Shown in pieces: positions 1-37,458 of a stretch of 37,458 nucleotides of DNA. Location of the stretch: positions 1 to 37,458 of the forward strand of contig CAIUWA010000033.1 in NCBI GenBank assembly GCA_903902745.1, written 5' to 3'. A program made the position numbers and the translations under genes. The DNA comes from an uncultured Opitutia bacterium (lineage in GTDB: Bacteria > Verrucomicrobiota > Verrucomicrobiia > Opitutales > Opitutaceae). The number at the start of each line of letters is the position of its first letter. The stretch's first letter is position 1. The notes under the pieces were generated by a model that ran no database searches, was not told where the DNA came from, and saw only the letters and a list, made by a program, of their open reading frames with translations.

Positions 1-1
1 C

Positions 2-406
2 GTGATGATGTGGCCCGTTTATCAGAAGCCCGCCCAACCGCTTTTCCCCCGCGGGAAATTCCTCGGCTTCGTCCAAGGCGTTTTCCGGATCGGCGAGATG
101 TTCGAGCAGACGCAAAAACGTGAGCCCACCTCCACCCTGGATACGCTTTACCTGGACCGGTCCGCCACCACCCCCGCCGCGCATGTGCTTCACTATCGTC
201 CCAGCGATAGCACCGCGCTCAAGGGGTCCGTCCCCACGGAGGCGGAGTTCCGCGCCGGATCCTATCGGGAGCACGTCATCGCCATCGGCGGGCGCGAATG
301 GCTCGTGCTCTACCGGCCCAGCGCCGCCTGGCTGGAGTCGCAAACTACCCCCCTGCCCCTTGTGCGCTTCTGTGGAGGCCTGGCCATCACCGGGCTGCTG
401 GCCTAG
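2..406 (+). pseudogene. CHASE sensor-domain fragment of a broken hybrid histidine kinase (5' end outside window)
   Basis: The frame is open from the window edge, so the gene begins upstream. The visible 134 residues start with PVYQ and contain GFVQGVFRIGEMF, the typical C-terminal half of an extracytoplasmic CHASE ligand-sensing domain. A hydrophobic stretch (LVRFCGGLAITGLLA) then begins the second transmembrane helix. A TAG codon at 404-406 interrupts this helix; the next codons in the same frame (LVHVLMRRNAIVQ) read as its continuation into the cytoplasm. Frame, order and spacing show that this piece and the kinase at 410 were one gene. Either the gene is decaying or the stop is an assembly error. 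As it stands, the sensor would be cut off from its kinase. Confidence 0.75.
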
Positions 407-409
407 CTC

Positions 410-1630
410 GTGCACGTGCTGATGCGCCGCAACGCCATCGTCCAGGCCCTTGTCACTGAACGCACGGCCGAACTCACCGAGAGCCGGCGCCAGACCGAGA
501 ACCTGCTCTCCCAGTTGCCGGGCATGGCCTTTCGCTGTTTGGCCGATGAAAAGTTGACTCCGCTCTACATCAGTTCGGGTGTGCTGGAACTGACCGGCTA
601 CGGGCCCGATGACTTCCTGTCCGGCCGCATCTGCTATGAAGACCTGATGGATCAGGATGACCGCCCGATCGTCAACAGCACGACCCTCCATGCCGTAGCG
701 CTGCGCCAGCCGTTTGAAATCGAGTACCGCCTGCGCCATCGCGACGGGGGCGTGAAGTGGGTGCTCGACCGCGGCGCCGGCGTGTTCGCGGCGGATGGGC
801 GCCTGCAGTTCATCGAGGGCCTCGCGGTCGACATCACCCAGCGCAAGCGCGGCGAGGCCGACCGGATCGCCCTCGAGCGCAAGCTGCTCGAAAGCCAGAA
901 GCTCGAGAGCCTCGGCGTGCTCGCGGGCGGCATCGCGCATGACTTCAACAATCTCCTCACGACCATCATGGGCAATGCCAGTCTCGCCCGGCTCGAGCTC
1001 GGCGACTCCTCCCCCATCCAAAAAAATCTCCGCCAGATCGAAACGACATCGCTCCGCGCCGCCGAGCTGTGCCAGCAGATGCTCGCCTACTCGGGCAAGA
1101 GCCGTTTTGTGGTGGAGCGAATCGACCTCAGCACTCTTGTCGAGGGCACCCTGCCCCTGCTCCAGCTCTCCCTGAGCCACCACGCCGCGTTCCAACTCGA
1201 CCTCGCCCGCCATCTGCCGCCCGTCATGGCCGACGCCACGCAACTGCGCCAGATCATCATGAACCTCGTCATGAATGCCTCGGAGGCGATGGGGGAAAAG
1301 GAGGGCGACATTGAGCTCGCCACCGGTCTCCGGCACTTCGGCCGGGGCCTGCTGGCCACGGCGGTCAATGGCGCCGAGCTGCCGGAGGGCAACTATGTCT
1401 TCCTGCGGGTCGCCGACCGCGGCTGCGGCATGTCGGCCGAGACCCTGGCACGCATCTTTGATCCGTTCTTCACGACCAAGTTCGCCGGCCGCGGCCTCGG
1501 CCTCGCGGCCGTGCTCGGCATCGTGCGCAGCCATCAGGGCGCCCTGCATGTGGAGAGCGAACCGGGCCGCGGCACCACCTTCACGCTCCTGCTGCCGCCT
1601 ACCGATGGCGTGATCGCGATGGCGGCCGAA
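410..1630 (+). pseudogene. PAS-HisKA-HATPase histidine kinase core, same frame as the CHASE fragment
   Basis: This is the cytoplasmic part of the sensor kinase. A short coiled linker (TERTAELTESRRQTENLL) leads into a PAS fold with PAC ending (about residues 30-148, closing with GLAVDITQRKRGEA). The HisKA H-box follows (GGIAHDFNNLL, phospho-acceptor H177 counting from 410). The ATPase has an N-box (IIMNLVMNASEAM), G1 (DRGCGM), an F-box (FDPFFTTK) and G2 (GRGLGLAAV). This is the HisKA arrangement common in hybrid kinases. The reading frame itself runs on to 1825, but after about residue 407 the translation is low-complexity and meaningless; the true continuation lies in another frame from 1636. 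A GTG at 410 could in principle start a soluble kinase, but I see no ribosome site. Confidence 0.75.
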
Positions 1631-1635
1631 AACCG

Positions 1636-2043
1636 GTGTCTGCCGTGCCCTGGCGCCACACCGGCACTGTCCTGGTCGTCGACGACGAGGCCGGCGTGCG
1701 GGAAATCGCCCTGCAGATTCTCGAAAAAATCGGCTTCACCGTCATCCTCGCTTCCGACGGGCACGAGGCGTTCGCCCACTTTGAGCGCGACCCGGCCCGC
1801 TACGACCTCGTGCTCCTTGACCTGACGATGCCCGGGCTGAGCGGGGATGAGATTTTGCGGCGGCTGCGTGCGCGCCGGCCGGATTTGCGGGTGCTGTTGA
1901 TGAGCGGCTACGCCGAAAGCGAGGCCATGACCAAGCTCACGGGCGACTCCGCCGCCGGATTTTTGCAGAAGCCATTTACGGTTGAAACCCTGACCGACAA
2001 GTTGCGCGCCGCCTTCGAGGATCCGGCGAATACAGGCCAGTGA
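1636..2043 (+). pseudogene. Receiver (REC) domain, frameshifted C-terminus of the hybrid kinase
   Basis: A complete receiver domain: VLVVDDEAGVRE holds the acidic pocket, LVLLDLTMPGLSG the phospho-acceptor D62 (counting from the GTG at 1636), LLMSGYAE the switch Ser, and FLQKPF the conserved Lys. In hybrid kinases of this type the REC follows the ATPase domain after a short linker. Here the two are in different frames; the switch falls in the sequence around 1628-1634 (cgaaaacc). One extra A in the A4 run would join the kinase and the receiver into one frame. It could be translated separately from the GTG at 1636, but no ribosome site is visible. A lost base in a gene that also carries a stop fits decay or assembly error. 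Confidence 0.75.
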
Positions 2044-2252
2044 TCGAGGCGGGGCGGATTTCCCGTCCCATGGGCCCATCCCCCAGTTGGCGGATTTTGG
2101 CCACAGAATACACTGCTCGGCCCAGATCACGCAGGTGAGTAGCTGTGCCCTTTTCTGCAAACCGTGGCCAACCCGCTTCCGGGCGCAGTGCGCGGAACTT
2201 CCTTTTGCTCCTTGGCGTCGCCGCGGTAACGGTTTTTGTTCCAGCTTCTCCC

Positions 2253-3593
2253 GTGTCCACCACTGCCGCCCCTTCACCCGCCCCGCGTCCACTTTCACTC
2301 GGGGTGATTTTCCTCACACTCTACATCGACCTGATCGGGTTCTCGATTTTCTTTCCGCTCGGGCCCAAGCTGCTCGCCTACTACATCGCGCACGAGAGCC
2401 AGGGCGGCCTTTTCTCGGCCCTCATCGCGCAGCTTGAATCCCTCGCCCAGGCCGCACACGCGAGCCAGGCCGCCGTCGCCGCCCTCTTCGGCGGCGTCCT
2501 GGGCTCCGTCTATTCGCTGATGCAGTTTGTCTTTTCACCCGTCTGGGGCGCGCGCTCCGACCGCACCGGCCGCCGGCCCGTGCTGCTCGCCACGATCGCG
2601 GGCAACGCGGCCAGCTACCTCATCCTGGTTTTCAGCGGCTCGTTCACGCTGTTCCTGCTCAGCCGCATCCTCGGTGGCATCATGGGCGGCAACCTCTCCG
2701 TCGCCATCGCCGCAGTGTCCGATGTGACCACCCGCGAAAACCGCGCGAAGGGCATGGGCGTCGTCGGCGCCGCGTTCGGCCTCGGCTTCCTCACCGGCCC
2801 GGCGCTCGGCGGCATCACCTCCGGCATGAACCTGCTCGACCGCCACCCCGGCCTCGCCGCGTGGGGCGTACATCCGTTCAGCGTGCCGGCGCTCATCGCC
2901 TTCGGCCTCTGCCTCGTGAACCTGGTCTGGATCGTCCTGCGCTTCCGCGAGACACTCCCGCCCGAGCGGCGCGGTGCCGGCGTCACCCTGCGCGAGCGCA
3001 ATCCGCTCCACGCGCTGTTCCTGCTGCCCGACGCCACCATCCGCCGTACCAACATCGTCGGGTTCCTGATCGTGTTTTCCTTCTGCTTCTTCGAGACGAC
3101 CATCAGCTTCTTCACCGCCGACGAGCTCGGCTATGATCCGCACCAGTTGACGTGGGTCTTCGTCTTCCTCGGCACCGTGTCGATCATGACGCAGGGCTTC
3201 CTGGTGCGCCGCGTGGTGAAGGCGCTCGGCGAGAAGGCCATGGCCCTGCTGGGTGTCTGCCTCCTGGCGGTCGGTCTGGTTTCGCTCGGCCTGAGCGTGG
3301 GCGTGGCCCGTTCCGCTCCCCTGATGTATGGTGCCCTGGTCTTTTGCGCCCTCGGCTCCGGCTTCGCCAATGTCGGCTTCTCCGCGCTGATTTCGCTCTA
3401 CGCCTCGGCCGAGGAACAGGGCAAGGTCACCGGCATCTACCGCTCGCTGGGTTTCCTCGCCCGCGCCGCGAGCCCCGCCGTTGCCGGCTTCCTTTACTTC
3501 CGCCTTCACGGCGCCTGGACCTACGGCATCGCCGGCACGCTCCTCCTCGTCCCCCTCGCCCTCGGCCTCTCCCTGCCCAAGCCGGTCAAATGA
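2253..3593 (+). CDS. MFS transporter, TetA-like drug/proton antiporter type
   Basis: A 446-residue inner-membrane transporter of the major facilitator superfamily, probably a 12-helix proton-driven exporter. LGVIFLTLYIDLIGFSIFFPLGP is the usual first helix of DHA1/TetA-type carriers. Motif A is present in the loop between helices 2 and 3 (SPVWGARSDRTGRRPVLL), followed by GRILGG-like helix 4 residues (SRILGGIMGGN) and GFLTGPALGG in helix 5. I chose the GTG at 2253 because the protein then starts with a short Pro/Ala-rich tail before helix 1; the same frame is open from a GTG at 2145, which would add a further hydrophobic segment. Its stop overlaps the ATG of the next gene (ATGA at 3590-3593), so the two are probably co-translated. 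The substrate cannot be read from the sequence. Confidence 0.85.
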   Translation: MSTTAAPSPAPRPLSLGVIFLTLYIDLIGFSIFFPLGPKLLAYYIAHESQGGLFSALIAQLESLAQAAHASQAAVAALFGGVLGSVYSLMQFVFSPVWGARSDRTGRRPVLLATIAGNAASYLILVFSGSFTLFLLSRILGGIMGGNLSVAIAAVSDVTTRENRAKGMGVVGAAFGLGFLTGPALGGITSGMNLLDRHPGLAAWGVHPFSVPALIAFGLCLVNLVWIVLRFRETLPPERRGAGVTLRERNPLHALFLLPDATIRRTNIVGFLIVFSFCFFETTISFFTADELGYDPHQLTWVFVFLGTVSIMTQGFLVRRVVKALGEKAMALLGVCLLAVGLVSLGLSVGVARSAPLMYGALVFCALGSGFANVGFSALISLYASAEEQGKVTGIYRSLGFLARAASPAVAGFLYFRLHGAWTYGIAGTLLLVPLALGLSLPKPVK

Positions 3594-4939
3594 ATCCTGA
3601 GGACCGAGGACCGAGGACAGAGGACCGAGACCGGAGATCGGAACCCAATCCGCCTGGCCGGCCATCTGTCCTCCGTTTTCTGCTCTCTGCTTTCCGTCCT
3701 CCGTCATCCGGCGTCCGGTATCTGGCGTCGGGCGTCCGTCCTCTGTCCTCCGTCCTCTGCCTGCCCGCCATAGCCCTGGCGACGGCGGGTCTCCTGAGCC
3801 AGACCGGCTGCCTCTCCCCCCGCCACGAGGCCCTCCGCCCGGGCCGGACCACGCTCGGCACGCCGCTGGTCGTGCTCCCCGCCCAGAATTACGGCGACTG
3901 CCTCGTCGTCGAGGTGAAGTGGGATCGCTACGGGCCCTACCGTTTCCTCATCGACACCAATTCCTCGGTCACGCTCGTTTCGCCCGACCTCGCGAAGCGC
4001 TACGCCGTGAAGAACGCCCCGCCGCCCTTCAACGCCCCGCAGGTCCACGTCCAGTCCGCCGAGGGCGGCACCGTTCTCCTTGCCGCCACCACGCTGCGCC
4101 GGCTGGAACTCGGCGAGGCGCGCTTCGACGACGTCCCGGCGCTCATCTATGACTGCGCCGCGCTTTCGGCCCACTTTGGCGTGAAGATCGACGGCATCCT
4201 CGGCTTCCCGCTCTTCCGCGAAACGCTGCTGACCCTCGACTATCCGCGCACCCGCGTGCTGCTCAAACCCGTCGCCCCCGCCCCGCTGCTGCCCGGCACG
4301 ACCATTCCGTTCAACAACGACAGCAGGACGCCGCTCATTCCCATCCGCCTGGGCGATACGACTTTCATCGCCCTGATCGACTCGGGCAGCACCGCGGCCC
4401 TCAGCCTCAACCCCGTCGGCCTGCAGCCGGTCTTCGCCGCCGGCCCCCGGCCCGGCCCCATCGTCAGCACGCTCAGCGGCGACCATGCGTCCCGGGTCGG
4501 CCGGCTCGCCGACACCCTCATGATCGGCGGCTATGCGCTGCCCCGCCCGCTCGTCGAGGTCACCGACGAGCTTTCCTCGATCGGCGGCGAGGTGCTGATG
4601 AACTTCACCGTGACCTTCGACCAGGAGCGGGGCCAGGTGACGTTTTACCGCGAGAGCCCCGCGACGGTCACCTTTGAGCCGCGCCGCAGCACGGGTGTGA
4701 GCTTCAGCAAGACCCCGGTCTACTGGCGCGTCGTGGGCGTGGTGCCCGATTCACCCGCCACCGCCGCTCACATCCAGCCGGGCGACCTCGTCACGCGCAT
4801 CAACGGCGAGCCAGTCGTCCAGTGGGACCTGCGTCGCTTCGAGGAACTCGTCGCCACCGCGCGTACCCTCACCTTCACCTTCCTCAACGGCACCCAGGAG
4901 CACAACACGACCCTGCCCGTGTTCGATCTGGTGCCGTGA
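3590..4939 (+). CDS. Lipoprotein retropepsin-like aspartyl protease with C-terminal PDZ domain
   Basis: A 449-residue predicted envelope protease. Two pepsin/retropepsin-like lobes are visible: the first has FLIDTN (D122) followed later by GILGFPLF, the second has ALIDSG (D264). A PDZ fold follows at about residues 365-440 (VVPDSPATAAHIQPGDLVTRINGEP). The first active-site triad reads DTN rather than DTG, so that lobe may be altered. A hydrophobic stretch ends in TGC at C74, a plausible though non-canonical lipidation Cys. The only ATG is at 3590, overlapping the MFS stop; it gives a signal peptide with an implausibly long, charged leader, because residues 2-70 are encoded by a dispersed intergenic inverted repeat. 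The true start may be a non-ATG codon inside the repeat. Expected location: periplasm, membrane-anchored. Confidence 0.75.
   Translation: MNPEDRGPRTEDRDRRSEPNPPGRPSVLRFLLSAFRPPSSGVRYLASGVRPLSSVLCLPAIALATAGLLSQTGCLSPRHEALRPGRTTLGTPLVVLPAQNYGDCLVVEVKWDRYGPYRFLIDTNSSVTLVSPDLAKRYAVKNAPPPFNAPQVHVQSAEGGTVLLAATTLRRLELGEARFDDVPALIYDCAALSAHFGVKIDGILGFPLFRETLLTLDYPRTRVLLKPVAPAPLLPGTTIPFNNDSRTPLIPIRLGDTTFIALIDSGSTAALSLNPVGLQPVFAAGPRPGPIVSTLSGDHASRVGRLADTLMIGGYALPRPLVEVTDELSSIGGEVLMNFTVTFDQERGQVTFYRESPATVTFEPRRSTGVSFSKTPVYWRVVGVVPDSPATAAHIQPGDLVTRINGEPVVQWDLRRFEELVATARTLTFTFLNGTQEHNTTLPVFDLVP
3595..3791. repeat. Long imperfect inverted repeat, GAGGACNG vocabulary, plus a CCGCC/GGCGG palindrome
   Basis: Starts two bases after the MFS stop. 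The left arm (about 3598-3635) is built from repeated gaggaccg/gaggacag units. The right arm (about 3736-3760) is the complement type, gtcctctgtcctccgtcctc. It is followed by a compact palindromic unit at 3758-3791 (cctgcccgccatagccctgg...). The same units recur at 16712-16940 and 18161-18275. Here the repeat is inside the open frame of the downstream protease and encodes its signal-peptide region. Confidence 0.8.
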
Positions 4940-4940
4940 A

Positions 4941-5024
4941 GTGAAGTCGAGTGTCCAGAGCCAGGAGTCGAGAGCTGATCCAGCCTCTGGACGCTCAGCT
5001 TTCAGTTCTCAGCATTTCAGCTTT
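4941..5024. repeat. Inverted repeat between convergent genes
   Basis: Sits between the stop codons of the protease gene (plus) and rsmB (minus). GTCCAGAG at 4953-4960 pairs with CTCTGGAC at 4985-4992; the rest is a run of tcagctttcag/tttcagc units up to the rsmB stop. It could end transcription or protect RNA 3' ends in both directions, but there is no clean stem followed by a T-run. Confidence 0.6.
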
Positions 5025-6374
5025 TCAGCTTTTTCTGAGCAAGAACGCCCCCGCCCCGTCGTGCCCGCTTTCCCACGGGTAGCTGATCGTGCTCGCCTCC
5101 AGCTTGAACGGGCCGCCGGCCCGGCTTTCGAAAAACGCCTTCACCACCTGCGCGTTCTCCTCGGCGTCGATGCTGCACGTCGAATAAACGATTCGGCCGC
5201 CCGGCGCGACCAGCCGCGCCGCCGCGTGCAGCAGCGCCTGCTGCTGCTGCCCGTGCTTGTAGAAATCACGCTCCTGCAGCCGCCACTTCACGTCCACGCG
5301 ATGGCGCATCACGCCGCTGTTGGAACACGGCACGTCGAGCAGCACCGCCTCATATTCCGTGGGCAGGCGATGATCGTCGAACAGCTTGAATTCACCCGCC
5401 AGCAGGTCGCCCTGCACGAGCGCGACCTCCACGCCCTCCACCCGCGAGAGGTTTTGCTTGAGCCGGTCGATGCGCGGCCCGGGGAGATCGAGCGCGATCA
5501 CCCGCCCCGCACCCGCCGTGGTTCCGGCCGGAAGCCCCACTTTCATCGTGTCGGCGATCAGCAAACTTTTGCCGCCGGGCGCGGCACAGGCGTCGAGCAC
5601 CGTCTCGCCGGCCTTCGGTGCCAGCAGCTCCACCGCAAAACGCGTGCCCGGATCCTGCAGGTAAAGCCGGCCCGCCGTCAGCAGCGGCTCCACTTCACCC
5701 CAGCGGCCGGAAGGCACTTCAAAGTAGCCTGCCCAAGCCGTCGGTTTGAGCCAGTCCGGCGCCGCCGCCTTCGTGTCCCGCCAACGCGCATAGACGACCG
5801 CCGGCTGCTGGTTCCATTCGAGCAGCTTCCGCGTGGGCTCCGCGCCCAATTGCGTCAGCCACCGCCGCACCAGCCACTCGGGATGGGAAAAATATTCCGC
5901 CAGCACCGCGGCGTCCGCCACCTTCGGCGGCGCCGCTGCCGTCAACACGCCGGCCAGCTTGCGCACCACGGCATTGACCAGCTTCGCCTCGGCCGGGCTC
6001 GCCAGGTGCTTCGCCTGCTCCACCGCGTGATGCACGATCTTGGCGGCGCGGCCGTCGGCCGCTGGTTCCCCCAAGGCTTCGATCAACTCAAACCCCGCGA
6101 TGAACAGCACCGCCCGCGTCGCAAACCGCGGCGGATGCGTCATCAGCCGGCCCAGTGCGCCCTCAATCCGACCGAAATGTCGCACCACCCCGAACACGAG
6201 GTGCTGGCAGCGCGCCCGCTCGGCGCCGCCGAACCCGGGCGGCAGCGATTCGAAGAGCTCGTCCACGCGTTCCCGGCGGTCGAGCCAGCGCGTAATCAAG
6301 CGCGCCGCCGCCGTCCACCCGGTCAGGTTGGGTTTGCCCGCCTCCGCAGGTTTGACGGGGGCCGGTTCAGGCAT
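5025..6374 (-). CDS. rsmB: 16S rRNA (cytosine-C5)-methyltransferase RsmB family
   Basis: A 449-residue RNA m5C methyltransferase that would methylate a cytosine in 16S rRNA with SAM (position 967 in E. coli). An N-terminal NusB-like RNA-binding helical domain (about residues 20-145) precedes the Rossmann methyltransferase. SAM-binding motif I is DACAAPGGKS (261-270). The two catalytic cysteines are visible: DVPCSNSG (C350, motif IV) and YSTCSI (C400, motif VI, the expected nucleophile). Length and order match RsmB. I chose the ATG at 6374; the frame extends to a TTG at 6404. It is transcribed divergently from the GreA-family gene, with about 80 bases between them that must hold both promoters. 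Confidence 0.9.
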   Translation of the reverse strand: MPEPAPVKPAEAGKPNLTGWTAAARLITRWLDRRERVDELFESLPPGFGGAERARCQHLVFGVVRHFGRIEGALGRLMTHPPRFATRAVLFIAGFELIEALGEPAADGRAAKIVHHAVEQAKHLASPAEAKLVNAVVRKLAGVLTAAAPPKVADAAVLAEYFSHPEWLVRRWLTQLGAEPTRKLLEWNQQPAVVYARWRDTKAAAPDWLKPTAWAGYFEVPSGRWGEVEPLLTAGRLYLQDPGTRFAVELLAPKAGETVLDACAAPGGKSLLIADTMKVGLPAGTTAGAGRVIALDLPGPRIDRLKQNLSRVEGVEVALVQGDLLAGEFKLFDDHRLPTEYEAVLLDVPCSNSGVMRHRVDVKWRLQERDFYKHGQQQQALLHAAARLVAPGGRIVYSTCSIDAEENAQVVKAFFESRAGGPFKLEASTISYPWESGHDGAGAFLLRKS

Positions 6375-6456
6375 CGTGGGCCCCGGTGAAGCACTGTTTG
6401 ACAAGCTGAGTCATTGTCCGCTCAACTCTCCCGTTCAGGCCCTCACACACGCAATC

Positions 6457-8301
6457 ATGAATTCCGACGCCCTCTCCGCGCTCATCGCCAAAAACCCCTC
6501 CCTCAAGGCGGCCAAAGCCAAACTTGAGGCCATGGAGCCGGGCAGCTACGTGATCCACCGGAGCTGGGGCTTCGGCCACATCAAGAGCTACGACGACGCG
6601 TCCCAGAAGCTCATCATCGATTTCAAGGGAAAGAAGGCCCACCCCATGGATCCGGCTTTCTGCCTGACCACCATGGAGGTTCTCCCCGAGAAGCACTTGC
6701 TCGTGCGCAAGGAGACCGAGGGCAAGAAGATCGCCGAGCTCATCGCCGATGATCCCGTCCAACTCGTCGTCGAATCCCTCCAGGCCCATCCCAATCACGC
6801 CACCACCGCCATCGACCTCGAGATCACCCTCGCCCAGGTCGTCGGCGAGGAGAAGTTCAAGAAATGGTGGTCCACCGCCAAGAAGGCCATCGGCAAGGAC
6901 CCGCGCATCTCCGTCCCCGAGAAGAAGACCGAGCTCTATGTCCTCCGCGACGTCCCCGTCTCGGCCCAGGACGAGATCCTCGAGCAGTTCAACGGCACCC
7001 GCTCGGCCCGCCGCCGCATCCTCCTCGCCGAGGAGCTGCTCGACGCCGCCGACAAGAAGAACCTCAAGACCGACCTTTCCTCCATCCTCTCCGGCCTCGC
7101 CGACGCGGTGAAGGACAGCAACCAGATCGACGCCTCCGAGCGCCTCTACGGCGCCTCCGTCCGCGATGACCTCGCCAAGCTCCTCGGCAAGGACACCGTC
7201 TACGAGCCCAGCCAGGCCTCCCTCATCTCGAACATTCGCGATCTCCCCTCCATCGCCGAGAAGATCCCGGTGCAGTTCCAGAGCCGCTTCCTCGAGCTCG
7301 TCAAGGAGACGCACCCCATTGAGTACCGCGATATCGGCTTCACCCTGCTCAAGAGCAGCCAGGGCAAGTTCACCACCGAGTGCATCAACTTCCTCGTCGA
7401 GAATGGCCACGCCGACGAACTCGCCGCCACCCTCAAGCGCTGGCAGACCGAGCAGAATCTCCGCGCGCCCGTCCTCCTCTGGGTCGTCAAGAACCGCCAC
7501 TCGAAGAAATTCGCCAAGCTGCTCAACGACCTCATCACCCCGCGCCTGCTCAGCGCCATCTTCTTCGCCATCGATTACGAGGCCCTCCAGGCGTCCAGCG
7601 CGCGCCGCATCCCGCTCGGCGACATCCTCAGCGAGGACACCGACCTGATCTCCGACCTGCTCTCGACCGCCGACCCCGAGACCGCGCGCGATCTCGCCAA
7701 CACCCTCATGCTCAACCAGGGCTTCGAGGAACTCACCAAGAAGTCGCTGCTCGCCCGCTTCATCAAGATTTTCCCCGGCATCCAGTCCCTCGTCGCCGAG
7801 GCGGCCGACAGCAAGGAGGAGCAGCTGCTCGTCTCCCGCGAAAGCTTCGAGCGCAAGCGCACCGAGTACGAGTCCATCGTCTCGAAGAAGATCCCCGAGA
7901 ACTCCAAGGCCATCGCCACCGCCCGCGAGCACGGCGACCTCAAGGAAAACTCCGAGTACAAGATGGCCAAGCAGGACCAGCAGGTTCTCATGGCCCAGAA
8001 GTCCCAGCTCGAAAAGGACCTCGCCCGCGCCCGCGTCAACGACTTCAAGGAAGCGACCACCGACCAGGTCAGCGTCGGCACCATCGTCGAGGTCAAGGAC
8101 GTCAAGGGCGGCAAGACCACCCGCTACACCGTGCTCGGCGCGTGGGACAGCAACCCCGACGAGGGCGTCATTTCCTACAAGACCCCGCTCGGCCTCGCCT
8201 TCATGGGCCGCAAGCCCGGCGACCACGTCAAGGTGAAGCTCGGCTCCGGCGACGAAAACTACGAGATCACCAAGATCTCGCGCTACGTCGACGCGAAGTA
8301 A
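6457..8301 (+). CDS. Long GreA/GreB-domain transcription elongation protein with large N-terminal extension
   Basis: 614 residues, roughly four times the usual GreA. The last ~160 residues are GreA-like: a coiled coil with the tip motif AREHGDLKENSEYK (acidic D and E that coordinate Mg2+ in the RNA polymerase secondary channel to stimulate transcript cleavage), then an FKBP-like C-terminal domain (VSVGTIVEVKDV). The first ~450 residues are mostly helical and contain an early YVIHRSWGFGHI segment resembling a small barrel or Tudor-like start; I do not recognise the remainder. Large GreA fusions are known in chlamydiae, so this is probably the PVC form and may serve as the cell's GreA. The ATG at 6457 gives the best start. 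The gene is followed by a strong terminator. Confidence 0.85.
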   Translation: MNSDALSALIAKNPSLKAAKAKLEAMEPGSYVIHRSWGFGHIKSYDDASQKLIIDFKGKKAHPMDPAFCLTTMEVLPEKHLLVRKETEGKKIAELIADDPVQLVVESLQAHPNHATTAIDLEITLAQVVGEEKFKKWWSTAKKAIGKDPRISVPEKKTELYVLRDVPVSAQDEILEQFNGTRSARRRILLAEELLDAADKKNLKTDLSSILSGLADAVKDSNQIDASERLYGASVRDDLAKLLGKDTVYEPSQASLISNIRDLPSIAEKIPVQFQSRFLELVKETHPIEYRDIGFTLLKSSQGKFTTECINFLVENGHADELAATLKRWQTEQNLRAPVLLWVVKNRHSKKFAKLLNDLITPRLLSAIFFAIDYEALQASSARRIPLGDILSEDTDLISDLLSTADPETARDLANTLMLNQGFEELTKKSLLARFIKIFPGIQSLVAEAADSKEEQLLVSRESFERKRTEYESIVSKKIPENSKAIATAREHGDLKENSEYKMAKQDQQVLMAQKSQLEKDLARARVNDFKEATTDQVSVGTIVEVKDVKGGKTTRYTVLGAWDSNPDEGVISYKTPLGLAFMGRKPGDHVKVKLGSGDENYEITKISRYVDAK

Positions 8302-8327
8302 GCCAACCGGTCATCCTTCAGTTTCCA

Positions 8328-8359
8328 AACGCCGGGCCTCGCCCGGCGTTTTTGTTTTT
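8328..8359 (+). terminator. Rho-independent terminator of the long greA
   Basis: A perfect 10-bp stem (aacgccgggc / gcccggcgtt) with loop ctc, followed by tttgttttt, 26 bases after the greA-family stop. Confidence 0.9.
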
Positions 8360-8398
8360 GTGCAGGTCCCGCGATTCTGGCGAACCTCCCGATCCTTT

Positions 8399-8529
8399 GT
8401 TTCGCGCAGAGGCACGGAGGCGCAAAGCAATCAATCAAACCGGGGAACTGGAAGTACGTCCGATCCTTCCAGCCAAATCTATTAATTTCCCGTGCTCCCG
8501 CTTTGCGACTTTGCGCCTCTGCGCGAAAC
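8399..8529. repeat. Long inverted repeat, GTTTCGCGCA family, copy 1
   Basis: The left arm 8399-8428 begins gtttcgcgcagaggcacgg; the right arm 8500-8529 ends cctctgcgcgaaac. The 30-base arms match at 26 positions by my count, around a 71-base non-repetitive middle. It lies between the greA terminator and the LysE-type gene. Related copies occur at 12555-12674 and 27179-27268. Confidence 0.85.
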
Positions 8530-8560
8530 TGGATTGGATTGATTCGTCGCCGCTTCATCG

Positions 8561-9199
8561 ATGATCCACTTCCTCCAAGGCTTCCTCATTGGCTTCGCCC
8601 TCGCGGCGCCCGTCGGCCCCGTGGGCCTGCTGTGTATCCGCCGCTCCATCGCGCACGGCCGCCTCGCCGGATTCCTGACCGGCCTCGGCGCGGCGTTTGC
8701 CGATGGCGTGCTGGGCCTGATCGCCGCCCTGGGTCTGACCGCCATCACCACGTTTGTCGCCCGCCATGCCTCGGTGTTTCAACTCACCGGGGGCCTCTTC
8801 ATGCTGGTCATGGGCCTCATCACGCTCCGCTCGCGACCCACTCCGCGCGCCGGCGAGACCCCGGAGGTCAGCCGGCTGTCCACCGCGCGCCTGTCCAAGG
8901 TCATGCTGGCGACCTTTGCCATTGCCGTGCTGAACCCTCCTACGATCACGGCTTGCCTTGGCATCTTCACGAGCTTTGCCGTCGACCTGCACACCGCCGG
9001 CACCAGGCAGGCCTTCGTGCTCGTCCTCGGCATCTTCCTCGGCTCGACCGCCTGGTGGCTGATCCTGAGCAGTCTCGCCCACACCCTCGGTCGCCGCCTG
9101 AAAAGCGGGGGCCTGCGGATCATCGACCTCTCCGCTGGAGCCTTGATCATCGCCTTCGGCCTCTGGCAACTCGGCCGCCTCGTCTGGAATCAGGGTTAA
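8561..9199 (+). CDS. LysE/RhtB-family amino-acid (metabolite) exporter
   Basis: A 212-residue inner-membrane protein with about six hydrophobic segments. The N-terminal FLIGFALAAPVGPVGLLCIRRS matches the family signature (helix 1 with conserved P-V-G-P and the following basic residues). A second conserved piece is LATFAIAVLNPPTI, the N-P motif of the fourth helix. The family exports amino acids or related small molecules by proton antiport; the substrate cannot be told from sequence. The ATG at 8561 starts directly at helix 1. A GTTTCGCGCA inverted repeat lies just upstream, and another inverted repeat begins at its own stop codon, so it is probably a single-gene unit. Confidence 0.85.
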   Translation: MIHFLQGFLIGFALAAPVGPVGLLCIRRSIAHGRLAGFLTGLGAAFADGVLGLIAALGLTAITTFVARHASVFQLTGGLFMLVMGLITLRSRPTPRAGETPEVSRLSTARLSKVMLATFAIAVLNPPTITACLGIFTSFAVDLHTAGTRQAFVLVLGIFLGSTAWWLILSSLAHTLGRRLKSGGLRIIDLSAGALIIAFGLWQLGRLVWNQG

Positions 9200-9287
9200 T
9201 CGCGAAAGCGCGAAAGGGCAGAATCACGGAATCGAAAGTTTGGATTCTGTTTCATTCCGCGATTTCGCCTTTCAGCGCTTCCGCGAT
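9198..9287. repeat. Long inverted repeat starting on the lysE-type stop codon
   Basis: Left arm 9198-9238 (aatcgcgaaagcgcgaaagg...) and right arm 9250-9287 (...cagcgcttccgcgat) are imperfectly complementary over nearly 40 bases, with a short 11-base loop. The arm begins inside the TAA stop. The vocabulary (cgcgaaag / ctttcgcg) differs from the other families in the window. Confidence 0.75.
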
Positions 9288-9357
9288 AAGTGCCTTCCAC
9301 TTCTCCTTTTCCTGAGAAATTGCTTTTCCCGGTCTCATCCCCCAGCCTCGCGTCCCG

Positions 9358-10296
9358 TTGAACGCCTCCTGGGACATCCTCAAGACCCTCTCCGACCCCA
9401 CGCGGCTGCGCCTCCTCGCCCTCCTGCTTCGCGAGGAACTCTCCGTCGCCGAGCTCCAAGAAATCCTCGGCATGGCCCAGTCGCGCATCTCCTCCCAGCT
9501 CGCCCTCCTCCGCCAGGCCGACCTCGTCAGCGACCGCCGCGACGGCAAGAAGGCGTTCTACTCGCTGCGCACCGATCTTTCGCCCAAGTCCCTCGCCTTC
9601 ATCCGCAGCGCCGTCGACGCCGTCGCCGACCACACATTTCTGGGCGAGGACCGCACCAATCTCGACCGCATCCTCCAGAAACGCCGGCGCGTCTCCGAGC
9701 AGTATTTCAACCTTATCGCCGGCCGCCTCGGCAAAAACTATTGCCCCGGCCGCTCTTGGGAGGCCATCGGCCACCTCGCGCTGCACCTCGTGCCGGCGAT
9801 CACCGTGGCCGACCTCGGCGCCGGCGAAGGACTCCTATCCCAACTCCTCGCCCGCCGCGCCGAGCGCGTCTGGTGCATCGACAATTCCCCCCGCATGGTC
9901 GAGGTCGGCACCGAGCTCGCGAAGAAGAACGGCCTCGCGAACCTCACCTACCAGCTAGGCGACATCGAACAGGTGCCCCTGCCCGACCAGTCCGTCGACC
10001 TCGCGATTCTCAGCCAGGCGCTGCACCACGCCCAGCACCCCCAGCGCGCCGTCGAGGAGGCCTACCGCATCCTCAAGCCCGGCGGCCAGATCCTCGTCCT
10101 CGACCTCAACGAGCACACCTTCGAACGCGCCCGCGAGCTCTACGCCGACGTCTGGCTCGGCTTCAAGGAAAGCGCCCTCCACACCTTCCTGAAAAAAGCC
10201 GGCTTCACCAAGGTCGAGGTCGCCGCCGTCGCCAAGGAATCCAAGGAGCCGCATTTCGAGACGCTGTTGGCGAGCGGCCTGAAAGGCTCGAAATAG
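9358..10296 (+). CDS. ArsR-type winged-helix regulator fused to a SAM-dependent methyltransferase
   Basis: 312 residues in two parts. Residues about 3-85 form an ArsR/SmtB winged helix (LKTLSDPTRLRLLALLLREELSVAEL, then SRISSQLALLRQADLVSDRRDGKKAFYSL). No metal-binding Cys cluster is visible in it. Residues about 135-270 form a class I methyltransferase: VADLGAGEGLLSQLLA is the SAM loop, IDNSPRMVE the acidic ribose-binding residue, and LSQALHHAQHP and EAYRILKPGGQILVLDL the later motifs. This fusion is a known family that I associate with SAM/SAH metabolism genes; here neither metH nor ahcY is adjacent. The start is TTG at 9358. The role may be a SAM- or SAH-sensing regulator rather than an enzyme; this is inference. 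Confidence 0.8.
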   Translation: MNASWDILKTLSDPTRLRLLALLLREELSVAELQEILGMAQSRISSQLALLRQADLVSDRRDGKKAFYSLRTDLSPKSLAFIRSAVDAVADHTFLGEDRTNLDRILQKRRRVSEQYFNLIAGRLGKNYCPGRSWEAIGHLALHLVPAITVADLGAGEGLLSQLLARRAERVWCIDNSPRMVEVGTELAKKNGLANLTYQLGDIEQVPLPDQSVDLAILSQALHHAQHPQRAVEEAYRILKPGGQILVLDLNEHTFERARELYADVWLGFKESALHTFLKKAGFTKVEVAAVAKESKEPHFETLLASGLKGSK

Positions 10297-10315
10297 CCCT
10301 CAGAGCCTGAATCTG

Positions 10316-10522
10316 ATGCTTTTCGGTTCACTTGATCCCCAAGATCTATGGTTCGCTTCCATTACATGCGGCGGCATTGCCGTTGCCGCCCGTTTGCTGG
10401 AACGGAATAAATACAAGAAGAAGCAATCGTATGCCTTTCAATTATTCGGCCTGCTCGGTGGCCTGCTCATGCTCGCGGCCATTTTTCTTGGTTTGGTAGG
10501 GTCTCGAGGCCCGATGGAATAA
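10316..10522 (+). CDS. Small two-helix membrane protein, unknown
   Basis: 68 residues, not recognised. Two hydrophobic segments (about residues 12-28 and 41-62) flank a basic loop, ERNKYKKKQ, giving a helical hairpin with the loop probably cytoplasmic. The base composition is visibly less GC-rich than in the neighbouring genes, and codons such as aaa, tat, att and tta are used, which points to a recently acquired or young gene. It starts 19 bases after the ArsR-methyltransferase stop, so it may be its partner in an operon. It could also be a chance frame. Confidence 0.45.
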   Translation: MLFGSLDPQDLWFASITCGGIAVAARLLERNKYKKKQSYAFQLFGLLGGLLMLAAIFLGLVGSRGPME

Positions 10523-10580
10523 ACGTAACTAGAGGAAAGGGACCGATCGAATTCTCTATTCCGCGAGTAGATCTCTCCAG

Positions 10581-11045
10581 ATGTCGATTCTTGCCATGTG
10601 CCGCAGCAAAAGGCCGCTCCATTTACGCGCCGTTGATGTAATCACGTTGGCACTTTGCCTTCTGATGCTGGGCGGCTGCAGCGGCGATTTTCATAGCGTT
10701 TGGCGGGAGCAAACCCTGCCTTCGGGCAAGGTCGTCAAGGTCACTTCCATGAACCTGGTCTGGGGCGTGGAGCACGACGAGCGCTCCCCGGAGAAGGACT
10801 GCTTTTCCATGGAGTTTGTCTCCAATCAGCCCCAGGCCGAACCGGCCGCGCGCGAGCAGGAGGCCCGCGAGGTCTTTGAGCTGATGCGGCCCGTTTCCGA
10901 GCAATGGGGCTTCAAGCATGCCGAGATGGCGGGGTTTCCCACGATCCAGCGCAAGGGTCACTACGACCGGTTTTACTTCGAGCGCGGGGCTGACGGCCAG
11001 TGGTCCTGCCGGCGGGAAGACGCCAAGGTTTTTGCCAATGATTAA
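10581..11045 (+). CDS. Small lipoprotein, unknown function
   Basis: 154 residues. A basic N-region (CRSKRPLHLR) is followed by a hydrophobic stretch and a clean lipobox, MLGGC, with Cys at about residue 33, so the mature protein should be a membrane-anchored periplasmic lipoprotein of about 120 residues. A possible alternative start is the ATG encoding the M of AMCRSK, five codons on. The mature part is polar with no motif I recognise. It is the first of four consecutive small exported proteins (10581-13072), each separated from the next by an inverted-repeat element. Confidence 0.65.
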   Translation: MSILAMCRSKRPLHLRAVDVITLALCLLMLGGCSGDFHSVWREQTLPSGKVVKVTSMNLVWGVEHDERSPEKDCFSMEFVSNQPQAEPAAREQEAREVFELMRPVSEQWGFKHAEMAGFPTIQRKGHYDRFYFERGADGQWSCRREDAKVFAND

Positions 11046-11077
11046 GCACTGGCTCAGCCCGCGGGACTGATCAAAAG

Positions 11078-11188
11078 GGGTCACGAGGACACAGAGGATC
11101 GGATTGCAGATGGTTTGGTGGCATGGGATCCAATCAACCGGTTGCTGCTCGAAAATTCTCCGTGTTCTCCGTGCCTCTGTGTGAACCC
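11078..11188. repeat. Imperfect inverted repeat, CACAGAGG vocabulary
   Basis: The left part, 11078-11100 (gggtcacgaggacacagagg), is roughly complementary to the right part, 11158-11188 (ending cctctgtgtgaaccc). Between them a smaller GGTT/AACC hairpin can form. It begins about 33 bases after the preceding stop and precedes the next exported-protein gene. No gene is visible in the 213-base gap. Confidence 0.55.
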
Positions 11189-11258
11189 GTATTTCGTGCG
11201 AGCCTGGCATTGCATCAATTCCTCCGTTTCGCCTAGCCTGCGTCAGGCCCTTTCTCCC

Positions 11259-11807
11259 ATGACGCTCCGCAAATGGCTCCCGTTGTTCCTGCTTCCCGCC
11301 GCGGCCTTGCTGGCCGCCGTCGCCGATGACATCGAATTCTCCGCGGTGCTGGTCCTGCCCGGCAAGACCTCTGTCCGCCTCGCCCTCAAATCCAACGGCA
11401 ACGCCGCGTGGATCCCCGTCGGGCAGACCTTCGACGGTTACGTCGTCTCCGCCTACGACACCAAGGAGGAAACCGTGGTGCTCACCAAAAACGATGTGAC
11501 CATCCGCGTGCGCCTGAACACCGCCAGGGTGCAGGAAGGCAAGCCCCCGCTCGATCCCGCCGTCGCGGAACAGCAAAAGCGGGCGATGCTGAACAACCTC
11601 CGGCAGATCGCCGCCGCCTCCGACCAGTTTTTCCTCGAGCACGGCACCAACCACACGACCCTCGCCGAAATCGTCGGGCCGGACAAGTACATCAAGGCCC
11701 TCAATCCCGTGGACGGAGAGGATTACAGCCAGCTCATCCTGATCCAAGGCAGCCCCGGCTTCACGGTCACGACCGTCAACGGCGTGAGCGTCACCTATAA
11801 ACCGTGA
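11259..11807 (+). CDS. Exported protein with pseudopilin-like C-terminal half
   Basis: 182 residues with an N-terminal Sec signal (MTLRKWLPLFLLPAAALLAAVA, cleavage probably after residue 22). Residues 24-95 form a polar, probably beta-rich region. The C-terminal half (about 100-182) contains AMLNNLRQIAAASDQFFLEHG and IVGPDKYIKALNPVDGEDY, which resemble the alpha-helix and following loop of type II secretion/type IV pseudopilins of Verrucomicrobiota. The N-terminal methylation motif (GFTLIE-like) is absent, so it cannot be processed as a pilin. It may be a soluble pilin-derived periplasmic protein. The ATG at 11259 is chosen because it places the signal at the N-terminus; the frame is open further upstream through the repeat. 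Confidence 0.65.
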   Translation: MTLRKWLPLFLLPAAALLAAVADDIEFSAVLVLPGKTSVRLALKSNGNAAWIPVGQTFDGYVVSAYDTKEETVVLTKNDVTIRVRLNTARVQEGKPPLDPAVAEQQKRAMLNNLRQIAAASDQFFLEHGTNHTTLAEIVGPDKYIKALNPVDGEDYSQLILIQGSPGFTVTTVNGVSVTYKP

Positions 11808-11840
11808 CGTTGCGGCACTTCCGGCGGCGTGCCGATTCAG

Positions 11841-11966
11841 ACGAGGTGGAGCGAGTTGACCCAACACGCTGTGAAACTCAGCCCACACTTCAATGTCCGA
11901 CGGAGCGGACCCCTTCGACGGGCTCAGGGCAGGCAACGCGTTAAGGACAACGCGTTCCACCTTCCA
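11841..11966. repeat. Inverted repeat with AGGTGGAACGCGTTG arms and a CTTCGACGGGCTCAGGG unit
   Basis: Left arm 11844-11858 (aggtggagcgagttg) pairs with right arm 11948-11962 (caacgcgttccacct), 13 of 15 positions. Inside lies cttcgacgggctcagggcag, which I recognise as a unit scattered through many environmental genomes, and a direct repeat of caacgcgtt. The 18 bases at 11945-11962 recur exactly, inverted, at 37324-37341. It follows the 11807 stop by about 35 bases. Confidence 0.7.
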
Positions 11967-11982
11967 CGCATCGTTTCCTCCC

Positions 11983-12555
11983 ATGAAGCCATTTTCTAAA
12001 TTTCTATCCGGGCTGGCCCTGTTGCTCGCTGCCGGCACCGCGGTTTCCGCCAAGGAGGAGACCCTCGGCCTCTATCAGGACCGCCGCGTCACGATCAACG
12101 TCCCGGAGAAATTCAACTACTCTACCGGCCGTGACGCCCGCGGGATCATCACGGTCAAGATCACCGACCCGAACCTGAAGACCAATCTGCTGGTGTCGTT
12201 TTTCCCCGATCCCGACGGACGCCTCGCGAAGGAGGACGACCAGCGCGCCTTCGTTGCCGAAACCACCCAGACTTACGCGGAAGGCTCGGTCGAGAAGGGC
12301 TATGACTTCAAGGACCTCGCACCGCACACGGGCTCAGGTATGTATTGCGTGTTCACCGATGCCACCCTCGTCCGCAAGGCACCGCTGCCGCCCGGCGAAT
12401 ACCTGAAGGTCACGAGCGGCGTGAAGGCTTGGGCCGGCGGATTTTTTCTCTTCACCCTGCTGAGCAACGACACCACGTCGGAGGAATACCAGGCCGGGAT
12501 GAAACTCCTGCGCGAAAGCTTCGAGGAAAAACGCCCCGCCGGGCCGCCGATCTAG
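11983..12555 (+). CDS. Exported protein, unknown function
   Basis: 190 residues, with a Sec signal peptide (MKPFSKFLSGLALLLAAGTAVSA; AxA-like cleavage after VSA). The mature protein of about 167 residues is soluble and contains the segments NVPEKFNYSTGRDARGIITVKI and SGMYCVFTDATLV, with a single Cys; I do not recognise a family. The start at 11983 follows tttcctccc and places the signal at the N-terminus. The TAG stop (12553-12555) touches the first base of a GTTTCGCGCA inverted repeat. It belongs to the run of four small exported proteins. Confidence 0.65.
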   Translation: MKPFSKFLSGLALLLAAGTAVSAKEETLGLYQDRRVTINVPEKFNYSTGRDARGIITVKITDPNLKTNLLVSFFPDPDGRLAKEDDQRAFVAETTQTYAEGSVEKGYDFKDLAPHTGSGMYCVFTDATLVRKAPLPPGEYLKVTSGVKAWAGGFFLFTLLSNDTTSEEYQAGMKLLRESFEEKRPAGPPI

Positions 12556-12674
12556 TTTCGCGCAAAGGCGCAGAGCCGCAGAGAAAATCCACTGACCGGC
12601 CATTCTCCGGCATTTGCTCCCCCACCACTGAAGTTCCCGTTTCCGCTCTGCGCCATTGCGCCTCTGCGCGAAAC
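12555..12674. repeat. Long inverted repeat, GTTTCGCGCA family, copy 2
   Basis: Left arm 12555-12583 (gtttcgcgcaaaggcgcaga...) and right arm 12646-12674 (...gcgcctctgcgcgaaac), 25 of 29 complementary positions by my count. The left arm starts on the last base of the preceding stop codon; the right arm ends 26 bases before the next start codon. Confidence 0.85.
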
Positions 12675-12700
12675 CGGCTTGGAGTGAGCCACCGCCAGCC

Positions 12701-13072
12701 ATGCTTAAACCCATCTCCTTCCTGCTCCTCTCGGCCGGCCTGCTTTTCACCGGCTGCCGCTCGCGCTCGGCGAATTCCACGCAGTATTTCACGATCGCCG
12801 ATGCGACGAAGGAACAGTTCTTCACCCTGACCCGCCTGGGCACGCACGGGACGCCGAAGTCCGTCCAGCTCCGGATCACTGGCAAGATCGAAAGCTCCGC
12901 CAAGCTGATCGTGCTGCTCAACGGGCACCCGCAGCAGACCTTCGAGTTCCCCGCCGGCGCGGTCGACAGCGAGTGGCACGGCGAATGGCTCAGCAGCCAG
13001 CTGAACCTCCACTACCTCCCCGCCGCCGTGAAAAGCGGCGCCCTCCAGATCGCCTGCCAGTTCTCGGACTAG
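12701..13072 (+). CDS. Small lipoprotein, unknown function
   Basis: 123 residues. The signal peptide MLKPISFLLLSAGLLFTGC ends in a good lipobox (LFTGC, Cys19), so the mature protein of about 105 residues is a lipoprotein. It is rich in beta-type segments (SVQLRITGKIESSAKLIVLLNG), suggesting a small beta sandwich. No family is recognised. The ATG at 12701 lies 26 bases after the right arm of a GTTTCGCGCA inverted repeat, and a second repeat follows its stop. It ends just before the convergent ptsI. Confidence 0.65.
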   Translation: MLKPISFLLLSAGLLFTGCRSRSANSTQYFTIADATKEQFFTLTRLGTHGTPKSVQLRITGKIESSAKLIVLLNGHPQQTFEFPAGAVDSEWHGEWLSSQLNLHYLPAAVKSGALQIACQFSD

Positions 13073-13077
13073 GAAAT

Positions 13078-13129
13078 GTTTCGCGCATCCTCCTTCGCCA
13101 AGCCTTCGGCGGACAGGGAGGCGAAAAAC
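13078..13129. repeat. Palindromic element, TTCGCCAAG/GGCGGACAGG type
   Basis: Nested pairing GTTTCGC / GCGAAAAAC, CTCC / GGAG and CGCC / GGCG around aagccttc. The core tcgccaag..t..ggcgg.cagg aligns, inverted, with the palindromic units at 3758-3791 and 18168-18201, so the three appear to be one family. It lies between convergent genes (the lipoprotein gene and ptsI), about 5 bases after the plus-strand stop. Confidence 0.7.
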
Positions 13130-13136
13130 AATCTCC

Positions 13137-14903
13137 TCACTCCAGCTTCATGCGCGCGCGGTAGAAGGCCTCGCACTTGGCGTAGATTTCCTTCGGCGAA
13201 TCCAGGGATAGCGCCTCGGCCGCCAGCGCCTTCGCGTCGGCCATCGTCATCGCGCGGATCAGGTATTTCGCGGCCGGCAGCAGCGGGGGCGTCATGCTCA
13301 GGCTGTCAACACCGAGGCCGAGCAGCAGCGGCACAAACACCGGGTCGCCGGCCATCTCGCCGCAGACGCCGACGTCGATCTTCGCCCGGTGCGCCTCGTC
13401 GACGACGTGCTTGAGCGTGCGGATGACCGCCGGGTGCGACGGCTCGTAGAGGTGGGCGATGCGGTCGTTCACCCGGTCGATGGCGAGCAGATACTGGATG
13501 AGGTCGTTGGTGCCGATGCTGAAGAAATCGCACTGCTTGGCGAGGATGTCGGCCGTGGTCGCGGCGCTGGGAATCTCGATCATGCTGCCCACGGCCATTT
13601 TTTCGTCGAACGGCTGGCCGCGGGCGCGCAACTCCACCTTGCACTCGTCGAGCACGGCGTTGGCGCGGCCCAGCTCCTCGCTGCCGCTGATCATCGGGTA
13701 CATCAGGCGGATGGTACCGTGCGCGCTGGCGAGGAGGATGGCCCGAAGCTGGTCCTTGAAGATCTCGGGGTGCTCCAGGCAAAAGCGGATGGCGCGGAAC
13801 CCCATGAACGGGTTTTCCTCCTTGGGAAAGAGGGTCGGATTGCCCGTCATCGGCTTGTCGCCGCCCAGGTCGAGCGTGCGGATGATGACCGGGCCCGGCG
13901 CGAGCGCCTCCGCGATCGTCTTGTAGGCGATGAACTGCTCCTGCTCCGTGGGGATGCGCGCCGAGTTGAGGTAGAGGTATTCCGTGCGGAACAGCCCCAC
14001 GCCCCCGGCGAAATATTCCTTCACCAGCGTCACCTCGTCCACCTTCTCAATGTTGGCCATCAGCGAGACCGACACGCCGTCGAGCGTGACCGCCGGTTGC
14101 CGGTTGGCCGCCATCAGGCGGTCCTCAAAGCCTTTTTTCTGGAGTCGGATCTGGCCGTAGCGGAACAGCGTCTGCTCCGACGGGTTGATGATGACCGTGC
14201 CGTCGTAACCGTCGACGATCGCCCAGTCGCCATCCTGCACGCGGGAAGTCAGGTTGCGCACGCCGACCACGGCGGGGATCCGCATCGAGCGGGCGACGAT
14301 CACCGCATGGCTCGTCTTGCTGCCGGTGTCGGTGACGATCGCGAGCGCTGCGCTGCGGTCGATGCTGGCGGAGTCCGAGGGCGTGACGTCGTTGGCGACG
14401 ATGATCCGCTTGTCCGCGAGCTTGATGAGATTGTTGGCCGACTGGCCCAGCAGGTTGTGCAGGACGCGCTGCGCGACATCGCGGATGTCGCCGGCGCGCT
14501 CGCGCAGGTATTCGTCGTCGATCTGGTCGAACGCCTTGATGTAGCGCGACGAGACATGGTCGAAGCAGGTCTCGATGTTGCGCGAGGTCGCCTCGAACTC
14601 GCGGATGGTCTCGCCGATCAGCGCCTGGTCCTCGAGCACCATGAGGTGCGCGTCAAAGATGCGGGCCTCGTCGGAGCCGAGGTTTTTCTCCACCTCGTCC
14701 TGGATCTTGGAAATCTGCTGGCGCGTGAGCAGCAGCGCCTGCTCGAAGCGCGCGATCTCCTCCATGCGTTTCGCCGGGTCGACCGCATAGTTCGGCACCT
14801 CGACGTCGCTCCGCAGATAGACAAAGACCGGGCCATAGGCGATGCCCTGCGAGGCGGAGATGCCTTGCACGATGACTTCTTTTTTTCCTGGGGATTCCGG
14901 CAT
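13137..14903 (-). CDS. ptsI: Phosphoenolpyruvate-protein phosphotransferase (PTS Enzyme I)
   Basis: 588 residues, the normal length of Enzyme I, which transfers phosphate from PEP to HPr in the cytoplasm. The N-terminal HPr-binding and phosphohistidine part contains GSKTSHAVIVARS with the acceptor His199. The C-terminal PEP-binding barrel shows GLFRTEYL, TLDLGGDKP, ENPFMGFRAIR, GSMIEIPSA, FFSIGTNDLIQY and GVCGEMAGDP, the last with the catalytic Cys. All key residues are present. I chose the ATG at 14903; the frame stays open upstream, but there it only shadows ispE. It lies downstream of ispE on the same strand with 131 bases between. No HPr or EII gene is in the window, so it may feed a regulatory or distant PTS. 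Confidence 0.93.
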   Translation of the reverse strand: MPESPGKKEVIVQGISASQGIAYGPVFVYLRSDVEVPNYAVDPAKRMEEIARFEQALLLTRQQISKIQDEVEKNLGSDEARIFDAHLMVLEDQALIGETIREFEATSRNIETCFDHVSSRYIKAFDQIDDEYLRERAGDIRDVAQRVLHNLLGQSANNLIKLADKRIIVANDVTPSDSASIDRSAALAIVTDTGSKTSHAVIVARSMRIPAVVGVRNLTSRVQDGDWAIVDGYDGTVIINPSEQTLFRYGQIRLQKKGFEDRLMAANRQPAVTLDGVSVSLMANIEKVDEVTLVKEYFAGGVGLFRTEYLYLNSARIPTEQEQFIAYKTIAEALAPGPVIIRTLDLGGDKPMTGNPTLFPKEENPFMGFRAIRFCLEHPEIFKDQLRAILLASAHGTIRLMYPMISGSEELGRANAVLDECKVELRARGQPFDEKMAVGSMIEIPSAATTADILAKQCDFFSIGTNDLIQYLLAIDRVNDRIAHLYEPSHPAVIRTLKHVVDEAHRAKIDVGVCGEMAGDPVFVPLLLGLGVDSLSMTPPLLPAAKYLIRAMTMADAKALAAEALSLDSPKEIYAKCEAFYRARMKLE

Positions 14904-15014
14904 GAAAATGCAGTCGCCACCAACCGGGGTGGGATGGTGGCGTCGGACGATAACGCCCCCCGTGCGCAGCGGGTCAATGCGATTCAGGCCGGGCGCGTCA
15001 TCTTGGCAAAAGCA

Positions 15015-15036
15015 GGGCGGGTCGAAGACCCACCCT
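15015..15036. repeat. Compact hairpin GGGCGGGTC-GAA-GACCCACCCT
   Basis: A near-perfect palindrome with a three-base loop, in the ispE-ptsI gap. Bases 15035-15037 (cta) are the TAG stop of ispE read on the minus strand, so the hairpin starts at the stop codon. Confidence 0.75.
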
Positions 15037-15970
15037 ACGCCAGGCGCGTCTCGACCACCAGTGCGGGCGGGCCCCATGCGGCGCGAATCGCCGCACTGAT
15101 CGCCGCGACACACTCCGGCACAAGATTGTCCGGCAGCAGCGCAAAGCAGGCACTGCCGCTGCCGCTCATTCCCGTGGTCAGGCCGAAATCGGCCCGCAAC
15201 AGCGTGAGCAGCGCGGGCAAGGCGGGATACTTGGCGAACGCCACCTGCTCCAGATTGTTCAAGAGCAGCGTCTCGGCCGGCGCGAGCCCGTCGGCCAGCC
15301 AGGCACCGAGGCGGCGCTCCGCTACAGCAGCCGGAATATAGCCGTGTGGCCTGTCCCCCAACAGCGCCGCGGTCCCGGCTTTGGCCTGCTGCGCGGAAAG
15401 GGCTGCCAGCTGCGCATAGGCCCAGGGCGTACCGATGCCGAAGCTGGGCTTGAACAGCAGCACGCGCCGGCCCCGCAATCGGCCCGCCGCGACGTCCGGC
15501 ACCGGCTCCAGCCGCTCCCCCCGCCCGCGCATGATCACCGGCCCGGCGTGCAGGAACAGCGCGCAATCAGAACCCAGCCGGGCGGCAATCGCCGGCAGCG
15601 CAGACGGCGCGAGCGGCCCGCCCGCCAGGACGTTGAGCGCACGCAGGGCGGCGACGGCATTGCTGCTGCCGCCCCCCAAGCCCGCACCTGGCGGAATGCG
15701 CTTCTCCAGCCGGAACCGCACGCCGCCGTTCCAACCCGACGCCGTCCGGAAAGCCTGCGCCGCCTTGAGCACAAGGTTCGATTCATCGGCCGGCACCGCG
15801 GGATCGTCACATTCCAGGGTGAACTCCGCCGCGGGCTCAGCGTGAAGCAGGTCACCCCACGCCAGCGGCGCGGCCACCGAGACGAGGTCGTGGAAGCCAT
15901 CCGCCCGCCGGCCGGTGACGGCAAGGAACAGATTGAGTTTGGCCGGGGAGAAGAGAGCTACTGGATTCAC
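15035..15970 (-). CDS. ispE: 4-diphosphocytidyl-2-C-methyl-D-erythritol kinase
   Basis: 311 residues. A GHMP-family kinase that phosphorylates the 2-hydroxyl of CDP-methylerythritol in the MEP isoprenoid pathway. It begins with the expected SPAKLNLFLAVTGRRADGFH (conserved Lys and Asn near the substrate). The ATP-binding GHMP loop is PPGAGLGGGSSNA (93-105), the SDCALFLHAG segment carries the catalytic-region Asp, and GMSGSGSACFAL is the C-terminal glycine motif. Length is normal. The stop codon falls in a dispersed hairpin repeat. It is followed by ptsI on the same strand and is divergent from pyrF, with only 58 bases between the start codons. ispD and ispF lie close by on the other strand. 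Confidence 0.93.
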   Translation of the reverse strand: MNPVALFSPAKLNLFLAVTGRRADGFHDLVSVAAPLAWGDLLHAEPAAEFTLECDDPAVPADESNLVLKAAQAFRTASGWNGGVRFRLEKRIPPGAGLGGGSSNAVAALRALNVLAGGPLAPSALPAIAARLGSDCALFLHAGPVIMRGRGERLEPVPDVAAGRLRGRRVLLFKPSFGIGTPWAYAQLAALSAQQAKAGTAALLGDRPHGYIPAAVAERRLGAWLADGLAPAETLLLNNLEQVAFAKYPALPALLTLLRADFGLTTGMSGSGSACFALLPDNLVPECVAAISAAIRAAWGPPALVVETRLA

Positions 15971-16028
15971 GCGGGCGCAGAAAACGTTGGCGATACTCGG
16001 CCCCGGCCGTCAGCATTTTTCGCACACG

Positions 16029-16763
16029 ATGCCTTGCGAACTCATTCTCGTCCTCGACGCCCAATCCCCCCGCGACGTCGCCCCTACCCTGAAACGTCTC
16101 GCCGGCACCGTCAAATGGGTGAAGGTCGGACTCGAGATGTTCACCGCATGCGGCCCCGACTGTGTGCGCGAGGTCGCCGGCCTGGGGTTCAATGTCTTCC
16201 TCGACCTCAAGCTCCACGACATCCCCAACACCGTGGCCAAGGCGGTCGAGTCCGCCTCCCGCCTCCCGATCCAGATGCTCACGCTCCACACCGGCGGCGG
16301 CCGCGAGATGATGGCGTGGGCCGTCAAGGCCCAACAGCAATCCGCGCCCGGCCTGCGCCTGCTCGGCGTGACCGTGCTCACCTCGATGAGCGGGAAGGAA
16401 CTCAATGAAACCGGCGTCGCTGGCACCGCCGAGGAGCAGGTCGTCCGGCTGTGCCGGCTGGCCGTGGACGCCGGCCTGCGCGGCCTCGTTTGCTCGCCCC
16501 TCGAACTCGCCCCGCTCCGCGCTGTATTGCCGTCCGAAGTCGCGCTGGTCACGCCCGGCATCCGGCCACGCGACGCCAAGGCGGACGACCAGACCCGCGT
16601 GATGACCCCCGCCGAAGCCGCCCGCGCCGGCGCGAGCTACATCGTCGTCGGCCGCCCGATCTTCAAGGCACCGGATCCGGTGGCCGCCGCTCGCGCGATT
16701 CTCGCCGAGTTGGAGGCCGGAGGCCGGACCCCGGACGCCGGACGCCAGAGAACAGAGGACTGA
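16029..16763 (+). CDS. pyrF: Orotidine 5'-phosphate decarboxylase
   Basis: 244 residues. It decarboxylates OMP to UMP, the last step of pyrimidine synthesis. The catalytic charged network is visible: LVLDAQ (D10), VKVGLEMF (K33) and FLDLKLHDIPNT (D59, K61, D64). VTPGIRP and YIVVGRPI are the phosphate-binding loops near the C-terminus. The fold should end about residue 230; the last 15 residues (AGGRTPDAGRQRTED) are encoded by the left arm of an intergenic inverted repeat and are probably a neutral extension. The ATG at 16029 is the natural start. It is divergent from ispE across a 58-base gap and followed by ispD after a repeat-filled gap. Confidence 0.93.
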   Translation: MPCELILVLDAQSPRDVAPTLKRLAGTVKWVKVGLEMFTACGPDCVREVAGLGFNVFLDLKLHDIPNTVAKAVESASRLPIQMLTLHTGGGREMMAWAVKAQQQSAPGLRLLGVTVLTSMSGKELNETGVAGTAEEQVVRLCRLAVDAGLRGLVCSPLELAPLRAVLPSEVALVTPGIRPRDAKADDQTRVMTPAEAARAGASYIVVGRPIFKAPDPVAAARAILAELEAGGRTPDAGRQRTED

Positions 16764-16940
16764 GGCCAGAAGACGGAAACCAAAAATCAGAAGCCCGCAT
16801 GATCATGCTTTCCTATCCCTTTTTTCGAAGTTCGTCCATGTCTCGCCGTCCTTCCTCCGCCCCCCGATCTCCGGCTTCCGGCGTACGGCTTCCGACCTCT
16901 GGCGTCCGTCCTCTGTCCTCCGTCCTCCGGTGGCGGGCAG
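16712..16940. repeat. Long inverted repeat, GAGGACNG/GGCGTCCG vocabulary, overlapping the pyrF 3' end
   Basis: The left arm, about 16712-16775, is made of ggaggccgg, ggacgccgg and agaacagaggactgagg units. The right arm, about 16858-16940, has the complement types ccggcttccggcg, ctggcgtccgtcc and tctgtcctccgtcctcc. The middle (about 16776-16850) is unrelated AT-richer sequence with no gene. The pyrF stop (16761-16763) is inside the left arm, and the ispD start follows the right arm by about 8 bases. Confidence 0.8.
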
Positions 16941-16947
16941 CCGCCGC

Positions 16948-17628
16948 ATGAGCCGCACCGCCGCCATCCTCCTCGCCGCCGGCAGCGGCCGGCGCATGCA
17001 GGGGGCCGTCGCCGACAAGGTGCTCGCGCCTTTGGCCGGCCGGCCGGTCTTCGCCCACTCCGCCGCCGCTTTCATCACCAGCGGCATCGCCGACTACTAC
17101 GTGGTCGTCTATCGCGACCAGCGGCAGATGATGGAGCTCTCCGCCTACGCGCCGACTCCTTCGGTGCTCGTCCGAGGTGGACGTGAACGGCAGGACTCGG
17201 TGATCCAAGCCCTCGCCGTGCTGCCGGGCGACATCGCCCAGGTGTTCATCCACGATTGCGCCCGGCCGCTCATCCGACCGGAGCAGCTCGCCGCCCTGCA
17301 CAAAATCGTCCGCCGCGAGGATGCCGTCGTGCTCGCCCACCGCGTCACCGACACGATCAAGGAGCACAACAACCGCGCCCGCCTCCGCACGCTCGACCGC
17401 TCGCGCCTCTGGGCGATGGAAACGCCGCAGGTCTTTTCCCGCGACCTGATCGTCCGCGCCTATGCCCGCGTGCAAGCCCGCGGGCTCCGCATCACCGACG
17501 ACGCTGCCGCCGTCGAACTACTCGGCCACCCGGTCGCCCTGCTCGAAAACCCGCACCCCAATCCCAAGCTCACCACGGCTTCCGACCTCGCCTACCTCGA
17601 GTTTCTCCTCTCCCGCCCAGCGGCGTGA
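16948..17628 (+). CDS. ispD: 2-C-methyl-D-erythritol 4-phosphate cytidylyltransferase
   Basis: 226 residues. It couples CTP and MEP to CDP-methylerythritol, step three of the MEP pathway. The CTP-binding signature AAILLAAGSGRRM is at the very N-terminus, followed by DKVLAPLAGRPVFAHS. VRGGRERQDSV carries the Arg-Ser contacts, IHDCARPLI the metal-binding Asp (usually HDAARP; here C replaces the first A), and RVTDTIK the substrate Thr. LWAMETPQVF and ITDDAAAVE are typical C-terminal motifs. I chose the ATG at 16948; a start at 16930 would add six residues from the repeat. ispF follows after 26 bases, so they form an operon. Confidence 0.93.
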   Translation: MSRTAAILLAAGSGRRMQGAVADKVLAPLAGRPVFAHSAAAFITSGIADYYVVVYRDQRQMMELSAYAPTPSVLVRGGRERQDSVIQALAVLPGDIAQVFIHDCARPLIRPEQLAALHKIVRREDAVVLAHRVTDTIKEHNNRARLRTLDRSRLWAMETPQVFSRDLIVRAYARVQARGLRITDDAAAVELLGHPVALLENPHPNPKLTTASDLAYLEFLLSRPAA

Positions 17629-17654
17629 GGCGCACCACTGAACGACCACCCCTC

Positions 17655-18134
17655 ATGCCTTCCTTCCGCATCGGCCACGGTTACGACATCCACCGCCTGG
17701 TCGCCGGGCGCCCGCTCGTGCTTGGCGGCGTTACCTTCGCCACCGACTATGGGCTGGAGGGACATTCGGACGCCGACTGCGTCACCCACGCCATCTGTGA
17801 CGCGCTCCTCGGCGCGGCCGGCCTGCCGGACATCGGGCATTTTTTTCCCAACACAGACCCGGCTTACAGGAACATCGATTCCCAAGCCCTCCTGCAGCGC
17901 GTCTGCGCCGAAATCGCGAAGCTTGGGTATGATATCGTCAACATTGACGCCACCGTGATCGCCGAGAAGCCGAAGATCGCCCCGCAAATTCCCGCGATGA
18001 AGGCCGCGCTCGCGAAGTCGACGGGCCTCATCGCCGACGAGATCGGCCTCAAGGCGACGACCAACGAGGGAGTCGGTGATCTCGGCCGCGGCCTCGCCAT
18101 CGCCGCCCACGCCGTCTGCCTGCTCAAGCGATGA
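17655..18134 (+). CDS. ispF: 2-C-methyl-D-erythritol 2,4-cyclodiphosphate synthase
   Basis: 159 residues, the usual length of this trimeric zinc enzyme, which cyclises CDP-methylerythritol phosphate with release of CMP. IGHGYDIHRL gives the metal ligands D11 and H13; EGHSDADCVTHAICDALLGA supplies the third ligand and substrate contacts; DIGHFFPNTDP and VNIDATVIAEKPKI are typical. Near the C-terminus KATTNEGVGDLGRGLAIAAHA keeps the T-T-N-E and G-R, but where most family members have GRxEGI this protein has GRGLAI, losing the Glu. Its TGA overlaps the ATG of the first OppA-type gene (ATGA, 18131-18134). Confidence 0.92.
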   Translation: MPSFRIGHGYDIHRLVAGRPLVLGGVTFATDYGLEGHSDADCVTHAICDALLGAAGLPDIGHFFPNTDPAYRNIDSQALLQRVCAEIAKLGYDIVNIDATVIAEKPKIAPQIPAMKAALAKSTGLIADEIGLKATTNEGVGDLGRGLAIAAHAVCLLKR

Positions 18135-19831
18135 CGATATTTTCCCTTCGGGCATTCATCCGTCTCCTGCCTGCCCGCCATAGCCTTGGCGACGGCGGGT
18201 CCCCCGTCCTCCGTCCTCTGTCCTCTGTCCTCTGCCTTCTGTCCTCCGTCTTCTGGCTTCTGGCCACAACCGGCTGCCTGAAGCACGGCACGGACGTGGA
18301 GCGAGGCAATCGCGAGCAGGTGCTGCACCGCGGCACCGGCTATGAAATCGGCAATCTCGATCCGCATCTCGCCACCAACATCTCGGAAATGGATCTCATT
18401 TCCGCCCTGTTTGAGGGACTCGTGACCGAGGACCCCACCGACCTGCATCCGGTGCCGGGCGTCGCGGAGCGCTGGGAGGTTTCGTCCGACCAGCTCACCT
18501 ACACGTTTTTCCTGCGCGCCGGCGCCCACTGGTCCAATGGCACCCCGCTCACCGCGGAGGATTTTGTGGCCTCATGGCGCCGGATTCTCACGCCCTCGCT
18601 CGCCTCGGCCAATGCCGGCCTGCTCTACGTCCTGCAGGGAGCGGAGGCTTTCGCCAAGGGCGGAGCGAAGGACTTTGCCCAAGTCGGCGTCAAGGCGGTG
18701 GACGCCCGCACCCTGCAGGTCACCCTCGCCCAACCCACGCCGTATTTCCTTTCGCTGCTCACCCACACCGCCTGGCTGCCGGTGCCCCTGTCGGTCATCA
18801 CCGTCAATGGCCCCGCTTACGAACGTGGCAACTCCTGGGCCAGCGCCGGCCACTTGGTAGGAAACGGCGCCTTCACCCTGCAGTCGTGGGCGCCCAACCA
18901 GCGCATCATCGCCGTGAAATCCCCCGCCTATTGGGACGCCGCGCACGTCCGCCTGAACGCGATTCACTTTCACCCGATCGACAGCCTCGATGCCGAGGAG
19001 CGGGCGTTCCGCGCGGGCCAGCTGCACGTCACGTATGCGCTGCCATTCGCCAAGGGGGAGTCCTATCGCCGCGACGCCCCGCAGTTTCTCCGCGCCGATC
19101 CCTACCTGAACTCCTATTTCCTCCGCCTCAACGTCGCCCGGCCCTTCCTCAACGAGCCGCGCGTGCGCCGCGCACTGGCGCTGGGCGTGGATCGCGACGC
19201 CCTCGCCGGGAAAATCCTGCGCGGCGGGCAGCTCCCGGCCCACGCCTTCACCCCGCCCGGAACCGCCGGCTACACACCGGCCGCGCAGTTGCCCACCGAT
19301 TTTGCCGCCGCGCGCCAGTTGCTGGTCGAGGCGGGATATCCGGGCGGCCGGGGCCTGCCGGCCTTCGAGCTGCTCTACAACAATTCGGAAAACCACCGCC
19401 TGATCGCCGAGGCCGTGCAGGAGATGTGGCGCCGCGAGCTCGGCGTGCAGGTCCGCCTCGTGAACCAGGAATTCAAGGCCGTCCTCGAGCAGCGCCGCAC
19501 CGGCCAGTACCAGATCCTGTTCTCCGACTGGGTGGGCGACTATCTCGACCCGAGCACGTTCCTGGACGTCTGGCGCACCGACAGCGGCAACAACCACACG
19601 GGCTGGTCCAGCCCGGCCTACGATTCCCTCCTGCGCTCGGCCTCGCTCACCACCGACGCGGCGGCGCGCGAGGCGTTCTTCCAAAAGGCCGAGGCCCTGC
19701 TGCTCGAGGCCGCCCCGCTCGTGCCCCTTTACTACAACACCCACATCTTTCTGCTCCAACCTTCGGTCAAAGGCTGGCATCCCACCCTGCTCGACCATCA
19801 TCCCTATAAGCACGTGTGGCTTGAGGAATGA
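18131..19831 (+). CDS. Oligopeptide ABC transporter substrate-binding lipoprotein (OppA type), paralogue 1
   Basis: 566 residues of the SBP_bac_5 family, which captures oligopeptides in the periplasm and delivers them to OppBC-type permeases. Family motifs: NLDPHLATNISEMDLISALFEGL, LTYTFFLRAGAHWSNGTPLTAEDFVASW, VGNGAFTLQSWAPNQRI, RVRRALALGVDRDALA and the late VPLYYNTHIFL. A hydrophobic run (residues 30-45) ends in LATTGC, with Cys49 the probable lipidation site. The start is coupled to ispF by an ATGA overlap. Residues 16-45 are encoded by the same dispersed repeat that lies upstream of the protease at 3590, including RPLSSVLCL in the same reading frame. A downstream non-ATG start inside the repeat is possible. 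Confidence 0.88.
   Translation: MTIFSLRAFIRLLPARHSLGDGGSPVLRPLSSVLCLLSSVFWLLATTGCLKHGTDVERGNREQVLHRGTGYEIGNLDPHLATNISEMDLISALFEGLVTEDPTDLHPVPGVAERWEVSSDQLTYTFFLRAGAHWSNGTPLTAEDFVASWRRILTPSLASANAGLLYVLQGAEAFAKGGAKDFAQVGVKAVDARTLQVTLAQPTPYFLSLLTHTAWLPVPLSVITVNGPAYERGNSWASAGHLVGNGAFTLQSWAPNQRIIAVKSPAYWDAAHVRLNAIHFHPIDSLDAEERAFRAGQLHVTYALPFAKGESYRRDAPQFLRADPYLNSYFLRLNVARPFLNEPRVRRALALGVDRDALAGKILRGGQLPAHAFTPPGTAGYTPAAQLPTDFAAARQLLVEAGYPGGRGLPAFELLYNNSENHRLIAEAVQEMWRRELGVQVRLVNQEFKAVLEQRRTGQYQILFSDWVGDYLDPSTFLDVWRTDSGNNHTGWSSPAYDSLLRSASLTTDAAAREAFFQKAEALLLEAAPLVPLYYNTHIFLLQPSVKGWHPTLLDHHPYKHVWLEE
18161..18275. repeat. Dispersed repeat, right-arm type plus palindromic unit, inside an open reading frame
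   Basis: 18168-18201 matches 3758-3791 at 33 of 34 positions. It is followed by cgtcctccgtcctctgtcct and further ctgtcctcNgtc units to about 18275. Only the C/T-rich arm is present; no complementary purine-rich arm is seen nearby. It begins about 27 bases after the ispF stop, yet lies in the coding frame of the first OppA-type lipoprotein. Confidence 0.8.
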
Positions 19832-19865
19832 AGGGATCGGCATCATAGTTGCCGGAGGCGCACCC

Positions 19866-21479
19866 ATGCACCGAAAGGAATCCCATCTGTCTCAGTATCT
19901 TTGTGTCATCTCGTGCCTTGTCGCGGCCATCAGCTCCAGCTGCTCGCGGCCCGAACCCGCGGCCGCCCGCGAGCAGGTCATCCGGATCAGCCAGCGCAAT
20001 GAGCCGACGGACCTCGATCCGGCACACGGCATCGTTGACGAGTTTTTCATCATCCGGGCGCTGAGCGAGGGGCTGGTGACCCGCTCGCCCGGCGGGGGCC
20101 TGCGCGCCGCCGCCGCCGAGCGCTGGGACATTTCCGCCGACGGGCTGACCTACACCTTCCATCTGCGCGCCGACGCCCGCTGGTCCAACAACGAGCCGGT
20201 GACGGCGGCGGATTTCGTGGAGTCCTACCGGCGCCTGCTCACTCCCGCCACCGCCGCGCCCAAAGCCACGCTGTTCTTCGGCGTGAAGAACGCGCGCGCC
20301 TTTGTGGCCGGCGAACTCACTGATTTCAACTCCGTGGGCTTCCGCGCGGCCGATGAGCATACGCTCGTCGTCACCCTCGATCATCCCATGCCGGACTTCC
20401 TCGCCTACGCCGCCAGCGGACCGTGGATCCCCGTCAATCCGCGCGTCGTCGGCCGCCTCGGATCCGCCTGGACGCGCCCCGGCAACTTCGTGGGTAACGG
20501 CCCGTTCATCCTCGCCGAGTGGCAGCCGCACCAGCGCATCGTCGTGCGCAAGAACCCGCTCTACGCCGGTGCCGCCCGGGTGCGGCTGGACGAAATTGAC
20601 TTCCTCGCCTTCGACAACGACGACACGGAGGAAAAGGCCTACCGCGCCGGGCAGGTGGATGTGACGATGACCGTGCCCGTGACAAAACTCGCCGTCTACG
20701 AGCGCGGGCGCCCCGCCGACCTGCATCATGCTCCCCTCGCGGAAACGCGCTATCTCACGTTCAACACCGGCCGGCTGCCGCTCAATGACGCGCGGGTACG
20801 CCGGGCGCTCGCGCTGGCGGTCGATCGCGTGAAACTGGTGGACCGCGTGGTGCTCGGCGGCCGGGAGCCCGCCGGACGTTTCCTGCCCGCCACCCTGCGG
20901 CCGCGCAACGACCCCGACTTGTCCGCATCCGAGGCGTTGAAGTTTGATCCGGCGGAGGGCCGCCGGCTGCTCGCGGAGGCAGGCTTTCCCGAAGGCCGGG
21001 GCTTCCGCCAGCTCGAGCTCACGGCGTGGTCCCCCTCGCAGACGCCCGTGCTCGAGGCCATTCAGGAAATGTGGAAAAAGGAGCTCGGCATCGAGGTGAC
21101 CATCGCCACGCGCGAATACGGCGCGCATGTGGCGGCACTCCGGTCGGGGGCCTATGACATCGGTTTTGTCACGGCCATTCCGGATGTGGCCGATGCCGCC
21201 GATGTACTGCGGAATTTCACCATTGACGCCCCACTCAACTATCCGCATTGGTCCGATGCCCGCTATGATGCGCTGCTGGCCGAGGCCGAGCGCACCGGCG
21301 ACGCTGCCCAGCGGGCGGGACTGCTCCACGAGGCCGAGGCGCGGCTCGGCGAACTCTGCCCGGTGGCACCGCTGTATTTCAACGCGCGGAACTGGCTGAT
21401 GACGCCGCGCATCCGCGGCTGGCAGGAAGATGAGCTTTGGACGCGGTTCTATCCCAGCATTTACCTGCAGGAAAACTAA
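19866..21479 (+). CDS. Oligopeptide ABC transporter substrate-binding lipoprotein (OppA type), paralogue 2
   Basis: 537 residues, SBP_bac_5 family. It starts at the ATG at 19866, with an N-terminal MHRKESHLSQ, a hydrophobic stretch (YLCVISCLVAAISSSC) and a Cys around residue 26 as likely lipidation site; the frame is open back to 19821, overlapping the previous gene. Family motifs: EPTDLDPAHGIVDEFFIIRALSEGL, LTYTFHLRADARWSNNEPVTAADFVESY, VGNGPFILAEWQPHQRI, ARVRRALALAVDRVKLV and CPVAPLYFNARNW. It is clearly diverged from both neighbours rather than a recent copy. Three tandem binding proteins probably widen the peptide range of one permease. Confidence 0.88.
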   Translation: MHRKESHLSQYLCVISCLVAAISSSCSRPEPAAAREQVIRISQRNEPTDLDPAHGIVDEFFIIRALSEGLVTRSPGGGLRAAAAERWDISADGLTYTFHLRADARWSNNEPVTAADFVESYRRLLTPATAAPKATLFFGVKNARAFVAGELTDFNSVGFRAADEHTLVVTLDHPMPDFLAYAASGPWIPVNPRVVGRLGSAWTRPGNFVGNGPFILAEWQPHQRIVVRKNPLYAGAARVRLDEIDFLAFDNDDTEEKAYRAGQVDVTMTVPVTKLAVYERGRPADLHHAPLAETRYLTFNTGRLPLNDARVRRALALAVDRVKLVDRVVLGGREPAGRFLPATLRPRNDPDLSASEALKFDPAEGRRLLAEAGFPEGRGFRQLELTAWSPSQTPVLEAIQEMWKKELGIEVTIATREYGAHVAALRSGAYDIGFVTAIPDVADAADVLRNFTIDAPLNYPHWSDARYDALLAEAERTGDAAQRAGLLHEAEARLGELCPVAPLYFNARNWLMTPRIRGWQEDELWTRFYPSIYLQEN

Positions 21480-21518
21480 AGCCGCTTCCATTTTCGGAAA
21501 GCAGCGCTCAGCTGTAGG

Positions 21519-21553
21519 CCAGGTCATTGACCTGGCGCCACCTCAACGAGGTG
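21519..21553. repeat. Two adjacent compact palindromes between oppA paralogues 2 and 3
   Basis: ccaggtca-t-tgacctgg (21519-21535) is a perfect 8-bp stem with one central base. cacctc-aac-gaggtg (21539-21553) is a perfect 6-bp stem. Neither has a T-run, so they are not ordinary terminators; they sit about 40 bases after the stop of paralogue 2. Confidence 0.75.
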
Positions 21554-21640
21554 ACTTACAATGGTGGAAGGGGCAAATCGGAGGATCGCCGGCCTTTCCC
21601 GCGCTTGCCGCCGGTCGGGGTGGCGTGTGATGCTGCCCGC

Positions 21641-23260
21641 ATGCTGAAATGCAAGCTGGTCTCCTTTCTCGCCGTGGCGTTCCTGTTCGCCGGTTGCAGC
21701 AAAAAGGAGCCGGCCGCCACCACCGCGGGCGGAACCCCCACGAGGAAGATTCTGCGCTATGGCAACGGCACGGAGCCGCAGGATATCGATCCGCATGTCG
21801 TCACGGGCGTCCCGGAGCAACACCTCATCCAGACGCTCTCGGAGGGTCTGGTAAGCGAGGATCCGCAAATGAATACCATCCCCGGCGTGGCGGAGAAATG
21901 GGAGATCTCGCCTGACGGCCTGGTCTATACCTTTCATCTTCGCGCCGACGCCAAGTGGTCCAATGGCGATCCGGTCACCGCCCAGGATTTCGTCCAATCC
22001 TACCAGCGGGAGCTCACGGCCGCGCTCGCCAGCGAGTATGCCTACATGCTCTTCAATCACGTGCGCGGGGCAAAGGACTACTACGACGGAAAAATCACCG
22101 ACTTCGCCCAGACCGGTTTCAAGGCGATCGATCCCCGCACCCTCGAGATCACCCTGCTGCAGCCGGCGCCGTTCCTGCTTCATGCCATGAACCATTATGC
22201 GTGGTATCCCGTCCATATTCCCACGATCAGGAAATTCGGCGGCCTCGATCACCGGAGCACCGCCTGGACGCGTCCCGAAAATTATGTCGGCAACGGCCCC
22301 TACGTGCTCAAGTCATGGAAACCCAACCAGGTGATCGTCACCGAGCGCTCGCCGACCTACTGGGATCGCGCCCGCGTCAAGATCGACGAAATCGACTTCT
22401 ATCCCATCGAGCTCGCCGACACCGAGGAACGCATGTTTCGCAGCGGCCAGCTCGACATCACGAATGAAGTCCCCCTCACCAAGCTGGCGGTCTACCGTCG
22501 CGATCAACCCCGCTCGGTCCGCGTCGACCCCTATGATGGGCTCTACTACTATCGCTTCAACGTCCGGCGCAAACCCTTCGATGATGTCCGCGTCCGGCGC
22601 GCGCTCGCCCTGTCCATCGACCGCGAGAGCCTGGTGAAGAATGTCACGCTGGCGGACGAAGTGCCCGCCTACGATTTTGTGCCGCAAAATCTCCTCGGCT
22701 ACCGGAGCGAAAATTCCTTCCAGGCCGACATCGCGGAGGCCCGCCGCCTCCTCGCCGCGGCGGGCTATCCGGAGGGCCGGGGCTTTCCCCGGGTCGAGCT
22801 CCTCTACAACACGCTCGAGAAGCACAAGATCATCGCCGAGGCGCTGCAGGAAATGTGGCGGAAGAATCTCGGGGTGGAAATCAGCCTCCTCAACCAGGAA
22901 TGGAAGGTCTACGTCGACGCCCAGCATTCGCAGAATTTCCAGTTCCAGCGGGCCGGCTGGATCGCCGACTATGTCGACCCCCACGTTTTTTTCGACCTGT
23001 GGGAAACCGGCAACGGCAACAACGACACCAACTGGGGCAATCCCGAATATGACCGCCTGCTGCACTCGGCCCTTTCCACCCATGACAACACCGCCCGCTT
23101 CGCCATCTACCAGCAGATGGAGAAAATCCTCGTCGCGGAGATGCCGATCATGCCGATTTTTTACTACACCCATGCCCGCCTGATCAGCCCGCGGGTCAAG
23201 GGGTTTTATACGACTCCGGTGGACAACTATCCCTGGAAGTATGCCGACATCGATCCCTGA
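21641..23260 (+). CDS. Oligopeptide ABC transporter substrate-binding lipoprotein (OppA type), paralogue 3
   Basis: 539 residues, SBP_bac_5 family. The ATG at 21641 gives an excellent lipoprotein signal (MLKCKLVSFLAVAFLFAGC, Cys19), so this start is secure although the frame opens at 21527. Motifs: TEPQDIDPHVVTGVPEQHLIQTLSEGL, LVYTFHLRADAKWSNGDPVTAQDFVQSY, VGNGPYVLKSWKPNQVI, VRVRRALALSIDRESLV, then MPIMPIFYYTHARLI. It is the most canonical of the three and nearest to the permease genes, so it is probably the main binding protein. A 64-base gap separates it from the oppB-type gene. Confidence 0.9.
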   Translation: MLKCKLVSFLAVAFLFAGCSKKEPAATTAGGTPTRKILRYGNGTEPQDIDPHVVTGVPEQHLIQTLSEGLVSEDPQMNTIPGVAEKWEISPDGLVYTFHLRADAKWSNGDPVTAQDFVQSYQRELTAALASEYAYMLFNHVRGAKDYYDGKITDFAQTGFKAIDPRTLEITLLQPAPFLLHAMNHYAWYPVHIPTIRKFGGLDHRSTAWTRPENYVGNGPYVLKSWKPNQVIVTERSPTYWDRARVKIDEIDFYPIELADTEERMFRSGQLDITNEVPLTKLAVYRRDQPRSVRVDPYDGLYYYRFNVRRKPFDDVRVRRALALSIDRESLVKNVTLADEVPAYDFVPQNLLGYRSENSFQADIAEARRLLAAAGYPEGRGFPRVELLYNTLEKHKIIAEALQEMWRKNLGVEISLLNQEWKVYVDAQHSQNFQFQRAGWIADYVDPHVFFDLWETGNGNNDTNWGNPEYDRLLHSALSTHDNTARFAIYQQMEKILVAEMPIMPIFYYTHARLISPRVKGFYTTPVDNYPWKYADIDP

Positions 23261-23324
23261 GCCGCGATCGCACCGGCGGGGCTTTTGACTTCTGCTGCGG
23301 TGATTCTTTCCTCTTAATTCCCCC

Positions 23325-24245
<921 letters not shown>

Positions 24246-24322
24246 TTTTCCCGCGGATAACACGGATGAACGCTGCCAAATCCTCCTGCACCCGTGTCCA
24301 TCCGCGAAATCCGCGGTAAAAA
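24246..24322. repeat. Inverted repeat CCGCGGATAACACGGATG between oppB and oppC
   Basis: The left arm 24246-24270 (ttttcccgcggataacacgg...) starts directly after the oppB stop. The right arm 24296-24322 (gtccatccgcgaaatccgcg...) is complementary at most positions. It ends a few bases before the oppC start codon at 24328, so it fills the whole gap. Confidence 0.8.
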
Positions 24323-24327
24323 TTCCG

Positions 24328-25317
24328 ATGGTCTCCCTTTCCCCGCAAAACCTCCCGTCCGCCGACCTCACACCCGCTCAGCTCGAGCAGGGCACGTCGC
24401 TGTGGCGCGACGCCTGGCACCGGCTGCGCCGGAACAAGCTGGCGCTCTTCGGCGGCATCGTGGTCATCGGGTTCACCTTCACCTGCGTGTTCGCGCCCTG
24501 GATTTTCCATCTGTCCTACCAGGACCAGAATCTCGACCTCGGGGCCACCCCACCCAGTGCGAAACACTGGCTGGGTACGGACACGCTGGGACGCGACCTC
24601 CTTGCCCGGACGCTTTACGGCGCGCGCATTTCGCTGATGGTCGGCCTGGTCGCGTCCCTCGTCGCCCTCGCCATCGGCGTCTCCTACGGCGCCGTCGCGG
24701 GCTACGTGGGTGGTAAGCTCGATTCCGTGATGATGCGGATCGTCGACATCATGTATGCCCTGCCCTTCACGATCTTCGTCATCCTGCTGATGGTTTTCCT
24801 GAAGGACCCGATGCAGGCCGTGGACGCGTGGCTCGGGCGGTTTTCGCTCTTCGGGTTCCATGTTTTTGAGGGCATGCAGGGCGTGGGCAAGATCCTGCTC
24901 CTCTTCGCCGCCATCGGCGCCGTCGAGTGGCTGACCATGGCGCGCATCGTCCGGGGCCAGATCCTCTCGATCAAAAAAATGGAATACATCGAGGCCGCCC
25001 GCTCGCTCGGCCTGAGCAACCGCCGGATTATATTCCGGCACATGGTGCCCAACGTCCTCGGGCCCGTCATCGTCTACACGTCGCTGACCATCCCGGCCGT
25101 GATCCTGCTCGAGTCGTTCCTCAGCTTCCTCGGCCTCGGCGTCGACGCCCCCATGAGCTCGCTCGGGACCCTGATCAAGGACGGCTCGGAAAAAATGGAG
25201 GAGTTCTGGTGGCTGCTCGTCTTTCCTGGCGGCGCGTTCTCCCTGACGCTGTTCTCGCTCAACTTTCTCGGCGACGGCCTCCGGGACGCCTTGGACGTCC
25301 GGGCGTCCAAGGACTGA
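24328..25317 (+). CDS. oppC: Oligopeptide ABC transporter permease, OppC/DppC type
   Basis: 329 residues; the second permease subunit. The N-terminal OppC_N segment (SLWRDAWHRLRRNKLALFGGIVVIG) leads into helix 1. HWLGTDTLGRDLLARTLYGARISL is the conserved periplasmic signature. EYIEAARSLGLSNRRIIFRHMVPN is the EAA motif for ATPase docking. It ends with FLGDGLRDALD, as usual, plus six extra residues. It is long for the family because of an insert of about 20-30 residues (LKDPMQAVDAWLGRFSLFGFHVFEGM) between helices. No OppD or OppF ATPase follows; the next ABC gene is an exporter half. The ATPases must lie elsewhere or be shared. Confidence 0.92.
   Translation: MVSLSPQNLPSADLTPAQLEQGTSLWRDAWHRLRRNKLALFGGIVVIGFTFTCVFAPWIFHLSYQDQNLDLGATPPSAKHWLGTDTLGRDLLARTLYGARISLMVGLVASLVALAIGVSYGAVAGYVGGKLDSVMMRIVDIMYALPFTIFVILLMVFLKDPMQAVDAWLGRFSLFGFHVFEGMQGVGKILLLFAAIGAVEWLTMARIVRGQILSIKKMEYIEAARSLGLSNRRIIFRHMVPNVLGPVIVYTSLTIPAVILLESFLSFLGLGVDAPMSSLGTLIKDGSEKMEEFWWLLVFPGGAFSLTLFSLNFLGDGLRDALDVRASKD
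25289..25312. repeat. Perfect hairpin at the 3' end of oppC
   Basis: ccttggacg (25289-25297), loop tccggg, cgtccaagg (25304-25312): a perfect 9-bp stem ending 2 bases before the stop codon, and encoding part of the C-terminal tail of OppC. There is no T-run. The gap that follows (25318-25428) holds C/T-rich cctccgcg/cttccgtgcc units that resemble a single arm of the intergenic repeat type, but no clear second arm. Confidence 0.7.
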
Positions 25318-25428
25318 GCCCAGTCAAGAAGCATAAAAACGCGGAACCCGAACCCAATCTCCCTTACCGTCACCCCCGCGTTTCCGCACTTCCGTGCCTC
25401 CGCGATTTCCCATACTCTTTCGCATTTA

Positions 25429-27171
25429 ATGCGCCGCCTCCGCCCCTACTTCAAATACCTCCGGACCGTCCGCGGCCCCATCGCCGCGGCGATTGTGTGC
25501 GGCATCATCTACGGCGCCTCGAGCGGTGCCGGCATGCCGCTGCTGGTCAGCTACGTCTTCCCGAAAATCTTTGCTCCGGCCGATGCGCCCCTGCCGCTCG
25601 GCACGGTAGCGCTGATTGCGGCCGGCATCCCGCTCATCTTCCTGCTTCGCGCGGCCAGCGGTTACCTGAACAGCTACTTCACCCAGTTCGCCGGCGTGCG
25701 CATCCTCGAGGCCATCCGCCTCGACTATTTCCGCAAGCTGCAGGTGCTCCCGCTCTCGTTCGTGCAGGGCCGCGCCACCGGTGATCTTATCTCACGCGGC
25801 CTTGCCGACACCGCGCAACTCCAGTTCGCGCTCACCCTGATCGCCAATGACGGCATCAAGCAGCCCGCCACGCTCATCGGCGCGCTCGTGGCCGTCGGCG
25901 TGCTCGCCGTCAAGGCCAAGGGTGTCTGGCTGGCCCTGGTGTGCCTCGCGGCGGTGCCCCTGACCGTGTTTCCCGTGCGCTTTGTCGGGCGCAAGGTCAT
26001 CAAGCGCGCCGCGCAGATGCAGAGCCAGCTCGGCAGCGTGACGGGCCAGTTCTCCGAGAACCTGGCCGCCGCCCGCGAGGTGCGCGCATTCGGCCTCGAA
26101 GAGCGCGAGACCGGCCGCTTTGCCGCGGCCTGCCGCCAGCTCATCATCTCGCAGATGAAGATCGCGAAATATGCCCAGGCCCTCACGCCCGCCATCGAGG
26201 TGATCTCCGCCGTCGGCATTGCCGGCACCCTCGTGTACGCCTATCACAGCGGGCTGAAACTCGAGGTCTTCCTCGCCCTCATCATCGCCCTCTACAACAG
26301 CTACGAGCCGATCAAAAAGCTCGGCGCGCTGAACAACGAGATGAAGCGCGGCACGGCCTCGCTCGACCGCCTCGAGATCGTCCTGCACGAGCCCGTCATC
26401 ATCGCCGATCCCGCCGCGCCCGCGACTATCGGCCGGCTGCGCGGGGACCTTGCATTCGAGGGCCTCACTTTCGCCTATCAGGCCGGTGAACCGGTGCTGC
26501 GCGATGTCACGGCAAAAATCCCGGCCGGCACGGTCTGCGCCCTGGTCGGCCCCAGCGGCGCGGGCAAATCGACCTTCGCCAACCTCGTGCCGCGCTTCTA
26601 CGAGGCCGGTGCCGGCCGCGTGACTGTCGACGGCCACGACGTGCGCGCCCTGCGCCTCGCCGACCTGCGCCGCAACATCGCCGTCGTCTCGCAGGATCCC
26701 GTGCTCTTCAACGACACGATTTTCAACAACCTCCTCCTCGGCCGCGCCGAAGCCACCCGCGCGGAGGTCGAGCAGGCGGCCCGCGATGCCTTCGCCCACG
26801 ATTTCATTGTGGGCCTGCCCCGCGGCTATGAAACCATGGTCGGCGAGCGCGGCGCGCTCCTTTCCGGCGGCCAGAAGCAGCGCGTTGCCCTCGCCCGCGC
26901 CTTCCTGCGCAACGCCCCGATCCTCATCCTCGACGAGGCCACCAGCGCCCTCGACAGTGATAGCGAGGCCGCCATCCAGGCCGCGCTCAAGAAACTCGTC
27001 GTCGGCAAGACGGTGCTGATCATCGCGCACCGCTTCAGCACGATTCGCGACGCCTCCCTCATCCTCGTGTTCGACCAAGGCCGCATCGCCGCCAGCGGCA
27101 CGCACGCCCAGCTCTACGCCGCGAACCCGCTCTACAAGTCGCTCTACGACCGCCAGCAGATGGGGGCGTGA
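25429..27171 (+). CDS. ABC exporter, MsbA-like (fused transmembrane and ATPase domains)
   Basis: 580 residues, the standard half-transporter size. Residues about 15-310 form a six-helix ABC_membrane domain. The ATPase domain has Walker A GPSGAGKST (374-382), Q-loop VVSQDPVLF, signature LLSGGQKQR (about 477), Walker B ILILDEATSALD (about 499) and H-loop IIAHRFST. It would act as a homodimer. The following genes are lipopolysaccharide-type glycosyltransferases, which together with the sequence style suggests lipid A-core flipping as by MsbA; a drug or lipid exporter role cannot be excluded. It starts at ATG 25429, 111 bases after oppC, and is not an OppD/F-type import ATPase. Confidence 0.88.
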   Translation: MRRLRPYFKYLRTVRGPIAAAIVCGIIYGASSGAGMPLLVSYVFPKIFAPADAPLPLGTVALIAAGIPLIFLLRAASGYLNSYFTQFAGVRILEAIRLDYFRKLQVLPLSFVQGRATGDLISRGLADTAQLQFALTLIANDGIKQPATLIGALVAVGVLAVKAKGVWLALVCLAAVPLTVFPVRFVGRKVIKRAAQMQSQLGSVTGQFSENLAAAREVRAFGLEERETGRFAAACRQLIISQMKIAKYAQALTPAIEVISAVGIAGTLVYAYHSGLKLEVFLALIIALYNSYEPIKKLGALNNEMKRGTASLDRLEIVLHEPVIIADPAAPATIGRLRGDLAFEGLTFAYQAGEPVLRDVTAKIPAGTVCALVGPSGAGKSTFANLVPRFYEAGAGRVTVDGHDVRALRLADLRRNIAVVSQDPVLFNDTIFNNLLLGRAEATRAEVEQAARDAFAHDFIVGLPRGYETMVGERGALLSGGQKQRVALARAFLRNAPILILDEATSALDSDSEAAIQAALKKLVVGKTVLIIAHRFSTIRDASLILVFDQGRIAASGTHAQLYAANPLYKSLYDRQQMGA

Positions 27172-27178
27172 GCGGATA

Positions 27179-27268
27179 GTTTCGCGCAGTGGCGCAGAGA
27201 CGCCAAGCCATCAGCTGATTCCATCGCTCGACGGTTGCCCTTGGCGCCTCTGCGTCTGTGCGCGAAAT
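27179..27268. repeat. Long inverted repeat, GTTTCGCGCA family, copy 3
   Basis: Left arm 27179-27207 (gtttcgcgcagtggcgcaga...) and right arm 27240-27268 (...gcgtctgtgcgcgaaat) are complementary at 24 of 29 positions. It starts 8 bases after the stop of the MsbA-like gene. Nothing else is visible in the 180-base gap before the next start. Confidence 0.85.
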
Positions 27269-27351
27269 ATGTTTGAAGCCGGTCTTTTCCGCTCCCCGTT
27301 ACGATAACCTTGCGTGCGGCACGCCGCCCGGTGTTGCCTTGGCGTCACTGC

Positions 27352-28377
27352 ATGCAATCGGAAGCGCCCCGCATCCTCGTCATTCGCCGACGCTATCTCG
27401 GGGACATCGTGCTGCTCGGCCCGGTCTTCCGGAACCTCCGCCTGCATTGGCCGCGCGCCCGCCTCACCGCCGTGGTCGAGCCCGCCTACGCGCCGGTGCT
27501 CACGCTCAACCCCGACGTCGACGAAACCTACTCCCTTCCCCGCGCCATGGGCGAATGGCCGGGATTCATCTCCCGCCTCCGGCAGGCTCGCTTCACCCAC
27601 GTCCTCGATCTCGACAACAACGACCGCACCGCCTTCCTGACGCGCCTGACCGGCGCGCCCTTCCGGGCCGCCCTGCACCACGACAAGCTGCACTGGGGTG
27701 CCTGCTACACCGCGGATGTGCTCCATCCGCCGGAAATCCATGAGCGCAGTTCCATCGTCGACTACTATCTCGCCATCCTCGCCGCCGTCCAAGTCCCCGT
27801 CGCCACACGCGAAGTGCGCCTGGTGCCGCGCCCGGCCGACCTCGCCGCCGCGGAGCGACTCGCGCATCCCGGCGGCCGCAAGCTTCTCATCCACCCCGGT
27901 AGCCGCAGCGCGTGGCGGATCTGGCCCGCGGAAAACTTCGCCGCCGTGTGCGATCGCGTGCAGGACGAACTGGGCGCCCAGGTGTTCCTCATCGGCGGTC
28001 CCGGCGAGCAGACGCTCGTGGCGAAGATCGGCCAGCTCGCCCAATCCCACGTCATCACGATCAACGCGCCGCTGAGCGTGCCACAGTTCGCCGCCTTCGC
28101 CGCGCAGTTCAACGTCATGCTCTGCCACGACAGCGGACCGATGCACGTGGCCGCGTCAGTCGGAACGCCGGTGGTCGCGCTGCTGGGTTCGCAGAACCCG
28201 GTGCTCTTCGCGCCGTCGGGCGCCGGCCATGCCGTCCTGCAGCCGCCCCTGCCCTGCACCGCCTGCGTGTCGCCGGGCCAGTGCGTGCCGGGCGACTCCT
28301 ATCGCAATCACTGCGTGCGCAATATCACCGTGGACGCGGTGTTCGCGGGACTGCGCCGCCGCCTGGCCGGCGGCTAA
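27352..28377 (+). CDS. Glycosyltransferase family 9 (LPS heptosyltransferase-like)
   Basis: 341 residues, GT-B fold of family GT9, which adds ADP-heptose-derived sugars to the LPS inner core at the cytoplasmic face. The N-terminal ILVIRRRYLGDIVLLGPVFRNLR is the family's opening strand-helix with the conserved Asp of the acceptor site. The C-terminal donor-binding half has LLIHPGSRSAWRIWPAENFAAV and MLCHDSGPMHVAASVGTPVVALLGSQNP. CTACVSPGQC near the end may form a small Cys cluster (C-x2-C) often seen in GT9. The ATG at 27352 is preferred over upstream starts because it precedes the first strand by five residues. Confidence 0.88.
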   Translation: MQSEAPRILVIRRRYLGDIVLLGPVFRNLRLHWPRARLTAVVEPAYAPVLTLNPDVDETYSLPRAMGEWPGFISRLRQARFTHVLDLDNNDRTAFLTRLTGAPFRAALHHDKLHWGACYTADVLHPPEIHERSSIVDYYLAILAAVQVPVATREVRLVPRPADLAAAERLAHPGGRKLLIHPGSRSAWRIWPAENFAAVCDRVQDELGAQVFLIGGPGEQTLVAKIGQLAQSHVITINAPLSVPQFAAFAAQFNVMLCHDSGPMHVAASVGTPVVALLGSQNPVLFAPSGAGHAVLQPPLPCTACVSPGQCVPGDSYRNHCVRNITVDAVFAGLRRRLAGG

Positions 28378-28383
28378 TTGGAA

Positions 28384-28412
28384 ATTTCCTGTAGGAGCCT
28401 GATTGCAGGCGA
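28384..28412. repeat. REP-like hairpin GTAGGAGCCTGATTGCAGGC
   Basis: Contains gcctg-att-gcaggc, a short stem, preceded by tgtagga. It lies between the convergent stops of the GT9 gene (6 bases upstream) and the methyltransferase gene. The pattern resembles the GTAGGAG...-type REP elements known from pseudomonads, although the stem sequence differs. Confidence 0.55.
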
Positions 28413-28446
28413 TGAATGGCCCTGTCCGCGAAGCAATCCCTCGCGC

Positions 28447-29367
28447 TCAAACGGCCTCAAGCCAGAACACGCCCTGGTCGCCTTCGCCGCGCGCGTTGGC
28501 CTTGTCAGCGAGCTGCCGGTATTTCCGGCGCTGTGCCGGACTGTCGGGCGGGCGGCCGGTATACGGGACGTCACGCTTGTAGTCTTCGCTCACGAGGTAG
28601 CCGGTTTCCATGCCGTCGAATTCCGTGCGGACGACGCGGAAGCCGCTGCGCTCCGCCAGCAGTTCCATGCCGCGACGGCTGGGCACCAGCAGGTGGCGCG
28701 GCGGATCGAGATTGAACCAGTCCGCGCCGTAAAGCCGGCAGGTCTCGCTCGCCGAAACGGGGATGCGCACCAGCAGGCGACCCTTGGGGGCAAGGCGGGT
28801 GCGCAGTTCCTCCAGCGAGCGCTTCGGATCCGGCAAATGCTCCAGCACGTGGTGCATCATGATCAGGTCGTAGCCGCCGCCCAGCGCGGTCAGCTCCGCG
28901 CGCATGACGCGGAACCCCGGCTCGTCCGCCTCGATCGAGGTGTACGGATCGACGCCTGTCAGGTGGCTGAAGCCGTAGCGCTGCAATCGCCTCAGGAGTC
29001 CGCCGCTGCCGCACCCGACGTCCAGGATCTGCCCGTCGAGCCCGCAGCCGGCGACGCGGCACCAGTGGAAAAACGGATATTTGCGGCGCATCCCATTCGC
29101 CACACCGCCCGCGCCCGGGGCGCCCAGGAGCCAGCGCGCCCACGCCTTCCGGAGCAGACCCGGCTTCTTGCCCCGCACGGGCGGAGCCTGCAGCGAATAA
29201 TAACCGGCGGGATAATAATCACCCAGGTTCGCGGGAATCGTGACGATCTGCATGCTCGCGCAGTGCGGGCATTCACCGTACTCCACCCTGTGGCGCCAGC
29301 CGAACAACATCTCACGGGCCTGGAACCGCCGGAAAGTCTCCTCCCGCCCGCAAGCACGGCATGGCAT
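28447..29367 (-). CDS. SAM-dependent methyltransferase with N-terminal zinc-ribbon-like motif
   Basis: 306 residues. The N-terminus has two CxxC pairs (CRAC at 3-6 and CPHC at 33-36), a small zinc-ribbon seen in some sugar and surface-polymer methyltransferases. The Rossmann domain has ILDVGCGSGGLLRRL (115-129), then YDLIMMHHVLEHLPDP and LAPKGRLLVRIP. The ATG at 29367 places the first Cys at residue 3. The frame continues to an ATG at 29466, which would add 33 unconserved-looking residues and overlap the upstream region of the divergent glycosyltransferase. It is the only minus-strand gene in the surface-polysaccharide block, and probably methylates a sugar or polymer end; the substrate is unknown. 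Confidence 0.8.
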   Translation of the reverse strand: MPCRACGREETFRRFQAREMLFGWRHRVEYGECPHCASMQIVTIPANLGDYYPAGYYSLQAPPVRGKKPGLLRKAWARWLLGAPGAGGVANGMRRKYPFFHWCRVAGCGLDGQILDVGCGSGGLLRRLQRYGFSHLTGVDPYTSIEADEPGFRVMRAELTALGGGYDLIMMHHVLEHLPDPKRSLEELRTRLAPKGRLLVRIPVSASETCRLYGADWFNLDPPRHLLVPSRRGMELLAERSGFRVVRTEFDGMETGYLVSEDYKRDVPYTGRPPDSPAQRRKYRQLADKANARGEGDQGVFWLEAV

Positions 29368-29527
29368 GACCAGCGGTTGATCACTCGTGGGTGTGGCTTC
29401 TGGTCGGGGGGAATTCGGCGACACTTCACCGATTAACAGCGGCGACCCTTCGCATGCCAAGCCCATCCTTAACGTTCATTTGCGTGGACGCAGCCCGGAC
29501 GCTTTGCAGGCTTCTTCCCATCGCCGA

Positions 29528-30463
29528 TTGAACCCGCCCGCCTATGACGCCCCTGCTAAGGCCGATCCGCCCCTTCCTGGCGGCCGCGATGGTGCGCCGC
29601 TGATCACCTTCGGCATTCCCGCCTATAATCGGCCCCAGCTTCTCGCCGAAACCCTCGCCAGCATTGCTGCGCAATCCGCCGGCGCGGACTACGAGGTGAT
29701 CGTGTGCGATGACGGCGGCCTTCCGGAAACGGCGGCGGTCGTGGCCCGCTTTCCGTCCGGCCGGTTTTTCTTTCACCGCAACCCGGTCCGGCTCGGCCCG
29801 GTCCGCAACTGGAACGAATGCCTGGCCCGCGCGCGCGGCCGCTGGGTGATGATCCTGCATGAGGACGACACGCTCTATCCCTGGTATCTGGCCACCGTCC
29901 TGCCCCGCCTGCGTGACGGCCTTACCGCCGTCTGCACGCAGGTTGTCGCCGGCCCGTCGGTGCCGGATCGAGTTGCGCCCCCTGGCCCGGCCGCCGCGCG
30001 TCCCTATCCTCCACTCTATTTTATCAAGAGCTCGATGACCCCTTTCCCCGGCGTGCTGTTTCCGCGTGAACTCGGCCGGCGGCTCGGCGGCTTCGATGAA
30101 AACGCGGGGCCGCTCGCCGATTACGAATTCTGGTATCGGCTCGCCTGCACCGGGCGCATCGAGGTCGTGCGCACGGTGGGTGCGTTCTACCGCGTGGCCG
30201 ACGACCAGTGGACCGCCCGCGCCTGGCCCGAAATGTTGCGGCGAACCCACCTGCTGCGCCTGCGGATTGCCCGCGAGCAGTTGCGTTCACGCCGCACGGG
30301 ACGCTGGCTGGCGCGGTTTTTCACCTATCGCACCGCCCTCGCCTATGCGCGGCGCTTCCCGGAAAAGCCCGCGGCGCTGGCCCGCGCCCTGCGTTTCAAA
30401 AAAATCCCGTTCAGCGGCCTGCCCAGCGGCTGGGTGTGGCAGGGTCTCAAATTTTTCGCCTGA
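29528..30463 (+). CDS. Family 2 glycosyltransferase
   Basis: About 311 residues of the GT2 (GT-A) fold. ITFGIPAYNRPQLLAETLASIAAQ opens the nucleotide-binding half; YEVIVCDDGG and WVMILHEDDTLYPWYL carry the two Asp-rich sugar-nucleotide motifs (the latter in the DXD position). GVLFPRELGRRLGGFDENAGPLADYEFWYRLA is the acceptor-side ED-like region. The start is uncertain: the frame has no ATG before the domain. TTG at 29528 gives a 24-residue leader; GTG at 29387 would extend it by 47 Ser/Pro-rich residues. Its stop overlaps the next start by one base (TGATG), so translation is coupled. Confidence 0.82.
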   Translation: MNPPAYDAPAKADPPLPGGRDGAPLITFGIPAYNRPQLLAETLASIAAQSAGADYEVIVCDDGGLPETAAVVARFPSGRFFFHRNPVRLGPVRNWNECLARARGRWVMILHEDDTLYPWYLATVLPRLRDGLTAVCTQVVAGPSVPDRVAPPGPAAARPYPPLYFIKSSMTPFPGVLFPRELGRRLGGFDENAGPLADYEFWYRLACTGRIEVVRTVGAFYRVADDQWTARAWPEMLRRTHLLRLRIAREQLRSRRTGRWLARFFTYRTALAYARRFPEKPAALARALRFKKIPFSGLPSGWVWQGLKFFA

Positions 30464-31401
30464 TGCCTTCCTCTCCCACGCTCAAGGTCACGGTCGCGAT
30501 CCCCACCTACAATCGCGCCGAACTGCTCCGCCAGACCCTCGCGGGCATCGCGCGGCAGGAATTTCCCTCCAGCCAGTTCGAGGTGCTCGTGATCGACAAC
30601 AACTCCCGCGACCACACGCGCGAAGTTGTCGCAGCCTTTGCCGCCGCGCGCCCCGCGCCCCGCTATCTCCTTGAGACGAAGCAGGGGCTCGACCACGGCC
30701 GCAATCGCGCGATCGCCGAGGGGCGCGGCGATATCATCGTGTTCGCCGATGATGACATCCTCGTGGAGCCTGACTGGCTCTCGCAGCTCATCGCCCCGTT
30801 CGCCGCCGCTCACGGACACAAGGTCGGCGCGGTCGGCGGCGAAGTGATTCCCATTTTCCCCGATGGTCTGCCGCCGTGGGTCGCGGAGTGGCACTCGCCG
30901 CTCACCTTCCGTCCGGATGCAGGCCCGCTCCCCGCCCAGCAGTCGCCCATGGGGGCCAACATGGCCTTTCCCGCCTGGGTCTTTGCCAAGCTCGGCCCGT
31001 TTCACACCGCGCTCGATCGCAGTGGGAAAAACCTCTTCGGCGGCGGCGACACCGAGATGATCCGGCGGGTCCGCGCCGCCGGGTTCGAGGTGTGGTTCGC
31101 GCCCGCGGCAAAGATCCGCCACCAGATGCCGGCGAGCCGTACGACATTCCGCTACGCCACGCGCCATGCTTTCGACTCGGCCCGCTCCCGCGTGGTGGAG
31201 CGCGCCAGCCAGGGTGGCGCCACCGGCTACCTGCTCGCGCGTTTCGCCGGCAATGCCCTGAAGGCGGCCGGCTTTGCCGTGCTCGCGCTGCTGAGCGCGG
31301 TCGTCCTCCGCACCGGCGACGCCAAAAAATCCCTCGTCCGAGCCTGGCGCTCGTGCGGCTATCTCTACCAAATCCCGCGCTCGCTCGTCGGGAAGATTTG
31401 A
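30463..31401 (+). CDS. Family 2 glycosyltransferase with C-terminal hydrophobic segment
   Basis: 312 residues. The GT2 catalytic part spans about residues 8-240: VTVAIPTYNRAELLRQTLAGIARQ, VLVIDNNSRD, IIVFADDDILVEPDWL (DXD) and GANMAFPAWVFAKLGPF, then GGGDTEMIRRVRAAGFEVWFAP (the ED-type catalytic base). A hydrophobic segment (GNALKAAGFAVLALLSAVVL, about 265-284) suggests membrane attachment. It is coupled to the preceding gene by a one-base stop/start overlap. It probably adds one sugar to the LPS core or a surface glycan; donor and acceptor are unknown. Confidence 0.86.
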   Translation: MPSSPTLKVTVAIPTYNRAELLRQTLAGIARQEFPSSQFEVLVIDNNSRDHTREVVAAFAAARPAPRYLLETKQGLDHGRNRAIAEGRGDIIVFADDDILVEPDWLSQLIAPFAAAHGHKVGAVGGEVIPIFPDGLPPWVAEWHSPLTFRPDAGPLPAQQSPMGANMAFPAWVFAKLGPFHTALDRSGKNLFGGGDTEMIRRVRAAGFEVWFAPAAKIRHQMPASRTTFRYATRHAFDSARSRVVERASQGGATGYLLARFAGNALKAAGFAVLALLSAVVLRTGDAKKSLVRAWRSCGYLYQIPRSLVGKI

Positions 31402-31417
31402 TTCTTGATCCTGCGCC

Positions 31418-32194
31418 GTGGCTGACCCGCTCCCCCTCTCCGTCGTCATCGTGGCCAAAAACGAGGCGCAAAACCTCCCGCGCTGCCTCGCCAGCGTGCA
31501 GGGCTGGACCGCGGAAATCATCGTCGCGCTGAACGATACGACCGACGCCAGCGAGCAGGTCGCCCGGGACGCCGGCGCCATCGTGCACCGCCTGTCCTGG
31601 CAGGGCTACCGCGACACCAAGAACGCCGCGCTCGCCCTCGCCGGCCGCGACTGGGTGCTGTCGCTCGATGCCGATGAGGCGGTCTCGCCCGAGTTACGGC
31701 GCGAGCTGGAGGCGTTTTTCGCCCGGGGCGACGGCGCGCGTTTCGCCGGCGCCCGGTTCCCGCGCAAGGTCTGGTTCATCAACCGCTGGATCTGCCATGG
31801 CGACTGGTATCCCGACCTGAGCCTGCGACTGCTGCGGCGCGGCCAGGCCCGCTGGGGCGGCGACGCGTTCGTCCACGAGAAGGTCGAGTGCGACGGCCCC
31901 GTTGCCACGCTGGGCGGCGACCTGCTGCACCATCCCTATCCGACCATCGGCACCCACCATGGGAAGATCCTCGAATACGCCCGCCTGTTTGCGGAAAAAC
32001 AGGCCGACCGGGACCAGCCCTGGTCACTCGGCGCGACGCTCTTCCGCCCGGGCTGGCGTTTTTTCCGCGGTTATGTGCTCCGCGCCGGCTTTCTCGACGG
32101 CTTCCCCGGTTTCGTCGCGGCCGCGGCGACCAGCTACTACACCTTCCTGCGCTACGCTTGCCATTACGAGCGCCTGCACCGGGTTGATTCCTGA
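31418..32194 (+). CDS. Family 2 glycosyltransferase, WaaE/KdtX-like
   Basis: 258 residues. LSVVIVAKNEAQNLPRCLASVQGW and WVLSLDADEAVSPEL (DXD motif with the extended D-A-D-E) are typical of the WaaE/KdtX group, which adds beta-glucose to the LPS inner core. The conserved middle, FPRKVWFINRWICHGDWYPDLSLRLLRRG, then FVHEKVE and a C-terminal GWRFFRGYVLRAGFLDGFPGF, agree with that group. The start is GTG at 31418, 16 bases after the previous stop. The next gene, at 32321, shares the same layout, so the pair arose by an old duplication. Confidence 0.85.
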   Translation: MADPLPLSVVIVAKNEAQNLPRCLASVQGWTAEIIVALNDTTDASEQVARDAGAIVHRLSWQGYRDTKNAALALAGRDWVLSLDADEAVSPELRRELEAFFARGDGARFAGARFPRKVWFINRWICHGDWYPDLSLRLLRRGQARWGGDAFVHEKVECDGPVATLGGDLLHHPYPTIGTHHGKILEYARLFAEKQADRDQPWSLGATLFRPGWRFFRGYVLRAGFLDGFPGFVAAAATSYYTFLRYACHYERLHRVDS

Positions 32195-32212
32195 CGTTTT
32201 CGGCTGCCGGAC

Positions 32213-32258
32213 GGTGACGCAAAAATCTTTCCGGCGAAGAATTTTTGACGCGCTGGCG
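32213..32258. repeat. Imperfect AT-rich hairpin in the gap between the two WaaE-like genes
   Basis: gcaaaaatctttcc and ggcgaagaatttttgacgc are roughly complementary around a short loop. There is no T-run after the stem. This is the only notable structure in the 126-base gap. Confidence 0.4.
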
Positions 32259-32320
32259 GCGCAACAAAAAACAGATTTTGGCGTCGGTTAGGGCGGAGGA
32301 ATTCCTCGCATCATCCCGCC

Positions 32321-33103
32321 ATGGCCCGTCCGCCCATTTCCGTTTACATCCTCACCCGCAATGAGGAGCACAAGCTCGAAGCCGCCCTGGAAAGTGTCAC
32401 CTGGGCCGGCGAGATCGTCATCATTGACTCCTTCAGCACCGACCGGACGCTCGAGATCGCCCGGCGTTTCGACACCCGCATCGTCCAGGTCGAGTTCCGC
32501 CGGTTCGGGGAATTGCGTCAGGCCGGCATCGAGCACACCACCCTGCCGTGGATCTTCAGTCTGGATGCCGACGAACGCTGCACCCCGGAGGCCCGGGACG
32601 AAATCCTCCGCCTTGTGGCCGATCCGAATGCCGCCGACGCGTACCTGGTGCCGCGCCGCAATCGGATGCTGGGCCGGAATGTCCGCCATGGCGGCTGGTA
32701 TCCGGACTACCGCCAGCCGCAGCTTTTCCGCCGCGGCCGGATGGACTACGCCACGGAGGATCATGTCCACGAGGGCTACCGGCTCCACGGCCGCCTCGGC
32801 CGCATGACGAATCCCATCCAGCAGATTCCCTATCGGACGATCTCCGAGATCATCCAGAAAATGGACCGCTACACGACGCTCAACGCCGCCAATCTCCGGC
32901 AGCGGGGGAAGACTTCTAGTTTCCCCGCGGCCGTGCTGCGCGGAGGCTGGGCCTTTTTCCGGGTGTATGTGATTCAGCTCGGTTTTCTTGACGGCTCGGC
33001 GGGCTTCATCATCGCTATCCTCCGATTTGAGAATTCCTTCTACAAGCACATGAAATGCATCGAGGCTTTCTTTGACTCAACCTGGCCGCCCGGCTCGGCA
33101 TGA
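32321..33103 (+). CDS. Family 2 glycosyltransferase, WaaE/KdtX-like paralogue
   Basis: 260 residues with the same plan as the gene at 31418: ISVYILTRNEEHKLEAALESV, IFSLDADERCTPEA, a middle NRMLGRNVRHGGWYPDYRQPQLFRRG, DHVHEGY, and a C-terminal GGWAFFRVYVIQLGFLDGSAGF. Conserved positions match, but overall identity looks moderate, so the donor or acceptor may differ. A 126-base gap upstream contains an imperfect AT-rich hairpin. Its stop overlaps the FkbM-type gene by ATGA (33100-33103). Confidence 0.85.
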   Translation: MARPPISVYILTRNEEHKLEAALESVTWAGEIVIIDSFSTDRTLEIARRFDTRIVQVEFRRFGELRQAGIEHTTLPWIFSLDADERCTPEARDEILRLVADPNAADAYLVPRRNRMLGRNVRHGGWYPDYRQPQLFRRGRMDYATEDHVHEGYRLHGRLGRMTNPIQQIPYRTISEIIQKMDRYTTLNAANLRQRGKTSSFPAAVLRGGWAFFRVYVIQLGFLDGSAGFIIAILRFENSFYKHMKCIEAFFDSTWPPGSA

Positions 33104-33834
33104 GCCTTTTTCTCCAAGCCCGGTTCGTTTACCGCGCCTATCGTTATCGGTGGAAAAATGATCCCGCGGAGATCGCCTTCGTGCGCGCTCATGTCCGCAG
33201 CGGCACCGTGGCGCTTGACGTCGGTGCCCACAAGGGCGGCTACACCTACTGGCTCGCCCGCGGCGTGGGCGCCACGGGACACGTCTATGCCTTCGAGCCT
33301 CAGCCTCAACTTGCCCGCAAGTTGACGAAGGGTTTCGATCCCAGCCGCGTCACCGTGGAGAATGCCGGTGTGTCCGATCATGAAGGCACCTTGCGGCTGA
33401 ACATCCCCACCGATGGCCGCCCCTCGCCCGGCGCCTCGCTGGAGGCCACCGCTACGGCTACGGCCACCGGCCACTCCATCGAAGTGCGCGTGATCCGGCT
33501 CGATAATTACCTGAGGGATCTTCCCGGCCGCGGGCAGAAGGTTTCCTTCCTGAAGTGCGACGTTGAGGGCCACGAGCTGCATGTGTTCCGCGGCGCCGAA
33601 CAACTGCTGCGCCGCGACCAGCCCGTGCTCCTCTTCGAATGCGAGCAGCGGCACCATGGCGCCCGTCCCATCACCGAGGTTTTCTCGTATCTGGAAGGCC
33701 TCGGCTACACCGGGCGGTTCTTCCTTGAAGGCCGGCTCGCGCCCATCGCGGAATTCGATGTCCGCCGGCACCAGGCGGCGGCCAGCCAGCCCGGGTATTG
33801 CAATAACTTCGTGTTCTCCGCCGGGACGGCCTAG
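33100..33834 (+). CDS. FkbM-family methyltransferase
   Basis: 244 residues. A class I SAM methyltransferase of the FkbM family, which O-methylates sugars or polyketides. SGTVALDVGAHKGGYTYWLAR is the SAM loop, VYAFEPQPQLARKL the acidic motif II, ENAGVSDHEGTLRL and VIRLDNYL are FkbM landmarks, and FLKCDVEGHELHVFRGAEQLL is the family signature. The start is coupled to the upstream glycosyltransferase by an ATGA overlap, so it very probably methylates a sugar placed by that cluster. A short repetitive ATATATATG region (residues about 121-129) is a local codon repeat. Confidence 0.88.
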   Translation: MSLFLQARFVYRAYRYRWKNDPAEIAFVRAHVRSGTVALDVGAHKGGYTYWLARGVGATGHVYAFEPQPQLARKLTKGFDPSRVTVENAGVSDHEGTLRLNIPTDGRPSPGASLEATATATATGHSIEVRVIRLDNYLRDLPGRGQKVSFLKCDVEGHELHVFRGAEQLLRRDQPVLLFECEQRHHGARPITEVFSYLEGLGYTGRFFLEGRLAPIAEFDVRRHQAAASQPGYCNNFVFSAGTA

Positions 33835-33843
33835 CGTTTTGCC

Positions 33844-34236
33844 GTGAAGCCGCAGGAGCCCTTTCATTTCAGCAAAGCCGCCGAGGAACTCGTCGGCGAC
33901 CTGCGGGGCCTGCCGTATGAGGTCCCACGCAAGCAGAAGCTCCGCCCGACCCACCAACTGGCCGAGGTGCTCGACCAACTCGTCACCCAGTACCAGATCG
34001 GCCGCGAGTCCCCGGAGCAGACCATCCGCGATCACTGGGTGAAAATCGTCGGCACCGCCAACGCTCAATATTCCCACGCCGCCCGCCTCGAGCGCGCCGG
34101 CCGCACCGTCGTCGTTATCGCCGCACATTCAGTCGTCCGCAACGAATTGTTCCTCCACCGCCAGTCCATCGTGGAGAAAATCAAAAAGCTCCCCGGCTGC
34201 GGCACCGTGAAGGAATTGAACCTGCGCGCGGGCTGA
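33844..34236 (+). CDS. dciA: DciA-type DnaA/helicase-associated protein (DUF721)
   Basis: 130 residues. DUF721/DciA proteins assist loading of the replicative helicase in bacteria that lack DnaC. The C-terminal half has the family pattern: IRDHWVKIVGTANAQYSHAARLERAGRTVVVIAAHSVVRNELFLHRQSIVEKIKKL, in which W, the helix-strand order and the N-E-L-x-x-x-R/K positions are typical. It starts with GTG at 33844, nine bases after the FkbM stop. It marks the switch from surface-polysaccharide genes to housekeeping genes. The family call is fairly secure; its role here is inferred from the family. Confidence 0.75.
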   Translation: MKPQEPFHFSKAAEELVGDLRGLPYEVPRKQKLRPTHQLAEVLDQLVTQYQIGRESPEQTIRDHWVKIVGTANAQYSHAARLERAGRTVVVIAAHSVVRNELFLHRQSIVEKIKKLPGCGTVKELNLRAG

Positions 34237-34492
34237 GGACGAGTCCCATGTAGGGTCAAACGAAGCCGGTATCCCCGCTCCAAAAATGCGCTTGCGCGGG
34301 AGCGGGCCGTTACTGATGCTGGCTCCTTGCGTTAGTGAAAGTCCATCGGTTGTGGACTTCCACCATGACTGGTCCCGCATCCCGCGGGATTGGAACGGTG
34401 ATGCCGGCTGAGGCTCCGAATGGTCGGGGCGGAGGCGGGTGTCTCGGGGCTTTCCCAAGTCCCCTACAGTCGTGCAACTCAAATACTAAACC
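34237..34492 (+). promoter_or_regulatory. Structured leader upstream of rpsO
   Basis: A 256-base gap without a gene. Several stems are visible: ccccgctcc / gggagcggg with an inner gcgc-tt-gcgc (about 34275-34308); aagtcc / ggactt (about 34339-34361); the palindrome atcccgcgggat (about 34379-34390); and ggggctt / aagtcccc (about 34448-34466), close to the start codon. Ribosomal protein S15 represses its own mRNA in several phyla through unrelated leader structures, so this is a candidate for such control. I recognise no published motif. Confidence 0.45.
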
Positions 34493-34756
34493 ATGCCTAC
34501 AGTCGTAAAACCCGATATCATCGCCCAGTTCAAAACCCACGAGAAGGACACCGGCTCGAGCGAGGTCCAGATCGCGCTGCTGACCGCCCGGATCAATCAT
34601 TTGACCGAGCATCTGCGCACCCACCGCAAGGACTTCCACTCGCGCCGCGGGCTGCTCCAGATGGCCAGCCGCCGCCGCAAGCTTCTTGATTACACCAAGA
34701 AGCACGACCTGCCCAAGTACACCGAACTTCTCCAGAAGCTCAACCTTCGCAAATAA
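34493..34756 (+). CDS. rpsO: 30S ribosomal protein S15
   Basis: 87 residues, the usual size of S15, which binds the central domain of 16S rRNA early in 30S assembly. The core motif is present: [52 protein letters not shown], including the conserved H-x-x-D-x-H/S-R-R-G-L region that contacts rRNA. The ATG at 34493 is clear, and no Shine-Dalgarno is visible. It is followed by a hairpin terminator and then pnp, the rpsO-pnp order found in many bacteria. Confidence 0.97.
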
Positions 34757-34770
34757 CGCTTTTAGTCACA

Positions 34771-34805
34771 CGGGCGACCCGATCCGCGGGTCGCCCGTTG
34801 TCTTT
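34771..34805 (+). terminator. Terminator-like hairpin after rpsO
   Basis: cgggcgaccc (34771-34780), loop gatccgc, gggtcgcccg (34788-34797): a perfect 10-bp stem followed by ttgtcttt, 14 bases after the rpsO stop. The short T-tract suggests partial termination before pnp. Confidence 0.8.
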
Positions 34806-35061
34806 AAGACACTCGAATCCAGACCGGGACATTTCCGTTTGCCGCCAAGGCAAACCCGCCTACGGGCGGCAAACGGGAATCTCTCGTGTTTGATCGGGAA
34901 GACCAAGGCGGTTTCATCGAAACCCAACCAACCCCCGCGGCGGCCATTCCGGCCACCGCCGCCTCCCTCTCCGGGAGGCACCCGAGCCATCAGTCGTGTG
35001 TCGCTGACCGCGCTCGTCCCTCCGTCGACACAATCTCCGCAGTCCGAAAACCAGTCCGCTC
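34806..35061 (+). promoter_or_regulatory. pnp leader with three hairpins
   Basis: The remainder of a 305-base gap without a gene. Hairpin one: ccgtttgccgcc (34835-34846) with ggcggcaaacgg (34865-34876), perfect. Hairpin two: gcggcggcc (34937-34945) with ggccaccgccgc (34951-34962), with a small bulge. Hairpin three: cctccc (34962-34967) with gggagg (34973-34978). In E. coli, PNPase represses its own mRNA after RNase III cuts a leader stem-loop; these stems could serve a similar purpose, or the first may be a dispersed repeat. Confidence 0.5.
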
Positions 35062-37269
35062 ATGAATCAGAAACACATCGTCAAGGTTCCCTCCCTCGGG
35101 TTCCAGTTCTCCACCGGCTCCATCGGCAATCTCGCCGGCGGCGCCGTCATCGTCACCGTCGGTGAGACCAACCTCATGGTCACCGCCTGCGTCGCGCAGA
35201 CCATGCGCCCCGGCCAGGACTTCTTCCCGCTCACCGTCGACTACCGCGAGAAATACGCCGCGGCCGGCCGCTTCCCCGGCGGCTACTTCAAGCGCGAGGG
35301 CCGTCCCTCCGAGAAGGAAATCCTCACGTCGCGCCTGTGCGACCGTCCCTGCCGCCCCCTCTTCCCCGAGGGTTTCCTCAATGAGGTGCAGATCATCGGC
35401 CAGCTCCTGTCCGCCGACCAGATCAACGACGCCGACATCGCCATGATCAACGGCGCCAGCGCCGCGCTCGCCATCTCCGACATCCCCTGGGGTGGCCCCA
35501 TCGCGGGCGTGCGCGTCGCCGAGATCGACGGCCAGTTCGTCGCCAACCCGACCATCGAGCAGATGTATTCCTCGACGCTCGACCTCATCTACGTCGGCAC
35601 CGAGAAGGACATGCTGATGATCGAGGGCTCCGCGGACCAGATCACCGAGGAGCGTTTCATCGAGGCGCTCACGTTCGGCCAGCAGGCCATCCAGCCGATC
35701 ATCACCGCGATCAAGGAACTCGTCGCGATCGCCGGCAAGCCCAAGTCCCACTTCGCCCTCGTCGGCGCCACCGCCGAGGCCCGTGCGATCATCGAGCGCG
35801 TGGTGCCCTCCGACCGCATCTCGACCGCCATCTACGGTCACGAAAAGGCCGTGCGCTCCGCCAATATCAAGATCCTCAAGGCTGAGGCGCACGCCGCCCT
35901 CACGACTGAGCTTGGCGCCGGCCGCTTCAGCGATGTCGACCTCAACGTCGTCTTCGAGGACCTCCAATACAAGGCCTACCGCAAAACCGTCCTCGATCGC
36001 GGCGTCCGCTCCGATGGCCGCGGCCAGAAGGATGTCCGTCCCCTTACCGCCCAGGTCGGTGTGCTGCCCCGGGTTCACGGCAGCGCGATGTTCCAGCGCG
36101 GCGACACCCAGAATATCGCCATCGTCACCCTCGGGCCGACGAAGGAAGCCCAGGACATGGATGGGCTCACCGGCGGCGCGAAGTCGAAGAGCTTCATGCT
36201 GCATTATAACTTCCCGCCGTTCTCCGTCGGTGAAGCGGGTCGTTTCATCGGTCCCGGCCGCCGCGAAATCGGCCACGGCGCCCTCGCCGAGCGTTCGCTC
36301 GTGCCGGTGCTGCCGCCCGAGGACGCCTTCCCCTACTCGATCCGTGTCGTCTCCGAGATCATGGCCTCCAATGGCTCGACCTCGATGGCGTCGATCTGCG
36401 GCGGCTGCCTCGCCCTCATGGACGCCGGCGTGCCGATCATCGCCCCGGTCGCGGGTATTTCCTGCGGCCTGATGACCGAGAACGACGCCGACGGCTCCAT
36501 CAAGAAATGGACGACCATCACCGACATCCTCGGTGAGGAAGATCACTTCGGCGACATGGACTTCAAGCTCGCCGGCACGACCAAGGGGATCACGGGCTTC
36601 CAGCTCGACCTCAAGATCGGCGGCCTGCCCTTCGAGATCGCCAAGACCGCGATCTTCCAGGCGCGCGATGCCCGCATCGAGATCCTCAGGGTCATGCTCG
36701 GCTCCCTGCCCGCGCCCCGCGCCGACCTCTCGAAATACGCGCCCCGCATCCAGACGATCCAGATCGATCCCGAAAAGATCGGCCTGCTCATCGGGCCCGG
36801 CGGCAAGACCATCCGCCGCATCACCGAGACGACCGGCGCGCAGATCGACATCGCCGAGGACGACTCCGGCAAGATCTTCATCTACTCGAACAACGGCGAC
36901 GCCATGGCCCGCGCCATCAAGGAAATCGACGGCCTCTGCGGCGGCGGTTCCGGTGGTGGTGGTGGCGGTGGTGGCGCCCCGATCGAGACCGGCAAGCTGT
37001 ATCATGGCCGCGTCACCGGCATCAAGGACTTCGGCTGCTTTGTCGAGTGCACCCCGGGCAAGGAAGGCCTGGTCCACATCTCCGAGCTCGCTGACTTCCG
37101 CGTGCGCCGCACCGAGGATGTCGTCAAGATGGGCGACATGATCTGGGTCAAGTGCGTCGGCGTCGACGAGCGTTCCGGCAAGGTCCGCCTCTCGCGCAAG
37201 GCCGCGATGAAGGAGATGGAAGGCCAGCCGCAGCCCGCGGCTGAGGCTGCCGCGCCCGCGGCGCAGTAA
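35062..37269 (+). CDS. pnp: Polyribonucleotide nucleotidyltransferase (PNPase)
   Basis: 735 residues, standard length. A trimeric 3'-5' phosphorolytic exoribonuclease of mRNA decay. The first RNase PH core is at about 10-150 ([35 protein letters not shown]); an all-helical linker follows; the second, catalytic PH core is at about 320-540 ([37 protein letters not shown]). The KH domain is at about 570-620 ([20 protein letters not shown]) and the S1 domain at about 645-715 ([30 protein letters not shown]). KH and S1 are joined by an unusual run of glycines ([12 protein letters not shown]) coded by a ggt/ggc repeat at about 36940-36975. It is followed by a terminator. Confidence 0.97.
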
Positions 37270-37290
37270 GCCCGTTTGCTTTCACATCAA

Positions 37291-37320
37291 GCCGCGACGT
37301 AAGTCGCGGCTTTTTTATTT
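37291..37320 (+). terminator. Rho-independent terminator of pnp
   Basis: gccgcgac (37291-37298), loop gtaa, gtcgcggc (37303-37310), then ttttttattt: a perfect 8-bp GC-rich stem with a strong T-run, 21 bases after the pnp stop. Confidence 0.93.
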
Positions 37321-37323
37321 CCG

Positions 37324-37404
37324 AGGTGGAACGCGTTGTCCCCTGTTTGGGCCGGAGACAAGGGTAACGGTGTTCGGAGACATAGGTAACACTCGAGGAG
37401 GGAA
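37324..37404. other. Dispersed repeat arm plus direct repeats, possible IS481-type end
   Basis: 37324-37341 (aggtggaacgcgttgtcc) is an exact inverted copy of 11945-11962. Next come two related units, ggagacaagggtaac (about 37354) and ggagacataggtaac (about 37376), 22 bases apart. Tandem GAGACATRGGTAAC-like units resemble subterminal ends of IS481-family elements as I remember them, but no transposase frame is in view, and the window ends at 37458. No gene is seen after the pnp terminator. Confidence 0.35.
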
Positions 37405-37458
37405 TTAAACCGAGGCTGGAGTTGGGGGTGAGTAGATGGAGCGCAGAGGCGTTCTGCC

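Follow-up and report, generated by a model that had tools for sequence, protein, structure and literature searches.

A mostly intergenic heptad repeat that appears to have been taken over as an export signal in Opitutaceae

Two lipoprotein leaders in one window

Signal peptides diverge fast, so their origin is hard to observe. The stretch of DNA analyzed here (the window, 37,458 nucleotides, positions 1–37458, within a genome of 3.29 Mb) carries two lipoprotein genes that seem to begin in the same C/T-rich repeat, which raises the question of whether repetitive DNA can become an export signal and whether such a repeat is directed to genes for exported proteins. The original prediction had suggested that the repeat could act as a portable signal-peptide donor.

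The first of the two genes encodes an OppA-type solute-binding protein (Table 1), and its ATG overlaps, as ATGA, the stop codon of the upstream gene, which we take to be ispF. Tandem Repeats Finder placed a period-7 array at 18199–18255 (unit GTCCTCT, rows with 81–88% matches), which a heptad scan lengthened to 18265. The earlier statement that residues of this leader come from ctgtcctc units thus holds for the repeat-encoded leader, while the 8-bp unit has to be replaced by one of 7 bp. The array encodes SPVLRPLSSVLCLLSSVFWLLA and is followed by TTG-Cys, with the Cys codon just outside the array, such that a hydrophobic core precedes a lipobox Cys (residues LATTGC), as expected of a predicted lipoprotein. 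It represents half an element, without a G/A-sense arm, and showed no excess folding energy compared with shuffles (z = −0.05). Three consecutive OppA-like genes, of which this is the first and is SBP_bac_5 by Pfam, followed by what we presume to be permease-like genes, occupy 18131–23260. Our heptad scan of the window detected no heptad array in the leaders of the second and third of these genes; a locus from another genome (L219) has one in the leader of the apparent counterpart of the second gene. No Rfam family reached its gathering score in the window.

The second gene encodes an aspartyl protease with a PDZ domain, and its ATG overlaps the stop codon of an upstream gene that is presumably transporter-like. 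Its leader, from start codon to Cys, is built from a G/A-sense array and a C/T-sense array plus a copy of a 26-bp palindrome, CCCGCCATAGCCTTGGCGACGGCGGG. This palindrome occurs at 7 places in the genome (≤3 mismatches), looks REP-like, adjoins the heptad arrays in both lipoprotein genes of the window, and is read in a different frame in each. The Pfam matches of the two mature proteins are unrelated (Asp_protease_2 and PDZ against SBP_bac_5) and both leaders are array-built, which bears out the proposal that two unrelated lipoproteins have a repeat-derived hydrophobic segment in common.

Table 1. Repeat-related features of the window (positions in the window; strand as read)
Feature	Position	Strand	Basis
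Aspartyl protease/PDZ lipoprotein gene with repeat-derived leader	3590..4939	+	ORF and Pfam
G/A-sense arm of palindromic heptad element, predicted translation NPEDRGPRTEDRDRRSE	3592..3647	-	Tandem Repeats Finder, heptad scan, folding
C/T-sense arm, putatively translated as hydrophobic part of the protease leader	3661..3769	+	Tandem Repeats Finder, heptad scan
Second copy of the dispersed palindrome (1 mismatch), read as LPAIALATAG	3764..3789		Genome search and translation
Predicted lipobox Cys codon of the protease (SQTG-C)	3809..3811	+	Sequence
G/A-sense arm before presumed ispD, beginning inside the end of the gene called 16029-16763	16712..16795	-	Tandem Repeats Finder, heptad scan, pairing
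C/T-sense arm, presumed untranslated, 17 bp upstream of the called start (16948) of the gene we take to be ispD	16844..16930	+	Tandem Repeats Finder, heptad scan
OppA-type solute-binding lipoprotein gene (SBP_bac_5)	18131..19831	+	ORF and Pfam
Dispersed palindrome, read as PARHSLGDGG in OppA	18174..18199		7 genome places, ≤3 mismatches
C/T-sense heptad array, predicted hydrophobic core of the OppA signal peptide	18199..18265	+	Tandem Repeats Finder, heptad scan, frame test
Predicted lipobox Cys codon of OppA (LATTG-C)	18275..18277	+	Cys located close to the equivalent position in 78 of 80 orthologue loci (taken as the Cys nearest to where one was expected, not a lipobox score per row; the 2 remaining loci start inside the gene)

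Spread and polarity of the heptad element

We found 62 overlapping three-unit matches (≤1 mismatch) in the genome, distributed over 17 of its 52 contigs; a reversed-pattern control gave 22 matches against these 62, but is not a null, since by our reading a degenerate pattern reversed in this way would still find these arrays. With a stricter unit, matches with ≤1 mismatch were present in 35 of 120 genomes of the family and exact matches in 21 of 288 genomes of the phylum, our own genome being included in both counts. Wherever two arrays on opposite strands lay within 200 bp of each other, the G/A-sense arm came first and the C/T-sense arm followed (31 of 31 pairs, 8 in our genome and 23 in relatives, with related genomes among them), though many arrays have no partner arm. 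Two elements of the window folded better than their shuffles (z = −3.9 and −2.4). Arrays situated within 60 bp before a called start were C/T-sense in 44 cases and G/A-sense in 3, and those after a stop codon were G/A-sense in 29 and C/T-sense in 18; given the fixed polarity, it is thus C/T-sense DNA that usually precedes a start codon. Among the 180 arrays in regions from relatives, 116 were classed as intergenic, which is an overcount because our gene caller trims starts and some translated leaders are therefore counted as intergenic.

Elsewhere in the same genome, three further leaders proved to be array-derived, those of an OppA paralogue (L025), a cyclophilin (L029) and a GH106 enzyme (L017, with a short array). 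The expectation that a C/T-rich repeat yields a ready-made hydrophobic stretch is therefore supported beyond the two genes of the window, with the repeat also providing the putative signal-peptide core of these three predicted exported proteins and, repeatedly, of proteins in relatives.

Arrays also lie in open frame inside 8 of our genome's own genes with Pfam hits, 6 of them outside the matched domains and 2 inside a profile. Five are located between two domains (in two E2 acyltransferases, a lipoyl/E3-binding protein, a MetH-like protein and a MutL-like protein), and one lies just after the domain of a DUF255 protein. The two inside a profile belong to a FixG/CcoG-like protein (the CcoG name being our assumption), whose Fer4_18 match is split in two, and to a DNA polymerase X-like protein, in which 108 residues of the thumb are aligned to 63 profile positions. 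Two further genes of this genome also hold an array in open frame, L015, which gave no Pfam hit, and L022. Judging by these positions, the arrays inside genes may be in-frame insertions.

Upstream of the gene that we take to be ispD, the C/T-sense array of the window (with its partner arm, 16712–16930) recurs before the ispD-like gene in 6 of 80 OppA loci (L030, L040, L044, L047, L077 and L086), some of these arrays being weak. At three other loci, a C/T-sense array reaches the called start codon of an apparently cytosolic or membrane gene (L221, 2498–2530, presumably alaS; L210, 2497–2536; L139, 1499–1533). As these arrays abut the start codon, they leave no room for a Shine-Dalgarno site, and such leaders, being rich in pyrimidines, might work via ribosomal protein S1.

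Reading frame and recurrence of the leaders

The OppA and protease leaders are indeed read in the same repeat frame, as had been pointed out. However, 7 and 3 have no common factor, and each of the three C/T frames of an ideal TGTCCTC array therefore runs through one peptide cycle, PLSSVLC, just as each of its three G/A frames runs through RTEDRGQ. With one cycle in every frame, a shared frame is not evidence, and we rejected it as such. Using 215 arrays with a score of at least 22 from our genome and its relatives, we found a stop codon in some C/T frame of 26 arrays compared with 582 of 1075 random places of equal lengths, while stops in some G/A frame were present in 90 of the 215 arrays and 606 of the 1075 random places. 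Stop-free frames are thus the rule on the C/T strand and only moderately frequent on the G/A strand.

Comparing the three frames within a single array is an internal control by which coding selection can be told apart from mutation of the repeat. We applied this comparison to 12 OppA-family leaders, chosen by homology of the mature protein and not by hydrophobicity, with array borders set automatically. In 12 of 12 leaders the coding frame exceeded both others in hydrophobicity (P = 1.9e-6 against an expectation of 1/3), with a mean hydropathy of 1.56 compared with 0.25 and 0.12 in the other frames, and it had the fewest or tied-fewest prolines in all 12 (totals of 16 versus 55 and 43). When one row per clade was retained, the coding frame was the most hydrophobic in 10 of 10, a figure that takes relatedness into account where the P values ignore it. 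Margins were small in two leaders, that of L036 (0.79 versus 0.65) and that of the second gene of L219 (0.31 versus 0.00 and 0.09).

For controls we skipped whole loci with flagged leaders, and the untranslated set was made up without arrays inside called genes and without the non-leader arrays of the 80 OppA loci. In 46 untranslated arrays located before genes, the frame of the downstream gene was no more hydrophobic than the others (0.40 versus 0.40, p = 0.89). Coding hydropathy also exceeded the best of three frames in 120 untranslated arrays (mean 1.56 versus 0.89, p = 8e-4), although the ranges overlap, the 95th percentile of the best-of-three values being 1.91 and single untranslated arrays being equally high. 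A lucky frame at the time of capture is thus unlikely to explain all of the difference. In a wider set, the coding frame was the most hydrophobic in 21 of 21 leader arrays. Nine of these rows, the non-OppA ones, had been selected by eye because their leader looked hydrophobic, which makes the result partly circular for them; it is therefore only from the 12 OppA-family rows that we draw the inference. This set was used without L133, whose arrays are near copies of those of L131, and without L184 and L242, whose leaders are unclear; L131 and L133 have a lipoprotein-like leader (SGPGC) in common. The presence of a frame bias in leaders and its absence from untranslated arrays suggest that the leader arrays are very probably translated and under selection. 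A preferred frame, as originally anticipated, is therefore borne out, in the form of a coding frame that is proline-poor and hydrophobic relative to the other two. The bias may have arisen after capture or by choice of suitable arrays.

We next consider how often a heptad leader occurs at this locus. OppA loci were fetched by protein body, and the best 80 of 179 confirmed stretches (548 kb) were analyzed; the orthologue records were mainly from Opitutaceae, Opitutae or Verrucomicrobia. Among the 78 of these loci that reach the N-terminus, 6 had a heptad leader (L036, L041, L049, L054, L061 and L077), a minority. Arrays with a score of at least 20 numbered 13 in the 80 loci, of which 6 were OppA leaders, 6 preceded the ispD-like gene and 1 lay elsewhere; at a score of at least 30, 5 of 6 arrays in these best 80 of 179 loci were leaders. 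The share of 6 in 13 is above chance, with P = 1.4e-7 if arrays fall uniformly and 0.001 if they are confined to non-coding DNA and leaders. Arrays were also more frequent in OppA leaders than at other gene starts (6/78 versus 6/364, p = 0.0095), but those six other starts were all ispD-like, and arrays may thus simply tend to occur in this region. When the unit was permuted without changing its composition, eight such versions gave 0–1 arrays with a score of at least 30 in the 548 kb, compared with 6 real ones, by which we rejected composition as the sole cause of strong arrays. At a score of 22 the margin was thin (1–8 permuted versus 11 real), and with the control covering scores 22 and 30 only, the weakest arrays, such as those of L044, L047 and L086, may be chance.

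We placed the heptad label on a tree of 82 rows, comprising 78 orthologue bodies from the best 80 of 179 loci, the window gene and three paralogues from our genome. The 8 labelled rows entail 7 changes, all 7 forced by starred branches; the sole labelled pair is L041 and L049, and a long-branch paralogue is among the labelled rows. Shuffling the labels gave a similar degree of scatter, with a mean of 7.8 changes and a value as low as the observed one in 87 of 500 shuffles. Seven changes for 8 labelled rows point to repeated acquisition of the heptad leader at OppA, judging by the tree, though the changes may include losses as well as gains. Among the tree rows from the best 80 of 179 loci, the nearest relatives of the window gene, L030 (84% identical) and L031, are without heptads. 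In an alignment with the window, the end of the presumed ispF gene, the OppA start codon with its ATGA overlap, and the mature part are retained in both, while the leader does not align. Further OppA-family heptad leaders were found outside the tree, in array-selected regions of relatives (L212, L219 with two genes, and L231).

Other repeats were observed at the same position in some orthologues. In L030, a different inverted repeat, GGACAGAA...TTCTGTCC, lies in the OppA leader (FVHFVHSVL), 170 bp before the Cys; since it occurs at 2 places in that genome (≤3 mismatches), we claim no dispersed family. The OppA leaders of L058, L062 and L100 contain short repeats of the TTTCGTGT type, which is another kind of repeat. 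A separate observation concerns L101, a contig titled as a Klebsiella pneumoniae MAG and possibly from a mislabelled bin: its OppA relative (49% identity) falls among Verrucomicrobiota rows in the tree.

Capture, rival explanations and known systems

In this group of soil and water bacteria, a mostly intergenic repeat has thus apparently been recruited as the export signal of secreted proteins on several occasions. The explanation we favor, to which we assign a probability of roughly 0.8, is that an intergenic palindromic heptad element has been recurrently exapted as the signal peptide of exported proteins, with a hydrophobic coding frame. According to this reading, a dispersed palindromic element (a G/A arm, a short loop and a C/T arm, or often one arm) would occupy largely intergenic sites in this Opitutaceae genome and in some relatives, and its fixed polarity would usually give a gene reading away from it C/T-sense DNA at the 5′ end. 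Such DNA would contain few stop codons and, whichever frame is read, encode a hydrophobic cycle of the PLSSVLC kind. It apparently goes untranslated where the gene that follows is cytosolic. Where the gene encodes an exported protein, the array could replace or extend its 5′ end and provide, on translation, the hydrophobic core of the signal peptide, with fewer prolines and higher hydrophobicity in the coding frame. For this account, we infer translation of the arrays, leader function in export and lipidation, and the mode of element movement from sequence patterns.

A different reading would have the arrays act as untranslated 5′ spacer, the look of a leader arising from an open frame that overlaps heptads poor in stops. 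It draws on the 189 of 215 arrays without a stop in any C/T frame and on the many arrays that abut called starts of apparently cytosolic genes, L221 being an example. We nevertheless consider it very unlikely, because frame-specific hydrophobicity and proline poverty were seen in 12 of 12 OppA leaders and were absent from 46 untranslated arrays, and because a Cys follows the hydrophobic stretch in array-bearing OppA orthologues just as it does in the others. In addition, neither window gene has an ATG between array and body, and the next start codons after the array are GTGs past the lipobox Cys. The position of a 7-bp unit within the 5′ coding region would also suit a phase-variation switch, in which a unit gained or lost would put the gene out of frame and silence the lipoprotein. 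Its precedent is neuO of the E. coli K1 phage CUS-3, where, in the available part of the source, a heptanucleotide tract allows full-length translation when the repeat number is divisible by three (PMC13001214). Here the units are degenerate (81–88% matches), by which slippage should be suppressed, and a switch of this kind seems most improbable.

That the repeat is an evolved signal-peptide donor, targeted to genes for exported proteins or preferentially retained there, would agree with its repeated use at OppA, with the OppA paralogue, cyclophilin, GH106 enzyme and protease leaders in one genome, and with the SGPGC leader in L131 and L133. If so, genes beside C/T-sense arrays should be enriched in signal peptides, but in the fetched regions there was no excess under strict prediction (23/69 versus 96/326, p = 0.56) or permissive prediction (27/69 versus 114/326, p = 0.58). 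These counts come from a home-made predictor that errs both ways: it called the presumed ispD start a signal peptide and, owing to the trimming of starts by the gene caller, missed at least both window leaders and that of L186. They cover all signal peptides in the fetched regions, as an approximation of a genome-wide lipoprotein check. Moreover, most arrays in relatives are classed as intergenic (116/180, including some trimmed leaders) and some lie inside genes. Targeting is thus not supported and the strong donor reading fails; we regard it as quite unlikely. What survives of the donor proposal is the repeated use of the array as a leader, and the idea that the repeat favors genes for exported proteins finds no support in the fetched regions. 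Within these regions the repeat occurs in many settings, and the genes that use it as an N-terminus are mainly those whose product looks exported.

Exaptation of an intergenic element, the reading we prefer, leaves room for a bolder and more doubtful version, which we put forward tentatively: the palindromic element might be a portable export-signal cassette, and captures refined by selection a regular route of signal-peptide replacement in Opitutaceae. Since the polarity of the element is equal in either orientation, insertion at any gene start would supply a mostly stop-free, hydrophobic leader in three frames, and the protease would also have received a charged, G/A-encoded n-region from it. 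In these leaders the source DNA is still recognizable and the same site has seemingly been converted more than once, by which the origin of export signals from non-coding repeats becomes directly testable. If the exaptation holds, it shows new protein address labels arising from repetitive DNA. There is also a warning for gene finders, in that our home-made coding-score caller trimmed both window leaders.

Functional random signal sequences were reportedly obtained by Kaiser and others in 1987, and the fact that signal peptides have little sequence specificity explains how a repeat can serve as one; those sequences came from laboratory selection, whereas the source in Opitutaceae is a dispersed natural repeat. 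The arrays resemble the neuO tract, so far as it is described, in being heptads at the 5′ end of a coding sequence, but the neuO units vary by slippage, while those of Opitutaceae are degenerate and encode a hydrophobic leader. A closer likeness exists to the GGGNATC heptads of Xanthomonas and Nostoc, which the available text describes as dispersed, mostly intergenic tandem units of 7 bp, with the purine-rich strand as the sense strand after stops and antisense before starts (PMC4692102). Ours are likewise tandem 7-bp units, dispersed, mostly intergenic and of equal strand polarity. They differ in that the unit, GAGGACA/TGTCCTC, has no runs of three G, unlike these Rehm-type repeats, whose GGGNATC unit is able to form G-quadruplexes, and in often forming a G/A...C/T inverted pair and encoding signal peptides and stretches between domains. 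The Opitutaceae heptad is not a member of the GGGNATC family, as its unit differs; no use as a signal peptide is described in the available portion of that source, and the word "peptide" occurs 0 times in its main text (PMC4692102).

No work joining such repeats to bacterial signal peptides was found among the matches listed from the open-access literature. The nearest parallel for the capture itself is provided by the RPEs of Rickettsia, palindromic repeats that occur between genes and are also fused in frame inside conserved proteins, according to the part of the source at hand (PMC2229807). By that description, our element is like the RPEs in being palindromic and found between genes, its arrays in open frame inside genes may be inserts of a similar kind, and its capture would work much as theirs does. 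The RPEs measure 105–146 bp, and the same portion of text describes neither a heptad structure nor a link to signal peptides for them (PMC2229807). Exaptation of a heptad repeat as a signal peptide would accordingly be a new form of a known process, the in-frame capture of repeats.
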